A DNA stretch of 64,000 bases, taken from the NCBI RefSeq assembly GCF_019801465.1, contig NZ_JAHVJA010000011.1, positions 1 to 64,000 on the forward strand, in the 5' to 3' direction. Below the pieces are notes generated by a model. That model worked only from the letters and a program-made list of their open reading frames with translations, had not been told where the DNA came from and searched no databases. Position 1 is the stretch's first letter. Each line of letters opens with the position of its first letter. Position numbers and translations under genes: made by a program. This document shows positions 1-64,000 of this stretch, piece by piece. Source of the DNA: Leisingera daeponensis. GTDB taxonomy: Bacteria > Pseudomonadota > Alphaproteobacteria > Rhodobacterales > Rhodobacteraceae.

Positions 1-302
1 AGGGTTTTCTTGCGGGTGCGGAAGGCGATGAAATAGGCAATCGGATAGGCCAGCGCCACCGTCGCCATGGTCACCGCGCCGGCAATCGCGATCGAGCGCA
101 GCATCAGATGCCGCACCAGCGGATCGGTCGCCGCCTCAAGGTAGTTCGCCCAGGTCAGCGTCCGGTCAATCTCGACATAGGTCTGCGTCCAGAAGCTGTA
201 GGCCACCAGTATCCCCAGCGGCGCAGCAACCAATACGCCAACATAAAGCGACGCAGGAGCACTGAGCGAATAACCTTTGCCTGCTTCACTCTGGACGTGC
301 AA
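1..302 (-). CDS. ABC transporter permease, PotB-like, N-terminal part only
   Basis: The minus strand reads a protein with a hydrophobic first segment (LYVGVLVAAPLGILVAYSFW) followed by TWANYLEAATDPLV and ...AIAGAVTMATVALAYPIAYF. This is the usual N-terminal layout of spermidine/putrescine-type inner-membrane permeases. The gene runs off the left edge, so substrate and length are unknown. In this frame the only start near a ribosome-binding site (AGGGAGG, about 8 nt away) is a TTG at 302. A better-looking ATG at 309 begins a frame that stops after seven codons, so either TTG is used or there is a frameshift close to the 5' end. It is divergent from the DMGDH-like gene, and nearby methylated-amine genes suggest an amine or betaine substrate (inference). 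Confidence 0.72.
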   Translation of the reverse strand, partial: MHVQSEAGKGYSLSAPASLYVGVLVAAPLGILVAYSFWTQTYVEIDRTLTWANYLEAATDPLVRHLMLRSIAIAGAVTMATVALAYPIAYFIAFRTRKKT

Positions 303-714
303 TTGTCATTCCTCCCTGGCATTGGCGCCAATAACTGTCCGGGAAAGCGCTGAAGTTCCTTCCGCGCGCCCTGAAGAAAACCTCAGCACGCAGGACTGAA
401 CGGCATGGCCATTCCGGCGCCGGCACTGAGCACCCCAGTGGCCCGGCTGCCGCCCCGGCACCCGGAACGGCCTTGTTTTGCGAGCTGCCGTGGTGCCGTT
501 TCCAGCCCGGCCGTCGGATCGTGGTCACTTAACGATCCGGCAGCAATGGATTCATCTCAACCAAATAAATTTTGATCGTCACCCAGAAAATTATAACGGC
601 AGAATTTGCTGTGGAATCAAATTTGAGGACCCCGCAATTTAATTCGTTTGAGTTCCCCGGACCCCTGCTCGACAGTTTTTCGAATGAAACCTCAGCGACA
701 GCAGGGCGAGCCTA
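303..714. promoter_or_regulatory. Divergent intergenic region
   Basis: This 412-bp stretch separates the leftward permease from the rightward DMGDH-like gene. I see no credible gene in it. An AT-rich island at about 545-655 stands out from the GC-rich surroundings and is the likely place for the divergent promoters. No copy of the ATTGTWC-N4-GTACAAT operator found elsewhere in the window is present here. Confidence 0.4.
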
Positions 715-3135
715 ATGGAAACAAAAGCAAGAGTGGTCATTATCGGCGGCGGGGTCGTCGGCTGCAGCATTCTCTATCACCTGGCCAAACGGGGCTGGAA
801 GGACGTGGTGCTGCTGGAACGGCAGGAGCTGACCGCAGGCTCCTCCTGGCATGCGGCCGGCAACCTGTTCACCCTGACCGCCCCGGGGAATGCCGCGGTT
901 CTGCAAAAATACACAATCGACCTCTACCCGGTGCTGGAGCGCGAAAGCGGACAGGACTGCGGCCTGCACTACAACGGCGAACTGCTGGTCGCGAAGGATG
1001 AGGAAGAGATCAAGACGCTTGCCATCGCCCATGCCTTCGGCAAACGCTACGGCATTGAATCCGAGTTCATTTCCCCGGAACGTGCCAAGGAGCTTGCTCC
1101 GACCCTCAAAACCGATGACCTGACCGCAATCCTGCACGAAAAGACCGCCGGCTACTGCGATCCGGCCAGCGTCACCCATGCCTTTGCCAAGGCCGCGCGC
1201 AACTACGGCGCCACCATCCACCGCCACACCCCGGTGCTGGAAACCAACCAGCGCCACGACGGCAAGTGGGACGTGGTGACCGAAAACGGCACCATCACCG
1301 CCGACTGCGTGGTCAACGCCGCCGGCCTCTGGGGCCGCGAGGTGGCGGCACTGGCGGGCATCACGCTGCCCCTGATGCCGGTCGAGCACCACTATCTGGT
1401 GACCGAAGAAATCCCCGAAATGGCCGAAATCGGCAGCGATCACGCGCTGCTCTCCTACGCCGATGCCAACCTCTACATGCGCCCCGAGGGCAAGGGCCTG
1501 CTGATCGGCGCCTATGAGAGCAAATGCATTCACTGGGCCGAAGACGGCACCCCGCTGGACTTCGGCCACGAATTGCTGCCCGACGACCTCAGCCGCATGG
1601 AGGAGGAATTCCTGCAGGCGGTCGAGCTGATCCCCAGCCTCGCCGATGCCGGCATCAAGAGCGTCATCAACGGCCCGATGATCTTCTCCCCCGACCTCGG
1701 CCCGCTGATCGGCCCCTACCCCGGCAAACCGGGCTATTTCTGCGCCAACGGCGTGATGACCGGCTTCAACCAAGGCGGCGGCATCGGCAAGGTACTGGCG
1801 GAATGGATCATCGACGGCGAGCCCTCGCTGGACGTCAGCTTCTGGGACGTGGCCCGCTACGGCGATTATGCCGGCAGCCGCTATGCCAAGCAGATGACCA
1901 AATACTGGTACGAAAACCGCTCCAGCCGCATCTACCCATACCAGACCTTCCCGGCAGCCCGCCCGATGAAAACCTCGCCCATCTACGACCGGCTGAAAGC
2001 CGCAGGCGCAGTGTTCGGCGAGACCTGCGGCTGGGAAGATGCCTACTGGTACGCGGCCAACGACGCCGAGCGGCAGGAGAGCTATTCCTACGAACGCCCC
2101 GCCTGGTTCCAGGCCGTCGCCCGCGAATCCCGCGCCGTGCGGGAAACCGCGGGCCTGTTCGAGCTGACCAGCTATGGCAAATACCGCTTCAGCGGCGCCG
2201 GTGCGGCGGCCTATCTGGACCGCATCATGGCCAACAAGATCCCGGCCGTGGGCAAAACCGCGCTCTGCCCGATGCTCAGCCATCAGGGCAAGGTCATCGG
2301 CGATTTCACCGTCACCCGCCTCAGCGCGGACAGCTGCCTGGTGCTGGGCTCCGGGTCGATGGAGAAGATTCACGAACGCTGGTTCCTGGAGACCCTGCCC
2401 GAATCCGGGGTCGCTTATGAGAACCTCACCAACCGCTATGCGGGCCTGCATGTGGCCGGCCCCAACGCCAAGGCGATCATGGCCGCGGTGGCCCCGGGCG
2501 TCAGCTTTGGCAGCGCCGACTTCCCCTTCCTGTCGGGCCGCGAGATGGAGCTCGGCCCCTGCCCCCGCGCCTTTGTCATCCGGGTCTCCTACACCGGCGA
2601 ATGCGGTTACGAGATCTACATGCCGATGGAATACCAGCGCACGCTGTTCGAGGAGATCCTGGCAGCGGGCGACCCCCATGGCCTGACCCTCGCAGGCGGC
2701 CACGCGCTGATGGCGCTGCGGCTGGAAAAGGGCTTTGCCGGCTGGAACATGGAACTCACCTCCGACTACTACGCCCATGAAACCGCGCTGGCGCGCTTTG
2801 TCCGCTACGGCAAGGGGGACTTCATCGGCCGTGAGGCCGCCCTGGCCGCCAAAGAGGCCGGGCCGCGGGAATGCTTCGTGCAATTCGCCGTCGACGCGGA
2901 AAAGGCCGACGCCTATGGCGGCGAGCCAGTGTTCCTCAACGGCAAGCTGGCGGGCTACACCAGCTCCGGCGGCTATGGCTATTGCGCGGGCACCAGCCTG
3001 GCGCTCGGCTACCTCTACCCCAATGCCATCGACCCAGCCGCAGAATACGAAATCGAAATCGTGGGCAAACGGTGCAAGGCCCGCCTGCTGACCGCCCCGC
3101 CGGTCGACCCCGAGGGCCTGCGGATGCGCAGCTGA
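715..3135 (+). CDS. Dimethylglycine/sarcosine dehydrogenase-like FAD-GcvT protein
   Basis: This 806-aa protein has an N-terminal FAD-binding DAO domain (GGGVVG Rossmann loop near residue 11, then SSWHAAGN). His46 in that motif matches the histidine carrying covalent FAD in dimethylglycine and sarcosine dehydrogenases. From about residue 430 follows a GcvT-like aminomethyltransferase domain (ECGYEIYMPMEY). The family oxidatively N-demethylates secondary or tertiary amines in the cytoplasm and hands the C1 unit to tetrahydrofolate. The length fits the family. The gene stands alone, ends at a strong terminator and converges on the MttB-like gene. The exact substrate (dimethylglycine, sarcosine or a betaine-derived amine) cannot be told from sequence. 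AGGGCGAG lies 5-12 nt before the ATG. Confidence 0.88.
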   Translation: METKARVVIIGGGVVGCSILYHLAKRGWKDVVLLERQELTAGSSWHAAGNLFTLTAPGNAAVLQKYTIDLYPVLERESGQDCGLHYNGELLVAKDEEEIKTLAIAHAFGKRYGIESEFISPERAKELAPTLKTDDLTAILHEKTAGYCDPASVTHAFAKAARNYGATIHRHTPVLETNQRHDGKWDVVTENGTITADCVVNAAGLWGREVAALAGITLPLMPVEHHYLVTEEIPEMAEIGSDHALLSYADANLYMRPEGKGLLIGAYESKCIHWAEDGTPLDFGHELLPDDLSRMEEEFLQAVELIPSLADAGIKSVINGPMIFSPDLGPLIGPYPGKPGYFCANGVMTGFNQGGGIGKVLAEWIIDGEPSLDVSFWDVARYGDYAGSRYAKQMTKYWYENRSSRIYPYQTFPAARPMKTSPIYDRLKAAGAVFGETCGWEDAYWYAANDAERQESYSYERPAWFQAVARESRAVRETAGLFELTSYGKYRFSGAGAAAYLDRIMANKIPAVGKTALCPMLSHQGKVIGDFTVTRLSADSCLVLGSGSMEKIHERWFLETLPESGVAYENLTNRYAGLHVAGPNAKAIMAAVAPGVSFGSADFPFLSGREMELGPCPRAFVIRVSYTGECGYEIYMPMEYQRTLFEEILAAGDPHGLTLAGGHALMALRLEKGFAGWNMELTSDYYAHETALARFVRYGKGDFIGREAALAAKEAGPRECFVQFAVDAEKADAYGGEPVFLNGKLAGYTSSGGYGYCAGTSLALGYLYPNAIDPAAEYEIEIVGKRCKARLLTAPPVDPEGLRMRS

Positions 3136-3191
3136 CACGCCGGCAAAACCGGAACGGGCTGGGGCACTATCCTCACCGCATCCAGCCCCGT

Positions 3192-3233
3192 GAACCGGAG
3201 CAGCGCCTTCCAGGACTGCTCCGGTTCTTTTTT
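3192..3233 (+). terminator. Rho-independent terminator after DMGDH-like gene
   Basis: A perfect 12-bp stem (GAACCGGAGCAG / CTGCTCCGGTTC) with a 12-nt loop is followed by six T residues, about 57 nt past the stop codon. Confidence 0.9.
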
Positions 3234-3345
3234 GCGTTCTTCCCAGTCCCGACGCGAACCCATTGAGGCCCCGGCAGGACACGTCCGCCTTCGCCGTCCC
3301 GACTGCGCCCCATAGCGGCCGCAGGATTTCGCCGGCACACAGCAC

Positions 3346-3411
3346 AAAAAAGCTGCCCGGCCATGGGGAGCCGGGCAGAAAAACCTTGTGCAGCTCCGCT
3401 GCTGCACAAGG
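3346..3411 (-). terminator. Tandem terminators after MttB-like gene
   Basis: On the minus strand two hairpins follow each other just past the mttB stop. The first has an 11-bp stem (CCTTGTGCAGC / GCTGCACAAGG, 3384-3411) and a T5 tail. The second has a 9-bp stem (CTGCCCGGC / GCCGGGCAG, 3353-3378) and a T6 tail. Together with the opposing terminator at 3192 they insulate the convergent pair. Confidence 0.87.
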
Positions 3412-3429
3412 CTGGGAGATTGTTCCGGA

Positions 3430-4974
3430 TCAGGCGGCGTTGCCGTGGATCTCCTGCTTGCGGCGGGCCATGTAATCTTTCAGCTGGTCTTCGATTGCCG
3501 CGTCAATCGGCGGCTGCTCGTATGCTGCCAGCATTTGCTTCCAGATCCCGTTGGCGCGCTGCGCGGTGTCCTTGCTGCCTCGGTCGCTCCAGTTCTCGTA
3601 ATTGTCCCAATCGGACACCAGCGGCGTGTAAAAGGCGCTCTCGTAACGGTCCAGCGTGTGCTGGGTGCCAAAGAAATGACCGCACGGCCCGACCTCGCGG
3701 ATCGCGTCCAGTCCGATGGCCGCATCAGAAACCTCAAACGGCTGCTGCGCCGCTGCCATCATCTGCAGCATCTCGGCATCGATGATCAGCTTCTCGAAGG
3801 AGGCCACCAGCCCGCCGCCCAGCCAGCCTGCGCCCTGGTTCAGCAGATGCACATGGCCGCTCATCGCGCCCCACAACGACATCTGGCTTTCATAGGCCGC
3901 TTGCGCGTCCACCGCGTTGGAGGCGGTGACATTGCTGGAGCGGAAGGGGATGCCATAGCGTCGCGCCAGTTGCCCGGTGGCCTGCGCCGCCAGGGTGTAT
4001 TCCGGGGTGCCAAAGGCCGGTGAGCCGGTCTTCATGTCCACGTTGGAGGTGAAGCCGCCATAGATCACCGGGGTGCCGGGCCGCACGCATTGCGCCAGCA
4101 CGATGCCGGACAGCGCCTCGGCGTTCTGCTGGGTCAGCGCGCCCGCAATCGTCACCGGCGACATCGCCCCCGCCAGCGTGAAGGGCGTGATGATCACCGG
4201 CTGGCCGTGCTTGGCCATCTCGATCAGCCCCTCGCCCATCGGACCGTCGATCTGCAACGGAGAGTTGGTGTTGATCACGGTGGTGAACACCGGCTTGCCG
4301 ATCAGATCCTCGCGCGAGCACCCCAAGGAGATCGCCGCCATTTCCAGCCCGTCACGGGCACGCTCGGCGCCCAGCCCCCAAGGCTGCCAGTTCTTGTCGG
4401 TCAGGGTGATCTGCGCGAAATGCAGGTCCAGGTGGCGGCTCTCCTGCGGCAGGTCCAGCGCCTCGAACGGGCCGCCGCCTTCCTGATGCAGGATGTTCAG
4501 ACTCTGCACCAGCTTGATGAAATCGCACATCTCCGCATAGGTGCCCTGCCGCCGCCCCCTGTCGAGATCCGAGACAAAGGCCGGGCCGCCAACCGAGGCA
4601 AAGATCGCGCAGTCATCGCCCAGCTGCACATTGCGCGCCGGGTTGCGGGCGTGCAGCGTAAAGGACGACGGCGGCAGTTTCAGCTTCTCTTCCACCAGCC
4701 CGCGGTCGAGCCAGACCATCTCCTCGCCGTGGTCCACCCTGGCCCCGGCTTCCTGCAGATAGCCCCGCGCTTCCGGGTCCAGCACTTTGACGCCGATTTC
4801 CTCCAGGATGGTCAGCGAGGCCTCGTGGATGGCCTCTATCTGATCGGAGCTCAACACGTTTGTGGGTGCAGTGCGGTAGCGAACCTGGGTCCAGGCCGAT
4901 TGGGTCACAGCACCGCCGCTGCGGTCCGGCCGGGCGCCGCCACGGGCGCGTCTGCGTGCAGAGGTTCGGGTCAT
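3430..4974 (-). CDS. MttB-family (non-pyrrolysine) methylamine/betaine methyltransferase
   Basis: This 514-aa protein belongs to the trimethylamine methyltransferase (MttB) superfamily: TIM-barrel segments such as GTPVIYGGFTSNVDMKTGSP, GLGAERARDG and a C-terminal GHFFGTQHTLDRYE. There is no in-frame amber codon, so it is the pyrrolysine-free branch, whose characterised members demethylate glycine betaine, proline betaine or similar quaternary amines by passing a methyl group to a corrinoid protein. No corrinoid protein or reductive activator gene lies in the window. The first 25 residues are Arg-rich and low in similarity. The start has AGGAAGG upstream. Two 18-bp operators in the 120-bp gap to the upstream LysR gene suggest it has its own promoter, controlled by the TetR protein at 14 kb. 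Confidence 0.87.
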   Translation of the reverse strand: MTRTSARRRARGGARPDRSGGAVTQSAWTQVRYRTAPTNVLSSDQIEAIHEASLTILEEIGVKVLDPEARGYLQEAGARVDHGEEMVWLDRGLVEEKLKLPPSSFTLHARNPARNVQLGDDCAIFASVGGPAFVSDLDRGRRQGTYAEMCDFIKLVQSLNILHQEGGGPFEALDLPQESRHLDLHFAQITLTDKNWQPWGLGAERARDGLEMAAISLGCSREDLIGKPVFTTVINTNSPLQIDGPMGEGLIEMAKHGQPVIITPFTLAGAMSPVTIAGALTQQNAEALSGIVLAQCVRPGTPVIYGGFTSNVDMKTGSPAFGTPEYTLAAQATGQLARRYGIPFRSSNVTASNAVDAQAAYESQMSLWGAMSGHVHLLNQGAGWLGGGLVASFEKLIIDAEMLQMMAAAQQPFEVSDAAIGLDAIREVGPCGHFFGTQHTLDRYESAFYTPLVSDWDNYENWSDRGSKDTAQRANGIWKQMLAAYEQPPIDAAIEDQLKDYMARRKQEIHGNAA

Positions 4975-5000
4975 GGCTACCTTCCTGCGGAGAGCTATTT

Positions 5001-5018
5001 ACTGTTCAACTGTACAAT
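5001..5018. promoter_or_regulatory. TetR-type operator 1 upstream of mttB-like gene
   Basis: ACTGTTCAACTGTACAAT fits the pattern (A)NTGTWC-N4-GTACAAT seen five times in this window. It lies 27 nt before the mttB start codon. Confidence 0.7.
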
Positions 5019-5052
5019 AGATAAGCATGGAAAGTCGCCCTGCGCAATCTTT

Positions 5053-5070
5053 ATTGTTCAAATGTACAAT
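5053..5070. promoter_or_regulatory. TetR-type operator 2 upstream of mttB-like gene
   Basis: ATTGTTCAAATGTACAAT is an 18-bp near-perfect palindrome with ATTGTWC/GTACAAT half-sites and a 4-nt spacer. It is about 52 bp, or five helical turns, from the first site, which would place both on one face of the DNA. Confidence 0.73.
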
Positions 5071-5094
5071 AAAGTATCCGGCCGCCTGCCCGGA

Positions 5095-6009
5095 TCAGCC
5101 AAGTGCCGCCCAAGCATTCCCGGACTCGCCGCTCACCGCGATCATCCAATTCCGGAAACGCGGCCCATACGGCAGGCCGGCGCCGCGGGGGGTGGTCACC
5201 AGCGCCAGGCACCAGCCGGTGGAAACGACCGTCGGCAATGGCGCCACCAGACGGCCCGCCACCAAGTCATGGTCCAGATACGGCCTGCGGCCCATGGTGA
5301 TTCCCAGCCCTTCCTTGGCAGCTTTCAGGCAGCTGGAACACATATCCAGTTCCATGTAGCGGGCCTTCCTGTGATCCGCGATTCCCTGCGCCTCGAACCA
5401 GGACTTCCACTCCTCGTCCTCGGACAGGCTGGCGATCAGGGTGTGCTGAAGCAGGTCCTGCGGGCTTTCGACCGGGCCGTGCGCCGCCAGATACTCCGGC
5501 GCCGCCACCGGCACGATATCATCGGAAAACAGCACCGCGGCATTCTCCGGCACCTCCTCCTTCGGCAGATAGACCAGGGCAAAATCCGCTTCCCGGTTCA
5601 AACCGTCTCCCGCCAGTTCGGAGGTGCTCAGCCGCACCGCGATATCGGAGTGCTTCTGATGAAAGTCCCCCAATTGCGGAATCAGCCACACATCAGCGAG
5701 CGACGGGAACAGGTTCAGCGTCAGCTGCGACCGCCCAGTCGAGCGCGCCAGCGTATCTGTCGCCATTTCGATCCCGTCTAGCGCAACGCTTAGCCGCTCG
5801 AAATAGGCCTGCCCCACTTCGCGCAGGATCAGCCGGTTGTTGCGCCGGATAAACAGCGGCATCGCCACGAAATCCTCCAGCGCCTTGACCTGATGGCTGA
5901 CGGCCGAAGCGGAAATGCCCAGCTCTTCCGCTGCCAGCTGAAAGTTGCAATGGCGCGCAGCTGCCTCGAAAGCCTTGACTGCAGCAAAGGGGGGAAGCCG
6001 TCTTTTCAT
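5095..6009 (-). CDS. LysR-family regulator, GcvA-like
   Basis: This 304-aa protein has a winged helix-turn-helix at about residues 8-65 (FAAVKAFEAAARHCNF...ELGISASAVSHQVKALE) and a periplasmic-binding-like effector domain after about residue 90. The opening (LPPFAAVKAFEAAARH) is typical of the GcvA group, many of which control glycine or C1 metabolism. It is divergent from soxB with a 180-bp gap, the classic LysR arrangement, so it most likely controls soxBDAG. It also lies upstream of the MttB-like gene on the same strand, but that gene has its own operator region. Confidence 0.88.
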   Translation of the reverse strand: MKRRLPPFAAVKAFEAAARHCNFQLAAEELGISASAVSHQVKALEDFVAMPLFIRRNNRLILREVGQAYFERLSVALDGIEMATDTLARSTGRSQLTLNLFPSLADVWLIPQLGDFHQKHSDIAVRLSTSELAGDGLNREADFALVYLPKEEVPENAAVLFSDDIVPVAAPEYLAAHGPVESPQDLLQHTLIASLSEDEEWKSWFEAQGIADHRKARYMELDMCSSCLKAAKEGLGITMGRRPYLDHDLVAGRLVAPLPTVVSTGWCLALVTTPRGAGLPYGPRFRNWMIAVSGESGNAWAALG

Positions 6010-6189
6010 AGTCCAATCCGCTGGATTTCAGGGTCCATCCAATCTGCCGCTTAGCGGCCGCTTCCACAATTGAAGATTTTTTTGAAGCACCGCTGAAATT
6101 TTTTACCCTGTCTGCAAAAGCACCCGCCGCGCCATCATCGCATCAGAGAACACCCCTCAGCACAAGGCCCGGAACGGGCGCCGGAGACG

Positions 6190-7443
6190 ATGCAGTATTC
6201 GATCACATCCTTGGTGAAACAGGCCCTGCGCGGCCATCAGGGCTGGCCCGAAGCGTTCCGCCATCCGGAACCCCGGAAGCAGTATGACGTCGTGATCATC
6301 GGCGGCGGCGGCCACGGGCTGGCGACCGCCTATTACCTGGCCAAGAACCACGGGATCACCAATGTGGCCGTGCTGGAAAAGGGCTGGATCGGCAGCGGCA
6401 ACACCGGCCGCAACACCACCATCGTGCGCTCCAACTACCTGTTGAACAGCGAAATCCCCCTGCTGGAATGGTCGCTGAAACTGTGGGAGGGCCTCAGCGA
6501 GGAGCTGAACTACAACGTGATGTTCTCCCAGCGCGGCGTGCTCGATATCTTCCACACCGACGGACAGCGCGACGAGGCGGTGCGCCGCGGCAACGCGATG
6601 ATCATGAACGGCGTCGACGCGGTGATGCTGGACCGCCGACAGGTGCTGGAAATGATGCCGCTGGTGGACGAAAATAACGGCCGGTTCCCGGTGCTGGGCG
6701 GCCTGTTGCAGCCGCGCGCCGGCAACGCCCGCCACGACGCCGTGGTCTGGGGCTATGCCCGCGCCGCCGACCGGCTGGGCGTCGATATCATCCAGAACTG
6801 CGAGGTCACCGGGTTCGAGCGCGACGCCAACGGCCGCATGACCGGGGTGGAGACCACCCGCGGCCGCATCGGCGCAGGCAAGGTCGCGGTTGCCGTGGCA
6901 GGCCATACCAGCCAAGTAATGCAGAAGGCCGGAATCAGGCTGCCGGTCGAAAGCCACAAGCTGCAGGCCTTCGTCTCCGAGGCGGTGAAACCCTGCGTCG
7001 ACACCGTCGCCACCTTTGGTGTCGGCCACCTCTACATCAGCCAGTCCGACAAGGGCGGCCTGGTCTTCGGCGGCATGCTGGACGGCTACAACAGCTTTGC
7101 GCAGCGCGGCAACCTGCCGATTGTCGAGGACGTGGCCGAGGCGATGATGATGTTCCTGCCCAGCTTGGGCCGGGTGCGCCTGCTGCGCCACTGGGCCGGC
7201 GTGGTCGACATGACCATGGATGGCTCCCCCTACATCTGCAAAACGCCGGTCGAAGGTCTCTATCTGAACGGCGGCTGGAACTACACCGGCTTCAAGGCAA
7301 TCCCCGGCGCCGCTTGGTGCTTTGCCCATACCGTCGCGAACGACGCGCCGCACACCTACAACGCGCCGTTCCACCTTGACCGTTTTGCCGAAGGCCGCCC
7401 GGTGGATGCCACCGGCGGCGGCCCCTTCCCCAACCACCACTGA
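6190..7443 (+). CDS. soxB: Sarcosine oxidase subunit beta
   Basis: This 417-aa FAD-dependent DAO-family subunit has a GGGGHG dinucleotide loop near residue 38 and the RHDAVVWGYAR motif. His182 is the candidate for covalent FMN attachment (His173 in the corynebacterial enzyme). In heterotetrameric sarcosine oxidase this subunit oxidises sarcosine to glycine plus a C1 unit. Length and order (soxB-soxD-soxA-soxG) are canonical. GGAG precedes the ATG. glyA, often first in such operons, is not here. Confidence 0.96.
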   Translation: MQYSITSLVKQALRGHQGWPEAFRHPEPRKQYDVVIIGGGGHGLATAYYLAKNHGITNVAVLEKGWIGSGNTGRNTTIVRSNYLLNSEIPLLEWSLKLWEGLSEELNYNVMFSQRGVLDIFHTDGQRDEAVRRGNAMIMNGVDAVMLDRRQVLEMMPLVDENNGRFPVLGGLLQPRAGNARHDAVVWGYARAADRLGVDIIQNCEVTGFERDANGRMTGVETTRGRIGAGKVAVAVAGHTSQVMQKAGIRLPVESHKLQAFVSEAVKPCVDTVATFGVGHLYISQSDKGGLVFGGMLDGYNSFAQRGNLPIVEDVAEAMMMFLPSLGRVRLLRHWAGVVDMTMDGSPYICKTPVEGLYLNGGWNYTGFKAIPGAAWCFAHTVANDAPHTYNAPFHLDRFAEGRPVDATGGGPFPNHH

Positions 7444-7459
7444 GGAGGGCTGACATCCC

Positions 7460-7729
7460 ATGCGCATCCCCTGCCCGCTGTGCGGCGACCGCCCGCTGGA
7501 AGAATTCACCTACCGCGGCGACGCCACCCTCACCCGCCCCGCCGCAGACGCCCCTATGGAGGCCTGGGTCGACTACGTCTACCTGCGCGACAACCCCAAA
7601 GGCCCCCACCGCGAACACTGGCGCCACGCCCAAGGCTGCGGCAGCTGGCTGGTTGTGGACCGCAACACCGTCACCCACGAGATCACCCAGGCCATTCAGG
7701 CCCGCCCCGGCGGGGAGGTGCAGCGATGA
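7460..7729 (+). CDS. soxD: Sarcosine oxidase subunit delta
   Basis: This 89-aa protein opens with the CPLCGDR zinc motif. Cys5 and Cys8, with His56 and Cys60, match the four zinc ligands known in the delta subunit. It is a small structural subunit of the heterotetramer. It starts 16 nt after soxB and its stop overlaps the soxA start by 4 nt (ATGA), so the two are probably translationally coupled. Confidence 0.95.
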   Translation: MRIPCPLCGDRPLEEFTYRGDATLTRPAADAPMEAWVDYVYLRDNPKGPHREHWRHAQGCGSWLVVDRNTVTHEITQAIQARPGGEVQR

Positions 7730-10629
7730 CCCGCCAGACCCACCGGCTGAATGGCACAGGCCGCCGCCTGGACCGCAGCAAGCCCATCAGCTTCACCTTC
7801 GACGGCAAGCGCTACGGCGGCTTTGAGGGCGACACGCTCGCCTCTGCCCTCTTGGCCAATGGCGTCCGGCTGGTCGCGCGCAGCTTCAAGTACCACCGCC
7901 CGCGCGGCATCTTCACCTGCGACCCGCATGAACCCAGCGCCCTGGTGCAGCTGCGCAGCGGCGCCCGCCAGGAACCCAACATCCCCGCCACCATGGTGGA
8001 GCTCTATGACGGGCTGGAGGCCGCCAGCCAGAACCGCTGGCCATCGCTGCGATACGACCTGTTGTCGGTGAACCAGCTGTTTTCGCCCTTCTTTGCCGCG
8101 GGATTCTACTACAAGACCTTCAAATGGCCCGCAAAATTCTGGACCGGCCTCTATGAGCCGGTAATCCGCCGCGCCGCAGGCATGGGCCGCCTTTCCGGCA
8201 GCATCGACCCCGACACCTATGAGAAGATCCACCACCACTGCGATATCCTGGTGATCGGCGGCGGAGCCGCAGGCATCAGCGCCGCCCGCGCCGCGGCCCA
8301 AAGCGGCGCCCGGGTGACGCTGATAGAGGAACACGCCCGACTCGGCGGTTTCGACGGTACCGGCCTGGAACAGGACATCGCCGAACTGGAGGCGCTGGTA
8401 AACGTCCGCATCATGCCCCGCACCATGGTGTTCGGCTGGTATGACAACAACACCTTCGGCGCGGTTGAGCAGGTCTCCGACCACCTGCCCGTCCCCGCCG
8501 CCCACCAGCCGCGCCAGCGGATTTGGAAGATCGTGGCCCCTCAGGTGATCCTGGCCACCGGCGCCCATGAACGCTCGCTGATCTTTGGCAACAACGACCG
8601 CCCCGGCGTGATGCTGGCGTCCGCCGCCGAACGCTACTTGCGCGACTATGGCGTCCGCCCCGGCAGCCGCGCGGTGATCTTCACCACCAACGACACCACC
8701 GCAGGCCTGGCCAAGGCGCTGGGTGCGGCTGGCGTGACCGTCGCCGCGGTGGCCGATGCCCGCAACGGCGATGAGATCGAAACCGTGCACGGCCGCACTG
8801 CAGTCACGGGTGTCACCCTGCGCCAAAGGGACGGCAGCCGCCGCACCGTGGACTGCGATGCGGTCTGCGTCTCCGGCGGCTGGAACCCGGCGGTGCAGCT
8901 GTTGGCACAGCGCGGCCAGAAACCGCGCTGGAGCGACGGCCTGCAGGCCTTCCTGCCGCAGGAGATGGCGGGTGCGGAGTTCCTGTGCACCGGCAGCCTG
9001 GCCGGGCTGGAGGACCGCGAAGACTGCCAGGCCCACGGCCGCATGGCGGGTGAGGTTGCAGCCCAGCGGTTTGCCGCCCCGGACAGCGCCGATCTGGCAA
9101 GCTACCACAGCTATCTGGAGGCCAATGAGGCGCGCGCCGCCAGCTTCGCCTATTTCGAGACCAGCGCCGGGAAGTCAAAGAAATTCATAGACTTGCAGAA
9201 TGACGTAACAGCAGGAGACGTCTCGCTGGCGACCCGCGAGGGCTATCGCTCAGTCGAGCATGTCAAACGCTATACCACGCTCGGGATGGCCACCGATCAG
9301 GGCAAGACCTCCAACATCCACGGCATCGCCGCCATGTCAAAGGCGCTGGACAAACCGATGGACCAGGTCGGCACCACCGGCTTCCGCCCGCCCTACCGCC
9401 CGGTCAGCCTCGGCGCGCTGGCAGGCCGATCCCGCGGCAAGCACTGGCGCCCGATCCTGCGCACCCCGCTGCATGGCTGGGTCGAGGACAAGGGCGGGGT
9501 GTTCATCGAATCCGGCCTCTGGCACCGCAGCCAGTATTTCCCCAAACCGGGCGAGACCATGAGCCAGGCCATCAGCCGCGAGGTCCAGGCCGTGCGCAGC
9601 GCGGTGGGCTTCTGCGATGTCTCCACCCTGGGCAAGATCGACCTGCAAGGCCCTGATGCTGCGGCATTTCTCGACCGGGTCTACAGCAACGGCTTTGCCA
9701 AGCTGCCGGTAGGCAAGTCCCGCTACGGGCTGATGCTGCGCGAGGACGGTATCGTGATGGACGACGGCACCGTCTCAAGGCTGGCTGAGGATCACTACTT
9801 CATCACCACCACATCGGCAGAATCCGAGAGTGTTATCAGCCACCTGGAATACTGCCACCAGGTGCTGTGGCCAGAGCTGGACGTGGCCTTCGCCGATGCG
9901 GGCGAGGACTGGGCCGGCACCGCCCTGGCCGGTCCCCGCGCCCGCGAGGTGCTGGCCCGGATCGCCCCGGAGCTGGATGTGAGCAACGCCGCCCTGCCCT
10001 TCCTGGCGGCGCGCGAATGCACCATTCTGGACGGGGTGCCCGCGCGGCTGTTCCGGATTTCCTTCTCAGGCGAGCTGGCCTATGAAATCTATGTGCCGTC
10101 CCCCTATGGCCGTCCCCTGGCCGAGGCGCTGGAGCGCGAAGGCGCGGACTTCGGCATCACGCCTTATGGGGTCGAGGCACTGGACGTGCTTCGCATTGAA
10201 AAGGGGCATGTCAGCTCGGAGCTGAACAAGTTCACCACCGCAGCCGACCTGGGCCTTGGCATGATGATGTCCAAGAAAAAAGACTTCATCGGCCGCGCCC
10301 TCAGCAGCCGCCCGGGGCTGACCGACCCCGACCGCGAGGTTGTGGTGGGGCTGAAACCTCTGGACCCTTCGCACAGCTTCCGCCAGGGCGCCCATATCAC
10401 TGCCAGGGGCGCCCCCCTCGCACCGGAGAATGACGACGGCTACATCACCTCTTCCGCCTGGAGCCCGACACTGGAAAGCCATATCGCCATCGCCCTGGTG
10501 CGGCGCGGCCAAGAGCGGCTCGGCGAAGTGGTTGAGATCATCGACCCCCTTCACGGTGAGGACCCCGTCCCGGCCACCATCGTGTCCCATCACTTCTATG
10601 ATCCGGAGAATGCCCGTGTGCGCAGCTGA
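7726..10629 (+). CDS. soxA: Sarcosine oxidase subunit alpha
   Basis: This 967-aa protein has, in order, an N-terminal 2Fe-2S-fold-like domain without the cluster cysteines (residues about 15-100, FTFDGKRYGGFEGDTLASAL), an NAD-binding pyridine-nucleotide oxidoreductase domain (ILVIGGGAAGISAA, about 170-190) and a C-terminal GcvT-like folate domain (about 590-960, including the FSGELAYEIYVP motif). It binds NAD and tetrahydrofolate, forming 5,10-methylene-THF from the sarcosine methyl group. The start was set at the ATG overlapping the soxD stop. Upstream reading in this frame only shadows soxD. Confidence 0.95.
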   Translation: MTRQTHRLNGTGRRLDRSKPISFTFDGKRYGGFEGDTLASALLANGVRLVARSFKYHRPRGIFTCDPHEPSALVQLRSGARQEPNIPATMVELYDGLEAASQNRWPSLRYDLLSVNQLFSPFFAAGFYYKTFKWPAKFWTGLYEPVIRRAAGMGRLSGSIDPDTYEKIHHHCDILVIGGGAAGISAARAAAQSGARVTLIEEHARLGGFDGTGLEQDIAELEALVNVRIMPRTMVFGWYDNNTFGAVEQVSDHLPVPAAHQPRQRIWKIVAPQVILATGAHERSLIFGNNDRPGVMLASAAERYLRDYGVRPGSRAVIFTTNDTTAGLAKALGAAGVTVAAVADARNGDEIETVHGRTAVTGVTLRQRDGSRRTVDCDAVCVSGGWNPAVQLLAQRGQKPRWSDGLQAFLPQEMAGAEFLCTGSLAGLEDREDCQAHGRMAGEVAAQRFAAPDSADLASYHSYLEANEARAASFAYFETSAGKSKKFIDLQNDVTAGDVSLATREGYRSVEHVKRYTTLGMATDQGKTSNIHGIAAMSKALDKPMDQVGTTGFRPPYRPVSLGALAGRSRGKHWRPILRTPLHGWVEDKGGVFIESGLWHRSQYFPKPGETMSQAISREVQAVRSAVGFCDVSTLGKIDLQGPDAAAFLDRVYSNGFAKLPVGKSRYGLMLREDGIVMDDGTVSRLAEDHYFITTTSAESESVISHLEYCHQVLWPELDVAFADAGEDWAGTALAGPRAREVLARIAPELDVSNAALPFLAARECTILDGVPARLFRISFSGELAYEIYVPSPYGRPLAEALEREGADFGITPYGVEALDVLRIEKGHVSSELNKFTTAADLGLGMMMSKKKDFIGRALSSRPGLTDPDREVVVGLKPLDPSHSFRQGAHITARGAPLAPENDDGYITSSAWSPTLESHIAIALVRRGQERLGEVVEIIDPLHGEDPVPATIVSHHFYDPENARVRS

Positions 10630-11260
10630 AGCCCGTTCCCCGTTCTGCCTCGAAGGCCTGGACCTGACCGGCATCCCCGCGGCAGGCCCCGCCGGGGTCG
10701 AGGCCCGGATCGTCACCGGCACCGCCGTGCTGCGGATCATGCCCTTCCACGGCCAGGCAGCCGCCGCCGGCGCCGCGCTGGCGCCATTCGGGTTCACCAC
10801 CCTGCCCGCGATGGGGCGTTTTGCCGAGGAAGGCGAAAACCGCCTGGCCTGGGCGGCCGGCAACTGCTGGCACCTGATCAGTCCCCGCCCTGCCCCGGCG
10901 CTGGAACAGGAGCTGAAACAGGCGCTTGCCGGGCTGGCCGCCGTCAGCAGCGCCGGCGGCGGGTTCCTGCGCCTGCAGATCAGCGGCACCGCCGCCTGCG
11001 CACTGATGGCCAAGGGCTGCGTTCTGGACCTGGACCGGATTGAACCCGGCCGCAGCGCCGTCAGCCTGATGGCGCACACAAAGCTCCACCTGCACCGCCG
11101 CGCGGACATGGGCTTCGATTTGCTGATCCCCGCCAGCCACGCCGCCAGTTTCTGGGAGTGGCTGGCCATGTCCGCCGCCGAATTCGGACTGGCGGTCCAG
11201 ACAACCGCGGCTGCCGCACTGGAAGACAGAGCCCCCGCTCCGGCGGCCCTCTCCGCCTGA
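10610..11260 (+). CDS. soxG: Sarcosine oxidase subunit gamma
   Basis: This is a protein of about 216 aa in the position and size range of SoxG, the smaller, weakly conserved GcvT-like subunit (LQISGTAACALMAKGCVLDLD; FDLLIPASHAASFWEW near the C-terminus). It overlaps the soxA 3' end. The start is uncertain: ATG 10610 is only 1 nt from GGAG, while an in-frame GTG at 10616 has the normal 7-nt spacing, so GTG 10616 may be the true start. It is the last gene of the operon and is followed by a bidirectional terminator. Confidence 0.9.
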   Translation: MPVCAAEARSPFCLEGLDLTGIPAAGPAGVEARIVTGTAVLRIMPFHGQAAAAGAALAPFGFTTLPAMGRFAEEGENRLAWAAGNCWHLISPRPAPALEQELKQALAGLAAVSSAGGGFLRLQISGTAACALMAKGCVLDLDRIEPGRSAVSLMAHTKLHLHRRADMGFDLLIPASHAASFWEWLAMSAAEFGLAVQTTAAAALEDRAPAPAALSA

Positions 11261-11295
11261 CCCGGCAGCGGGTCACCTGCAGGCCCCAACTGCAG

Positions 11296-11331
11296 AAAAA
11301 AGCCGCTAGGCGCAAACCCGGCGGCTTTTTT
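11296..11331. terminator. Bidirectional terminator between soxG and M24 gene
   Basis: An AAAAAAGCCGC / GCGGCTTTTTT stem with a 14-nt loop separates the convergent soxG and DddP-like genes. Both strands end in T runs. Confidence 0.86.
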
Positions 11332-11354
11332 TGGCGTCCACGCGTCCCTGCAGG

Positions 11355-12632
11355 CTAGGCCTCGAACTCCTCCCACGGGTAATGGGACAGCAGCTCCCAG
11401 CCGGTTTCGGTGACGTGGATCATCTGCTCCAGCTTCACACCTTCCATCGCGCCCTCCTCGCCGATGTAGGATTCGACCGCCAGCACCATGCCGGGTTCGA
11501 CCGCGCCGTCATAGCCGTATTCCTCCAGATCCTCGCGGTAGGGGATCGACGGGTATTCGTCGCACAGCCCCACCCCATGCGCCAGGCAGCCATAGCGGTT
11601 CTTTTTGAAACGGTCCGGGATCGGCCAGGACTTTTCCGCAATCTCCCGGTAGGACATGCCCGGCTTGATCACCTCCATGTTGAACTCCACCTGCTCGCGC
11701 GCCAGCCGGTAGAGGTCCGCCTGCTCCCGCGACCAGACATCGCCGCAGACCCAGGCACGGGAGATATCCGCGCAATAGCCGTAAGGCCCGACCAGGTCGG
11801 TGTCGAAGGACACCATGTCACCCGCCTCGATCACCCGCATCGAGCTTTCGTGAAACCAGGGATTAGTGCGCGGGCCGGAGGCCAGCAGACGGGTTTCGAT
11901 CCATTCGCCGCCTTCAGCGATATTGACCTCATGCAGCTTGGCCCACAGGGCGTTCTCGGTGATGCCGGGCCGCAGCGCATCGCGCATCGCATGCATCCCC
12001 TTGTCGGCCACCGCGATTGCCGCCTTCATCAAGTCCAGTTCTCCGGGAGATTTGATCGAGCGCGCTACTTCTGCCACGCCTTGGCCATCCACGATCTCGA
12101 ACCCCAGATCCTGAATGGCGGTGCCGCCCAGATGAGACAGCCGGTCAATGGCCAGCCGCCTCTCGCCCGGGCAGTAGCGGGCCATCAGCCCGCCGATCTG
12201 GCTGCCGAAGGCACTGGCCCATTCCGCCATCCGGTTGCCCGCGGCAAAGAAGTAATGCGCCTTCATCACCCCGTAACTGTCCACTGTCGGCAGGCCCTCC
12301 GCCAAGAATGGCATATCGGCATAATCCAGCAAGGTCACCGGCCCGTCGGCGGGCACGAACACACAGCGGGTCTCGAAATGCATGCACCAGATCTGCATGT
12401 TGGTGCAGTCGGTGGCATATCGGGTGTTGATCGGGTCCAGCAGCAGGAGCGCCGGCAAATGCTGACGCTGCATTTCCGACTGCAGCCGCCCCAGCCGGTA
12501 GCGGCGCACCTCATCCAGGCCGGCTGGTGCCTCGGAATGGTCCAGCGCGCCATGCTGCACCGGCCCGCCGCCTCGCTCCACCCGGACCGGCCAGCCGCGG
12601 TCGTGGTTGCTGATCACTTTATTCCTGGCCAT
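11355..12632 (-). CDS. DddP-like M24 metallopeptidase-fold enzyme
   Basis: This 425-aa creatinase/aminopeptidase-P-fold protein closely resembles the DMSP lyase DddP in key blocks: RYATDCTNMQ, GGEWIETRLLASGPRTNPWF and HGVGLCDEYP. All six M24 metal ligands are present (Asp277, Asp279, Asp289, His352, Glu387, Glu402). Tyr347 and Asp358 line up with Tyr366 and Asp377 of characterised DddP, relative to the metal-binding His. The stretch after NPWF differs (HESSMRV, against QECGPRI in DddP). It follows a BBOX-like gene on the same strand (88-nt gap) under TetR operators, so its real substrate may be a betaine-type compound rather than DMSP (inference). The start was set at an ATG with AGGAGG 5 nt upstream. 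Confidence 0.82.
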   Translation of the reverse strand: MARNKVISNHDRGWPVRVERGGGPVQHGALDHSEAPAGLDEVRRYRLGRLQSEMQRQHLPALLLLDPINTRYATDCTNMQIWCMHFETRCVFVPADGPVTLLDYADMPFLAEGLPTVDSYGVMKAHYFFAAGNRMAEWASAFGSQIGGLMARYCPGERRLAIDRLSHLGGTAIQDLGFEIVDGQGVAEVARSIKSPGELDLMKAAIAVADKGMHAMRDALRPGITENALWAKLHEVNIAEGGEWIETRLLASGPRTNPWFHESSMRVIEAGDMVSFDTDLVGPYGYCADISRAWVCGDVWSREQADLYRLAREQVEFNMEVIKPGMSYREIAEKSWPIPDRFKKNRYGCLAHGVGLCDEYPSIPYREDLEEYGYDGAVEPGMVLAVESYIGEEGAMEGVKLEQMIHVTETGWELLSHYPWEEFEA

Positions 12633-12720
12633 CCCAGCCTCCTGACAGCTTGCTTCTGCCTGATTGCAACGCCGCCGGCCGGCCCGTTGATCCGGCTGGC
12701 CGGGCCGTCGCTCGAGCGGA

Positions 12721-13839
12721 TCAGCCCCGCTTGCGCAAAAGCCGCAGCCTGGACAGGAAATCCTCTTTGTTGTGATAAGCCCCGCACAGGCGGCGGTGAC
12801 CCTCATAGGCCTCTCGCGCGTGCAGCACCCGCCAGTTGTCGAACAGCACCACCGTGCCCGGGCGCAGGCCGAAGCGCAGCTGGTAAGCGCGGTCGTTGAT
12901 CAGGCTGTTAAACAGCGCCAGGCTCCGGTAGAAGGCTGCCTGACGGCTGTCCTCCAGCCGGAACGGCGCCCGGTCATAATTGTTGTAGGTGATCTTGCGC
13001 AGGCCGCCGTCGCGGTCCAAACCAATGATCGGGTTTTCCGCCATCAGATGCACCCCGTCACCCTTGTACTGCGCCGGAACCGGCACACTGGAAAGCACCT
13101 CAAAGGCTTCCGGATCCTGCTCCCGGATCACCTCCGCCACCTTAAAGGCATCGACAAAGATGCTCTCGCCGCCAGTGCCATCGAACTCGAGGCAATGGAA
13201 AGCCTGGTAGCCGGGGGAGTCGATGGCATAGGTGCCGTCGGTATGCGGGCCGATTTCCACCGTCGAATAGGCGGTATCGGCAAAGGCCTTGTTGGCGGTG
13301 AAGTCCCAGAATCCGCCAAAGATGGTCTGGCGGATATAGCCCACCCGCTTCAGCAGCTCCTCGGTGGCCTCCGGCGTCGCCGGGACGCCGGTCACCAGCG
13401 CAAACCCGTGCCGGTCGACAAGGTTCAGCCACTCCGCCAAACCGCTGCAGTCCACTGCCATCACCGCTGAATAGGGCACCTCCGGCAGACCGTCCTCCAT
13501 ATCCGCCGCCATCCAAAGGCGCTTCGGGCGGTCCTCCTGCCACAGGCCCGGCTCCGCCATCGCCTCCAGGAAGGACACCGGGTATTCACTTTCCTCAGCC
13601 TCCTGCGGCCAGGCCACGTAAACCGTCCCGGCTTCCAGCCGTGCGGAAACCGGCGCCAGGTCTGCGGGGATTGCAAACGTATCGACCGACCGCTGCTGCG
13701 AATCCGGGTTCATGCTGCGGGCACTATGGCAGTGGTCGCGCAGCCACACCGCCGGATAGCGGGAGACCCGCCCGTTTCCGGCCCAGCACACTTCCAGATG
13801 TGTGCCGGACACCTGGAGAGATTCGATTTTGACAGACAT
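12721..13839 (-). CDS. Gamma-butyrobetaine dioxygenase-like Fe(II)/2-oxoglutarate enzyme
   Basis: This 372-aa protein has an N-terminal DUF971-type domain (VWLRDHCHSARSMNP) and a TauD/BBOX catalytic domain. Fe(II) ligands are His199, Asp201 and His340, with Arg349/Arg350 for 2-oxoglutarate. Phe174, Trp178 and Tyr191 lie at the spacing of Tyr177, Trp181 and Tyr194, the trimethylammonium-binding aromatic cage of human BBOX, so a quaternary amine substrate is likely. BBOX hydroxylates gamma-butyrobetaine to L-carnitine. The N-terminal zinc cysteines of the animal enzyme are not all kept. It is the first gene of a two-gene operon with the DddP-like gene. AGGAG precedes the ATG. Confidence 0.88.
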   Translation of the reverse strand: MSVKIESLQVSGTHLEVCWAGNGRVSRYPAVWLRDHCHSARSMNPDSQQRSVDTFAIPADLAPVSARLEAGTVYVAWPQEAEESEYPVSFLEAMAEPGLWQEDRPKRLWMAADMEDGLPEVPYSAVMAVDCSGLAEWLNLVDRHGFALVTGVPATPEATEELLKRVGYIRQTIFGGFWDFTANKAFADTAYSTVEIGPHTDGTYAIDSPGYQAFHCLEFDGTGGESIFVDAFKVAEVIREQDPEAFEVLSSVPVPAQYKGDGVHLMAENPIIGLDRDGGLRKITYNNYDRAPFRLEDSRQAAFYRSLALFNSLINDRAYQLRFGLRPGTVVLFDNWRVLHAREAYEGHRRLCGAYHNKEDFLSRLRLLRKRG

Positions 13840-13881
13840 CCCGTGCTCCTGTTTGCAGATTCAACTGTGCTGCTCCAAACT

Positions 13882-13899
13882 ATTGTACATTCGTACAGT
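13882..13899. promoter_or_regulatory. TetR-type operator upstream of BBOX-like gene
   Basis: ATTGTACATTCGTACAGT (half-site, 4-nt spacer, half-site) lies 42 nt before the BBOX-like start codon, in the divergent promoter shared with the TetR gene. Confidence 0.72.
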
Positions 13900-13913
13900 T
13901 TGCGTCAAGTTAA

Positions 13914-13931
13914 ATTGTACGAATGTACAAT
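13914..13931. promoter_or_regulatory. TetR-type operator, perfect copy
   Basis: ATTGTACGAATGTACAAT has perfectly inverted ATTGTAC/GTACAAT half-sites. It lies 32 bp (about three helical turns) from the previous copy and is the best match to the five-site consensus. Confidence 0.8.
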
Positions 13932-13977
13932 AGGCATTTTTAACCAGCGGGATAACGGTTTGCACTTCCAGACGGCT

Positions 13978-13995
13978 GCTGTACAAATATACAAT
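13978..13995. promoter_or_regulatory. TetR-type operator next to tetR start
   Basis: GCTGTACAAATATACAAT is a weaker copy of the same palindrome, 30 nt before the GTG start of the TetR gene. Its position suggests autoregulation. Confidence 0.65.
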
Positions 13996-14025
13996 TACCC
14001 GGAAACAGGCAGGGATGGATCAGCC

Positions 14026-14649
14026 GTGACCAACCAGAAGAGACAGCGCCTCAACCCCGAGGACCGGCGCCGGCTGATGCTGCAGGGCGCCAGGGCTTCA
14101 CTTGCGAAGTACGGCGCCCAAGGCACCGGCGTCCGGGAGATCTGCAAGGACCTGGGGGTTTCCCCCGGCCTGCTCACCCACTACTTCGACGGCAAGGACA
14201 GTCTATTTCTCGCGGCTTACCACGACATGGCTCAGCAATATCTTTCCGAAGTCCGCGCAATCACAGGCGACACAAGACTGTCAGCGGAGGAGAGGCTGAA
14301 GCAGCTGTTTCAGCTGTATTTTTCAGACGAATGGTCAAACGGCGGTGTGATCGGAACTTACACAGGCTTCTGGAGTCTTTCGCAAACCAACCCGGAATTG
14401 AAATCTGCCTTCGAGGAAACTTTTCAGGAGCAGCGGAGCGCCTTCGAGCTCTTGATTAAAAGCCTTATCGAAGAACGCTGCATAACTGTGGATTCCGAGA
14501 CGTTCGCCACCTTCCTCCTGGTTTTCCTGGAGGGGGTTTGGTTCGAAAGCTGCCTGAACCCCAAGGCGGTCGACAAGGCAAGAATTCAGGCGTTCTGCTG
14601 GGACTGGCTGGAATGCTACCTGGCGGCCAAAAGCACGGCCCCAGCCTGA
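14026..14649 (+). CDS. TetR-family regulator, BetI-like
   Basis: This 207-aa protein has a TetR helix-turn-helix at about residues 18-62 (GARASLAKYGAQGTGVREI...LGVSPGLLTHYFDGKDSLF) and a BetI-type effector domain. BetI-like repressors answer to choline or related quaternary amines. Divergent from the BBOX-like/DddP-like operon, it most likely represses that operon, itself and the MttB-like gene through the 18-bp palindromes. The GTG at 14026 is the only start in this frame that begins just before the TetR domain. The ATG 12 nt upstream is in another frame and stops at once. Confidence 0.88.
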   Translation: MTNQKRQRLNPEDRRRLMLQGARASLAKYGAQGTGVREICKDLGVSPGLLTHYFDGKDSLFLAAYHDMAQQYLSEVRAITGDTRLSAEERLKQLFQLYFSDEWSNGGVIGTYTGFWSLSQTNPELKSAFEETFQEQRSAFELLIKSLIEERCITVDSETFATFLLVFLEGVWFESCLNPKAVDKARIQAFCWDWLECYLAAKSTAPA

Positions 14650-14703
14650 CACCCGCCCCTGTCGGCGTGTTCCAGCCCGGACGACAAACCGCTTCCGGAC
14701 GGC

Positions 14704-15600
14704 CTAAATCAGCCCCAGCGCGACGGCGGAATGCGGCCTGATCCCAAGATCGGGAAACCCGGCAATCCCTTCCCCAACGGTATTGTCCCGCTGCATCAGC
14801 GCGATCTGCGCCTGGGTCACCGGCGGGTGCGGCAGCAGCGACATCAGCGCCGCTGCAAGCCGCCACAGCACAAAGGGCACCGGCAGCAGCAGGCGGCGGT
14901 GGCCGTTCCGGGCCGCCAACCGCTGCAGGATGTCGCTGTAGGCAAACACATCCGGCCCGCCCAGCTCATAAATTTTGCGCTGCGCCCGCGGTCCTTCAAG
15001 GACACGGGCAACCGCCTCGGCCACATCCTCGACCCAGACCGGCTGCAGCCGGGTGCGGCCAGTGCCGAACAGCGGGATCACCGGCAGACGGGCTACAAGT
15101 TTCCGCAGGTCCCCGAAGAAAACGCCGCCCTGGCAGAACATGACGCCGGGACGCAGGATCACAGCAGCCGGACAGGCGCTGCGCACCGCGACCTCGCCTG
15201 CCGCCCTAGCCCGCACATAGGCCGAAGCCGAATGCAGGCTGGCGCCGATCCCGGAAATATGAATCAGCCGCTGGCCAGGGGTTTCCTGCACCAGCCGGGC
15301 AATCATTTGGGCACCGCTCACATGAACGTCCTGATAGCTCTGCTGCCGTGTCTCGGCGTAAAAGCCGATGCAGTTCACCACCCATGCGGCCCCGCTCAGC
15401 GCGCGTGCCATGACACCCTGGTCCGCCAGATCCACCTGTACCTGCACCGCACCGGGCCCCCACTCCTGCGGAGCCGCTGCTCCCGGCGTGCGGGTGCCTG
15501 CGCTAACGCGGAAGCCCTGCTGCTGCAGACGCCGCACCACCCGGCGGCCGAGAAACCCCGTACCACCCAATACGATCACGCTTTGAGGGCTGATCTGCAT
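14704..15600 (-). CDS. NAD(P)-binding atypical SDR, NDUFA9-like
   Basis: This 298-aa protein has an N-terminal dinucleotide loop (VLGGTGFLGRRVV), a VNCIGFYAE segment and ELGGPDVFAYSDILQ. This pattern belongs to NDUFA9-type atypical SDRs (NAD-dependent epimerase superfamily; relatives of a complex I accessory subunit and of nucleoside-sugar epimerases). The catalytic YxxxK is not obvious, which is usual for the atypical group. It converges on the TetR gene and has no informative partner. The exact role is unknown. Confidence 0.75.
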   Translation of the reverse strand: MQISPQSVIVLGGTGFLGRRVVRRLQQQGFRVSAGTRTPGAAAPQEWGPGAVQVQVDLADQGVMARALSGAAWVVNCIGFYAETRQQSYQDVHVSGAQMIARLVQETPGQRLIHISGIGASLHSASAYVRARAAGEVAVRSACPAAVILRPGVMFCQGGVFFGDLRKLVARLPVIPLFGTGRTRLQPVWVEDVAEAVARVLEGPRAQRKIYELGGPDVFAYSDILQRLAARNGHRRLLLPVPFVLWRLAAALMSLLPHPPVTQAQIALMQRDNTVGEGIAGFPDLGIRPHSAVALGLI

Positions 15601-15681
15601 CTCCTGCCGCTCCGCATCCGGATCTGCGCCACCAGATAGTGCAGCGGGACCGGTGCGCCACCTGCAGATGAAAATTCCGGA

Positions 15682-15888
15682 TTAGTCCAGCCGGAACCCG
15701 ATTTTGAGCCCAACCTGGTAATGGGCGACCTTGCCGCCCTCCACATGGCCGCGGATCTCTCCGACCTCGAACCAGCTGATATGCTCGATTGTCTTCGAGG
15801 CGCGGACGATCGCCCCGCTGATGGCGTCCTCGATGCTGGATTGCGAGCTGCCCACCACATCCACTGTCTTGTAAATCGCGTCACTCAT
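15682..15888 (-). CDS. Dodecin family flavin-binding protein
   Basis: This 68-aa protein has the dodecin layout: VYKT-like strand, helix SIEDAISGAIVRASKTI, then HISWFEVGEIRGHVEGGKVAHYQVGLKIGFRLD. Trp39 is at the position of the conserved tryptophan that stacks on bound flavin. Dodecins form hollow dodecamers that store and protect riboflavin/FMN in the cytoplasm. The start was moved to the internal ATG with AGGAG 7 nt upstream; the longer frame adds 25 residues without similarity. Confidence 0.92.
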   Translation of the reverse strand: MSDAIYKTVDVVGSSQSSIEDAISGAIVRASKTIEHISWFEVGEIRGHVEGGKVAHYQVGLKIGFRLD

Positions 15889-16033
15889 CACATCACTCCT
15901 GACTGCGCGGCCACACCGGCCGCAGTAGAGCTTCAGTGTGACCGGATCCACGCCCGCGTCCAACCCCTCTCAGCAGCCGGCCGGATCTGCCTGAGTTTTA
16001 GCCGGAAACACCTCCGTTTCCACCGGGTGCGGA

Positions 16034-17497
16034 TCAGCGCATCACAAACGGATCCGGGATCGGATCGTCGCTGGTGCGCAGCCAGACCGCCTTGACCTTG
16101 GTGTAATCCAGCGCCGCCTGCAGGCCGCCCTCGCGGCCGTGGCCAGACAGGCCGTGGCCGCCGAAGGGGGCAATCGGGCTGACCGCGCGGTAGGTGTTGA
16201 CCCAGACGATGCCCGCGCGGATGCCCCGGATCATCCGGTGCGCGCGGGTGAGGTTCTGGGTGAACACGCCGGACGCCAGCCCGAAGGCGGTGCTGTTGGC
16301 GATCTCCAGCGCCTGCGCTTCGGTCTCGAACGCCACCACCGACAGGACGGGGCCGAAGAATTCGGTGCTGAGGCAGGGAGCCTCCGGCGCGTCAGAGCAG
16401 TCCAGCACCGTCGGCGGGAAAAAGAAGCCCTCCCCTTCCGGCACGGTGCCGCCGGTGACCAGCTTGGCCCCCGCCTTCACCGACGCCTCGATCAGGTTCA
16501 CCGCATGGTCGCGCTGTTTCAGAGTGCACAGCGGCCCGACTTCGGTCGCCATGTCATCCGGCGCGCCAATGACCACCGCTTCGGCTTTCTCTTTCAGCCG
16601 CGCAAGGAAGGCGTCCTTGATGCCCTTCTGGATCACCAGCCGCGATCCTGCGACACAGCTTTGCCCGGTCGCAGCAAAAATGCCCGACACCTGCGCATTC
16701 ACCGCGCTTTCCAGATCGGCGTCGTCAAACACAATGAAGGGCGACTTACCGCCCAGCTCCAGCGAGGTGGAGGCGAGGTTTTCCGCGGAATTGCGCACGA
16801 TATGGCGGGCAGTCTCCGGCCCGCCGGTGAAGGCCACATGGGCCACTTTGGAATGGCTGGTCAGGGCAGCCCCAGCCTCCGGCCCGCCGGTGATCACGTT
16901 CAGCACACCGGACGGAAAGTCGGCCTGATCAAAGATCCGGGCGAATTCCAGCATAGGTGCCGGGCCTTCCTCCGAGGCCTTCAGCACCACCGTACAGCCC
17001 GCCGCCAGCGCCGGGCCGATTTTGACAGCGGACAGGAACAGCTGCGAGTTCCACGGCACGATGGCGGCCACCACCCCCACCGGCTCGCGCCGCAGCCAGA
17101 CCTCCATGTCCTGCTTGTCGATCGGCAAATGCGCGCCTTCGATCTTGTCGGCAAGGCCAGCATAGTAGCGGTAGTATTCCGCCACATAGGCGATCTGGGC
17201 CGAGGTCTCGCGGATGATCTTGCCGGTGTCGCGGGTTTCCAGCTCCGCCAGCCGCGGGGCGTTTTCCGCCACCAGATCGGCCAGCCGCATCAGCAGCTTG
17301 CCGCGCTGAGTGGCGGTCATACCCGCCCATTCGCTGGAGAAAAACGCAGCTTCCGCTGCCCTGACCGCCCGGTCTACATCGGCCGCCGAAGCGGCAGGCA
17401 TCTGCGCCCAGGGTTTGCCGGTGGCCGGATCGAGACTCTCGAAGGTCTCGCTCGCGTCCTCAAACGCACCGCCGATATACTGCTGGAAGGTCTGCAT
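16034..17497 (-). CDS. Aldehyde dehydrogenase
   Basis: This 487-aa NAD(P)-dependent aldehyde dehydrogenase has catalytic Cys281 (GQSCVAGSR), general base Glu247 (LELGGKSP), the PWNSQ block at about 148 and the FTGG cofactor loop. It is the last gene of the operon that starts with the DUF1185 gene and follows the luciferase-like gene by 12 nt. It probably oxidises an aldehyde made by the monooxygenase or hydrolase steps. The substrate cannot be read from the sequence. Confidence 0.93.
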   Translation of the reverse strand: MQTFQQYIGGAFEDASETFESLDPATGKPWAQMPAASAADVDRAVRAAEAAFFSSEWAGMTATQRGKLLMRLADLVAENAPRLAELETRDTGKIIRETSAQIAYVAEYYRYYAGLADKIEGAHLPIDKQDMEVWLRREPVGVVAAIVPWNSQLFLSAVKIGPALAAGCTVVLKASEEGPAPMLEFARIFDQADFPSGVLNVITGGPEAGAALTSHSKVAHVAFTGGPETARHIVRNSAENLASTSLELGGKSPFIVFDDADLESAVNAQVSGIFAATGQSCVAGSRLVIQKGIKDAFLARLKEKAEAVVIGAPDDMATEVGPLCTLKQRDHAVNLIEASVKAGAKLVTGGTVPEGEGFFFPPTVLDCSDAPEAPCLSTEFFGPVLSVVAFETEAQALEIANSTAFGLASGVFTQNLTRAHRMIRGIRAGIVWVNTYRAVSPIAPFGGHGLSGHGREGGLQAALDYTKVKAVWLRTSDDPIPDPFVMR

Positions 17498-17509
17498 TCT
17501 CAGATTCCC

Positions 17510-18547
17510 TTATTGAAACGCAGGCATGACTTCGGTGATGAACCGCTCAAGCGAGGCTTTCTTGCGCTCGAAACTCATGCTGCTGTCGATCCAGAACGAG
17601 TATTCATCATAGCCTAGGGCTTCGTATTTCTTCAGCCGCTCGATCACCGCCACGGGTTCGCCGATCACCAGATCGCGCTCCATCGCCTCGGGCGAGTAGA
17701 ACGGATGCGCGGCAATCTCCTCGTCACTCAGCGGATCAATCAGGCCCTGGCTGACGTCCCGCTTGTTCATGAACCAGGCCCCGAAGTAGCAGTAGAAGCG
17801 ATTGAGCTCCTCTGCCCCGCGTTTCACATCCTCGGCGCTGTCCGCGACATAGGTGTGCTGCAGCAGCATGATCTTGGGCCGCGGCACGCCGTTGTGCTTG
17901 GCACAGGCATCGTTGAACTTGCCCATCAGGTCAGTGATTTCCTCATCACCCTTCCACAGCGGCGTCACCTGCACATTGCAGCCATTGGCCACGGCGAACT
18001 CGTGGCTGTTGGGATCGCGCGCCGCGACCCAGATCGGCGGGCCGTTCTCTTGCACCGGTTTCGGGGAAGACGTGGTTTTCGGGAAGGAATGAAACTCCCC
18101 CTCCTGCGCATAGTCGCCCTGCCACAAGCTCTGCACCGCCGGGATCAGCTCACGCATCCGCTGGCCGGCCTCCCAGGCGTCCATGCCCGGCATCATGCGC
18201 TCGTATTCATAGGAGTACGCCCCTCGGGCGATGCCCAGGTCCAGGCGGCCTTCGGTGATGATATCGGTCATCGCCGCCTCACCGGCCAGCCGGATCGGAT
18301 GCCAGAACGGCGCAATCACGGTGCCGGTGCCCAGCCGCACGTTCTTGGTATGCCGCGCCACGTCAATGAGGTTCAGAAACGGGTTTGGCGAGATGGTGAA
18401 ATTCATCCCGTGATGCTCACCGGTCCAAACCGCATGCATACCGCCGTCATCGGCAATTTTGCACAGCTGGATGAACTCGTCATAAAGCTGCTTCTGATCG
18501 TCTGCCACGGAAATCCGCTCCATATGCGCAAAGAGGGAAAATTTCAT
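17510..18547 (-). CDS. LLM-class flavin-dependent monooxygenase
   Basis: This 345-aa bacterial-luciferase-fold protein has MKFSLFAHMER at the N-terminus, WTGEHHGMNF near residue 42, LGTGTVIAPFWHPIRLAGE and GRLDLGIARGAY. These are typical of the luciferase-like TIM-barrel group that uses reduced FMN and O2. The start overlaps the flavin reductase stop by 4 nt, which fits a two-component monooxygenase fed by that reductase. Confidence 0.9.
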   Translation of the reverse strand: MKFSLFAHMERISVADDQKQLYDEFIQLCKIADDGGMHAVWTGEHHGMNFTISPNPFLNLIDVARHTKNVRLGTGTVIAPFWHPIRLAGEAAMTDIITEGRLDLGIARGAYSYEYERMMPGMDAWEAGQRMRELIPAVQSLWQGDYAQEGEFHSFPKTTSSPKPVQENGPPIWVAARDPNSHEFAVANGCNVQVTPLWKGDEEITDLMGKFNDACAKHNGVPRPKIMLLQHTYVADSAEDVKRGAEELNRFYCYFGAWFMNKRDVSQGLIDPLSDEEIAAHPFYSPEAMERDLVIGEPVAVIERLKKYEALGYDEYSFWIDSSMSFERKKASLERFITEVMPAFQ

Positions 18548-19470
18548 GCGCCCTTGCTCCCTGTCGCCACGGGACGGACCTGCCCGGTGGTCTGATTGCC
18601 ATAATACACCCCGAAATTGCCCATCCGGGCTTCACTCGCGAACCGTTCCAGCATGGTGCACATCGCCGCGTCGGCAATGTCCATCAGCGTGGATTGGGTC
18701 AGCGGTGTGAAAACGCCCTTGGCCGGTGTGCCGCCAGCCGATTGGCAAAGGAACGAGATGTGCTGATGTTCGCGCGCTTTGTCTTCGTAAACGGAATAGA
18801 TGAACCCCGGCTCGGCCTCGACACCAGTGTCCGCGATCAGCTTGGCCAACGCGGCAGAGGCACCCTCCTTACCCACCCGGATTTCCGGCAGCGTCAGCTT
18901 GCCCTGGTCGTTGCCTATAAGCAGCACCTCGCCCTCGTGCTCGATCAATGCCGAGACAATCAGCTTGGCGCCTTGGGTCAGGGCTTCGGCCTCGGCAGCG
19001 GCGGTCACATAGGCGCCGCGGGCATACCCCAGCCCCGGCGCGGGTGAGGTTTCAAACGCCTCCACCCGGCCGATCAGGATCAGGTGGTCGCCCGCCTCAA
19101 CCCGGTTGTGCATGGCGCAGTCGAACCAGGCGGAGACACCCTCGAACACCGGGCTGCCCTGCGGTCCCCGTTGCCAGCTGACGGCGGCAAAGCGGTCCTC
19201 TACAGGGCGCGCAAATGTGTTGGAGACATCCTTCTGGTCCTCCGCCAGTACATTGACGGCGAAGCCGCCCGCCTGTTCGAACGCCGCGTAGTTGCTGGAG
19301 GAGTTGGCAATGCACACCAGTACCAGCGGCGGGTCCAGCGACACGGAGGTGAAGGAATTGGCGGTAAAGCCGATGGGGTTCCCGTCCGGATCGTGCGTTG
19401 TCACCACGGTGACGCCGGTCATGAAGGTGCCGAATGCGTTGCGCAGGGCGCGTGGATCGATCTCGCTCAT
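18544..19470 (-). CDS. Flavin reductase with C-terminal Nudix-like domain
   Basis: Residues 1-165 form a flavin reductase (DIM6/NTAB type: LRNAFGTFMTGVTVVTT, TANSFTSVSLDPPLVLVCI). Residues about 168-300 add a second domain (LIVSALIEHEGEVLLIGND...) that looks like a Nudix fold, but the Nudix box is degraded: where REUxEExGU is expected it reads AKLIADTGV. The protein is 308 aa, nearly twice the usual reductase length. It probably supplies FMNH2 to the adjacent luciferase-like enzyme; the tail may be regulatory or bind a nucleotide. The start ATG overlaps the hydrolase stop (TAATG) with AAGGAG upstream. Confidence 0.87.
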   Translation of the reverse strand: MSEIDPRALRNAFGTFMTGVTVVTTHDPDGNPIGFTANSFTSVSLDPPLVLVCIANSSSNYAAFEQAGGFAVNVLAEDQKDVSNTFARPVEDRFAAVSWQRGPQGSPVFEGVSAWFDCAMHNRVEAGDHLILIGRVEAFETSPAPGLGYARGAYVTAAAEAEALTQGAKLIVSALIEHEGEVLLIGNDQGKLTLPEIRVGKEGASAALAKLIADTGVEAEPGFIYSVYEDKAREHQHISFLCQSAGGTPAKGVFTPLTQSTLMDIADAAMCTMLERFASEARMGNFGVYYGNQTTGQVRPVATGSKGA

Positions 19471-20270
19471 TACGTCGCTCCTTCGGTGTTCAGCCAGTCC
19501 CGCAAGGCGGCGTTGACCGCTGCAGGCGCGGTCAGATTGACCATATGCCGGTGACCTTCGATGACAACCGCACTGCCCTGCTGCACGGCATTCGCCATGG
19601 CCTGCGCCATTGCGGGTGTCGAGTTTGGATCGCCATCGCCTGTCAGCGCCAGAAGCGGGCAGCGGATGCCCGCAAAGCCGTCCGCATAAGTGCTGTCGCC
19701 GCGGGCAAAGGCGGTGTAGGCGGCGGCATAACCCGCCAGGTTCACGCCTGACAGCCATCCGGCCACTTGCGCCCGTGCCGCCTGGTCGGTCTCGCTCTGC
19801 CCGAACCAGCGCGCCAGCGGCGTTTCCAGGTCAAAGCTGCCCGCGCGGATTTCCGCAGCGCGCGCCTCCACCGCAGCCCGCGCCTCGGTAGAGCGGCGGA
19901 ACACCCCGTTCAGCAATGCCACACGGGCCACGTTCTCAGGATGGCAGACCGTATAGCCACCTGCAATCAGCGCGCCCATGGAATGCCCCGCCAGGCTGAC
20001 CGGCCCCAGATCCAGCGCCTGCAGCGCGGCATGCAGCCAGGCCACGTAATCCGGCAGCTCTGCCCCCTCCGGCAGCGGTGCGCTGCCGCCGTGGCCGGGC
20101 ATGTCCAGCGCAATCACCTGATGGGTCAGGCTCAGCGCCTCGATCTGCGGCCCCCAGGCCGCCGATTGCATGCCGACCCCGTGGATCAGCACCACCGGAT
20201 CGCCGCGCCCTGCCCGCAGGCAGGCGACGGCGCCGTAAGGCTCAGACGGCTGCAGGGTTGTCGACGTCAT
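19470..20270 (-). CDS. Alpha/beta hydrolase
   Basis: This 266-aa alpha/beta hydrolase fold protein has an oxyanion segment VVLIHGVGM (27-34), nucleophile Ser97 in AGHSMGA, and a late histidine in EGHRHMVNL. It is part of the DUF1185-to-ALDH operon and overlaps the DUF1185 gene by 29 nt. It likely cleaves an ester or lactone formed by the monooxygenase, a common pairing with Baeyer-Villiger-type chemistry (inference). Confidence 0.9.
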   Translation of the reverse strand: MTSTTLQPSEPYGAVACLRAGRGDPVVLIHGVGMQSAAWGPQIEALSLTHQVIALDMPGHGGSAPLPEGAELPDYVAWLHAALQALDLGPVSLAGHSMGALIAGGYTVCHPENVARVALLNGVFRRSTEARAAVEARAAEIRAGSFDLETPLARWFGQSETDQAARAQVAGWLSGVNLAGYAAAYTAFARGDSTYADGFAGIRCPLLALTGDGDPNSTPAMAQAMANAVQQGSAVVIEGHRHMVNLTAPAAVNAALRDWLNTEGAT

Positions 20271-20844
20271 GACCCAGTTCCTTCAGGTCCTGATAGCGGT
20301 CGCCGATCCGGTGATGCGGCCGCCCGCCGATGGAGGCGCCAAGCGCAATCACGATCTCATCCGGGCCCGGCGCATCGGCCACGGACAGCTGGATGGTCAG
20401 ATAATGGCTGCGCCGCCCGCCGTCGTTCTTGTCCATCAGCGGGATCTGCAGCGAGGCATTGGCAGGCCCGCGGGTGTTGGTGAAGGCCAGGTAGGATTTC
20501 GCCCCCACCGCCTCGCGGAAGTGATTGCCAAACCGCAGGGTGTGGATGAGGGCGGAGGCATGCTCCACCTCGCCATTGACGCCGACGATGGCGGATTTTC
20601 CGTAGCCCTCGACCTTGCCGCCGCCGCCTGCGGCTTCCAGGATCATCGCGGTCAGCTTCTCTCCCAGACCGGGCGCACAGTCATGGATCGCCGGGCGCAG
20701 GTCCTCGACAAAGCCCTGCCCTGCCCAGGGGTTTTTGATCACCGCCACCGCGGCAATCATCTTGAGCGGGGTTTCCGCCGCCTTGCCGCCCTCGATCAGG
20801 GTTTCTTCAACATGCAGCAGCGTCTTGCGGATTTCGGCGGGCAT
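20242..20844 (-). CDS. DUF1185 (amino acid synthesis family) protein
   Basis: This 200-aa protein of the DUF1185 family has EIRKTLLHVEETLIEGG at the N-terminus, KNPWAGQGF near residue 37, and GYGKSAIVGVNGEVEHASA. The family is named for an old amino-acid-synthesis annotation and has no proven activity known to me. As first gene of the operon, facing the GntR gene, it is probably a lyase or isomerase step in the same catabolic pathway (inference). Confidence 0.83.
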   Translation of the reverse strand: MPAEIRKTLLHVEETLIEGGKAAETPLKMIAAVAVIKNPWAGQGFVEDLRPAIHDCAPGLGEKLTAMILEAAGGGGKVEGYGKSAIVGVNGEVEHASALIHTLRFGNHFREAVGAKSYLAFTNTRGPANASLQIPLMDKNDGGRRSHYLTIQLSVADAPGPDEIVIALGASIGGRPHHRIGDRYQDLKELGHDVDNPAAV

Positions 20845-20881
20845 GGGCGGGTCTTTCTTGTCTGATTCCAGTTGCCGTAAT

Positions 20882-20904
20882 ATGGTATACCATCATACAG
20901 TATG
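20882..20904. promoter_or_regulatory. GntR-type operator pair
   Basis: ATGGTATACCAT is a perfect 12-bp palindrome, directly followed by CATACAGTATG, another perfect dyad. They lie between the divergent DUF1185 and GntR starts and resemble FadR/VanR-type GTATAC operators. The GntR protein encoded next door is the likely ligand. Confidence 0.72.
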
Positions 20905-20951
20905 TCAATGCAGACTTGTTCCGCCCTGCCCCCGTTGCTATCGGAAGAACT

Positions 20952-21626
20952 ATGACCAGCCCCATCATGAGCAAAATCGACCACCAGCCGCAGACCCTGC
21001 GCGATATCGTGCAGGAGCGGATGCGCGAGGCGATCATTTCCGGCCAGTTTGCCCCCGGAGAACGGCTGGTGGAGCGGCCCCTGTGCGACCAGCTTGGCGT
21101 CAGCCGCACCGTGGTGCGCGAAACCATCCGGTACCTGGAGGCAGAGGGGCTGGTGGAGATCCTGCCCGGCAAGGGGCCGATTGTGGCGCAGCTTACGTGG
21201 GCCGACGCGCGGCAGATCTACGACATCCGCCAGATGCTGGAGACCGCCGCCGCCACCGCCTGCGCACAGAACATCACGCCGCAGCTGGCAGAGCAGTTGA
21301 AGGCGGCGCTGCTTGAACTGCAAGAGGCCGTGGGCGCAGGCGTGCCCACACCGATGCTGCGGGCCACGACGGAGTTTTACCGCATCATCTTCGACGGCGC
21401 CGGCCACAATGTCGCCTGGGAAATCGCCCAGCGTCTGAACGGCCGCATCAGCCGATTGCGGGCGGTGACGCTGTCGACCGCGGAGCGCCAGAAACCCGGC
21501 CCCGCCCATATGCAGGATATCTGCGAGGCCATCGTGTCAGGAGATGCCAAAGCCGCCCGCACCGCCATCGATCGCCACCTGAGCGACGCGAAAGAGACAG
21601 CCGAACGGCTGCTAAACGAAAAATAG
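20952..21626 (+). CDS. GntR-family regulator, FCD (FadR-type) class
   Basis: This 224-aa regulator has a GntR winged helix at about residues 12-75 (LRDIVQERMREAIISGQFAPGERLVE...LGVSRTVVRETIRYLEAEGL) and an FCD effector domain after that. It is divergent from the five-gene DUF1185 operon, with GntR-type palindromes between, so it probably represses that operon. The ATG at 20952 has GGAAG upstream; a second ATG 15 nt further on is also possible. Confidence 0.9.
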   Translation: MTSPIMSKIDHQPQTLRDIVQERMREAIISGQFAPGERLVERPLCDQLGVSRTVVRETIRYLEAEGLVEILPGKGPIVAQLTWADARQIYDIRQMLETAAATACAQNITPQLAEQLKAALLELQEAVGAGVPTPMLRATTEFYRIIFDGAGHNVAWEIAQRLNGRISRLRAVTLSTAERQKPGPAHMQDICEAIVSGDAKAARTAIDRHLSDAKETAERLLNEK

Positions 21627-21652
21627 CCGTTTCCCTCACAGGGAAACGGCTA
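21619..21652 (-). terminator. Terminator for hut operon (minus strand)
   Basis: A 13-bp perfect stem (TAGCCGTTTCCCT / AGGGAAACGGCTA) with a 3-nt loop runs into T5 on the minus strand, about 64 nt past hutU. It overlaps the gntR stop codon. Confidence 0.85.
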
Positions 21653-21671
21653 TGAAAAATCGATCTTTCAG

Positions 21672-21706
21672 GGCAGAAATCCGCGCCGGATTTCTGCCTT
21701 TCTCTC
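21672..21706 (+). terminator. Terminator after gntR
   Basis: A 12-bp perfect stem (GGCAGAAATCCG / CGGATTTCTGCC) with a CGC loop is followed by TTTCTCTC. With the preceding hairpin it separates convergent gntR and hutU. Confidence 0.78.
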
Positions 21707-21715
21707 GCTCGAACG

Positions 21716-23398
21716 TCAGCCCAGGATGCCAGGCAGGTTCAGCCCGTGCTCGCGCGCGCAGTCCTTGGCGATGTCATACCCCGCATCCGCGTGGCGCATG
21801 ACGCCGGTGGCCGGGTCGTTCCACAGCACGCGGCCGATACGGCGGTCGGCGTCCTCGGTGCCGTCGCAGCAGATCACCACGCCGGAATGCTGCGAGAAGC
21901 CCATACCAACGCCGCCGCCATGGTGCAGCGACACCCAGGTGGCGCCGGAAGCGGTGTTCAGCAGCGCGTTCAGCAGCGGCCAGTCGGATACGGCATCGGA
22001 GCCGTCCATCATCGCCTCGGTCTCGCGGTTCGGGGAGGCCACGGAGCCCGAGTCCAGGTGGTCGCGGCCAATCACAACCGGCGCCGACAGCTCACCATTG
22101 CGGACCATCTCGTTGAACGCGAGGCCAGCCTTGTGGCGGTCGCCGAGGCCGATCCAGCAGATCCGCGCGGGCAGGCCCTGGAAGGCAATGCGCTCCTGCG
22201 CCATATCCAGCCAGCGGTGCAGGCCTTCGTTCTCGGGGAACAGCTCCTTCATCTTGGCGTCGGTTTTGCGGATGTCCTCCGGGTCGCCCGACAGCGCGCA
22301 CCAGCGGAACGGGCCGATGCCGCGGCAGAACAGCGGGCGGATGTAGGCGGGTACAAAGCCGGGGAAATCAAAGGCGTTCTCCAGCCCCTCCTCCAACGCC
22401 ATCTGGCGGATGTTGTTGCCGTAATCGACCGTGGGGATGCCCATCGCGTGGAAGTCGCACATCGCCTTCACTTGCACCTTCATCGAGGCGCGGGCGGCTT
22501 TCTCCACCGCTTTCTTGTCGCTCTCGCGTTTTTCCTTCCACTCGGCCATGGTCCAGCCCTGTGGCAGGTAGCCGTTGACCGGATCATGGGCAGAGGTCTG
22601 GTCGGTGACGATATCGGGGCGGATGCCGCCCGCCTTGGCGCGCTCCACCAGCTCGGCAAACACATCCGCAGCATTGCCCAAAAGACCCACGGATTTCGCC
22701 TCACCCGCCGCGGTCCAGCGCTCGATCATCTCCAGCGCCTCGTCCAGGGTCTCGGCCTTCTCGTCTAGGTATTTGGTGCGCAGGCGGAAGTCGATGCTGT
22801 CTGGGTTGCACTCCACCGCCAGGCAGCAGGCACCGGCAAACACAGCCGCCAGCGGCTGCGCGCCACCCATTCCTCCGAGGCCGCCGGTCAGGATCCACTT
22901 GCCCTTGAGGTCGCCGCCGTAATGCTGGCGGCCGGCCTCGGCAAAGGTTTCATAGGTGCCCTGCACGATGCCCTGAGTGCCAATGTAGATCCAGGAGCCG
23001 GCCGTCATCTGGCCGTACATCATCAGGCCCTTCTTATCGAGCTCGTTGAAGTGGTCCCAGTTGGCCCAATGCGGCACCAGGTTGGAGTTGGCAATCAGCA
23101 CGCGCGGTGCGTCCTTGTGGGTCTGGAAGACGCCGACCGGCTTGCCCGACTGCACCATCAGGGTCTGGTCTTCTTCCAGGTTCTTCAGGCTCTCGACGAT
23201 CATGTCGAAATCCTTCCAGGTGCGCGCGGCGCGGCCGATGCCGCCATAAACCACCAGCTCATGCGGGTTTTCCGCCACGTCCGGGTGCAGGTTGTTCATC
23301 ATCATCCGCAGCGGCGCTTCGGTCATCCAGGACTTAGCGTTCAGCTCGGTGCCGGTGGGCGGGAAAATATCACGGGTGTTTTTGCGGGGATCGCTCAT
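21716..23398 (-). CDS. hutU: Urocanate hydratase
   Basis: This 560-aa protein matches HutU along its whole length ([14 protein letters not shown] near residue 50, [42 protein letters not shown]). It is an NAD-containing enzyme that hydrates urocanate to imidazolone propionate, the second step of histidine breakdown. It is the last gene of the hut operon; its start overlaps the hutG stop by 4 nt. Confidence 0.98.
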
Positions 23399-24180
23399 GC
23401 TGCGGGCCTCCAGTTTTTGAGATCAGTCAGAATTTGGGTGAGATGGGCGCGCAAGTTGTCCGCGCGCTCCGGCAGATAGGTCCAGGGCGGGCTTTCCTGG
23501 CAGTAGGTCGCCTGCGCCAGCTCCATCTGGATCGCATGCAGGCCCTCAGCTGGGCGACCATAGTGCCGCGTGGTCCAGCCACCCTTGAAACGGCCGTTCA
23601 GAACCGAGGTATAGGCTGCAGCCGCCTCGCAGCGGGCCACGGTCATCGCTTCTACCGCCGGATCGCAGGTGGCGCCCAGATTGGTGCCGATGCTGAAATC
23701 CGGCAGACGGCCCTCGAACAGGAACGGAATGTCGCCGCGGATCGAATGGCAGTCATACAGAATGGCAAAGCCGTGGATTGCCTTCACCCGCTCCAGCTCC
23801 TCCGTCAGCGCCGCGTGATAGGGTGCGTGATAGGCATCGCGGCGGCGGGTGATCTCCGCCGCGTCCGGCTCCTGCCCGTCCTGCCAGATCGGCCGCCCGT
23901 CGAAATCGGTCAGCGGCACCAGCGTCGTGGTGTTCTGCCCCGGATACAGGCTGACACCAGCCGGATCACGGTTCACGTCAATCACATAGCGGTGGATCGG
24001 CGTGCGCACGGTGGTCACGTCTTCGGTCAAACCATCGTAAAGGTCATGAATATGCCAGTCGGTATCCGCAAGCGCGCGGCCGGTCTCGTTCAGGCATTCC
24101 CAGACCTCGGGCGGCACGTCGGTGCCCGTGTGGGGCAGCCCCAGCACCAGCGGCGATGAACCTTTGCTGACTTCGATCAT
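23395..24180 (-). CDS. hutG: N-formylglutamate deformylase
   Basis: This 261-aa N-formylglutamate amidohydrolase family protein has [11 protein letters not shown] at the N-terminus, DVNRDP, and the metal-site DCHSIRG. It removes formate from N-formylglutamate, so this organism probably uses the five-step pathway; a HutF would be expected elsewhere. It overlaps hutH and hutU by 4 nt each. Confidence 0.94.
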
Positions 24181-25700
24181 GCCGCAACCTCCACGCCTGC
24201 GACGGCGGCGACGCGGCCTGCCCGCACCATGGCGCTGGCGGCTTCGATGTCGGGCGCCAGATAGCGGTCATCCCCCAGCGCCGGAATATCCGCGCGCAGC
24301 AGCCCCAGCACGTCCTGCAACCGGGCCGAGGTCTGCAGCGGTGCGCGCGCCTCAACGCCTTGCGCGGCGCAGAGCATCTCAACGCCTAGGATCACCGACA
24401 GATTGGCGTTCATCTTACCCAACCGCAGCGCGCCATGAGCGGCCATCGACACATGGTCCTCCTGGTTGGCGGAAGTCGGGGTGGAATCCGTCACGCAAGG
24501 ATTGGCCAGATGCTTGTTCTCGCTCATCAGCGCGGCCGTCGTCACCTCGGCAATCATGAAGCCGCTGTTCAGCCCCGGATTGGGGGTAAGGAATGGCGGC
24601 AGGTCGTGGCTCAGCGTCGGGTCCACCATCAAGGCAACACGGCGCTGCGCAATCGCACCAATCTCAGCCACAGCCAGCGCTATCTGGTCCGCAGCAAAAC
24701 CCACGTATTCCGCATGGAAGTTGCCGCCCGAAACGATGCGCCCTTCATCCACCAGAACCAGCGGATTGTCGGTGACGGCGTTGGCCTCAATCTCCAGCGT
24801 CTTGGCCGCCATGCGCAGCACGTCCAGCGCCGCGCCCACAACCTGAGGTTGACAGCGAATACAGTAGGGATCCTGCACCCGGCTGTCGCCCTCGCGGTGG
24901 CTTTCACGGATCTCCGACCCTTCCATGATGTCACGCATCTGCTGCGCCACGTCGATCTGCCCGGCATGGCCGCGCAGGGTATGGATGTCGGCCACCAAAG
25001 GCGCGGTGGAGCCCATGATCGCATCCGTTGTCAGCGAGGCAATCGCCATCGAGGCCTCGGCCATCCGCCAGGCATCAAACAGCCCCGCCAGCGCGCAGGC
25101 GGTGGAGAACTGGGTGCCGTTGATCAGCCCCAGCCCTTCCTTGGGGCCCAGCTCGATCGGCTGCATCCCGGCCTTTTTCAGCGCCTCCGTGCTGGGCATC
25201 CGGGTGCCTTCGAACGTGGCCTCCCCTGCCCCGATCATCGCCGCCGCCATATGCGCCAGCGGCGCCAGATCGCCCGACGCCCCGACCGAGCCCTGCGACG
25301 GGATTACCGGCACTACGCCGCGTTCCAGCATCTGCTCGATCTGCGCGATCACCAGCCAGCGCACGCCCGAGGCACCCCGGCCCATCGACAACAGCTTCAG
25401 CGTCATCATCAGCCGGGTCTTGTCCTCCGGCAGCGCCTCCCCCACCCCGCAGCAGTGGGACAGGATCAGGTTGCGCTGCAGCGTTGCGGTGTCCTTGGGC
25501 GCGATCTTGGTCGAGGCCAGTTTGCCGAAACCGGTGTTGATACCATAGACCGCCGCGTCACCGGCGGCAGCTTCGGCCACCATCTTGGCCGCGGCCTCGA
25601 CGGGCGCACGGGCGCTGTCGTCCAGCCGCGCCGGGGTCAGGTTGCGGTAGACATCCTGCAGGGTGGCAAGCGTCACCGTTCCGGGGATCATGTTGATCAT
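24177..25700 (-). CDS. hutH: Histidine ammonia-lyase
   Basis: This 507-aa aromatic amino acid lyase has Ala141-Ser142-Gly143 ([13 protein letters not shown]), which cyclises to the MIO prosthetic group, and catalytic Tyr52 (YGINTGFG). It turns L-histidine into urocanate and ammonia. It is the second gene of the operon; the start ATG is in a 4-nt overlap with hutI. Confidence 0.98.
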
Positions 25701-26905
25701 TGTTCGCCCTCATAAATACGGGAGTGAAGCGGGTTGAAGCCGATGCGGTAGGCCAGCTCGCCCGGGGTCTCGACATCCCAGACCGCCAGATCCGCGCGCA
25801 TGCCTGCCGCGATCTGGCCCCGGTCCGTCAGCCCCAGCGCGCGCGCTGCGTTGCGGGTGATGCCTGCCAGCGCCTCCTCCGGCGTCATGCGGAACAGGGT
25901 GCAGCCCATGTTCATGGTCAGCAGCAAAGACGTCAGCGGCGAGGAGCCAGGGTTGCAATCGGTGGCCAGCGCCATCGGCACGCCGTGTTTGCGGAAATGC
26001 TCGATCGGCGGCATCTGGGTTTCGCGGATTGTATAGAACGCCCCCGGCAGGATCACCGCGACAGAGCCGCTGGCCGCCATCGCGCGGGCGTCGTCCTCGT
26101 TGGCGTATTCCACGTGATCGACTGACAACGCGCCATACTGCGCCGCCAGCGCGGTGCCGCCCTGATGGCTCAGCTGCTCGGCGTGCAGTTTCACCGGCAG
26201 GCCGAGTTCCTGTGCCACCTTGAACACCCGTTCAATCTGCGCGGGGGCAAAGGCGATGTTTTCGCAGAAGCCGTCGACCGCATCCACCAGCCCCTCGGTA
26301 TGGGCGGCGCGCAGGGCGGGGATGCAGACCTCGTCGATATAGGCGTCATCGCGGCCCTTGTATTCGGCCGGGGTGGCATGGGCGCCAAGGAAGGTTGTCT
26401 TGATTGTCACCGGGCGCAATTCGCCCAGACGGCGGGCGGCGCGCAGCATGTTCAGCTCGGTCTTCAGGTCCAGTCCGTAGCCGGATTTCACCTCTACCAC
26501 CGTGGCGCCCTCAGCAATTAGCGCATCCAAGCGAGGCAGCGCATCCCGTACGAGCTTCTCCAGAGAAGCTTCGCGGGTGGCCGAAACGGTGGAGACGATG
26601 CCGCCCCCTGCCCTTGCGACTTCCTCGTATGACGCGCCGTTCAGGCGCATCTCGAATTCCATCGCCCGGTTGCCGCCAAAAACTATATGTGTGTGGCAGT
26701 CGATCAGTCCAGGCGTCACCAGCCGCCCGCCCAGATCAACCTGCTTCCACGGGAAATTGTCAGCTGACAATTTTTCCCTCCGGCCTGCCCAGACGATGCG
26801 GCCTTCCGAAACTGCCACTGCGCCGTTCCCGATCAGACCGTAAGGCGTGTCTGAGCTGGCCATCGTGGCCAGACTGGCACCTGTCAGAACATAATTTCCT
26901 GTCAC
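25697..26905 (-). CDS. hutI: Imidazolonepropionase
   Basis: This protein of about 402 aa is an amidohydrolase with [18 protein letters not shown] (metal His-X-His) near residue 70, [10 protein letters not shown] and ATDCNPGSS. It opens imidazolone propionate to N-formimino-glutamate. It is the first gene of hutIHGU. The start is a GTG at 26905 with GGGGGGA 5 nt upstream; a GTG six codons earlier (26923) has no such site. No hutC repressor gene is present next to it. Confidence 0.96.
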
Positions 26906-26962
26906 GGATTCCCCCCGAGTCACTGTATTTCCGGTTCGACAATAAGCTACTCAAATATAATA

Positions 26963-26978
26963 TTATGTCTAGTCATAA
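26963..26978. promoter_or_regulatory. Dyad upstream of hut operon
   Basis: TTATGTCTAGTCATAA, an inverted repeat TTATG-N6-CATAA centred on CTAG, sits in an AT-rich stretch about 58 nt before the hutI start. Position and form suit a repressor site. No specific regulator can be assigned. The rest of 26924-27172 shows no gene. Confidence 0.4.
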
Positions 26979-27172
26979 AATGAATAAGTCCAACCTTGCT
27001 GACGGCCGCAGACCTTGGGTGAAGTCATGTAAAGTCTCCAAACATTGTATCTGCGATGGATTCACCGGGACCGATCAACTGCAATCCCGCCGTTGCCCGC
27101 CCCAATAGCCATCTCTCACGCCGACTGGCTCTGCTTTCCCTGTAAATCTCAGCCCTTGCGAGATTGACGAAT

Positions 27173-27659
27173 TGAACTGCACTGGGTTTGCCTGAGGCTT
27201 CAACACCTGAACAGGACGAAGCCGCAATGAGAAAGACAACAAACGAGCAGTTCACCGAGGTCTGAGAGCGTACGGTGCGGCTGGTGCAGTACAACCAGGG
27301 CCAGCACAGTTCCCTCTGGCAGGCAATCATGTCGATCAAATATACAGAGCGGCTGGGCGAGGCCAGTATCGCGCCCTCTGCCGGCAGGGTTGGGGACAGC
27401 TACGGCAATGCGCTGGCCGAAACGATCAACGGTCTCTTCAAGGCCAGGGTCACTTACCGCCGCGCCCCATCGCGCAATTTCGAAGCGTTGGAAAACGCAA
27501 CACTCGAATGGGTTGACTGGTTCAACAAACGCCGCCTGTCCGTGTCTATCGGAAATTTTCCGCCGGCAGAAGCAAAGGCTAATTTCCATGCGCTATGAAA
27601 ACTGAGGAACGAGCCCGCAACTAACTGATATCAGCCTCCGGCAAACCTGCAGCAGTTCA
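27173..27659 (+). mobile_element. IS3-type element, internally deleted remnant
   Basis: Two imperfect 27-bp terminal inverted repeats bound a 487-bp remnant. The left end (27173-27199) starts TGAACTGC...GGTTTGCC...GAGGCT, and the right end (27633-27659) is its near inverse ending GCAGTTCA. The inside joins the beginning of orfA directly to the end of the orfB transposase. A full IS3-family element is about 1.2-1.4 kb, so most of the centre is missing. I see no clear target-site duplication. Confidence 0.85.
27227..27598 (+). pseudogene. IS3-family transposase, orfA-orfB deletion fusion
   Basis: Reading from ATG 27227 gives an orfA-like start (MRKTTNEQFTEV), a TGA at 27263 where the family usually has Arg, then ERTVRLVQ...SSLWQAIMSI. 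This is joined in frame to the C-terminal catalytic part of orfB (KYTERLGEA, VGDSYGNALAETINGLFKA, VDWFNKRRL, PPAEAKANFHAL). The DDE core is incomplete, so the protein cannot transpose. Confidence 0.88.
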
Positions 27660-27920
27660 ATCTGGGCTTGGAGTGCAAGGCGCTCATGGTTTCTTTTTCC
27701 TCTAATGCTTCGTTGATAAAATCAAACAGCAATCCGCTCGAGCTCCGGTCAGGCTCCGCATGAGTAGCGGGCAAAGCAAAGGCAGAAACATTTTTTCCTA
27801 GCAGAGCACTACCGGACCAGCCGAAGTGCATGCGCTCAGCATTCCCACGCACACTAAACGCAAGTCAAAGGAGGCCGGCCCGGCATACGCGGCTTTCTGG
27901 CGTGCCCGCCCGCTTTTCCG
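27660..27920. other. Intergenic, no gene seen
   Basis: Between the IS remnant and the EcfG-type promoter I find no plausible coding region, RNA or repeat. Short open frames here lack family features. Confidence 0.4.
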
Positions 27921-27946
27921 GGAACCTTTCCATCTGCGGGCACGTT
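27921..27946 (+). promoter_or_regulatory. EcfG-type general stress promoter 1
   Basis: GGAAC (27921-27925), 17 nt, CGTT (27943-27946), matching the alphaproteobacterial EcfG sigma factor consensus. It ends 32 nt before the 82-aa gene. Confidence 0.75.
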
Positions 27947-27978
27947 GACTGCTCAAAGCAACCCGAAAGGACAGCATC

Positions 27979-28227
27979 ATGAAACCTTCAATTATCATTG
28001 CGACCGTTGCTGGCATCGTTTTGCTGGTTTTTGGCATCTACATGATCGACATTGATCAGACACAGGAAACCCGCATTCCTGATGTGGACGTCTCTGTCGA
28101 AGGCGGCCAGCTGCCCGAGTTCAAAGCTGACGTGGGCGACATAGAAACCGGCACGGAAGAAGTGACCGTTACCGTTCCCACGATCGACATTCAAAGCCCT
28201 GAAGAAGAAGCCCGCGACGGCGGCTGA
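27979..28227 (+). CDS. Small membrane-anchored acidic protein
   Basis: This 82-aa protein has one N-terminal membrane segment (IIIATVAGIVLLVFGIYMI, residues 5-23) and an acidic, Val/Glu-rich tail predicted to lie outside the membrane. I do not recognise a named family. It is the first gene of the stress cluster, directly behind an EcfG-type promoter, with AAAGGA before the ATG. Confidence 0.75.
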   Translation: MKPSIIIATVAGIVLLVFGIYMIDIDQTQETRIPDVDVSVEGGQLPEFKADVGDIETGTEEVTVTVPTIDIQSPEEEARDGG

Positions 28228-28317
28228 CTTGCCGCCGGGGTTCCTGGAAGCGCAGCCAGACCGCTGCGCCTCTTCCTGACCGGAACAGGCAGCAAAGGGC
28301 TGACGGCAGCGAAATGA

Positions 28318-28342
28318 GGAACCATTCAGCCGTCCAGCCGTT
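28318..28342 (+). promoter_or_regulatory. EcfG-type general stress promoter 2
   Basis: GGAAC (28318-28322), 16 nt, CGTT (28339-28342), 51 nt before the DUF1328-type gene. Confidence 0.72.
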
Positions 28343-28393
28343 GACATTCCGTATGACGCGCAACGCAGCGCTCAAACAGTGAAGGAGAAAGCA

Positions 28394-28555
28394 ATGCTTG
28401 GATGGGCACTCACCTTACTGATCGTCGCGTTTGCCGCCGCAGTTTTTGCAGCCGGCGGCATGGCAGTGGCTTCCGCGGGAGTTGCTCCGATCGTTTCAGT
28501 GATTGCCCTGGCACTCTTTGTCCACTCGCTCACTGCCCGCCGCATCAAGAGCTGA
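28394..28555 (+). CDS. DUF1328-type small membrane protein
   Basis: This 53-aa protein starts MLGWALTLLIVAFAAAVFAAGG and has a second hydrophobic stretch (APIVSVIALALFVHSL), the pattern of the DUF1328/YtjA family of tiny inner-membrane proteins. GGAGA lies 8 nt before the ATG. It follows EcfG-type promoter 2 and probably shares a transcript with the DUF883 gene. The function is unknown. Confidence 0.82.
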   Translation: MLGWALTLLIVAFAAAVFAAGGMAVASAGVAPIVSVIALALFVHSLTARRIKS

Positions 28556-28609
28556 CCGGGGCCGCGCCCCCGCACGAACAGACGGCAGCCCAAACAAGGA
28601 GACTGAAAC

Positions 28610-28891
28610 ATGACCAACACAGCTGACGCACAAAAGCAGACCAAACGCCGTACCAAGACCTCGGCAGACAGCGATTCCGGCAGCCTCGCCGGGCGCGTTA
28701 AGGAGCAGGCCGCACAAACCGTGCAGCAGGCGCAGGAGCAGTTCGACGCCGGACTGCAATACAGTTCCGGCGAATTGCAGCGTCTCGCCACAGAGGGGCG
28801 GTCATTTGTGAAAAAGAACCCCGGCCTTGCGATTGCAGGTGCCCTGGGAGCCGGGGTGCTGCTGGGTTTGGCAATGCGCAACCGCTACTGA
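28610..28891 (+). CDS. DUF883 (ElaB/YqjD-like) protein
   Basis: This 93-aa protein has a charged helical N-terminal part and a C-terminal glycine-zipper membrane anchor (KKNPGLAIAGALGAGVLLGL) ending in MRNRY, as in ElaB/YqjD proteins. These are stationary-phase or stress-induced inner-membrane proteins; YqjD has been linked to ribosome tethering in Escherichia coli. AAGGAG precedes the ATG and a terminator follows. Confidence 0.85.
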   Translation: MTNTADAQKQTKRRTKTSADSDSGSLAGRVKEQAAQTVQQAQEQFDAGLQYSSGELQRLATEGRSFVKKNPGLAIAGALGAGVLLGLAMRNRY

Positions 28892-28917
28892 TCCAGCCAA
28901 GTTGGAACCTACCGACC

Positions 28918-28945
28918 AAAGCCGCGCTTTTCAGCGCGGCTTTTT
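28918..28945 (+). terminator. Terminator after DUF883 gene
   Basis: AAAGCCGCGC / GCGCGGCTTT stem with a 6-nt loop and a T5 tail, 27 nt past the stop codon. Confidence 0.88.
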
Positions 28946-29007
28946 ATGTCCATCGAGGGCTGAACCAAACTTTGCACGTTCGCACCAAGGTAACAGCCCC
29001 TGCCCCG

Positions 29008-29032
29008 GGAACCATTGTCCTTTCCGTGCGTT
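29008..29032 (+). promoter_or_regulatory. EcfG-type general stress promoter 3
   Basis: GGAAC (29008-29012), 16 nt, CGTT (29029-29032), 35 nt before the PLDc_N-type gene. Confidence 0.75.
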
Positions 29033-29067
29033 GCCTTTCCAGAACGACAGACCGAAGGGAGAATATC

Positions 29068-29253
29068 ATGGAATATGGACTTATTGGCCTGCTTGTACTG
29101 GCCGTCGACATCTATGCGATCATTCAGATCCTGTCTTCCGGTGCTTCCACTGCGGCTAAAATCCTCTGGATTCTGCTGATCCTCATACTGCCCGTCGTCG
29201 GCTTTATCATCTGGCTGATTGCAGGCCCGCGATCTTCTGCCGCAAAGATCTGA
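29068..29253 (+). CDS. PLDc_N-type small membrane protein
   Basis: This 61-aa protein has two membrane segments (YGLIGLLVLAVDIYAIIQIL and AKILWILLILILPVVGFIIW) followed by LIAGPR, the layout of the phospholipase D / cardiolipin synthase N-terminal domain found as a stand-alone protein. The start ATG has GGGAGA upstream; a longer frame from 28972 covers the promoter and is not used. Function unknown, probably envelope stress. Confidence 0.84.
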   Translation: MEYGLIGLLVLAVDIYAIIQILSSGASTAAKILWILLILILPVVGFIIWLIAGPRSSAAKI

Positions 29254-29373
29254 CACATCCGCATTGCCACGATGCGGCCCGGCTTTCACAGGCCGGGCCG
29301 GACTTCTTCCAAGCGGAAACAGCGCCAACGCGGGTTTTCGCAGTGACCCCCGGACACCGGAAAGGCTGATGAC

Positions 29374-29826
29374 ATGACCGATACTTCTGATCTGGAAAGG
29401 CAGGCCCGAGCACAAGCTGCGGATCTGGGCCGCAAGGCCAAGGAGGCCGTTGCAGACACCGTTCGCGATGCTGCCGGAACAGCGCAAGCGCAGGCCGCTC
29501 AAGAGGTGCAGGCGACTGCGGACGCCGCGGGCGCCGCAGCAGATGCCTTTGCACCCGGTTCCGTTCAAGCGCAGGCCGCACAGATGGTCGCAGGCCAGCT
29601 GGAAGATGCCGCCCGCCGGGTGCGCTCTCTGGAATTCGACCAGACCATGCAGGATGTCACCGCCTTCGCCCGCCGCAATCCGCTGCTCTTTCTCAGCGCG
29701 GCCGCCCTTACCGGGTTTGCCGCCACCCGCTTTCTGAAGGCGCGCGATCCGGCTGCTTCCGCCCTGCGTGGACAGGAGGGAGCGCTGGCGACATCCGACG
29801 GAGGGAACAACCATGGCGCATCGTGA
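29374..29826 (+). CDS. Alanine-rich DUF883-like membrane-anchored protein
   Basis: This 150-aa protein has a long Ala/Gln-rich helical region (residues 5-100) and a C-terminal anchor (RRNPLLFLSAAALTGFAATRF). The layout resembles DUF883/YqjD proteins, but similarity is by architecture only. Its 3' end overlaps the holin-like gene by 14 nt, so it heads a four-gene unit ending with the AI-2E transporter. A hairpin without T tract lies between it and the PLDc_N gene (29276-29299). Confidence 0.75.
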   Translation: MTDTSDLERQARAQAADLGRKAKEAVADTVRDAAGTAQAQAAQEVQATADAAGAAADAFAPGSVQAQAAQMVAGQLEDAARRVRSLEFDQTMQDVTAFARRNPLLFLSAAALTGFAATRFLKARDPAASALRGQEGALATSDGGNNHGAS

Positions 29827-30214
29827 CTTACGCGCGGCGCCTGAGCTGTTCCTTGCGGTTCTCCGCCACTTCGCAGCACTTCTGCGCAGCGAAGCAGAAC
29901 TTGCCAAGGGCGAACTGAAAGAAAAGGCATCCCGCGCGGGAACCGGACTTGCCTGCCTGGCTGCCGCGGCGATCCTCGCGCTGGCGGGTCTGCATGTGAT
30001 TTCCGCCGCGCTTGTCGCTTGGCTCACTGCGGCCGGACTGCCCCCGGGACTTGCCGCTCTCATCGTCGGCGGTGCGCTGTTTGCCGGAGCAGCATGCCTG
30101 CTGCTGGCGGCCAAGTCCCGGCTCAGCAGCAAGGCGCTGCTTCCGTCCCGGACCATTCGAAATGTTCAAAAGGATGCTGCCAGCATCAAGGAGGCCGCAA
30201 ATGCCCGGTACTGA
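29813..30214 (+). CDS. Holin-superfamily/YqjE-like membrane protein
   Basis: This 133-aa protein has a short amphipathic N-terminus, then two membrane segments (AGTGLACLAAAAILALAGLHV and PPGLAALIVGGALFAGAACLL). This fits the phage-holin-family III/YqjE group that commonly accompanies DUF883 and DUF3618 genes. It is not a lysis gene in this setting. It overlaps both neighbours, implying coupled translation. Confidence 0.78.
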   Translation: MAHRDLRAAPELFLAVLRHFAALLRSEAELAKGELKEKASRAGTGLACLAAAAILALAGLHVISAALVAWLTAAGLPPGLAALIVGGALFAGAACLLLAAKSRLSSKALLPSRTIRNVQKDAASIKEAANARY

Positions 30215-30962
30215 CAGGCTGGAACAGCAAGTTGACGAAAACCGGCGCCGCCTGGCCGCCTCGCTGCACGGCCTGACTGGAACCCTGGCCCCCCGTTCGG
30301 TGACGGAACAGCTGACTGAGGCGGCTCACAGTTACGGCGGGCAGCTGGGGCAGCAGGCCGTTTCCGCGGCCAAACGCAACCCGGCGGCACTGGTCCTGAC
30401 CGGGGCCGGGCTTGCGCTGATGCTCACTGGATCCGGCGGCCGTCCGCGCCCCGCGGCGCCCCAACCGGCCGCCGTCCCGCCCGAAGCCGCCTTTGCCGGA
30501 TTCGATGAACGTGTCGCCGCGGCAGATGCCGCAATGAAGAAGGAGATGACCGGGATGAGTGACGAGAGCTTCCGCGCCAGCAAGATGCGCGAGACCTTGA
30601 ACGCGGGGCTGGACGCCCTGCCCGATGCTGCCCGCAAACGCGTACTGAAGGCACGCACTGCTGCTTTGCAGGCGCAGGAAAAAGTCGAGGCCCATGCGGC
30701 AAGAGCCGCCAAACGCGGGCGAACCTTCTATGATGAGAATCCGCTGGCCGCCGGTGCCATTGCGCTTGGCCTTGGCGCGCTGATCGGGGCACTGCTGCCC
30801 GCGACGCGCCGCGAGGACGAATTGCTGGGCGCGCACCGCGATGCGCTGGCCGCCAAAGCAGAAGCTGCCCTGCGCGAGGAGATGGACAAACTGTATCAGA
30901 AGGCCAGCGCCAAGCTGGATCCGGCGGAAACCGCGCCGCCTCCTCAAACTGCCGCCAGCTGA
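30201..30962 (+). CDS. DUF3618-domain protein
   Basis: This 253-aa protein begins with the DUF3618 signature (LEQQVDENRRRLAASLHGL), has a hydrophobic segment (NPAALVLTGAGLALMLTGSG), a charged coiled region and a second glycine-rich anchor (NPLAAGAIALGLGALIGALL). It overlaps the holin-like gene by 14 nt. Function unknown; part of the stress cluster. Confidence 0.82.
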   Translation: MPGTDRLEQQVDENRRRLAASLHGLTGTLAPRSVTEQLTEAAHSYGGQLGQQAVSAAKRNPAALVLTGAGLALMLTGSGGRPRPAAPQPAAVPPEAAFAGFDERVAAADAAMKKEMTGMSDESFRASKMRETLNAGLDALPDAARKRVLKARTAALQAQEKVEAHAARAAKRGRTFYDENPLAAGAIALGLGALIGALLPATRREDELLGAHRDALAAKAEAALREEMDKLYQKASAKLDPAETAPPPQTAAS

Positions 30963-30967
30963 ATGAC

Positions 30968-31999
30968 ATGCCCGGATATCTAAAGACAGTTCTCAGCGGC
31001 CGGGGGGTCCGCGTGATGCTGATGATCCTGACGGTCATCAGCATCACAGCTGCGCTTCAGCTGGCGCAGCAGATACTCGCGCCCATGAGCTTCGCTCTGG
31101 TGCTTGGGGTGGTGGTGTCACCGCTGGCTGACAGGCTGTCCCGCCATGGCGTTCCGCGGCTGGCGATCGCTTTGTCGCTGCTGGTGGCGTCCACGCTGTT
31201 CGTGGCGGTCATCCTGCTGCTGATTGAGCCGCTGATCGGCGTTCTGATTGAGGAGCTGCCCCGCATCAAGACTGTGATGGCCCGCCTTATCGATCAGGCA
31301 TCGTCGCTGCTGCGCGGTATAGAGACCATCAGCCAGGAGATAGAGGAAAGCGTCGGCGCCGAGTCTGTCGAACCCCAAACAGCTATTCCCTCGGTGGGCG
31401 ATGCGTTGTGGCTGGCCCCCAGTTTCGTATCCCAGGTGTTCATCTTTATCGGCACGCTGTTCTTCTTTACCCTGACCCGGAATGAGCTTTATGATCTGAC
31501 AGGCCCCCTGAAGCCCCGCTTGAAGCACGCGGACAAAGTGGTTTCCCGGTACTTTGCAGCGATTACCTTGGTGAATACCGGTCTGGGTGCGGTGACCGCG
31601 GCGGCGATGATGGCGCTCGGCGTCGAATACGCGCTTCTTTGGGGTTTAGCGGCAGGCTTGCTCAACTATATTCTCTATCTCGGGCCCTTGCTGATCACTG
31701 CAGGGCTGGTTCTGGCAGGCATCCTGCAGTTCCACGGCGCTTACGCAGTGCTGCCACCGCTGGCCTTTTTGCTCATCAACCTGACAGAGGCAAATGTCGT
31801 GACACCTTTGGTGGTCGGCCAGCGGATGTCGATGAATCCGTTGCTGATCTTTCTGGTGATCGTCTTCGGTCTGTGGCTCTGGGGGCCAGTCGGCGCCTTC
31901 GTGGCACTGCCGTTGTTGCTGTGGCTCAGCGTTTTGCTGGAACCGCAGCCGGGTGCAATGGACCAGCCTGGCGGCGACCCTTTGCGAAAGGTGATCTGA
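30968..31999 (+). CDS. AI-2E family transporter
   Basis: This 343-aa polytopic membrane protein of the AI-2E/TqsA-YdiK family has paired N-terminal helices (MLMILTVISITAALQL; APMSFALVLGVVVSPLAD), a soluble middle, and the conserved late motifs GLLNYILYLGP and LWGPVGAFVALPLL. Members export diverse solutes or ions; AI-2 itself is not proven here. It begins 5 nt after the DUF3618 stop. Confidence 0.9.
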   Translation: MPGYLKTVLSGRGVRVMLMILTVISITAALQLAQQILAPMSFALVLGVVVSPLADRLSRHGVPRLAIALSLLVASTLFVAVILLLIEPLIGVLIEELPRIKTVMARLIDQASSLLRGIETISQEIEESVGAESVEPQTAIPSVGDALWLAPSFVSQVFIFIGTLFFFTLTRNELYDLTGPLKPRLKHADKVVSRYFAAITLVNTGLGAVTAAAMMALGVEYALLWGLAAGLLNYILYLGPLLITAGLVLAGILQFHGAYAVLPPLAFLLINLTEANVVTPLVVGQRMSMNPLLIFLVIVFGLWLWGPVGAFVALPLLLWLSVLLEPQPGAMDQPGGDPLRKVI

Positions 32000-32111
32000 C
32001 ACTGCTTGCCCCTTTCACGGCAGGTATGCAAACCGGCTCGTGTCACGGGCTGGGGCGTATCCGGCAAGTCTTTCATATCCGGCTGTCAATCCGGCGGATC
32101 GGTGATTGTTT

Positions 32112-32146
32112 ACCGGCGAAGCCTATCTTGCAGATGCTTCGCCGGT
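32112..32146 (-). terminator. Stem-loop between AI-2E gene and betC remnant
   Basis: 11-bp perfect stem (ACCGGCGAAGC / GCTTCGCCGGT) with a 13-nt loop, 7 nt past the betC end and 112 nt past the AI-2E gene. No good T tract on either strand, so efficiency is doubtful. Confidence 0.5.
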
Positions 32147-32152
32147 ATTCGT

Positions 32153-33647
32153 TCAGATGTACTTGAACGCCCATTCGTTGTAGCCCTGCTCGCCCCGGTA
32201 CCACAGGACCTGGTCGGTCTCGCTTTCGTGGTGGTTCCAGCGCTGTTTCTGCCCCTGCGCCATCGCCTCCCGGACCAGAGCTCTGCGCCGCTGGCTACGA
32301 ACGATATCGCGGGTCAGGGCAGCCTCGTTCCACTTTTCTGCAACCTCATCACGAAATGCCGCGACGGTTTCCTGGTGCCCCGGGGACAGGGCCAGGTTGG
32401 TACGCTCGTCTGGATCTGCCTCCAGATCGAACAGCATGTCGCCATCATGAGAGGAAGACAGGAATTTGTACTGCCCTCGCCGGATCATGAAAATCGGCAC
32501 CGGAGTCGCCTCGGCCAGATATTCGGCATAAACGGTGCGCGCAGGCGCCGGGTTGCCCCGGTCAAGCAAGGCCGTCAGCGCCACGCCTTCCAGCGGTTCA
32601 ACTTCATTTTCGATACTGGCAATCGCATTGAACGTCGGCACCAGATCCACCAGGGACGCCAGCTCGCTGACCCGCTGGGGCATAATCCACGGGGCGGACA
32701 GGATGAGTGGAACGCGCAGGGCCTTCTCGAAGAAGTGCTTCTTGAACCACATGCCCCGCTCGCCCAGCATCTCCCCATGGTCCGAGGTGAAAATGATAGC
32801 CGTGTTCTTGTCGGCACCCGTCGCCTGCAAGGCATCCAGCACCTGCGCCACCATGCTGTCGATGTAGCTGATCGAGCCGTAATAGGCCCGGATGGCGCGC
32901 TGCACGTCCTCATCGCTGAACTCAATCCCAAGCATCCCGAAATCCTTGAGCAGCCGCACGGAGTGCGGGTCGTGCTTTTGTTCGGGCAAAGCCCCAACCC
33001 GCGGCATGGGTATTTCCTTGCCTTCATAAAGATCCCAGAATTCCTTGCGGCACAGATAGGGTTCATGCGGGTGGGTATAAGACACCTGCAGGAAGAAAGG
33101 ACGCTCATCGCCGGAGCGCGCCATGTCAAAGAATGTGCTGGACCGCCTTAAAGGTAATCTCCTCGTCATAATCGATCTGCACCGACCGTTCGCAAATGCC
33201 TGCGATCCGCACCGCGCGCGGGTCATTGGTGTTTCGCTTGCCTTCGTTGCCCCAGTTCGGCACCCAGGCAAAATCCGCAGGGTAGAGATCGGCGGTCAGG
33301 CGTTTCTCAAAGCCATGAAACTGGTCCGGCCCGATAAAGTGCATCTTGCCCGACAGCGCTGTCTGATAGCCCGCGGCACGCAGGTAGTGGGCATAGGTCG
33401 GGATCTCGGCCGAAAACTCCGCCGCGTTGTCGTAAGCCCCGACCGCCGAGCACAGCTGCCCGGTCGCCATGGAAAACCGTGACGGCGCGCAGAGCGGGAA
33501 ATTGCAGTAGGCGTTTTCGAACACCACGCCGCCCTCGGCCAATGCGTCCAGCGTGGGGGAATGGCAGAGAGTGTCGCCATAGGCCCGCAGTGCCGAAGCG
33601 GTCAGCTGGTCGACCTGAATGAACAGGATATTGGGTTTCTTGCTCAT
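32153..33647 (-). pseudogene. betC: Choline sulfatase, broken by a frameshift
   Basis: The 5' part (173 aa) has the sulfatase signature CAPSR (Cys53, the formylglycine site) and LSGKMHFIGPDQFHG. The 3' part continues in another frame from FFDMARSGDERPFFLQVSYTHPHEPY to the choline-sulfatase-type C-terminus EQGYNEWAFKYI. The switch is near 33135, where CAGCACATTCTTTGAC has one base too many. A full BetC (about 500 aa) would hydrolyse choline-O-sulfate to choline and sulfate. It is the last gene of a damaged betaine/choline transport locus, so true decay is more likely than a sequencing error. Confidence 0.86.
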
Positions 33648-33650
33648 GAC

Positions 33651-34568
33651 TTAGCCCTTCAAAAGCAGCGTACGCACCGCCCCGACGGGGCCGGTTTCAT
33701 ACCATTTCTTATGAATGCGGTCGCGGGCCGAGATGCCGAAGCTTTGCGAAACCCGGTCAATGACAATGGCCAGAAACACGATGCCCAGCCCGCCGACGGT
33801 GGCGAGACCCATGTCCAGGCGGCCGATGCCGCGCAGCACCATCTGGCCCAGCCCGGTAACCGAGATCATCGAGGAGACAACCACCATCGACAGCGCCATC
33901 ATAATGGTCTGGTTGACGCCGGCCATGATGGTCGGCATCACCAGCGGCAGCTCGATCTTGTAGAGCGTCTGGCGGTTGGAGGCGCCGAAGGCCCGCGCCG
34001 CTTCGACCATATCGGGCCGGACCTGCCGGATGCCCAGGTTGGTCAGGCGCACCACCGGCGGCAGCGCATAGATGAAGGTCACGATCACGCCCGAGACGTT
34101 GCCGATCGAAAACAGCATCGCGATGGGCACCAGATAGACGAAGGAGGGGATCGTCCGCATCAGGTCCAGAACCGGCTGCAGCACCATCCAGAAGCGGTTG
34201 TTCTTGGCTGCGGCCACGCCCAGCGGAATGCCGATCAGCGAACAGAACACCACGCAGGTCAGCACGATCGACAGCGTCGTCATGCTTTCCTCCCAGGCGC
34301 CCATCAGGCCGATGGCCGCCATACAGACCAGGGCAATCAGGCCCAGCCTGCGCCCGCCGGCCTGCTAGGCAACCAGCGCGATGATGGCCAGCATCAGCAG
34401 GTCCGGCGTCCCGGTCAGCGCGTCCTCAAGACCGGTCAGCACGATGTCGAACGGCACCTTTACCGCCTAGAAAACAAAGCGGAAGTTGTCCACGACCCAT
34501 AGCAGAGCCGCTTCCACCCAGCCGCCGATGGGCACCCATTCAGTGTCGAAGATGTTCCAGAAATCCAT
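33651..34568 (-). pseudogene. proW: ProW-type permease with two in-frame amber stops
   Basis: From ATG 34568 (GGGGAGG upstream) one frame encodes a ProW-like permease of about 305 aa (MDFWNIFDTEWVPIGGWVE...) but contains TAG at 34467-34469 and at 34365-34367. Family comparison suggests Gln (FVF-Q-AVKVP) and Trp (ALVA-W-QAGGRR) at these places. Downstream the sequence is intact, with VLDLMRTIPSFVYLVP and the EAA-like loop EAARAFGASNRQTLYKIELP. Translation could restart at Met 34322, but that product would lack the first membrane segments. Confidence 0.88.
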
Positions 34569-34580
34569 TTCCGCCTCCCC

Positions 34581-35609
34581 TCAGCCGCGTATCGCTGTCA
34601 AAGCAGCCTTGATGGTGATCCGGCCGATCGCCGCATGGTCCGGGCTGACCACGGTGACCGGCGACTGGTCGTCCATGAAATGGTCCAGGATCTCCCCCAG
34701 TTCGGCATCCGGGCGCACCTGTTTCGGCGTCCCCTGGCTGCCGTTGAGCGGCTCCATGATGGTCTCCGCCCGCACCAGTCTGATGCGGCTGATACCCTTG
34801 ACGAATTCCGCGACATAACCGTCCTTCGGATTGGTCACGATTTCCTCCGGGGTGCCGATCTGCACGATCTCACCGTCGTTCATGATGGCGATGTGGTCCC
34901 CCATCCGGATCGCCTCGTCGAGGTCATGGGTGATGAACAGGGTAGTCTTTTTCATATGCGCGGACAGGTTCAGGAACTGGTCTTGCAGCTGGCGCCGGAT
35001 CAGCGGGTCCAACGCCAAAAAAGGCTCATCCATCAGCAGAATTTCCGGATCCGCCACCAGGGCGCGAGCCAAGCCAACACGCTTCTGCATATCGCCCGGC
35101 AGCTGATCGGGGTAGTGGTCGATCCAGCCGGTCAGGTCCATCGCCGCCAGCGCCTTCTCCGCTGCCGCCCGCCGTTCGGAGGGCCTGATATCGCGCACCT
35201 CCAGGCCAAAGCCCACATTCTCGCCCAGAGTGCGGTGCGGCCACAACGCCATATGCTGAAACACCATGCCGATGGTTTCGGCACGCAACTGGCGCAACTC
35301 GGTCTCGCCCATCGTGTCGACGCGCTGGCCGGCCACGCGAATTTCACCTGCGGTCGGCTCGATCAGCCGGTTCACGTGGCGCACCAGTGTGGATTTGCCT
35401 GAGCCCGAAAGGCCCATGATGCAGAAGATCTCGCCTTTCCGGACGGAAAACTGGCGTTGCGCACGCCCAGGACACAGTTGAACCTGTCGCGAACCTCCTC
35501 GAACCTCCTCCTTGCTCAATCCTTCGGACAGAACGGCCTTCATGGCTTCGTCCGATCTGCTCCCGTAGATCTTCCACAGGTCGCGGCATTCGATTTGCGC
35601 TTCACTCAT
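34581..35609 (-). pseudogene. proV: ProV-type ATPase, open frame but with damaged motifs
   Basis: The 342-aa frame has Walker A (GLSGSGKST), Walker B (ILLMDEP) and a C-terminal CBS-like region, as in glycine betaine/proline importers. The ABC signature reads LPGDMQKRV instead of LSGGMQQRV, and the D-loop FLALDP replaces FSALDP. Residues about 38-53 (GGSRQVQLCPGRAQRQ) do not match the family. They arise from a 10-bp tandem duplication (35491-35510) compensated by a one-base loss in an A run near 35447. The protein may be made but is very likely inactive. All partner genes are broken. Confidence 0.75.
35491..35510. repeat. 10-bp tandem duplication inside proV
   Basis: GAACCTCCTC occurs twice in a row. 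Removing one copy and restoring one A at 35447-35450 gives the expected reading KEEVRDRFNCVLGVRNASFS. Confidence 0.85.
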
Positions 35610-35673
35610 GGCGCGGTCCTTTCAGGAAAAATGGGCGCAGCCGGGGCTGCGCCCGCCAACTTCAGGGAGGAGG

Positions 35674-36552
35674 TCAGTTGGCTTTGACGGCCTCGGCGAT
35701 CCATCCATCGAACTCGGCCTGATTGGCAGACACCCAGTCCCGGGCATGGCGCCGGAAATCTTCCAGAGCGTTTTCCCCGTCGCGCAGCTTCACCTGGGCG
35801 GCATTGACCGCCGCGATCGGGATTTCGACCAGTTCGAAAAACCTGGCGGCTGCCCGGTTTTCTTCGAGGAACGCGTTATTGGCGACGATGTAGACGTCAT
35901 TCACCGCAAACCCCGCATCGAATTCCCCCTCAGACGGCACGCCGATCTGCACCACGTCCTCACCCGGCACAAGCACATCGCTGATCCAGTTGGGTGTCCA
36001 CGTGTAGTATAGGATTGCACCGCCTTCATTGTAGCGGGTGATGGTGTCGGCCATGATCGCGAAATAGCTGCCCTGGTCGTGCTGCACTGTATCGCGGAGC
36101 TTGAACGCCTTCAGATGGTCTTCGATCGTCAGTTCGCAGCCCCAGCCCGGATTGCAGCCGGACAGGTTCGCCCGACCGTCACCGTCGCTGTCGAACAGCG
36201 ACGCCAATTCCGGGTCGGTGAGCTGACCGATACTGGTAATGCCATGCGCCTCGGCGGTCTTCCTGTCGATGAAATAGCCCTGCCCGGCCCCGGTGATGGC
36301 CGCATTGACCCGGGTCATCACAGCCTCGCCGCCGGATTTGTCAAAGAAATCGTTATGCAGCGGTTTCCAGTGGTTGAACGTGTAGTCCGCATCGCCCGAA
36401 GCAACCGCCAGGTGAACGGCGGGAAAGTCCGCTTCCAGCGTTTCCTCCACTTCGTAACCCAAAGCCTCCAGCCCAAGCTGCACGACCATATGCTGAAACC
36501 AGGCATTTGCCGGCGATCCCTTTATCGGCGATACAGACACGCCCTTGCCGGG
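35674..36552 (-). pseudogene. proX: ProX-type betaine-binding protein lacking its signal peptide
   Basis: From PGKGVSVSPIKGSPANAWFQ onward the sequence is a normal glycine betaine/proline betaine ABC binding protein (GDADYTFNHWKPLHNDFF; GCNPGWGCE; YYTWTPNW). It begins exactly where the mature part should start. Upstream, the open frame (to 36711) reads antisense through a lysR gene and offers no signal peptide. The 5' end and promoter were lost in a deletion that also removed the start of the divergent lysR. Without export the protein cannot serve the transporter. Confidence 0.85.
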
Positions 36553-37370
36553 CTGGTCTGCCGCCAGATTGCCGAGTTGGAAGAAAGGCTTGGGGTCACG
36601 CTGTTCACTGCAAGGTGACGCAGACCCAGGCCGGGCGGGCACTGGAAGCCGAAATGTCCCCGGCACTGCATCAGATCGCTTCCGCTCTGCAGAATGTCTC
36701 TGCTCGGACAAGCGAATCCCGGCTGACGGTCACCACGACATCTGCCTTCGCCACCTACTGGCTGATGCCGAGGCTGGTCGGTTTCAGCAACCTTCATCCG
36801 CAAATCGAGCTGAACCTGGTTGTCACCGACCGCAAGCTTGACCTCGAGGCCGAAGACGTGGATGTCGCCACCCGCTACTCAAAAACGCCGCCGCCGTGGG
36901 AAAAAGTCACCCCCCTGCTGCAGGAGCGTGTTTTTCCCGTTGCCAGCCCGAAATACCAGGCGCGGACAGCGCTTGCCCGCCCCGAGGACCTGCTGAAAGA
37001 GAATCTGCTGCATCTTTCGGGAATCTACCGCCCCGGCGCCCGCTGACCGAACTGGTTCCGGCACAACAATGTGGCGCCGCCGCCTGAATCCAGCGGCGTG
37101 GTGATGAATACCTACATCAACATGCTGCAGGCTGCCATTGCCGGGCATGGCGTTGCGCTGGCGGGCAATCCGCTGGTTGACCCTTATCTGGAGGACGGTT
37201 CGCTGCGCAGGCTGGATGGATTTCTGGAAATAGAGCGCGACTATTTCTACCTGATCGACACCACCAGAGATCAGGAAAACGCACAACTATTCTGCGATTG
37301 GATACGGCAGCAAGCGCTAGGTGTTTCCGGTTCTGCTCGAACTCAGCCATCAAATGCCGGTCTCACATGA
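36553..37370 (+). pseudogene. LysR regulator, truncated, frameshifted and interrupted
   Basis: It starts inside the helix-turn-helix (CRQIAELEERLGVTLFT), shifts frame near 36610, continues KVTQTQAGRALEAEM...LTVTTTSAFATYWLMPRLVGF, and has a TGA at 37044 where Trp is likely (GAR-stop-PNWFRHN). The effector domain then runs on to FCDWIRQQALG. The first 30 or so residues are missing at the junction with proX. Three independent lesions mark it as dead. It was a GcvA-like LysR that probably controlled the proXVW-betC operon. Confidence 0.87.
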
Positions 37371-37904
37371 AGCCCGGCGCCCGCGCGCATGCCGTGGATG
37401 TCACGTTCACCTAGGGGCGCGCGCCGGTCCTGTGGATTCAGGTTTGCCGGATAAAATGAAAACCCGGCCGCTCCGCAACCCGACCGGCCTGCAATCAGAC
37501 TTGGGCGCAAGCGGCTCATTGGCCCTCGAAACTATACCCGCGAAACAGAGAGATCCTGGCCTCCACTGCCTGACACGATAAATGGATGCAGCAGCGCCCA
37601 ACCGGGAACACGCCGCATGAGACTGCTCAGAATTGTGATCTTGTTCACAGAAAAAATTTCTGTCCACAGGCTATGCACCGCAAATCCGCGGCTCAGTGAT
37701 TCTCGCTATTCTTATTACCGGCGGCCTGGATGACCAGGCCCGGCACTGCGCCTCGGATCGCATCGAGGCTTCTTTCATCCTGGCAGAAAGAGTTATCTTG
37801 CAGCCAGCTTCCGAAGCCAGGACCTGTGTACAAGCGCGGGCGCGGCTGCACTGAAACAAGTTATTCTGCGGGTCCGCTGCCGGTGCCCGGAAAGAGGGAC
37901 AAAT
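37371..37904. other. Intergenic, no gene seen
   Basis: This 534-bp region between the dead lysR and the RND operon has no convincing coding sequence. It contains a CAGAAA-AAA-TTTCTG dyad near 37649-37663 flanked by TTCACA/TCCACA, and presumably the RND operon promoter. Nothing else was recognised. Confidence 0.4.
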
Positions 37905-38945
37905 ATGCGCTGGAACGAATTTCCTGCCCTGACCGCGGGGGTGTTTCTTCTGTCATCTGCGGCCATGGCACAAGAGCCGCTGAAACCCGTCAAGCTGTTA
38001 CAGACCTCCTCCGAAGCCTTGCTTCTGGAGCGCCAGTTCTTTGGCCAGGTGGCGGCGAAGCAGACCGTGGATTTGGCGTTTCAGGTCGGCGGGCAGATCC
38101 TTAAATTTCCCGTTTCCGAAGGTGCCGAAGTTCCCCAGGGGGGGCTGATTGCCGAGCTGGATCTGGAACCCTTCGAACTGCAGCTGGAACAAGCCCGGCT
38201 GCGCAAGGAACAGGCTGACCGCACAGTGGCACGGCTGGAGAAACTGACCGGAACTGTCAGCCAGGTATCAATCGATGACGCCGAGACCGAGGCTGGCCTT
38301 GCCCGTGTCGCCCTGCGCGATGCCGAATATGAACTGGAGCACGCAACGCTGAATGCTCCTTTCGATGCGCTGGTCTCCAGCCGCGAGGTCGAGCAGTTCA
38401 CAACCATCAGCGCCGGCACCCCGGTAGTGCGGCTGCACGACATGTCCGAGCTGCACATCAAGGTGGATGTGCCCGAGATCCTGTTCCAGCAGGCTGATGA
38501 AAGCGATGTGGTGACGATAGCCGCGAACTTCCCCGGCCAGGAGACCGACTATCCGCTGGAGATCATCGAATATGACGCCGAAGCCAGCAGCGTTGGACAG
38601 ACCTACCGGGTGACCCTCCGCCTGACTCCGCCCGACGACCGCCAGATCCTGCCCGGCGCTTCTGCCACTGTGAATGTGAGGGTGGACACCGGCGATGCCG
38701 CGATCCGGGTGCCGGCCACCGCTCTGGTGGCAGCCTCTGACGGCCGCACCGGGGTGATGGTCTTTGCGCCTGCGGGCGCCGAAACAGGCACCGTCACCTG
38801 GACGCCGGTTCAGGCCGAAGCGACCCAGTACGGCGATTTCCGCATCGCCCAGGGCCTCAGCGGCGGCGAGGAGATCGTGCTGACCGGCGGCGGCGCGCTG
38901 AAGGATGGCCAGCACGTCAGCCGCTTCTCCGGCTTCGGCAATTGA
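37905..38945 (+). CDS. RND efflux periplasmic adaptor (HlyD/MFP)
   Basis: This 346-aa protein has a signal peptide (residues 1-22, ending AAMAQE), a biotinyl-lipoyl half-motif (AFQVGGQILKFPVSEGAEV), a coiled hairpin (about 90-150), the second half-motif (NAPFDALVSSREVE) and a beta-barrel domain. It links an inner-membrane RND pump to an outer-membrane channel. It starts the two-gene operon with the RND pump at 38956; no outer-membrane factor gene follows. Confidence 0.92.
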   Translation: MRWNEFPALTAGVFLLSSAAMAQEPLKPVKLLQTSSEALLLERQFFGQVAAKQTVDLAFQVGGQILKFPVSEGAEVPQGGLIAELDLEPFELQLEQARLRKEQADRTVARLEKLTGTVSQVSIDDAETEAGLARVALRDAEYELEHATLNAPFDALVSSREVEQFTTISAGTPVVRLHDMSELHIKVDVPEILFQQADESDVVTIAANFPGQETDYPLEIIEYDAEASSVGQTYRVTLRLTPPDDRQILPGASATVNVRVDTGDAAIRVPATALVAASDGRTGVMVFAPAGAETGTVTWTPVQAEATQYGDFRIAQGLSGGEEIVLTGGGALKDGQHVSRFSGFGN

Positions 38946-38955
38946 GGGCACCCTG

Positions 38956-41900
38956 ATGGACATTTCACGCGGGTCGATCAACCGGCCGCTCTACACTTGG
39001 ATCATCATGCTGGCTGCGCTGCTCGGCGGGATCTGGGGCTTTTTGAACCTGGGCCGCCTCGAAGATCCGGCCTTCACTATCAAATCCGCTGTCATTTCGA
39101 CCCAGTACCCCGGCGCCAGCAGCGCACAGGTCGCGCTGGAAGTCTCTGAACCGCTGGAATCGGCGATCCAGAAGATGGGTGAGGTGAAATTGATCACCTC
39201 GGTGAACCGTCCCGGCCATTCGCTGATCGAAGTGGAGATGCAGGACACCTATGACGGCACCGAACTGCCGGCAATCTGGACCAAGCTGCGCGCTGAAATC
39301 CGCGATGCTGCCCGCATGCTGCCCGACGGGGTCAGCGAACCCTTCGTCAATGACGGATTCGGCGATGTGTTCGGCCTGTTCTATGCGGTCACCGCGGAAG
39401 GCTATACCGACGCCGAAAAACATGAGCTTGCCACCTTTCTGCGGCGCGAGCTGCTGACGGTGGACGGGGTTGCCGATGTGGAAATCGCGGGCTTGCCGCA
39501 AGAGGCGGTCTTTGTCGAACCCAAGTTGGCGGTTGCGGTCAATCAGAACATCCCGATCGACGCGATCAACAACGCGCTTGCCAACGCCAACTCGGTCCGG
39601 TCCGCAGGCAGCCTGGATGCCGGGCCGTCCGAAACCCGGCTGAACGCGCCGGAAGGCTCAGACTCGGTGAGCGAGATCCAGGGCCTTGCCATCGGCTCGC
39701 AGGGTGAGGTCGTCAACGTGATCGACATGGCGGACGTTCACCGCGGCCGCATCGACGACCCGGATCTGATCATCCGTTTCGACGGGGTCGAGGCCTTCAC
39801 CCTCGGCATCGCCGGGCTGGCCTCCGAAAACATCGTCGAGGTGGGCAAGAGCGTCGACGCCAAACTGGCAGCGCTGGACAGCCGGATCCCCTATGGCGTC
39901 AGCCTGGAACCGGTCTACCAGCAGCATGTGGTGGTAGAGCAGGCCTCCAACGACTTTCTGGTCAACTTGGCAATGTCGGTGACCATCGTGGTGGTGGTGC
40001 TGGCGCTGTTCATGGGCTGGCGCGCCGCGGTGGTGGTGGGCAGCACCCTCCTGCTGACGGTGGTGGGCACGCTGTTCTTCATGAACCTGTTTTCGATCGA
40101 GATGGAACGGATTTCACTCGGCGCCCTGATCATCGCGATGGGCATGCTGGTGGATAACGCCATTGTGGTGGCCGAGGGGATGCAGATCGCCATGCTGCGC
40201 GGCCGCAGCTCCCGGGAAGCGGCCCATGACGCGGCCTCGAAGACGCAGATCCCGCTGCTGGGCGCCACCGTCATCGGCATTATGGCCTTTGCCGGCATCG
40301 GTCTCAGCCCCGATGCCTCGGGCGAGTTCCTGTTCTCATTGTTTGCCGTCATCGCCATCTCGCTGCTGCTCAGCTGGCTCTTGGCGCTGACCGCCACGCC
40401 GCTGCTGGGCCATTATTTCTTCAAACAGGGCAAGGAAGGCGGCAAGGACGCCTATGACGGCATCCTGTTCCGCACCTACGGCACCATCCTGCGGATGTCG
40501 CTGAAGCTGCGCTGGCTGGTGGTTGCAGGCCTCGTGGGCATCACTGCGGTGTGTTTCATCGGCTTCGGACAGGTCCGGCAGCAGTTTTTCCCGGACTCCA
40601 ACACGCCTCTGTTCTTCGTCCACTACAAGCTGCCGCAGGGCACCTCGATCCAAACGACATCGGACCATCTCAAGGTGTTCGAGGACTGGCTGGCCGAACG
40701 TGACGACGTGGTCTCGGTGGCCTCTTTCACCGGCCAGGGCGCCACCCGCTTCATGCTGACCTATTCTGCGGAAAAGCCGAACCCCAGCTACGGCCACCTG
40801 ATCATCCGCACCGAAAGCCTCGCTGCGATCCCGCTCTTGCAGGCTGACCTCGAAGCTTTCGGCCAGGTGCAGTTCCCCGAGGGCGAGTTCCGCACCAAGC
40901 GGCTGGTCTTCGGCCCGGGCGGCGGCGACCCGATCCAGGCGCGCTTCTCCGGCCCCGACCCGCGCGTCCTGCGCCAGCTGGGCGAGGAAGCCATCCAACG
41001 GCTGGAAGCCGCATCGCCCAACATCCTGATGCCGCGCCACGACTGGCGCGAGCAGGAGGTTGCGCTGAAACCGGTCTATGCCACCGACCGCGCCCAGACC
41101 GCCGGTGTCACCCGCGAAAACATTGCCGACGCGCTGCAGTTTTCCACCGACGGGCTGCAGGTCGGCGTCTTCCGCGAGCGCGACCGCCTGATCCCCATCG
41201 TGGTGCGCCGTGCGCCTGAAGAGGCTTACAACATCTACGACCAGGTGGTGTTCTCCTCCTCCGCCGGCCGTTTCGTGCCGCTGGAGCAGATGATCGACGG
41301 CATCGAAGTGGTGGTGGAGAACACGCTCGTTCACCGCCGCGACCGGGTGCCGACCCTGACCGTCGGCGCCGACATTCCGCCGGACATGACCGCCGCCACC
41401 GTCTTTGCCGAGGTACAGGAAGCCATCGAGACAATGAAGATCCCGGCCGGATACATGATGGAATGGGGCGGCGAGCACGAAAGTTCAGGCGACGCCAACG
41501 AGTCCCTAGGCAAACAGCTGCCGGTGACGCTGCTGATCATGGTGCTGATTTCGGTGCTGCTGTTCAACGCTCTGCGCCAGCCGGTGATCATCTGGCTCTT
41601 GGTGCCGATGTCGGTGAACGGCGTGGTGATCGGGCTTCTGGGCACCGGCTTCCCCTTCACCTTCACCGCGCTTCTGGGCCTGCTCAGCCTGTCGGGAATG
41701 CTGATCAAGAACGGCATCGTGCTGGTCGAGGAAATCGACCTGGTGCGCGAAACCGGCAAGCCGCTGCGCGAGGCCATCGTCGAGGCGTCGGTGTCGCGTC
41801 TGAGGCCGGTGATGCTGGCGGCAGTGACCACCATCCTCGGCATGGCGCCGCTGCTGACCGACGCCTTTTTTGTTTCGATGGCGATCACCATCATGGGCGG

Positions 41901-42012
41901 CCTCGCCTTTGCCACCGTGCTGACGCTGGTCGCAGCACCGGTCTTCTACCTGATCTTCTTCAGACGGGTTGAAGCGCAGGAAAGGAATGAAGCCCGGCAT
42001 GCGCCGGCTTGA
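38956..42012 (+). CDS. RND efflux pump permease subunit 1
   Basis: This is a 1018-aa RND transporter (MDISRGSINRPLYTWIIML start, two large periplasmic loops, 12 membrane segments). In TM4 the motif reads GMLVDNAIVVAEG, with Asp-Asn rather than the Asp-Asp of AcrB-type drug pumps, as is usual in this subfamily. It was trimmed to the ATG 10 nt after the adaptor stop. Substrate unknown. Confidence 0.93.
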   Translation: MDISRGSINRPLYTWIIMLAALLGGIWGFLNLGRLEDPAFTIKSAVISTQYPGASSAQVALEVSEPLESAIQKMGEVKLITSVNRPGHSLIEVEMQDTYDGTELPAIWTKLRAEIRDAARMLPDGVSEPFVNDGFGDVFGLFYAVTAEGYTDAEKHELATFLRRELLTVDGVADVEIAGLPQEAVFVEPKLAVAVNQNIPIDAINNALANANSVRSAGSLDAGPSETRLNAPEGSDSVSEIQGLAIGSQGEVVNVIDMADVHRGRIDDPDLIIRFDGVEAFTLGIAGLASENIVEVGKSVDAKLAALDSRIPYGVSLEPVYQQHVVVEQASNDFLVNLAMSVTIVVVVLALFMGWRAAVVVGSTLLLTVVGTLFFMNLFSIEMERISLGALIIAMGMLVDNAIVVAEGMQIAMLRGRSSREAAHDAASKTQIPLLGATVIGIMAFAGIGLSPDASGEFLFSLFAVIAISLLLSWLLALTATPLLGHYFFKQGKEGGKDAYDGILFRTYGTILRMSLKLRWLVVAGLVGITAVCFIGFGQVRQQFFPDSNTPLFFVHYKLPQGTSIQTTSDHLKVFEDWLAERDDVVSVASFTGQGATRFMLTYSAEKPNPSYGHLIIRTESLAAIPLLQADLEAFGQVQFPEGEFRTKRLVFGPGGGDPIQARFSGPDPRVLRQLGEEAIQRLEAASPNILMPRHDWREQEVALKPVYATDRAQTAGVTRENIADALQFSTDGLQVGVFRERDRLIPIVVRRAPEEAYNIYDQVVFSSSAGRFVPLEQMIDGIEVVVENTLVHRRDRVPTLTVGADIPPDMTAATVFAEVQEAIETMKIPAGYMMEWGGEHESSGDANESLGKQLPVTLLIMVLISVLLFNALRQPVIIWLLVPMSVNGVVIGLLGTGFPFTFTALLGLLSLSGMLIKNGIVLVEEIDLVRETGKPLREAIVEASVSRLRPVMLAAVTTILGMAPLLTDAFFVSMAITIMGGLAFATVLTLVAAPVFYLIFFRRVEAQERNEARHAPA

Positions 42013-42221
42013 AATCCCAGGCGCCTGCAGACGTCCGCATCCGGGAGTTTCTGACGGGCCTGCGCCAACAGGCCTGCGCCGCCGGCGGATCCGGGAAAGC
42101 TGAGGCTGCTCAGATTGACCTCGCTCCCCGGGCACACCGCGCAGGCTGGCTGGGCCGGTCACACTCGCCTGCAGCCGCAGCGCGGCCTGCGGCACCCGTG
42201 TTTCGGCCCTGCCGCGAAAGC

Positions 42222-42253
42222 AAAGGGCCCGGCTGCGGCAGCCGGACCCTTTC
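42222..42253 (-). terminator. Hairpin between convergent RND operons
   Basis: AAAGGG-C-CCGGCTG / CAGCCGG-A-CCCTTT forms a long stem with one internal mismatch and a short loop, 22 nt past the end of the minus-strand pump. The T tract is poor (TTTGCTTTC on the minus strand). The rest of 42013-42274 has no gene. Confidence 0.6.
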
Positions 42254-42274
42254 AGAGCACATGGGAGGGAAGTG

Positions 42275-45200
42275 TCAGGTCTCCTGCCCGTCAGGACGGC
42301 CGCGGTTCCGGGTCAGCCGTGTTTCGATCCCTCGGACAATCACATAAAACACCGGGCTAAACACCAGGCCGAACACTGTGACCCCGAGCATGCCTGAAAA
42401 CACCGACACGCCCAGCGACTGCCGCATCTCCGCTCCGGCGCCGGTGGCCAGCATCAGGGGCACAACCCCCAGGATGAAGGCCAGAGAGGTCATCACTATC
42501 GGCCGCAGCCGTGTCCGCGCGGCCTGCACCGCCGCCGCCCAGCGGTCCTTGCCCTCTTCCTCGGCCTGTTTTGCGAATTCGACGATCAGGATCGCGTTCT
42601 TGGAAGCCAGCGCAACCAGCACGACAAAGCCGATCTGCACCAGGATATTGTTGTCCAGCCCCGCAAGGCCCACCCCGGTGATCGCGGACAGCAAAACCAT
42701 CGGCACGATCAGGATCACTGCTGCCGGCAAGGCCCAGCTCTCATACTGAGCGGCCAGCACCAGAATGACGAACAGCACCGCAAAGGCGAACACCAGCGCG
42801 GCGGTGTCGTCGGTGTTTTTCTCCTGATAGCTCAGCTCGGTCCATTCATAACCTATGCCCTGCGGCAGCACCTGAGCGGCGATCTGCTCCATCCTCTCCA
42901 GCGCCTCGGCCGAGGATACGCCGGGCATGGTCTGCCCCTGAACCGCCGCAGAAGGATACAGGTTGTAACGCGGCTGGCGCAGCGGGCCAGTGGTGTCGGA
43001 GAAGCTGGCAACAGCCCCCAGCGGCACCATCTCGCCGTTGTCGGAGCGGACCCTCAGGCGCGCGACATCATCCGCTGTTTCGCGGAACGGCGCGTCGGCC
43101 TGCACGGTCACATTGTAGGTGCGCCCGAACAGGTTGAAGTCGTTGACATAGGCCGAGCCCAGATAGACCTCCAGCGCCTCGTTGATGCGCGCGACAGGAA
43201 CATTCAGCATCTCGGCGCGCTCGCGGTCGATCTCCGCCCAGACCCGGGGGGTGCCGGTATTGTATTGCGAGAAGACCGCCACCAGGCCGGGATCGGCATT
43301 GGCCGCCGCCGCCAGCGACTGCGCCGCCTGCGCCAGCGCCACGGCGCCGGCGCCGCCGGTGTCCTGAAGCACCATCTTGAATCCGCCGCCGGTGCCGATG
43401 CCCGGCACGGGCGGGGGCGCGATGACAAAAATCGCGGCTTCCTTGATTGCCGCCATGCGCCGCCGCGCCTCGCCTAGAACCGCTTGGGCGTCATACCCCT
43501 CGGCTTCGCGTTTCTCGAATGCGGTGGTGGTCAAAAAGATCACGCCTGTATTGCTTTCGGTGGTCAGCGTGGCTCCGTTCAGACCGGTGAACACAGCCGT
43601 ATGCTCGACACCGTCAATATCCAGCAGCTGGCGCGTGGCATGGCGCACCACCCGGTCAGTGCGCTCCAGCGAAGAGCCCGGCGGCAGCTGCACCACGGCA
43701 ATGTAATAGCCCTGGTCCTGCTGAGGAATGAAACCGCCCGGCACCTTGCCGAACTGATGATCGGTCAGCACCAGCAGCCCGCCGAACACCGCCAGCATCA
43801 TCAGCGGCATCCGCACCAGCCGCCTGGTCATCCATCCATAGCCATCCGACGCGCGGTCAAAGCCTCGGTCGAACTTGCCAAGCGCCCAGACAAAGGGCCG
43901 CGCCAGCAGGCCCGGTTTGGACTCCCCATGCGGCTTCAGCAGCATCGCCGCCATCGCCGGCGACAGCGTCAGCGACACCAGCAGAGAGATCGCCGTGGCC
44001 GCGGTGATGGTCATCGCGAACTGGCGGTAGAACAGGCCGGAGATGCCAGGCACTGCCGCAGTCGGGATAAACACCGCCGCCAGCACCAGCGACACCGCTA
44101 CCAGCGCGCCTGAAACCTCGCTCATGGTTTTGCGGGCGGCATCCCTGGGGGACAGCCCTTCGCGGATGTGTTTTTCAATGCCTTCGACCACGATGATCGC
44201 GTCATCGACCACGATGCCCACAGCCAGGACCAGGCCAAACAGGGACAGGTTGTTGATCGAATAGCCAAGCGCCGACAGCAGCGCGAAAGTGCCGACCAGC
44301 GATACCGGGATCGCCAGGATCGGCGTCACCGCCGCCCGCCAGGTGCCCAGGAACAGCAGCACCACCGCAATCACCAGCGCGACGGCTTCAATCATGGTGT
44401 GGACCACCGCGTCGATCGATTCCCGGATGAAACCGGTGGGGTTGTAGATCACATCGTATTCCAGCCCGTCCGGGAAGTCCGCGGCCAGACGGTCCAATGC
44501 CTCCAGCACCTCGCCGGCCGTGTTGAGCGCATTGCTGCCCGGCCGCTGGGTGATGCCGAGCGCCACCGCACTGCTGGTGTCCAGATACGCCCGCGTGCCG
44601 TAGTTGGCAGCGCCCAGTTCCACCCGGGCCACATCCCCGAGACGCACGATGCGCCCTTCCTCGCCGCGCTTTACGATGATACGGGCGAATTCCTCGGGCT
44701 TGTCCAGCCGGCCGGTGGTCTGAACCGAAACCTCAAAGGCGGACTCGGCCACTGTCGGCTGCTGATTCAGCAGGCCGGAGGAGACCTGCACGTTCTGCGA
44801 CCGCATGGCCGCCAGCACCTCACCCGGAGTCATGCCCATTGCGGCGATGCGGTCAGGATCCAGCCAGACCCGCATGGAATAGTCGCGGGCGCCAAAGACG
44901 GTCACCGTGCCCACGCCGTCCAGCCGGATCAGCTCATCGCGCACCCGCTGCGCGGCACCGGTGATATACAGGTCATCGCGCGAGCCGTCGGGCGAATACA
45001 TATGCGCCACCAGCAGCAGGTCGGGCGAAGCCTTCTGCGTCACCACGCCCAGCCGCCGCACCGGTTCCGGCAGGCGCGGTTCGGCAATGGCGACACGGTT
45101 CTGCACCCGCACCTGCGCCTCATCCAGGTCCGAGCCGACTTCGAATGTGGCGGTAATGGTCAGATTGCCGTCGCCGGTCGCCTGGCTGGAGAGATAAAGC

Positions 45201-45430
45201 ATCCCCTCGACGCCATTGATCTGCTGCTCCAGCGGGGTGGCGACTGTTTCGGCGATGGTTTCCGCCGAAGCCCCGGGGTAGCGGGCGGTCACCTGCACGG
45301 TCGGCGGCGCCACCTCCGGGTATTGCGCAACCGGCAGGGTGAAATAGGCCAGCCCGCCCACGATGGTAATGAAGACCGACATCACGATCGCAAAGATCGG
45401 CCGGTCAATGAAAAACTGCGAAAATTTCAT
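42275..45430 (-). CDS. RND efflux pump permease subunit 2, HAE1 (AcrB/MexB-like)
   Basis: This 1051-aa hydrophobe/amphiphile efflux pump starts MKFSQFFIDRPIFAIVMSVF, the typical AcrB N-terminus. TM4 contains VVDDAIIVVEG with the double Asp of the proton relay, and the porter domain has YPEVAPPTVQVTARYPGASAETI. It exports drugs or other amphiphiles in a tripartite complex. The start ATG at 45430 follows GAGGACAAG. It is second in an operon after its adaptor. Confidence 0.95.
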   Translation of the reverse strand: MKFSQFFIDRPIFAIVMSVFITIVGGLAYFTLPVAQYPEVAPPTVQVTARYPGASAETIAETVATPLEQQINGVEGMLYLSSQATGDGNLTITATFEVGSDLDEAQVRVQNRVAIAEPRLPEPVRRLGVVTQKASPDLLLVAHMYSPDGSRDDLYITGAAQRVRDELIRLDGVGTVTVFGARDYSMRVWLDPDRIAAMGMTPGEVLAAMRSQNVQVSSGLLNQQPTVAESAFEVSVQTTGRLDKPEEFARIIVKRGEEGRIVRLGDVARVELGAANYGTRAYLDTSSAVALGITQRPGSNALNTAGEVLEALDRLAADFPDGLEYDVIYNPTGFIRESIDAVVHTMIEAVALVIAVVLLFLGTWRAAVTPILAIPVSLVGTFALLSALGYSINNLSLFGLVLAVGIVVDDAIIVVEGIEKHIREGLSPRDAARKTMSEVSGALVAVSLVLAAVFIPTAAVPGISGLFYRQFAMTITAATAISLLVSLTLSPAMAAMLLKPHGESKPGLLARPFVWALGKFDRGFDRASDGYGWMTRRLVRMPLMMLAVFGGLLVLTDHQFGKVPGGFIPQQDQGYYIAVVQLPPGSSLERTDRVVRHATRQLLDIDGVEHTAVFTGLNGATLTTESNTGVIFLTTTAFEKREAEGYDAQAVLGEARRRMAAIKEAAIFVIAPPPVPGIGTGGGFKMVLQDTGGAGAVALAQAAQSLAAAANADPGLVAVFSQYNTGTPRVWAEIDRERAEMLNVPVARINEALEVYLGSAYVNDFNLFGRTYNVTVQADAPFRETADDVARLRVRSDNGEMVPLGAVASFSDTTGPLRQPRYNLYPSAAVQGQTMPGVSSAEALERMEQIAAQVLPQGIGYEWTELSYQEKNTDDTAALVFAFAVLFVILVLAAQYESWALPAAVILIVPMVLLSAITGVGLAGLDNNILVQIGFVVLVALASKNAILIVEFAKQAEEEGKDRWAAAVQAARTRLRPIVMTSLAFILGVVPLMLATGAGAEMRQSLGVSVFSGMLGVTVFGLVFSPVFYVIVRGIETRLTRNRGRPDGQET

Positions 45431-45461
45431 CGTCTTGTCCTCGGCGGCAGTGCCCCCGCGC

Positions 45462-46658
45462 CTAGCGCGAGGCCACCTGCAGCTCTTCCAGCTCGGCAAC
45501 CCGGGCGGTCACCGTCGCGCCGGGCCCCACCATGTGCAGCCCGTCGACCACCACCAGTTCATCCGCCTCGATGCCGGTCACGCTGCGCAGCCCGCTGCGG
45601 CGCTCACCCAGTGTAATTGCGCGGCGCGAAACCGTGCCGCCGGCGTCCACCACCCAGACGAACTTCTCCGCCTGGTCGGAACCGATGGCGCGTTCGGGAA
45701 TGAACACCCGCGGCACGCCGCTTGCGGTTGTCAGGCGCAGCCGCCCGAACATGCCCGGCACCAGCGCACCCGTCTCATTCTCCAGCACCGCGCGGCCGCG
45801 GATGGTGCCGGTAGCGCTGTCAATACGGTTGTCGATGAAATCGACTTTGCCCGTATGGCCGAAATCCGTTTCGCCGTTCAGGCTGACCGCAACCGGCGCG
45901 GCATTCAGAAAGGCGCGGATGTCCCCGTCGGCAGCGCTGCGCTGATAGTTCAGCAGCTGCTGCTCGGTGGCATCAAACACGAAATGGATTGGATCGATCG
46001 AGACAATTGTGGTCAGCGCGGGACCGGCGGCGCCGGCCGAAATCAGGTTGCCCGCATTCACCGCATCATCGGAGATACGGCCGCTGACAGGGGCGTGGAT
46101 ACGAGAGAACTCCAGATCCAGCCGCGCCCGCTCCACCGCAGCCTCAGCTCCGGTGATGGCCGCCTTGGCGGCCGCCGCGGCCTGCTGAGCGCTGTCCAGC
46201 GACGAGCGGCTGGCGTGGCCACGGTCGCTCAGCTTGCTTTGCCGCTCCAGTTCGACGTTGGCCAGCTTCAGGGCCGCGCGGGCCTCGGCCAGCCGCGCTT
46301 CCGCCTCGGCCAGCACGGTTTCAAACGGTCGCGGATCAATGGTGAACAGCAGATCGCCCTTTTCCACGATCTGGCCCGGCTCGAAATGCACGGCGGTCAG
46401 CTGGCCGGACACCCGGGCGCGTACCGCCACCTCGTCCACCGCCTCGAAACGGCCGGTGAATTCGTCGAATTCCGAAACCTCGCGGATTGCGGCACGGACA
46501 ACCCCGACCTCGGGTGCGGGCATGGCCGCCGGTGGAGCAGAGGCCTCTGCCGCGGTTGCAAATTGCAGCAGTCCGGGCTGACCGGCGCCGTACCAGGCCC
46601 CGCCGGCGGCCAACAAGGCAAGAGCTGCACCGGCAGAGAGCGATTTCGTCTTTTTCAT
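45462..46658 (-). CDS. RND efflux periplasmic adaptor (AcrA-like)
   Basis: This 398-aa adaptor has an N-terminal signal/anchor (KSLSAGAALALLAAGGAWY), lipoyl halves (VRARVSGQLTAVHFEPGQIV and IHAPVSGRISDDAVNAG), a coiled hairpin (about 120-175) and a barrel domain. It is the partner of the HAE1 pump 31 nt downstream. The start was placed at the ATG with GAGGAA upstream; the longer frame runs into the 3' part of lysR. Confidence 0.93.
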   Translation of the reverse strand: MKKTKSLSAGAALALLAAGGAWYGAGQPGLLQFATAAEASAPPAAMPAPEVGVVRAAIREVSEFDEFTGRFEAVDEVAVRARVSGQLTAVHFEPGQIVEKGDLLFTIDPRPFETVLAEAEARLAEARAALKLANVELERQSKLSDRGHASRSSLDSAQQAAAAAKAAITGAEAAVERARLDLEFSRIHAPVSGRISDDAVNAGNLISAGAAGPALTTIVSIDPIHFVFDATEQQLLNYQRSAADGDIRAFLNAAPVAVSLNGETDFGHTGKVDFIDNRIDSATGTIRGRAVLENETGALVPGMFGRLRLTTASGVPRVFIPERAIGSDQAEKFVWVVDAGGTVSRRAITLGERRSGLRSVTGIEADELVVVDGLHMVGPGATVTARVAELEELQVASR

Positions 46659-46745
46659 TTTCCATTCCTCAGGCCAAGGGCCGCAACATGACGATTGAGG
46701 AAGGAAATAAGGGCCGCGCGGCGGCGGCTGTACCGGACTGGCAAG

Positions 46746-46780
46746 ACGCTCACTATTTCCCGTCAGGACATAATGAGCGT
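46746..46780. promoter_or_regulatory. Inverted repeat upstream of RND adaptor
   Basis: ACGCTCA (46746-46752) and TGAGCGT (46774-46780) form a spaced inverted repeat in the 130-bp gap between the LysR stop and the adaptor start. It could be a regulator site for the pump operon. Confidence 0.35.
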
Positions 46781-46788
46781 AACCCAGT

Positions 46789-47700
46789 TCACAGATGCAG
46801 TTCCTCCGGGGACGGAGGGTTGGCAACGAGGAAGTCGACGAACGCCCTGATTCGCGGCGCAATCAAGCGCCGTTCGCGGTAAACCACCCGGAAAGCGAAG
46901 TCTTCGACTTGGCAATCCGGCAGGATTTCCACCAGTTTCCCTTCGGCGATGGCAGCGCGGGCGATCTGTCCCGGCAGCTGGACGATGCCGATTCCCACCG
47001 ACCCTGCGTAGCTCAGGGCATCCACACTGTTGACCACCAGGACAGGATCGAATTGCAGCTGGATGATTTCGCCGCCGGACCTGAACTGGAACGGTGTCAG
47101 CCGGCCTGAATTGCGGCCGCGGTAATAAATCGCCCTGTGGCCGGCAAGATCCGCCACTGTTTCCGGTTTGCCCGTGCGCTCCAGGTACCGCGGTGCCGCG
47201 CAGGTGACGATATTGTCGGAATACAGCTTTCGGGCGATCAGATCCGGGCTGCTGCCCAGGTTCCCCGCGCGCACCGCGACATCGACGCCTTCGGCGGCCA
47301 GATCCACCACCCGGTCATCAAAGACCAGTTCCACGTCGACATTGCGGTAGCGGCACATGAAGGCCAGCACCCGCTGGGTCATCCACAAGCGCCCGACCGA
47401 ATCCGAGGCGGAGATCACCAGACGCCCGCGCGGGTCCTCGACGCTGTCCATGATCTCGCTTTTCAGCGTCTCGGCTTCCTCCAGCACGCGCTTGGCGCCT
47501 TCCAGGAACCGCTCGCCTTCGCTGGTCCGAGACACCGCGCGGGTAGTGCGGGTGAACAGCTTGGCACCGATTTTGCCTTCCAGCCGCCGGACCGCCTTGG
47601 ACACGGAAGAGGTGGTCAGCCCCATCGTCCGAGCGGCTTCAGCAAAACTGCCTGCCTCGGCAACCCGGACGCAAATCCGCAATTCGTTGAGGTCATCCAC
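46789..47700 (-). CDS. LysR-family regulator next to RND operon
   Basis: This 303-aa LysR protein has a helix-turn-helix at residues 1-60 (LRICVRVAEAGSFAEAARTMGLTTSSVSKAVRRLE) and an effector domain. It lies just upstream of the RND adaptor-pump pair on the same strand and is the likely local regulator of that operon, although LysR control is usually divergent. Confidence 0.9.
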   Translation of the reverse strand: MDDLNELRICVRVAEAGSFAEAARTMGLTTSSVSKAVRRLEGKIGAKLFTRTTRAVSRTSEGERFLEGAKRVLEEAETLKSEIMDSVEDPRGRLVISASDSVGRLWMTQRVLAFMCRYRNVDVELVFDDRVVDLAAEGVDVAVRAGNLGSSPDLIARKLYSDNIVTCAAPRYLERTGKPETVADLAGHRAIYYRGRNSGRLTPFQFRSGGEIIQLQFDPVLVVNSVDALSYAGSVGIGIVQLPGQIARAAIAEGKLVEILPDCQVEDFAFRVVYRERRLIAPRIRAFVDFLVANPPSPEELHL

Positions 47701-47798
47701 CTTGCAAACCCCTGCTTGAAATCCCCCGGACCGTAGCCGAAGCCCCGGTCAGTGTCACTGCACCCCCGGACAAGCAGCACCCCAGCCTGCCGCCCGGA

Positions 47799-48272
47799 TT
47801 ACAATTGCTTGAAAGGACGGGACCGCAGCCGGTGCCAGGAAGCGGGAGAGGCATCGTCCCTGGCCGCTTCCAGCCGCTTTTGAATTTCATCAGGCATCGG
47901 TACGGCATGCGGCTGCGGCTGTTGCTGCACATGCAGTTCCATGAACTCCCCGATGCAAACCTCCGCACCGCGTGAGGTCATAATCATCTGGAGGTGAAAA
48001 CGCTTGCTGTCGGAGGCCAAAACATGAGTGGTGACCAGCAGAGGCTCTGCCTCCCGCACCTCCCGCAAGTAAAACTTGTGGTCTTCGATCAGGTAGATCG
48101 TACACCCCGTTCTCTTGCGGTAGGCTGCGTCAAACCCGACTGCATCCTGCAGCGCATCCACGGCATGACTGAACACAAACCCGTAATAGGCGTCCTGCAT
48201 ATGCCCGTTGTAGTCAATCCAGTCCGGCTGGACCTTTGTCTGATAAAGAAAAGGCATCTTCTTCTCATCCAC
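47799..48272 (-). CDS. Hotdog-fold thioesterase, betainyl-CoA thioesterase-like
   Basis: This 157-aa protein has the 4HBT hotdog motif DWIDYNGHMQDAYYG near residue 18. Proteins of this size with this exact motif include betainyl-CoA thioesterases of carnitine degradation (CdhB-like), also found fused to carnitine dehydrogenase. It would release glycine betaine from betainyl-CoA. That fits the BBOX-like gene in this window, but the gene has no carnitine partner beside it, so the specific role is inferred. Confidence 0.78.
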   Translation of the reverse strand: MDEKKMPFLYQTKVQPDWIDYNGHMQDAYYGFVFSHAVDALQDAVGFDAAYRKRTGCTIYLIEDHKFYLREVREAEPLLVTTHVLASDSKRFHLQMIMTSRGAEVCIGEFMELHVQQQPQPHAVPMPDEIQKRLEAARDDASPASWHRLRSRPFKQL

Positions 48273-48439
48273 CCTCTATCGGCCGGTGCGCCTCGCATTC
48301 ACAATCACAGCCTTTAACCCGGCTGCAATGCGGCCGTCAGGCTATTGCAAATCACCGCAGCCACGGTAATCCGCCTGCTCAGCCGCCGACAAGAGCGTCA
48401 CGCTCTCTGCGCGCGCATGCGGGGCAAGCCACACGGGAG

Positions 48440-49342
48440 CTAGCCCGCCAGGAAGGCCCGCAGCTGAGGCGTCACAAAATCGAGAAAGGCGCGCACCCGG
48501 TTGGGAACCCGCTCGCCGCCCAGAAACAGGGCATGGACGTCCTCCGTATCGCCTTCGGTGGCGGCGGGCAGAACCTCAATCAGCCGCCCGGCCCGCAAAT
48601 CGTCGCGCGCATGGAACTCCCCAATCCGCGCCAGTCCCAGTCCCGCCACGGCCATTCGCCGGACCGTTTCGCCGTTGTTGGCAATCAGCGGCCCCTCAAC
48701 GATCCGGTCAACGATGCGCCCGCTGTCGCGCAGCGGCCAGACCGCGTTCGCCCGGCGGAAATTGAACCCCAGGCAAGCATGATCCGCCAGATCGTCAATC
48801 CCGGCAGGCGTGCCCCTCTCCGCCAGATATGACGGCGCGGCGACGATCATCCGCTTGGCGCTGCCCAGCCGGATGGCCGTCATCCCGGAATCCTGAAGCG
48901 GCCCGACCCGGAAGGCAACATCCGTCCGGTCGAGGTACAGGTCGACAATTTCGTCCGACAGCGACAGGTCGATGGTGATGCGCGGAAACTTCGCCCAGAA
49001 GCCGGCCAGAAGCGGCTCAATCCCCAGCTGCCCGAAGCCTACCGAACTGCTGACCCTGACCCGTCCTGCCAGGCCGGCGGATCCTTGGGCAACCTAACGT
49101 TCGATCTCGTCCATCCCGGCAATCAGCACCCGGCTGCGCTCGTAATAGACGCGCCCTTCGTCGGTCAGCGACAACCGCCGGGTTGAGCGCTCCAGCAGCC
49201 GAACCCCCAGCCGTTCCTCGACCCGGCCGATCAGCTTGCTGACGGTGGACGGCGTCATCCGCATCATCCGTGCCGCCTCCGAAAAACTGCCGCTGTCGAC
49301 CACCTGCAGAAACACCTGCATTTCCCCCGCCCGGTTGTCCAT
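48440..49342 (-). pseudogene. LysR regulator interrupted by one amber codon
   Basis: A complete LysR gene of about 300 codons: helix-turn-helix MQVFLQVVDSGSFSEAARMM...STVSKLIGRVEERLG, linker, then effector domain VRVSSSVGFGQLGIEPLLAGF...LRAFLAG. It is interrupted only by TAG at 49094-49096 (codon 83, after MDEIER), most likely a former CAG. Everything else is in frame. It is divergent from the LLM/aldo-keto reductase/MFS operon, which it probably controlled. Read-through or a recent mutation are both possible. Confidence 0.85.
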
Positions 49343-49458
49343 AGCGTTGCCTCTTGTGAACCTGTTTCACAGATAATGTGGAGATGCGTGGCGTTATCAA
49401 GGTGCCGGGCGCCGATTATCTGGCCTTTCGTAAACGCGGGCAACGCAATGGCGAGAGC

Positions 49459-50442
49459 ATGAAACCCAAGACATCCCTTGATCTGATCCGCAAACCGGAC
49501 CGCTTAACATTGGGCATTGAACTGCCCCTCGACAACGATTGGTCGCCCCAGGGCATCCGCCGGCGCGAGGCCAGCGGCCGCCCGTCCGGCGTGCCCGATC
49601 TGAGCGCCCAGGCAGAGCTGCTGCGCCGGGTGGACGAACTGGGTTTTGCCGCCATCTGGGCGCGCGATGTGCCGGTGTTCGACAGTGTCGGCATGGGCGA
49701 TGCGGGCTCGGTTTACGACGTGTTCGCTCTGCTGGGGTTCTTGGCCGGGATCACCCGCAACGTGGCGCTTGGCACCGCCGCAGTGGTGCTGCCGATCCGG
49801 CATCCGATGATGACGGCCAAAGCCGCAGCCTCGATCGACGCCTTGTCAGGCGGACGGCTGATCCTGGGCGTTGCCTCGGGCGACCGGCCTGTGGAATACC
49901 CGCTGCTGGGCCTCGACTTCGAGGCCCGCGGTGAGGACTTCCGCAAGGCAGCGGATTACCTGCGTGCAGCCTGGCAGCCCGGCGGCCTGCCCTTTGACGG
50001 CGGCCGGATCCGCGAATACGACCTGCTGCCCCGCCCTGAGCAAAGGACGATCCCCGTAGTGGCAGCTGGTCAGGCACGCCAATCCGACGGCTGGCTGGCC
50101 GCCAACATGGACGGCCGGTTCGTCTATCCCGGCGGCGTCGGGCGGATGACTGCGCAGACCGCGGCCTGGCACGACGCGACGCAGGGGCGCGGCGCCTTCA
50201 TCTCGGCCTTCCATCTGGACCTGCTGGCCGATGCCGGGGCCCCCAATGAGCCGGTCCGGTTCGGCGGCCGCATGGGGCGCAAGGCGCTGATCAGCCTGTT
50301 CCGGCGCTACGCTGCGGCCGGCGTGGACCATATCGCGGTGAACCTGCGGCAGTCGGCCCGGCCGCTGCCGGAAGTTCTGGACGAACTCGCGTCGGAAGTC
50401 CTTCCGGCGCTGGACAACAGCAAGGCGGCACAGGCCGCCTGA
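49459..50442 (+). CDS. LLM-class luciferase-type oxidoreductase
   Basis: This protein of about 327 aa is luciferase-like (LTLGIELPLDNDW, AIWARDVPVFD, VALGTAAVVLPIRHP, GGRLILGVASGDRP), resembling the BA3436/TIGR03571 group. It is flavin-dependent, with unknown substrate. The start was set at the ATG at 49459 (a weak GGCGAGAG upstream); an upstream ATG at 49378 adds 27 residues without similarity. It heads an operon with an aldo-keto reductase and an MFS exporter. Confidence 0.88.
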   Translation: MKPKTSLDLIRKPDRLTLGIELPLDNDWSPQGIRRREASGRPSGVPDLSAQAELLRRVDELGFAAIWARDVPVFDSVGMGDAGSVYDVFALLGFLAGITRNVALGTAAVVLPIRHPMMTAKAAASIDALSGGRLILGVASGDRPVEYPLLGLDFEARGEDFRKAADYLRAAWQPGGLPFDGGRIREYDLLPRPEQRTIPVVAAGQARQSDGWLAANMDGRFVYPGGVGRMTAQTAAWHDATQGRGAFISAFHLDLLADAGAPNEPVRFGGRMGRKALISLFRRYAAAGVDHIAVNLRQSARPLPEVLDELASEVLPALDNSKAAQAA

Positions 50443-50462
50443 CAATCCCCAAAGAGGAAACG

Positions 50463-51287
50463 ATGCAGACTGTCAAATCCAACGGTTTCGAAATCCCCGC
50501 CCTCGGCTTCGGCGTCTTCCGCATGTCGGACGAGGAAATCGCCAAGGTGATCCCCGCGGCGCTGGAGGCGGGCTTCCGCCATTTCGACAGCGCCCAGATC
50601 TACAAGAACGAGGCCGCGCTGGGGAAGGCGCTGGAACAAACCGGCGTCAGCCGGGACGAAATCTTCCTGACCACCAAGGTCTGGGCCGACCAGTACGCGC
50701 CGGAGAAATTTGCAGCCTCGGTCGGCGAAAGCCTGGAAAAACTGCGGGTGAACAATGCCGACCTGCTCCTTTTGCACTGGCCGGGCGACGAGGTGCCGGT
50801 GGCCGAGCAGGTGGCGATGCTGAACGAGGTGCGGGCCGCAGGCAAGACCCGGCTGATCGGCGTCAGCAACCAGAACGCATCGCAGATGCGCGAGTCGGTG
50901 GAATACTCCGCCGCCCCCATCGTCACCAACCAGATCGAGGTGCACCCTTATCTGAACCAGTCCGCCGTGGCCCCCGCCGCGGCAGAGCTGGATGTGGCCA
51001 TCACCGGCTATTACGGCATGGCCGACGGCGCCGTTCCAAAGGACCCGCTGCTGCAGAAAATCGGCGCGCAATACGGCAAGACCGCTGCCCAGGCAGCGCT
51101 GCGATGGGTCATCCAGCAGGGGTTCATCGCACTGTCCAAGACGGCCAACCCCGCCCGCGCCGCTGAAAACGCGGCGATTTTCGACTTCACTCTCTCTGAC
51201 GAAGACATGGACGCCATCCACGGGCTTGCCCGCCCGGACGGCCGCATCGTCAGCCCCGAAAACCTCTCTCCCGTCTGGGACGCATAA
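50463..51287 (+). CDS. Aldo/keto reductase
   Basis: This 274-aa NADPH-dependent AKR has GFRHFDSAQIYKNE (catalytic Asp, Tyr), LLLLHWPGD (catalytic His) and GVSNQNASQM. It reduces aldehydes or ketones in the cytoplasm. It lies 20 nt after the LLM gene and 12 nt before the MFS gene. Confidence 0.93.
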   Translation: MQTVKSNGFEIPALGFGVFRMSDEEIAKVIPAALEAGFRHFDSAQIYKNEAALGKALEQTGVSRDEIFLTTKVWADQYAPEKFAASVGESLEKLRVNNADLLLLHWPGDEVPVAEQVAMLNEVRAAGKTRLIGVSNQNASQMRESVEYSAAPIVTNQIEVHPYLNQSAVAPAAAELDVAITGYYGMADGAVPKDPLLQKIGAQYGKTAAQAALRWVIQQGFIALSKTANPARAAENAAIFDFTLSDEDMDAIHGLARPDGRIVSPENLSPVWDA

Positions 51288-51299
51288 GGAATATCCGTC

Positions 51300-52496
51300 A
51301 TGTCGGCGACAAACACGCAACCGGAGGCCCGCTCCGGCTGGATCCTGCTGGCGCTGGCCATCGGCGCCTTCGGCATCGGCACCACCGAATTCTCGCCCAT
51401 GGGCCTGCTGCCCGTGATCGCAGAAGGGGTCGATGTCTCCATCCCCAGCGCTGGCCTGCTGGTCAGCGCCTATGCCATCGGCGTCATGGCGGGCGCCCCC
51501 ATCATGACCCTGGTCTTCAGCCGCCTCGGCAAGCGCGCGGCGCTGATGGCGCTGATGGGCATCTTTACCTTCGGCAACATCCTGTCGGCGCTGTCACCGG
51601 ATTACTGGACGCTGCTGGCGTCCCGGCTGGTCACGTCGCTGAACCACGGCGCCTTCTTTGGCCTGGGCGCGGTTGTTGCCGCCAGCGTGGTGCCCAGGGA
51701 CAAGAAGGCCAGCGCCGTTGCCACCATGTTCATGGGCCTGACCATCGCCAATGTCGGCGGCGTTCCGGCGGCCACCTGGCTGGGCCAGCAGATCGGCTGG
51801 CGGATGGCCTTTGCCGGGACAGCGATGCTGGGCGTCATCGCCATCGCAGCGCTTTGGAGCGCCCTGCCCAAGGGGGATCCGGGCCAGCGCCCCGAGGTGA
51901 TGAAGGAGCTGCGCGTTCTGACCCGTGCGCCGGTTCTGATCGCCATGGCCACCACGGTGATGGGCTCTGCCGCGCTGTTCGGCGTCTATACCTATGTCGC
52001 CCCGGTCCTGCAGGAGCTGACCCAGGCGTCCGAGACCTATGTCACGATGATGCTTGTTCTGATCGGCGTCGGATTTACCATCGGCAACTGGCTGGGCGGC
52101 CGCCTGGCGGACTGGTCGCTGGACGGGGCAACCATCCTGTTCCTGGCCGCAGCCGCCGCGGTCAGCTTTGCGATGCCGCTGGCGATCGGCACCCATGCGG
52201 GCGCGGCCATCGTGCTGCTGGTCTGGGGCGCGGCCGCCTTTGCGATGGTTCCCCCGGTGCAGACCCGGGTGATGATCGCCGCCGCCGAGGCTCCGGGCCT
52301 GGCTTCTTCGATCAACGTCGGCGCCTTCAACTTCGGCAACGCCGTGGGCGCCGCTGCCGGCGGCTGGGTGATCCACGCAGGCTATGGTTATGGCGCGGTG
52401 CCGGTCGCGGCGGGTCTGATGGCAGCTGCGGGTGTGCTGCTGGTGCTGGCCGGACGGGCGCGCGGCACCGGCCAGGAGTTCGCTGCGGGCGCCTGA
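51300..52496 (+). CDS. MFS transporter, AraJ/DHA1-type
   Basis: This 398-aa protein with 12 predicted membrane segments has the N-terminal LALAIGAFGIGTTEFSPMGLLP typical of DHA1/AraJ-like exporters and the loop RLGKRAALM between TM2 and TM3. It probably exports a small metabolite or drug. Last gene of its operon. Confidence 0.93.
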   Translation: MSATNTQPEARSGWILLALAIGAFGIGTTEFSPMGLLPVIAEGVDVSIPSAGLLVSAYAIGVMAGAPIMTLVFSRLGKRAALMALMGIFTFGNILSALSPDYWTLLASRLVTSLNHGAFFGLGAVVAASVVPRDKKASAVATMFMGLTIANVGGVPAATWLGQQIGWRMAFAGTAMLGVIAIAALWSALPKGDPGQRPEVMKELRVLTRAPVLIAMATTVMGSAALFGVYTYVAPVLQELTQASETYVTMMLVLIGVGFTIGNWLGGRLADWSLDGATILFLAAAAAVSFAMPLAIGTHAGAAIVLLVWGAAAFAMVPPVQTRVMIAAAEAPGLASSINVGAFNFGNAVGAAAGGWVIHAGYGYGAVPVAAGLMAAAGVLLVLAGRARGTGQEFAAGA

Positions 52497-52521
52497 TCCC
52501 GCGCCAGCTTCCGCCTGAACA

Positions 52522-52552
52522 AAGGCCTGCCGTGTCAACCGCGGCAGGCCTT
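52522..52552. terminator. Hairpin between convergent MFS and amidohydrolase genes
   Basis: AAGGCCTGCCG / CGGCAGGCCTT stem of 11 bp with a 9-nt loop, 26 nt past the MFS stop and 20 nt past the amidohydrolase stop. T tails are short. Confidence 0.65.
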
Positions 52553-52571
52553 CGCAATTCTAGGCCTGCGA

Positions 52572-53462
52572 TCAGGCCGCAGCCGCTGTCAGACCATAGA
52601 AGCTGGCAGCATTGCCGCGGAACACCGCAGCTTGCATCTCTGCGGGAACCAGCCCGCGATAAGCCCCCGCCAGCGTACGGTAGCCCGAATACAGCTTGTC
52701 GACCGGAAAGTTCGACCCGAACATCACCCTGCCGGTGCCGAACTGCTCCAGGCAGGTCTCGACGATGGGGCGGATGCTGTCCGCTGTCCAGTCATGCTCG
52801 AACATGCCCAAACCGGACAGCTTGCAGGTGACATGGGGCAGGCCCGAGAGGTGCTTCAGCTCCTCCGCCCATACAGTCAGCCCGGCGGAAGAGCGGTCAT
52901 GCGGCGACCCTGCGTGGCACAGAGCAACCCTGGTGTCCGGTGCCAGGGCCAGAACCCTCGCGGTCTTTTCCATCAGTTCCGGAACCAGCTGCAGGTCAAA
53001 GCTCAACCCCCGCCGCCCGGCGTCCTGCAGCCCGGCCAGAAACCGCGGGTCATCCAGCAGCGCATTGGTGCCGGTTTGCGCGTCTTCGCCCGGCGCGCGG
53101 CCCACGATCTGGCGCACGCCGCGCACCGTCGGCAGGCTTTGGAACTGGTCGAGCTGCTGCGCCAGATCGGGTGCGGTCAGATCGCAGAACACCACCTGCG
53201 CCATCGGCCAGTCCGGATTGCGCTCCGCCACCGACTGCAGCCAGCGCGCCTCCGCCAGACCGTCCTCCGCCCCTACCTGTATATGCACCGAGGCCGCAAA
53301 GCCTTCGGCTGCGGCCTCGGCGCGGAATTCCTCCAGCAAATAGTCCCGCTGGATCGGGGCCGGATCACCAAAGAACCGCTTCTCGCCTTTCGCCATCAAC
53401 CACGGATACCGCACCGCCCCCAGATCCCACAGGTGATGATGCGCATCGATCCATCCGCTCAT
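52572..53462 (-). CDS. Amidohydrolase-2 family lactonase-type hydrolase
   Basis: This 296-aa TIM-barrel metal-dependent hydrolase has IDAHHHLWDL at the N-terminus, ALCHAGSPHD, and GSNFPVDKLYSGY near the end. It is related to L-fuconolactonase and 2-pyrone-4,6-dicarboxylate lactonase. Start ATG overlaps the stop of the NTF2-like gene (ATGA). It probably opens a lactone in the region J pathway. Confidence 0.88.
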   Translation of the reverse strand: MSGWIDAHHHLWDLGAVRYPWLMAKGEKRFFGDPAPIQRDYLLEEFRAEAAAEGFAASVHIQVGAEDGLAEARWLQSVAERNPDWPMAQVVFCDLTAPDLAQQLDQFQSLPTVRGVRQIVGRAPGEDAQTGTNALLDDPRFLAGLQDAGRRGLSFDLQLVPELMEKTARVLALAPDTRVALCHAGSPHDRSSAGLTVWAEELKHLSGLPHVTCKLSGLGMFEHDWTADSIRPIVETCLEQFGTGRVMFGSNFPVDKLYSGYRTLAGAYRGLVPAEMQAAVFRGNAASFYGLTAAAA

Positions 53463-54463
53463 GAGCGCGGCACCTCTGCCATGCGGGCCAGAATATCGAC
53501 GCCCTGCTGCTTCCAGAAATGCAGAAGGTCGATAAAGATCCAGTTCTCGGCCAGCTTGCCGCCATCCCGGCGGTAGATGTCGATCACCCGGAACTCGCCT
53601 GCCTTTTCCGATGCGGGCATGCCCATGAACCCGCCTGTCGGGCGGGCGGTGAAATTCGGCCAGCCGAAGAAGCCGCCGTAATGTCCCTCGGCCAGGCGGC
53701 AGATGTGCTTGGTCTTGGAACGATCTGTGAAGCCCGCGCGGAACGGCCCCGAGTGCTGCTTGGCATAGCGTCCGATCGTATAGGTGGCGCCGATCCCTGC
53801 CGGACCCCACCAGATCATGTCCTCGGCCCAGGTGCGGCGCAGCTCGTCCTCCAGGCTCAGCCCGCTTTTCCACTGCCCGAGGTCGGAGATCATCGCGTTG
53901 ATCGCAGCCAGGGTCTTTTCGCCCTCGTCCGCAGGCTGCGCATCGAACATCAGCCCGTCATGCGTCATCGGACCCGGCTGCACCAGATGCGCGGCGGTCT
54001 GGGGCGGGAACGGCTGCAAGCCTGCCTGCATCATCAGATGGGGGATGTCGAAGTACATCGCCGTTTCGGTGATCTTGCCGTCTTCGACCTTGTTGAACTC
54101 GCAATACCGCAGGAACGCCATCTTCCCGGTCGGTGCAATTCCCAGCCACGGCGCATCGAACAGCCCCATAAGATGCCCCATCGACACCACCCAGACAGAG
54201 TTAAAGCCGTCCATCTCATTGGCCCCGGCCATGAAAATGTCCTGCCTCCGCTGCATGTGCTTCAGCGCCGCGCGCAAGGGTTTCCAGAACACATCGGCAA
54301 CCGCTTCCGCACCCTGCTGCTCATTGAATGGATGGTAGCCGCGCCAGATATGATTCGAGGTGCAGTACCGTGCAAGCACCTCGCCTGCTTGCCCTGAATC
54401 CGACCTGTCGAGATCGGCGTAAAGGTTTCGGACCATTTGCTTTTCCACTGAAAAGTCAGGCAT
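53459..54463 (-). CDS. Tandem NTF2/SnoaL-like protein A
   Basis: This 334-aa protein has two NTF2-fold (SnoaL-like) halves. The first is at about residues 10-150 (HIWRGYHPFNEQQG...LFDAPWLGIAPTGKMAFLRYCEFNKVEDGKI). The second is at about 195-330 (WWGPAGIGATYTIGRY...GGFFGWPNFTARPTGGFMGMP...DGGKLAENWIFIDLLHFW). The fold includes cyclases, hydratases and isomerases; the substrate is unknown. It is divergent from the ABC operon, and its start codon lies 14 nt from a LacI-type operator. The start was set at ATG 54463, with AGGAG 10 nt upstream. Confidence 0.83.
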   Translation of the reverse strand: MPDFSVEKQMVRNLYADLDRSDSGQAGEVLARYCTSNHIWRGYHPFNEQQGAEAVADVFWKPLRAALKHMQRRQDIFMAGANEMDGFNSVWVVSMGHLMGLFDAPWLGIAPTGKMAFLRYCEFNKVEDGKITETAMYFDIPHLMMQAGLQPFPPQTAAHLVQPGPMTHDGLMFDAQPADEGEKTLAAINAMISDLGQWKSGLSLEDELRRTWAEDMIWWGPAGIGATYTIGRYAKQHSGPFRAGFTDRSKTKHICRLAEGHYGGFFGWPNFTARPTGGFMGMPASEKAGEFRVIDIYRRDGGKLAENWIFIDLLHFWKQQGVDILARMAEVPRS

Positions 54464-54476
54464 GGGAAGTTGCTCC

Positions 54477-54492
54477 TTGCATACGTCTGCAA
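54477..54492. promoter_or_regulatory. LacI-type operator 1
   Basis: TTGCATACGTCTGCAA: 16-bp palindrome TTGCA-N6-TGCAA with a central CG step, typical of LacI-family sites, next to the NTF2 gene A start. Confidence 0.8.
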
Positions 54493-54531
54493 AAAAGTCT
54501 TGCCAAAAAGTCACCTATAAGTCTACCCTCC

Positions 54532-54547
54532 TTGCAATCGTATGCAA
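54532..54547. promoter_or_regulatory. LacI-type operator 2
   Basis: TTGCAATCGTATGCAA, the same 16-bp form, 55 bp from operator 1 and 31 nt before the ABC ATPase start. One LacI tetramer could bind both and control the two divergent transcripts. Confidence 0.8.
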
Positions 54548-54578
54548 AATGCCCAGCCAAAGCTGTCAGGGGGAATAC

Positions 54579-55631
54579 ATGGCCGAGATACGACTACAGA
54601 ATGTTGGCAAGCGCTGGGGGTCATTCGTCGGCGTCGACAACTTTGACCTGACCATCGCCGACAAGGAGTTTCTGGTGCTGCTGGGGCCGTCGGGCTGCGG
54701 CAAGACAACCACCATGCGGATGATCGCCGGGCTGGAAGAGGCCACCGAGGGCGACATCCTGATCGACGGCCAGCGCGTCAACGACATGGAGCCCAAGGAC
54801 CGCGACGTGGCGATGGTGTTCCAGTCCTACGCGCTCTACCCCAACATGAACGTCTACGAGAACATCCGCTTTCCGCTGAAGGTGCGCGGCATCGACCCCA
54901 AGACTCATGACGAGAAAGTCCGCCGCGCCTCGGCGATGGTGGAACTGGACGACTTCCTGCACCGCAAGCCCGCGGAACTGTCCGGCGGCCAGCGCCAGCG
55001 CGTCGCCCTGGCCCGCGCCATCGTGCGCGAACCCAATGTCTTCCTGATGGACGAGCCGCTGTCGAACCTGGACGCCAAGCTGCGCGTTTCCACCCGCGCG
55101 CAGATCAAGAACCTCAGCCACGAGCTGGCGGTGACCACAATCTACGTGACCCATGACCAGATCGAGGCAATGACTCTGGCCGACCGCGTCGTGGTGATGA
55201 AAAAGGGCGTGGTGCAGCAGGTCGGCTCCCCGACCGAAATCTATGACAGCCCCGCCAACACCTTTGTCGCCAGCTTCATCGGAAACCCGGCGATGAACCT
55301 GATGGACGGACAGGTTCAGGGCGGCACCTTCCGCGCCAAGAATGTGGAAATCTCAGGGCTGAACGCGCCGGACGGCCCGCTCACGCTGGGTTTCCGGGCC
55401 GAGGACGCCAGCATCGCGGCACCCGGTGAGGGCCAGATCAACGCGCCGATCTACACGATGGAACTGCTGGGTGACGCAACGATGATCTCGGTGCGCGTCG
55501 GCGGGGCTCTCGTCTCGGTAAAGGCCGACAAGACCTTCCGGGCCGAAATCGGCCAGACGGTGTCGATCGCCGTACCGCAGGGCATTTGCCACCTGTTTGA
55601 CGGTCAAACCGGCGCGCGGATCGGGGGCTGA
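54579..55631 (+). CDS. ABC importer ATP-binding protein, UgpC/MsmK-like
   Basis: This 350-aa ATPase has Walker A (GPSGCGKTT, residues about 36-44), an intact LSGGQRQRVALARA signature, Walker B (VFLMDEPLSNLDAKLR) and a C-terminal TOBE/MalK-type regulatory domain. It energises the carbohydrate-type (CUT1) importer encoded by the next three genes. Start ATG after AGGGGGA. Confidence 0.95.
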   Translation: MAEIRLQNVGKRWGSFVGVDNFDLTIADKEFLVLLGPSGCGKTTTMRMIAGLEEATEGDILIDGQRVNDMEPKDRDVAMVFQSYALYPNMNVYENIRFPLKVRGIDPKTHDEKVRRASAMVELDDFLHRKPAELSGGQRQRVALARAIVREPNVFLMDEPLSNLDAKLRVSTRAQIKNLSHELAVTTIYVTHDQIEAMTLADRVVVMKKGVVQQVGSPTEIYDSPANTFVASFIGNPAMNLMDGQVQGGTFRAKNVEISGLNAPDGPLTLGFRAEDASIAAPGEGQINAPIYTMELLGDATMISVRVGGALVSVKADKTFRAEIGQTVSIAVPQGICHLFDGQTGARIGG

Positions 55632-55719
55632 ACGCCCCCTGCCGGCGCTACCGCCACTGCGGTCCACAGGACGGGCGCAAACCGCCTGCCTCAAATCCAG
55701 AAAAAACAGGGAGAATGAC

Positions 55720-56964
55720 ATGTTACTGAAAAGACTTGCTGCCGCATCGCTGTTTGCCGGGCTGATGGGCTCGGCGGCTTTTGCGGCCAACTGCGGCCCC
55801 GAGGGCCAGTCGATCCGCATTCTGGCGAGCGACTTCCCGGCAATCCACGCGGTGGTCGATGCGGCCCGGGCCAACTGCGGGGATGCCGCGGCGGAATTCA
55901 CCGCCAACCACACCACCGAGGCGCGCCAGATCATGAACGCGGCGCTGACGCCGAACCCCGCGGAATACACCTCGGTGATCCTCGCCAATGCCACGCTGAC
56001 CCAGCTGATGAACGACGGGCTGGTGCGGCCGCTGAACGACCTGGTGGAAAAATACAAGGACAGCATCCCGCCGAATGTTCTGATCACCATCGACGGCAAC
56101 GTGATGGCGGTTGCCTTCATGGCCAACTCGCAGCACCTGTTCTCGCGCAAGGACATCCTGGAGCAGGCCGGTGTCGACAGCATACCCGCATCCTATGAGG
56201 AGGTGCTGGAAGCGGCAGAGAAGATCCGCGCCGCGGGCATCATGGAACATCCCATCGCGATGAACCTGCAGACCGGCTGGAACGTGGGCGAAGTCTTCAA
56301 CATGATCTACCTCGGCCACGGCGGCGAGTTCTTCGCACCCGGCTCTGCCGAACCCTCGATCAACAATGAGCAAGGCATCGCCGCGCTGGAAACCATGAAG
56401 GCTCTGGCCGAATACGCCCACCCGGACCACCTGACCCATGCCTCCAACGAGACCCAGGGCCTGTGGGAATCCGGCCAGGCGGCGCTGGCCATCATGTGGG
56501 GCTCGCGCGGCGCGCCGATCCTGGATGACGAAGGCTCCACCGAGGAAGTGACCTCTAACACCGTCCTGTCCGCGGCCCCCACCGTCGGCGGCGGCTCGAT
56601 CCCGGCAGCCACCCTGTGGTGGGATGGCATCTCCATTGCCTCCAATGTCTCCGATGAAGAAGCCGAGGCAACCTTCGCCGCGCTGATCAGCGGCCTGACC
56701 CCCGAAATGGTGGCGGAGAACAACGACGACGCGGTCTGGCTTCTGCCCGGTTTCGAGCCTGGCCCGGCAGCGGCGGGCGTGGCCGGAACCGTGCAAGGCG
56801 GGGCCCGTCCCTACCCGATGATCCCGCAGATCGGCCTGCTGCACGCAGCGCTCGGCTCGGAACTGACCGACTTCCTGAAAGGCGGCGAAAGCGCCGAGCA
56901 GGCGCTGGCCGATGTCGAGACCGCTTACCGGACCTCGGCCAAGGAAGCCGGCTTCCTCAAGTAA
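55720..56964 (+). CDS. ABC importer solute-binding protein
   Basis: This 414-aa periplasmic binding protein has a signal peptide (MLLKRLAAASLFAGLMGSAA, cleavage near AFA-AN) and a family 1 solute-binding fold (SYEEVLEAAEKIRAAGI, GLWESGQAALAIMWGSRG). The family takes sugars, polyols and other small polar solutes; the ligand here is unknown. AGGGAG precedes the ATG. Confidence 0.93.
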   Translation: MLLKRLAAASLFAGLMGSAAFAANCGPEGQSIRILASDFPAIHAVVDAARANCGDAAAEFTANHTTEARQIMNAALTPNPAEYTSVILANATLTQLMNDGLVRPLNDLVEKYKDSIPPNVLITIDGNVMAVAFMANSQHLFSRKDILEQAGVDSIPASYEEVLEAAEKIRAAGIMEHPIAMNLQTGWNVGEVFNMIYLGHGGEFFAPGSAEPSINNEQGIAALETMKALAEYAHPDHLTHASNETQGLWESGQAALAIMWGSRGAPILDDEGSTEEVTSNTVLSAAPTVGGGSIPAATLWWDGISIASNVSDEEAEATFAALISGLTPEMVAENNDDAVWLLPGFEPGPAAAGVAGTVQGGARPYPMIPQIGLLHAALGSELTDFLKGGESAEQALADVETAYRTSAKEAGFLK

Positions 56965-56977
56965 ACCTCCCCGACTG

Positions 56978-57005
56978 GAGGGGGCTGCAGGCCCCCTCTC
57001 TTTTC
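56978..57005 (+). terminator. Intra-operon stem-loop after the binding-protein gene
   Basis: GAGGGGGC / GCCCCCTC stem with a 5-nt loop followed by TCTTTTCCC, 14 nt after the binding-protein stop and before the permease genes. Such hairpins often give partial termination or protect the upstream mRNA, raising binding protein over permease. Confidence 0.7.
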
Positions 57006-57031
57006 CCGGACAGAAGACTGAGACGCACGCC

Positions 57032-58063
57032 ATGAAGCACCGCACCTTTTTCTGGTTCATCCTGCCGACGCTATCCGCGATGATCCTCTTCATCGCGCTG
57101 CCCATCGTCTCGGTTTTCATCCAGTCGCTGTTTGTCGAGCACGAGCAGGTTCTGGTGGTCTCCGAGAGCTGCGGCCCGTTCGGCTGCACGCCCACGACCA
57201 CGGTCGACACCGCGGCCACAGCCGCACTGCAGGAAGAGCAGCCGCTGGGCCGGTTCAATGGGCTGAACACCTACATCAACCGCTCGCACCTGGCCTTCGC
57301 CGAGGTCGGCGAGGCCTGGCGCAACACGGAAACCTTCGGCGCGTTCTGGAAGCAGATCATCAACCTGCCCTTCTACCGCGCGCTGATCTTCACGCTGACT
57401 TACACGGCGGTTGTCACTCCGGTCGTTATCGCCCTTGGCCTGGCAATTGCAGTGGGCGTCAACAACCTGCCCCGCTTCCTCAAGGGTCCGTCGATCTTCA
57501 TCTCGCTGCTGCCGTTCCTTGTAACGCCTCTGGTCGGCTCGCTGATCCTGTTCTGGATGGTCGACAGCGACGGCGTCATCGGCGCCACCATCCAGCGGAT
57601 TTTCAACGATCCCTCGCTCAGCCTCAAGGCCTCCACTGCGCTGACCTGGACCATGCTGATCGTCTATGGCGTCTGGCACACCCTGCCGTTCAGCTTCATC
57701 ACCTTCTACGCAGGCCTCCAGACCGTGCCCGAGGACACCATGGAAGCGGCGATGATCGACGGCGCGTCGAAGTGGCAGCGCATGATCCACGTGATCGTGC
57801 CGCATCTGGCGCCGCTGATGTCCTTCGTGACGCTGATGCTCTTGATGGACAACTTCCGCGTCTTCGAGCCGATCGTCAGCTTCAAGGCCGAGGCCCACGC
57901 CACCTCGCTCAGCTGGATCATCTACAACGACCTGCGCGAAAGCGGCAATCCGCTCTACGGCTCGGCCGGGGCGACCTCGATGATGACCATCATCGGCGTT
58001 GTCATCCTGCTGACCCCGGTGCTGATCCGCACCTGGCGCGACTTCTCCCGCAAAGCACACTGA
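57032..58063 (+). CDS. ABC importer permease 1
   Basis: This 343-aa inner-membrane permease of the MalF type has first segment FFWFILPTLSAMILFIALPIV, an unusually long periplasmic insert (about residues 35-95, containing SCGPFGCTPTTTVDTAAT) and the EAA loop EAAMIDGASKWQRMIHVIVPH. Start ATG was placed after the hairpin; the frame upstream belongs to the binding-protein gene region. Confidence 0.92.
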   Translation: MKHRTFFWFILPTLSAMILFIALPIVSVFIQSLFVEHEQVLVVSESCGPFGCTPTTTVDTAATAALQEEQPLGRFNGLNTYINRSHLAFAEVGEAWRNTETFGAFWKQIINLPFYRALIFTLTYTAVVTPVVIALGLAIAVGVNNLPRFLKGPSIFISLLPFLVTPLVGSLILFWMVDSDGVIGATIQRIFNDPSLSLKASTALTWTMLIVYGVWHTLPFSFITFYAGLQTVPEDTMEAAMIDGASKWQRMIHVIVPHLAPLMSFVTLMLLMDNFRVFEPIVSFKAEAHATSLSWIIYNDLRESGNPLYGSAGATSMMTIIGVVILLTPVLIRTWRDFSRKAH

Positions 58064-58073
58064 GGGCACGATC

Positions 58074-58994
58074 ATGGCAACCAAGGCACAATCCCGCATC
58101 GCAGCCCCGGCAGTGAGCACGAAGTCCCGGACCCGCATCCAGCCGCTCACCGTGATCTCTCTGGCGCTCGTCGCGCTCTGGCTGATCATCGCTGCTTTCC
58201 CCTTCTTCTGGACCTTCTGGGGCAGCTTCAAGGTGCAGTCGGATTTCTTCTCCAAGACCGACTGGCAGAACGCCATCTACGGGGTCAACACGATCCGGCA
58301 GACCGGCAGCCCCTTCACCCTCGAAGGATATCACGGCGCCTGGGTGGACGAGGAATTCTGGCGCAATGTCATCAACTCCGGCATCGTGGTGTTCTTCACC
58401 GTGGTAATCTCGCTCACCTTCGGCACGCTTGGCGGCTACGCGCTCGCCCGTTCGGGGCGCCGCTATGCCTTCTGGCTGCTGATGGCCGCGCTGGTGTTCC
58501 GCGCCATGCCGCACATTACCCTTGTCTCGGGCTACCTGCTGCCGTTCTTCGAGTGGAACATCTGGGGCATCCTGCCGACCACCATCATCGTGCTGGTGGC
58601 GATCAACCAGCCTTTTACCCTGTGGATGCTGCACTCCTTCTTCCTCAACATCCCCAAGGACATGGACGAAAGCGCCATGGTCGACGGCTGCACCCGCTTC
58701 CAGGCCTTCCGCCACGTCATCATCCCGGTCATGTGGCCTGGCGTGATCACCACCGGCCTGTTCAGCTTCCTGCTGGCCTACAACGACTTCGCGGTGACCG
58801 CGATGCTGCTCAGCTCCGAGAATGAGACCATCATCCCCGCGATCAACAGCTTCCTCGGCACCACCCAGGTCGAAGGCAAGGTGATGTACGCCGTCGCCGC
58901 CGTGGTCTCCGCCACCGCCCCGCTGTTCGTGCTGATCCTGTTCTTCCAGCGCCAGATCGTCAGCGGACTGACCGCCGGCGCGGTGAAAGGGTGA
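58074..58994 (+). CDS. ABC importer permease 2
   Basis: This 306-aa MalG-type permease has six membrane segments, opening with VISLALVALWLIIAAFPFFW, and the EAA loop ESAMVDGCTRFQAFRHVIIP. It pairs with permease 1, 10 nt upstream. Confidence 0.93.
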   Translation: MATKAQSRIAAPAVSTKSRTRIQPLTVISLALVALWLIIAAFPFFWTFWGSFKVQSDFFSKTDWQNAIYGVNTIRQTGSPFTLEGYHGAWVDEEFWRNVINSGIVVFFTVVISLTFGTLGGYALARSGRRYAFWLLMAALVFRAMPHITLVSGYLLPFFEWNIWGILPTTIIVLVAINQPFTLWMLHSFFLNIPKDMDESAMVDGCTRFQAFRHVIIPVMWPGVITTGLFSFLLAYNDFAVTAMLLSSENETIIPAINSFLGTTQVEGKVMYAVAAVVSATAPLFVLILFFQRQIVSGLTAGAVKG

Positions 58995-59130
58995 TGAGCA
59001 GCGCCGCAAGACATAACGCCGTTGCGCGCCACCCGGCGCTCAACCGGATGCCAAGGGATTTTCTGACGGACGGCCGTCTCCTCCCCGTCTGATCACATCA
59101 TCCCTTGGCAACAAATTGAAGGAACAGAGC

Positions 59131-59661
59131 ATGAAAGGCTCCCGCCCCGAACAAGCCGTGCTGACCAAAGACACGGACCTGAGCAAGACCGAAGACACCC
59201 GCCGCGTGATCGAAAACATGGTGGACGGGCTGAACGACCACCGCATCAGCGACATCGGCGAATTCTTCTCCGAAGGCTTCCGCTGGATGGGCAACCAGGG
59301 CTGCGGCACCAAGACCGGCCTGCAGGAGTTCCAGGACAACTGGCAGCGCCCGTTCCAGGCCGCCTTCTCCGACAAGGTCTGCATCGACGAGGCCCGTCTC
59401 TACATGGGCGAATGGGCCGCCGCCTTCGGCCGCCAGGAGGCCACCCACAGCGGCACCTTCCTCGGCATCGAACCCACCGGCAAGCGTGTCGAGATCCGTT
59501 ACATGGACTTCTGGAAAGTCGTCGACGGCAAGATCGCCGACAACTGGGTGAACGTCGATTTTGCCCATGTCGCCGCCCAGCTCGGCGTTGATCTGTTCAA
59601 CGGCGAAGGCTGGGAAGCATTTGACCGCGGAGAGAAAACCCCTCCGCGCCCCGACAATTGA
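59131..59661 (+). CDS. NTF2/SnoaL-like protein B
   Basis: This 176-aa single NTF2-fold protein carries the cluster-specific pattern: [54 protein letters not shown] and LGVDLFN. The same blocks recur in proteins A and C. GAAGGA lies before the ATG; a TTG 15 nt upstream is less likely. It may be a cyclase, isomerase or hydrolase acting on the imported compound. Confidence 0.83.
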
Positions 59662-59671
59662 GGACCTGACC

Positions 59672-60985
59672 ATGACCATCGAATACCTGAAACGCGGCAA
59701 GCCCGAGGCCGACCGCGCCGAAGACGACGCCAAGACCCGCGCCGTGGTCGAAGCCACGCTGAAGGACATTGAAGCCCGCGGCGACGCCGCCGTGCGCGAG
59801 CTGAGCGAGAAATTCGACGACTACAGCCCCGAAAGCTTCCGCCTCAGCCAGCAGGAAATCGACGCGCTGATCGCCTCGCTGAGCGACCGCGAGCTGGAGG
59901 ACATCAAATTCGCGCAAAAGCAGGTGATGAATTTCGCCCAGGCGCAGCGCGACTCGATGCTGGACATCGAGGTGGAAACCCTGCCCGGCGTGATCCTCGG
60001 CCATAAGAACATCCCCGTGCAGTCGGTCGGCTGCTATGTGCCGGGCGGCAAATTTCCGATGGTTGCCTCGGCCCATATGTCGGTCGCCACCGCCAAGGTG
60101 GCAGGCGTGCCGCGCATCATCGCCTGCACCCCGCCGTTCCAGGGCAAGCCGAACGCGGCGGTGATTGCCGCGATGCACCTGGGCGGCGCCCATGAGATCT
60201 ACGTGATGGGCGGCATTCAGGCGGTCGGTGCCATGGCCATCGGCACCGAAACCATCGACCCCGTTCACATGCTGATCGGCCCCGGCAACGCCTTTGTCGC
60301 CGAAGCCAAACGCCAGCTGTTTGGCCGCGTCGGCATCGACCTGTTTGCAGGCCCGACCGAAACCATGGTGATCGCGGACGAGACCGCCGCCGATGCCGAG
60401 CTTTGCGCCACCGATCTGCTGGGCCAGGCCGAACACGGCTACAACTCTCCCTGCGTACTGCTGACCAACTCGCGCAAGCTGGCCGAGGAGACGCTGAGCG
60501 AGATCGACCGCCTGCTGGGCATCCTGCCGACCGCGGACACCGCCAAAGTCAGTTGGGAGGAATACGGCGAGGTGATCGTCTGCGACACCTACGACGAGAT
60601 GCTGCAGGTCGCCGATGACATCGCCTCCGAGCACGTGCAGGTGATGACCGACCGCGACGACTGGTTCCTGGAAAACATGACCTGCTACGGCGCGCTGTTC
60701 CTCGGGCCCCGCACCAATGTCTCCAACGGCGACAAGGTAATCGGCACCAACCACACCCTGCCGACCAAGAAGGCGGGCCGCTACACCGGCGGGCTTTGGG
60801 TGGGCAAGTTCCTGAAAACCCACAGCTATCAGAAAGTCACCACCGACGAGGCGGCGACCATGATCGGCGAGTACGGCTCTCGGCTCTGCATGCTCGAAGG
60901 CTTCGTCGGCCACGCCGAGCAGTGCAACATCCGCGTCCGCCGCTACGGCGGCAAGAACGTGCCTTACGGGACTGCAGCAGAATGA
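59672..60985 (+). CDS. HisD-family dehydrogenase, HpsN-like
   Basis: This 437-aa protein is of the histidinol dehydrogenase superfamily. Zinc ligands Gln252, His255, Asp354 and His414 and catalytic Glu320-His321 are kept ([29 protein letters not shown]). It is not a biosynthetic HisD: it sits in a catabolic ABC operon and resembles HpsN, the sulfopropanediol 3-dehydrogenase of roseobacters. The hps TRAP transporter genes are absent here, so another 1,2-diol or polyol may be the substrate (inference). It overlaps the next gene by 4 nt (ATGA). Confidence 0.87.
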
Positions 60986-62037
60986 CCACCGATACTCACA
61001 CCCGGAACAAGGCGCTGATCGCCCCGATGCGGGACGCGATGCGCGACTTCACCGAAAAAGGCGTGCGCGCCGCTCTGGAGGAGCTGATCGCGCCGGACGC
61101 GGTGGTGCATATGTGCCATCCCTTCGGCGACCTGACCGGGCCCGCGGAGCTCTATGACACCTGCTATGCGCCGCTGCTGAAGTCCATGCCGGACCTCGAG
61201 CGCCGCGACTGGATCGTCATGGGCGGGCGCACCGAGCACGGCGGCGACTGGATCGGCTGCGGCGGCCACTACTACGGCACTTTCGTGCGGCCCTGGCTGG
61301 ACATCCCTCCAACCGGCCATCTGACCCACATGCGCTACCACGAGTTCTACCGCCTCAAAGAAGGCCGCGTGGTGGAGATCCAGACCATCTGGGATATTCC
61401 CGAGGTGATGATGCAGGCAAAGGCCTGGCCGATGGCGCCCTCGCTCGGCCTCGAGTTCTGCATCCCTGGCCCGGCAACGCACGACGGCATTGTCCCAGGC
61501 CCCTGGGACGAGGACAAGTCGCAGACCTCCTGCAGCCGCATCGTCGACATGCTGGCCCACTTGAAGAAGCACCCGAGCCAGGGCGGCCCGGAAGTGATGG
61601 AGATGCCGAAATTCTGGCATGAGCGGATGAACTGGTACGGCCCTGCCGGCATCGGCACCGGCCGCGGCATCGCAGGCTTCCGCAACTGGCACCAGATCCC
61701 GTTCCTGAACGGCATGCCCGACCGCGGCCAGTACCTGGACGAGATCACCTATCACTTCTTCGGCGACGGCGAATACGCCGCGGTGACCGGCTGGCCCAAC
61801 ATGATCCAGACAGTCACCCACGACGGCTGGATGGGCATCGCCCCCTCGGGCCAGCGCATCACCATGCGCTCCTTGGATTTCTGGCGGCTGGAGAACGGCA
61901 AGATCCGCGAAAACTGGGTCACGGTGGACATTCTGGACGCCTACCGTCAGTTGGGCGTAGATGTCTTTGCCCGCCTGCGCGAGTTCAACAAGGCCCGCGT
62001 GGCTGGCGAAATCCCCTTCCCTGTCAGCGAGGTTTGA
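60982..62037 (+). CDS. Tandem NTF2/SnoaL-like protein C
   Basis: This 351-aa protein is made of two NTF2-fold halves. The first is at about residues 10-150 ([32 protein letters not shown]). The second is at about 205-345 ([19 protein letters not shown]...[21 protein letters not shown]...[21 protein letters not shown]...[10 protein letters not shown]). It is a paralogue of protein A at the other end of the locus. The start ATG overlaps the dehydrogenase stop, showing tight coupling. Confidence 0.84.
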
Positions 62038-62038
62038 C

Positions 62039-62806
62039 ATGCCCACCTTCCCCAGCACCCCCAGTTTCAGCCTAAAGGGCAAGCGCGCCCTGGTTGCCGG
62101 CGCATCTTCCGGCATCGGAACGGCCTGCGCCGTGGCCTTGGCGGAACAGGGTGCTGAGGTCACTCTTGCAGCGCGCCGCACTGACGCGCTGCAGGACATC
62201 GCCGCGGAAATGACCGCCCGCGACTGGGTGGCGAAGGTGCTTCAACTGGATGTGGGCGACGTCGCCGCCACGGCAGAGGCGGTGGCGGCCAACGGGCCTT
62301 TCGACATCCTGGTGAACTCCGCCGGAACCGCCCGGCACGGCAAGGCGGTGGAGACCGCGCCGGAGGACTTCGACGCGGTAATGGATGTGAACGTCCGCGG
62401 CGCCTATTTCCTGACCCAGGCGGTGGCCAAGGGCCTGCTCGCGGCCGGCCGCCCAGGCTCGCTGATCAATATCTCCAGCCAGATGGGCCATGTCGGCGGC
62501 CGCGAGCGCGCGGTCTACTGCGCGTCGAAATTCGCGGTCGAGGGCTTCACCAAGGCGATGGCGCTGGAATTCGGCCCGCACAAGATCCGCGTCAACACGG
62601 TTTGCCCGACTTTCATCCTCACCGATCTGACCCGTCCGACGTTTGAAGACCCGGAAAAACGGGCCTGGGTGCTGGACAAGATCAAGCTCGGCCGCCCGGG
62701 CGAGGTCGAGGACATCATGGGGGCGGTGGCTTACCTCGCGTCCGACGCCGCTTCGCTGGTGACCGGCACCGCGCTGATGGTTGACGGCGGCTGGACGGCA
62801 GACTGA
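62039..62806 (+). CDS. Short-chain dehydrogenase/reductase
   Basis: This 255-aa classical SDR has the cofactor loop AGASSGIG, NSAG near residue 98, catalytic Ser in INISSQMG and Tyr/Lys in YCASK, and VDGGWTAD at the C-terminus. It probably oxidises or reduces an intermediate of the region J pathway. It starts right after protein C, and its stop overlaps the lacI start (TGATG). Confidence 0.94.
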   Translation: MPTFPSTPSFSLKGKRALVAGASSGIGTACAVALAEQGAEVTLAARRTDALQDIAAEMTARDWVAKVLQLDVGDVAATAEAVAANGPFDILVNSAGTARHGKAVETAPEDFDAVMDVNVRGAYFLTQAVAKGLLAAGRPGSLINISSQMGHVGGRERAVYCASKFAVEGFTKAMALEFGPHKIRVNTVCPTFILTDLTRPTFEDPEKRAWVLDKIKLGRPGEVEDIMGAVAYLASDAASLVTGTALMVDGGWTAD

Positions 62807-63825
62807 TGGCTACAAGTAAAGTCACATCCATGGACGTTGCCCGCCTCGCGGGTGTCAGCCAGTCCGCGGTCAGCCGGGTGTTCACCCCCGGCGCCTCGGC
62901 ATCGAAAAAGACCATCGAAAAGGTCCGCAAGGCGGCCGAGGAACTCGGCTACCGCCCCAACGTGCTGGCCCGCGCGATGGTCTCCGGCAAAAGCGGCATC
63001 ATCGGGCTGGTGGTCGCCTATCTGAACAACCAGTTCTACCCGGAGGCGCTGGAGAAGCTCACCAACGCGCTGCAGGAGCGCGGCTATCACGTGCTGGTCT
63101 TCCTGGCCTCCCATTCGGCCGGCAACATCGACCGCGTCGTCGAGGAGATCCTGGACTTCCAGGTCGACGGTATCATCGCCGCCTCGGTTGCGCTCTCTTC
63201 TGACCTCTCCGCCCGCTGCCAGGCGGCCGGCGTGCCCATGGTGCTGTTCAACCGGGCGCAGGATGATCCGTCGATGTCAGCCGTAACCTCCGACAACATC
63301 ACAGGCGGGCGCAAGGCAGCCGAATTCCTACTAGCCGGAGGCCACAAGAAAATCGGCTATATCGCGGGCTGGGAAGGCGCCTCCACCCAGCGCGACCGCG
63401 AGGCGGGCTTCCGTGCCGGGCTGGAAGCGGGCGGCGCCACGCTGCATGCCCGCGAGGTCGGCAATTTCGTCACCGAACAGACCCAGGAAGCCACCCGCCG
63501 CATGTTCGCAAGCGACCCGCCGGATGCGGTTTTTGTGGCCAATGATCACATGGCCATCGCGGTAATGGACACGCTGCGCTTTGAACTGGGCCTCAGCGTG
63601 CCGGGCGATGTCTCGGTGGTGGGCTACGACGATGTATCCGTTGCCGCCTGGCCCACCTACAGCCTTACCACCGTGCGCCAGCCCGCCAACCGCATGGTGG
63701 CCGAAACCGTCGACATCATCCTGGCCAAGATCGAGGACGCCGACGTGCGCCCGCGCCGGGTCGAGATCGACGGGCCACTCATTGTTCGCGGCTCCGCCCG
63801 CATACCTGAAGGATGGAAGACATGA
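62806..63825 (+). CDS. LacI-family transcriptional regulator
   Basis: This 339-aa protein has a LacI helix-turn-helix (SMDVARLAGVSQSAVSRVF) and hinge (NVLARAMVSGKSGIIGLVV), then a sugar-binding-protein-like effector domain. It is encoded inside the operon it most likely controls, through the two TTGCA-N6-TGCAA operators at 54.5 kb. It overlaps both neighbours. Confidence 0.95.
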   Translation: MATSKVTSMDVARLAGVSQSAVSRVFTPGASASKKTIEKVRKAAEELGYRPNVLARAMVSGKSGIIGLVVAYLNNQFYPEALEKLTNALQERGYHVLVFLASHSAGNIDRVVEEILDFQVDGIIAASVALSSDLSARCQAAGVPMVLFNRAQDDPSMSAVTSDNITGGRKAAEFLLAGGHKKIGYIAGWEGASTQRDREAGFRAGLEAGGATLHAREVGNFVTEQTQEATRRMFASDPPDAVFVANDHMAIAVMDTLRFELGLSVPGDVSVVGYDDVSVAAWPTYSLTTVRQPANRMVAETVDIILAKIEDADVRPRRVEIDGPLIVRGSARIPEGWKT

Positions 63826-64000
63826 AGGGATTTGACCCCAAGTTCAAAGATTTCCCCGATTACATCATTGGCATCACCAAGGAGATCTGGGAAGACCGCG
63901 GCATCGCCACGCTGCATGACTACTACGCGCCCGATATCGTCGTGCGCTCGCCCGCCTCGGTGGTGACCGGCAACGAGGGCGTGATCGCCGCGACCATGGC
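63822..64000 (+). CDS. NTF2/SnoaL-like protein D, partial
   Basis: ATG 63822 overlaps the lacI stop (ATGA) and opens a frame to the right edge (MKGFDPKFKDFPDYIIGITK, then EDRGIATLHDYYAPDIVVRSPASVVTGNEGVIAATM). This is the N-terminal part of another SnoaL-like fold protein. Its length and the further operon lie outside the window. Confidence 0.78.
   Translation, partial: MKGFDPKFKDFPDYIIGITKEIWEDRGIATLHDYYAPDIVVRSPASVVTGNEGVIAATM

Follow-up and report, generated by a model that had tools for sequence, protein, structure and literature searches.

A conserved catabolic gene cluster rich in tandem NTF2/SnoaL-like proteins in Leisingera daeponensis, with a tentative link to mycosporine-like amino acids

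The window, the whole stretch of 64 000 nucleotides from a Leisingera daeponensis contig that was analysed, ends in a divergent locus that occupies positions 52572–64000 and extends to 67478 beyond the window end. All parts in the window were found in place, and their coordinates and ATG starts were rechecked. The minus strand carries an amidohydrolase (PF04909, COG3618-like, Pfam 120.1 bits; 52572..53462), an accessory gene present in a minority of relatives, and NTF2A, a tandem SnoaL/NTF2 protein (53459..54463). The plus strand encodes the ATPase of an ABC importer of the UgpC/MalK type (54579..55631; NF008653, 448.7 bits against a cut-off of 432), a solute-binding protein (SBP_bac_1, Pfam 69.6 bits; 55720..56964), two permeases (both PF00528; 57032..58063 and 58074..58994), NTF2B with a single SnoaL/NTF2 domain (59131..59661), a HisD-family dehydrogenase (59672..60985; TIGR00069, 425.3 bits, cut-off 243.8), the tandem protein NTF2C (60982..62037), an SDR oxidoreductase (62039..62806; PF13561, 204.9 bits), a LacI-family regulator (62806..63825; PF00356 and PF13377) and a further tandem protein, NTF2D (63813..64796), which crosses the window end at 64000 and was completed from the same contig. 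Outside the window, the same contig carries a cupin (bicupin; 64953–65912) and an α/β hydrolase (66091–66786), followed by an RraA-like aldolase (66783–67478; PF03737, 58.3 bits). The importer, HisD-type dehydrogenase, SDR, LacI regulator, amidohydrolase and four NTF2 genes of the preliminary description are all present; the gene set is larger, gaining the cupin, hydrolase and aldolase and, in relatives, a MetE-like methyltransferase.

Three of the four NTF2 genes (A, C and D) are tandem, not two as counted at first, which gives seven domains. All four proteins match PF07366 (NTF2B with 73 bits); a profile search with PF13577 gave no match. Seven of the 11 SnoaL (PF07366) domain matches in the whole genome (at E 0.01) fall within the locus, so the clustering is not due to chance, and with their conserved linkage these genes are not scattered paralogues. 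The sequence blocks first said to be shared by the NTF2 proteins are real (WWGPAGIG in NTF2A, also WYGPAGIG, and a C-terminal block in NTF2C among others), but they are partly an ordinary family signature, since SnoaL-like proteins of solved structure align with the C-terminal block as well. NTF2B matches SnoaL itself in the PDB (1sjw, E 1.6e-10). In this alignment, made for NTF2B alone, a Val stands at the position of Asp121, the catalytic residue of SnoaL, and a later Asp aligns with D124. Since Asp121 is not kept in NTF2B, the chemistry of the NTF2 proteins is not readable from their known relatives.

Related loci were compared by family membership (identity 60% for the ATPase, 45% for the SDR and LacI, 40% for the hydrolase and 30% for the others, coverage at least 40%); genes in the relatives' loci were called by ORF and a composition filter, and many names were assigned by eye. 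Locus counts leave out the 20 of 80 loci that are shorter than 20 kb. Linkage and order of the importer, NTF2 and HisD genes are conserved among the 45 long loci that bear HisD, as expected of the system first proposed. NTF2A is present in 44 of these 45, and NTF2A, NTF2D and the cupin are kept together in 44 as well; four NTF2 genes occur in 36. NTF2C is found in 80/80 loci, by construction of the search, and also in a smaller importer-plus-NTF2 version; in one bacterial family, 118 of the 295 genomes sampled have a relative of it (E 1e-20, paralogues included). Relatives of the locus were also found in other alphaproteobacteria, Vibrio, Halomonas, family f40 and a haloarchaeon, often with another importer (TRAP, SSS and/or TonB) and with many enzymes kept: most of HisD, SDR, NTF2, LacI, cupin, MetE-like protein, hydrolase and aldolase recur in these lineages. 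The importer is an exchangeable part and not, as had been supposed, the centre of the NTF2 set. In L. daeponensis its ATPase belongs to the UgpC subfamily (NF008653), of sugar rather than betaine type, and its binding protein bears a weak resemblance to PDB entries that bind oligosaccharides and polyols. There is good support for reading the locus as a dedicated catabolic cluster; it is probably a catabolic island spread by horizontal transfer.

The gap between NTF2A and the ATPase gene contains two copies of a conserved palindromic operator, to which no strand is assigned: TTGCATACGTCTGCAA at 54477..54492, with an exact 12-base core, and TTGCAATCGTATGCAA at 54532..54547, an exact copy of the palindrome. 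These are the sole exact copies in the window. The same gap holds an exact operator in 45 of 47 relatives' loci and a one-mismatch site in the remaining two, and the earlier suggestion of LacI control gains support from this conservation. The operator recurs in Rhodobacteraceae-type, Halomonas, several alphaproteobacterial TonB-type and TRAP-type Vibrio loci; at up to one mismatch it is absent from the f40 loci L132 and L157–L160 and from the ABC-type Vibrio loci L171 and L173.

The nearest PDB entry to the HisD-family dehydrogenase is a sulfopropanediol 3-dehydrogenase (384.7 bits). In a tree built with paralogues from this genome and from Vibrio-type genomes, and with no experimentally proven HpsN sequence, a local support of 0.997 separates the cluster HisDs from their HisD-like paralogues in this genome (45–46%) and in the Vibrio-type genomes. 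One such Vibrio-type paralogue (L207) is neighboured by TRAP genes and, as judged by eye, sulfolactate-lyase-like genes. The genome holds three further HisD-family genes, of which the outlier at 38% (C8) is on sequence grounds taken to be the biosynthetic HisD. The cluster HisD is predicted to oxidize CH2OH to COOH. The amidohydrolase has 4dlf (‘Amidohydrolase 2’) as its best PDB match (E 3.4e-19) and scores far below the cut-off of the L-fuconolactonase equivalog NF052480 (125.9 versus 400 bits). The lactonase-type gene noted at the outset is present, but its role in lactone opening is unproven because only 21 of the 45 HisD-bearing long loci carry it. In the cupin, which has no clear relative in a PDB sequence search, R118 is invariant and the usual second-motif histidine is lacking, which makes dioxygenase activity doubtful. 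The MetE-like zinc methyltransferase occurs in 33 of the 45 HisD-bearing long loci, and H242, C244, E276 and C342, which we take by analogy with E. coli MetE to be putative zinc ligands, are invariant in 13/13 sequences, the archaeal one included. The window strain has lost the gene at this locus: the cupin–hydrolase gap measures 178 bases versus 1210 in L043, and only about the first 68 bases (the 5′ part) of the gene are still recognizable. R128 and D129 of the RraA-like protein, presumably the R-D signature of RraA-type aldolases, are likewise invariant in 13/13 sequences, and the protein is distantly related to the CHA aldolase 3noj (E 2e-5). The HpcH protein is nearest to GarL (139 bits versus a cut-off of 406.75).

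In about five lineages, threonine dehydrogenase/Kbl or L-serine ammonia-lyase genes adjoin the NTF2 genes. With seven genomes common to both tdh searches counted once, tdh adjoins the cluster in five of about 72 distinct tdh-bearing genomes (three Halomonas, G1257 and G239). For sdaA the figure is seven of 64 sdaA-bearing genomes (G1185 and six Vibrio-type), a lower bound, as the position of NTF2A is not always known in Vibrio-type genomes. Rough arithmetic gives a chance expectation of about one genome per gene; at the level of lineages the link amounts to only about five events (Halomonas, G1257, G239, G1185 and the mini-locus of Vibrio), in a test that was partly post hoc (it was set up after the link had been seen), on related genomes and with distances judged by eye from coordinates. 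In the Vibrio mini-loci a relative of NTF2A adjoins transporters and L-serine ammonia-lyase. Three further Vibrio-type genomes with one extra sdaA region each (G1045 chosen for its nearby HisD) have NTF2A there in 3/3 cases; in G360 and G390, too, NTF2A lies close to sdaA, although a HisD search at E 1e-120 gave no match in them. sdaA also lies beside NTF2 genes on plasmids of V. europaeus and V. pelagius WXL662. Of the 33 genomes compared from the family to which the window belongs, none has sdaA beside the cluster (32 have sdaA) and one has tdh there. No LacI operator was found upstream of tdh-kbl in L194, L195, L196 or L197, which counts against a shared LacI regulon there, and in L180 a single imperfect site (two mismatches) between NTF2C and sdaA may serve NTF2C alone. 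The sdaA of V. pelagius WXL662 sits within a sarcosine-oxidase operon and is not among the genes listed for the second strain of V. pelagius; this setting hints at N-methyl glycine instead.

Mycosporine-like amino acids (MAAs) are built on a cyclohexenimine ring with an O-methyl group and, at C5, a hydroxyl and CH2OH; C3 carries glycine, and in many cases C1 bears Ser or Thr. We consider it possible, at somewhat less than even chances, that the island imports and mineralizes MAAs such as shinorine and porphyra-334; both the substrate and every step are what we infer. PMC6165330 describes glycine at C3 and, commonly, a second amino acid at C1. According to a portion of PMC3083659 that cites Dunlap and Shick and names no gene, Vibrio harveyi was suggested to strip Ser or Thr from shinorine and porphyra-334 to leave mycosporine-glycine, an activity that the NTF2A–sdaA linkage in Vibrio resembles.

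In the proposed scheme, uptake by an ABC or TRAP system or by TonB with a sodium symporter would be followed by hydrolysis of the C1 imine by NTF2A, predicted to remove the Ser/Thr substituent and so yield Ser or Thr and mycosporine-glycine; the amino acid would pass to SdaA or Tdh-Kbl where those genes are linked. Another NTF2 protein (C, D or B) would free glycine to give 4-deoxygadusol, and HisD, with or without the SDR, would convert the C5 CH2OH to COOH. An NTF2 dehydratase may then take the C5 hydroxyl, giving the aromatized 4-O-methylgallate, or the ring may remain alicyclic. The MetE-like zinc enzyme would take off the methyl group (the step whose gene this strain lacks here), the bicupin with the hydrolase or amidohydrolase would open the ring, and an RraA- or HpcH-type aldolase would split a 4-hydroxy-2-oxo acid, for example 4-carboxy-4-hydroxy-2-oxoadipate, into pyruvate and oxaloacetate. 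With seven carbons the scheme balances, and multiple NTF2 paralogues would mirror the multiple side chains of MAAs. The NTF2 proteins, earlier cast as isomerases, hydratases or cyclases, would on this proposal act mainly in amino-acid removal and dehydration and not in generic isomerization.

The conserved module and its order, the exchanged importers, the common operator, the zinc residues of the MetE-like protein, the R-D motif of the RraA-like protein and the Ser/Thr genes favour MAAs; the sugar- or polyol-like matches of the binding protein, the doubtful cupin dioxygenase and the patchy occurrence of the amidohydrolase and MetE-like genes tell against them, as do the small number of lineages with the Ser/Thr link, its rarity in the window's own family, the missing operator before tdh-kbl and in some loci, the sarcosine-oxidase setting of sdaA in V. 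pelagius WXL662 and the loss of Asp121 in NTF2B. A route that degrades a sugar acid, a polyol or an O-methylated sugar, close to what was first envisaged, is less likely: HisD and the SDR would oxidize, the amidohydrolase or hydrolase would open lactones, the NTF2 proteins would isomerize or dehydrate and RraA/HpcH would deliver pyruvate. Such a route would suit the sugar-type importer, the binding protein, the GarL-like HpcH protein, the COG3618-like amidohydrolase and the LacI regulator. However, the amidohydrolase, SDR and HpcH protein all miss the cut-offs of sugar-pathway equivalogs, no kinase, glycosidase or sugar dehydratase was recognized among the 19 families present in at least five loci, and the MetE-like, SdaA and Tdh-Kbl proteins would stay unexplained; the locus does not match a known sugar acid route by these cut-offs, and a sugar route is kept as a rival.

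A different small polar solute, for example an osmolyte of N-methylated or betaine type or some other conjugate of an amino acid, would give hydroxy-amino acids or glycine plus a methyl group, with the NTF2 proteins as hydrolases or lyases. V. pelagius, with soxBDAG-purU (plus sdaA in one strain) after its NTF2 genes, Halobellus, with a GcvT-like aminomethyltransferase near five NTF2 genes, and the DMGDH-like or DmdA genes that neighbour several Roseobacter loci all point this way, yet sarcosine-type genes are not widely common to the loci, save a DMGDH-like family in six, the importer ATPase is not of betaine type, and to our knowledge HisD, aldolase and cupin are not a betaine gene set; we regard such a solute as unlikely. 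For homarine, considered for the marine setting, no gene set was found in open-licence PMC papers. The likeness of HisD to solved sulfopropanediol (DHPS) dehydrogenases would make the locus a variant of C3-sulfonate catabolism on an HpsN-type dehydrogenase, but the cluster HisDs are set apart in the tree and no sulfonate lyase, sulfolactate or cysteate gene appears in the cluster gene lists (names partly by eye). On these two grounds the DHPS route was rejected as very improbable. Hardly any probability attaches to biosynthesis of a polyketide-like product by SnoaL cyclases with an incidental importer, a reading suggested by the ‘SnoaL-like polyketide cyclase’ title of PF07366 and by ‘ester cyclase’ annotations. 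It was rejected on gene context: no PKS gene is among the families common to at least five loci, importers travel with the enzymes, operators precede genes for transporters as well as for enzymes, an aldolase and amino-acid catabolism are encoded, and NTF2B does not keep Asp121.

The earlier statement that no named pathway has this composition agrees with the open-licence PMC literature, in which we found none, and neither MAA catabolic genes nor such a gene set. This widespread, conserved island handles a solute for which we found no name in that literature. Returning to MAAs, we consider it possible, a shade more cautiously than for the substrate itself, that bacterial MAA catabolism has its first gene set here, that tandem NTF2 proteins are a new enzyme class, imine/enamine hydrolases and dehydratases that strip Ser, Thr and Gly from the ring, and that the core is converted to pyruvate and oxaloacetate by a system that is widespread in the Roseobacter group and that horizontal transfer has spread among this group, Vibrio, Halomonas, other proteobacteria and haloarchaea. 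If the solute is MAAs, the island would supply genes with which bacteria break down the UV absorbers of algae, corals and cyanobacteria; it would account for the old Vibrio observation, and the NTF2 fold would gain an enzyme class. Should the solute be another one, experiments can still start directly from the conserved core, from the operator motif and from the mini-locus.

Among known systems, the suggested removal of Ser/Thr from shinorine and porphyra-334 shares with our proposal its predicted first step and, in the Vibrio mini-locus, the pairing of NTF2A with L-serine ammonia-lyase; the portion of PMC3083659 concerned reports an activity without a gene, and the link to the locus is one that we infer. 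DHPS catabolism resembles the locus in HisD-family oxidation of a primary alcohol within a marine uptake cluster, whereas the locus has its own HisD clade, a sugar-type importer, four NTF2 genes, a cupin and a MetE-like gene, and no sulfonate genes were seen. The lower pathway of protocatechuate/gallate meta-cleavage consists of LigI, LigJ and LigK. It likewise pairs an amidohydrolase-superfamily enzyme with an RraA-type aldolase and possibly shares the last intermediate; the similarity is distant, and no LigAB-type dioxygenase was seen at the locus. With the SnoaL/AknH-type cyclases (PF07366) the NTF2 proteins share the fold family and the C-terminal motif, but they differ in their tandem duplication, in their catabolic setting and in the replacement of Asp121 in NTF2B.

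The island (52572-67478) sits on contig C11 (genome size 4.89 Mb) and extends past the end of the window. Its nearest named loci and a relative from the same genus suggest a Leisingera-like Roseobacter as the source. An amidohydrolase and the tandem SnoaL protein NTF2A are encoded on the minus strand. Divergent from NTF2A run the genes for an ATPase, a solute-binding protein (SBP) and two permeases, then those for NTF2B, a HisD-family dehydrogenase, NTF2C, an SDR, a LacI regulator and NTF2D, whose 3' end is at 64796, beyond the window. A bicupin, an alpha/beta hydrolase and an RraA-like aldolase follow as far as 67478. Between cupin and hydrolase sits the 5' remnant of a gene for a MetE-like zinc methyltransferase (contig ~65999-66066; ~1999-2066 of L001, the same contig past the window), of which only about the first 68 bases are recognisable; the gap measures 178 bases here versus 1210 in Leisingera aquaemixtae. 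The gene is intact in Leisingera loci L043 and L044 and has been lost at this locus in the window's strain. Just past the island, a separate-looking cluster (contig 67920-77323; L001:3920-13323) holds, as named by eye, a BCCT transporter, an aldehyde dehydrogenase, a Rieske oxygenase, an RpiR regulator and a DMGDH/GcvT-like oxidoreductase, resembling a betaine (carnitine- or stachydrine-type) catabolic locus.

Seven of the 11 SnoaL domain matches in the whole genome fall in the island. At E 1e-20, relatives of NTF2C were found in 118 of 295 sampled genomes from the family. At E 1e-25 the figures are 91 of 196 for the order and 22 for a draw of 398 from the phylum, with 6 of these 22 lying outside the family. 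All these counts include the genome of the window itself as well as paralogues, NTF2A among them. From a scan of named genomes the best 80 of 379 relatives were retained, and gene counts were made on the 60 of these loci that span at least 20 kb. The HisD protein occurs in 45 of the 60, and in these 45 HisD loci the linkage of NTF2, ABC and HisD genes noted in the preliminary description is kept: NTF2A, NTF2D and the cupin are each present in 44, and jointly in 44. The SBP and each permease are likewise found in 44/45, the ATPase in 43, LacI in 42, NTF2B and the SDR in 41 each, RraA in 36, the hydrolase in 35, the MetE-like protein in 33 and the amidohydrolase in 21. Four NTF2 genes are present in 36 of the 45, five in eight and one in a single locus. 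The 15 loci of at least 20 kb without HisD, from the same best 80 of 379, mostly carry one or two NTF2 genes (12/15; four in 3/15), with SBP and permeases in 14, a LysR gene in nine and NTF2D in nine. The case for a real, conserved catabolic island is strong; searches of open-licence PMC papers found no publication on it.

The gap between NTF2A and the ATPase gene contains two copies of the palindrome TTGCATnCGnATGCAA, at 54477 and 54532, a putative LacI operator. Forty-five of 47 relatives with a divergent NTF2A/ATPase gap have the exact core site and the remaining two a site with one mismatch. The exact core occurs 74 times across the best 80 of 379 loci (1,513,621 bases), and 70 of these occurrences fall in the NTF2A/ATPase gap. 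In loci L132-L200 (889,888 bases) 21 sites match exactly, 25 with one mismatch and 64 with two; a single mononucleotide shuffle yielded 0, 0 and 23, respectively. Upstream of HisD, exact or near sites also occur in TRAP-type Vibrio loci, in Halomonas and in several TonB-type loci of alphaproteobacteria. The operator is not shared by all loci: no site with at most one mismatch was found in L132 and L157-L160 (family f40), nor in L171 and L173 (Vibrio). No operator lies upstream of the threonine dehydrogenase/Kbl genes (tdh-kbl) in L194-L197.

The importer is an exchangeable part. Against the window's proteins, the SBP and first permease of Ruegeria loci such as L101 show 41-44% identity, and HisD and NTF2B 91-92%. 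In family f53 (Vibrio type) the importers are either ABC systems (L171-L173) or SSS symporters, the latter mostly accompanied by TRAP genes (L135, L174-L176); f40 loci (same phylum, other class) and those of other alphaproteobacteria have TonB receptors and/or SSS symporters. HisD, SDR, NTF2, LacI, cupin, MetE-like protein, hydrolase and an aldolase of RraA or HpcH/HpaI type are found in differing combinations across lineages. A plasmid of the haloarchaeon Halobellus limi (L124:9972-17319) carries four long and one short NTF2 gene in series, together with an ABC importer and genes for a MetE-like protein and an MBL-fold hydrolase. The catabolic module looks to have moved by horizontal spread. 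Several Rhodobacteraceae-type versions have an inserted GMC (choline-dehydrogenase-like) oxidoreductase (L137:8357-9868; L144:9576-11096, confirmed; L083, L060, L105). TonB-type clusters in two classes are accompanied by a HAD hydrolase and by a small protein that matches no Pfam family (L158:8649-9068 and 10534-11226; L160; L182:6183-7410).

All 13 MetE-like sequences compared share H242, C244, E276 and C342. The R-D motif is retained in the RraA-like protein, whose place is taken in several lineages by an HpcH/HpaI aldolase, and both point to a pyruvate-forming aldol cleavage. HisD-family enzymes convert a primary alcohol to an acid by two oxidations, as established for histidinol. On structural grounds these parts would fit a ring that bears an O-methyl group and, at a tertiary carbinol carbon, a CH2OH. 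Mycosporine-like amino acids (MAAs) are our best single guess for the substrate, a tentative one, on which four hints converge: the ring chemistry, the serine/threonine genes, the NTF2A mini-locus and the MAA side chains. CH2OH oxidation, demethylation and ring opening would turn 4-deoxygadusol into the substrate of CHA aldolase, 4-carboxy-4-hydroxy-2-oxoadipate, and would account for every carbon. Common MAAs bear Gly at C3 and differ in the second group, at C1, according to a passage in PMC6165330; this variety would explain several paralogous hydrolases. A table in the review PMC3083659 includes sulfated MAAs. Sulfatase-like genes lie near NTF2 loci of different hosts (L183:16171-18396, confirmed as PF00884; L136:5418-6953, L200:17927-19429 and L159:17406-18950, named by eye).

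Tdh-kbl adjoins NTF2 genes in G1257, in G239 and in three of three Halomonas genomes, each of which has a single tdh match; one of these Halomonas copies is interrupted by an in-frame stop. The L-serine ammonia-lyase gene sdaA does so in G1185 (its sole sdaA match), in six Vibrio-type genomes and on plasmids of V. europaeus and V. pelagius WXL662. In Vibrio-type G360 a mini-locus of NTF2A, an MFS transporter, a porin and LacI adjoins an SSS symporter and SdaA, with no HisD match at E 1e-120 in that genome; in G390 the coordinates place NTF2A and sdaA equally far apart, and HisD is again without a match. This set suits serine stripping and nothing further. In G1045 the mini-locus borders a full module. 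The G1049 and G1004 regions were chosen on the guess that an extra sdaA copy marks NTF2A. Overall, sdaA lies beside the cluster in 7 of 64 genomes and tdh in 5 of ~72 distinct genomes (seven common to both tdh searches counted once); rough arithmetic gives about one genome per gene by chance. The adjacency is confined to about five lineages; among 33 genomes of the window's family sdaA is beside the cluster in none and tdh in one (G239). The link, conceived after some of these genes were noticed (G239 came from a later unbiased search), is suggestive.

The nearest solved relative of the island HisD, which keeps the E-H and Q..H signatures we take to be catalytic from E. coli HisD, is the dehydrogenase of DHPS catabolism; cluster HisDs split (local support 0.997) from paralogues of the window's genome and of Vibrio-type genomes, including L207, whose neighbours resemble a sulfolactate/DHPS locus by eye. 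HisD-like genes of another kind lie beside a D-cysteine-desulfhydrase-like (CuyA-like) gene, a racemase, a PLP enzyme and sometimes TRAP genes, as named by eye (L205, G000:C15:45000-60000; L208; L177), possibly a cysteinolate-type sulfonate route. Homology links single-domain NTF2B with the C-terminal halves of NTF2A and NTF2C (E 4e-14 to 3e-25), and the N-terminal halves of these two proteins with each other (E 3e-24); NTF2D is more distant. Acidic positions are retained in each half of NTF2C (E132, D138; D299, E310, D316). The NTF2 proteins might hydrolyse imines and enamines and act as dehydratases on the model of scytalone dehydratase, an NTF2-fold enzyme. In SnoaL itself the catalytic residue is Asp121, whereas the aligned position in NTF2B is Val, and the SnoaL aldol mechanism is therefore not to be assumed.
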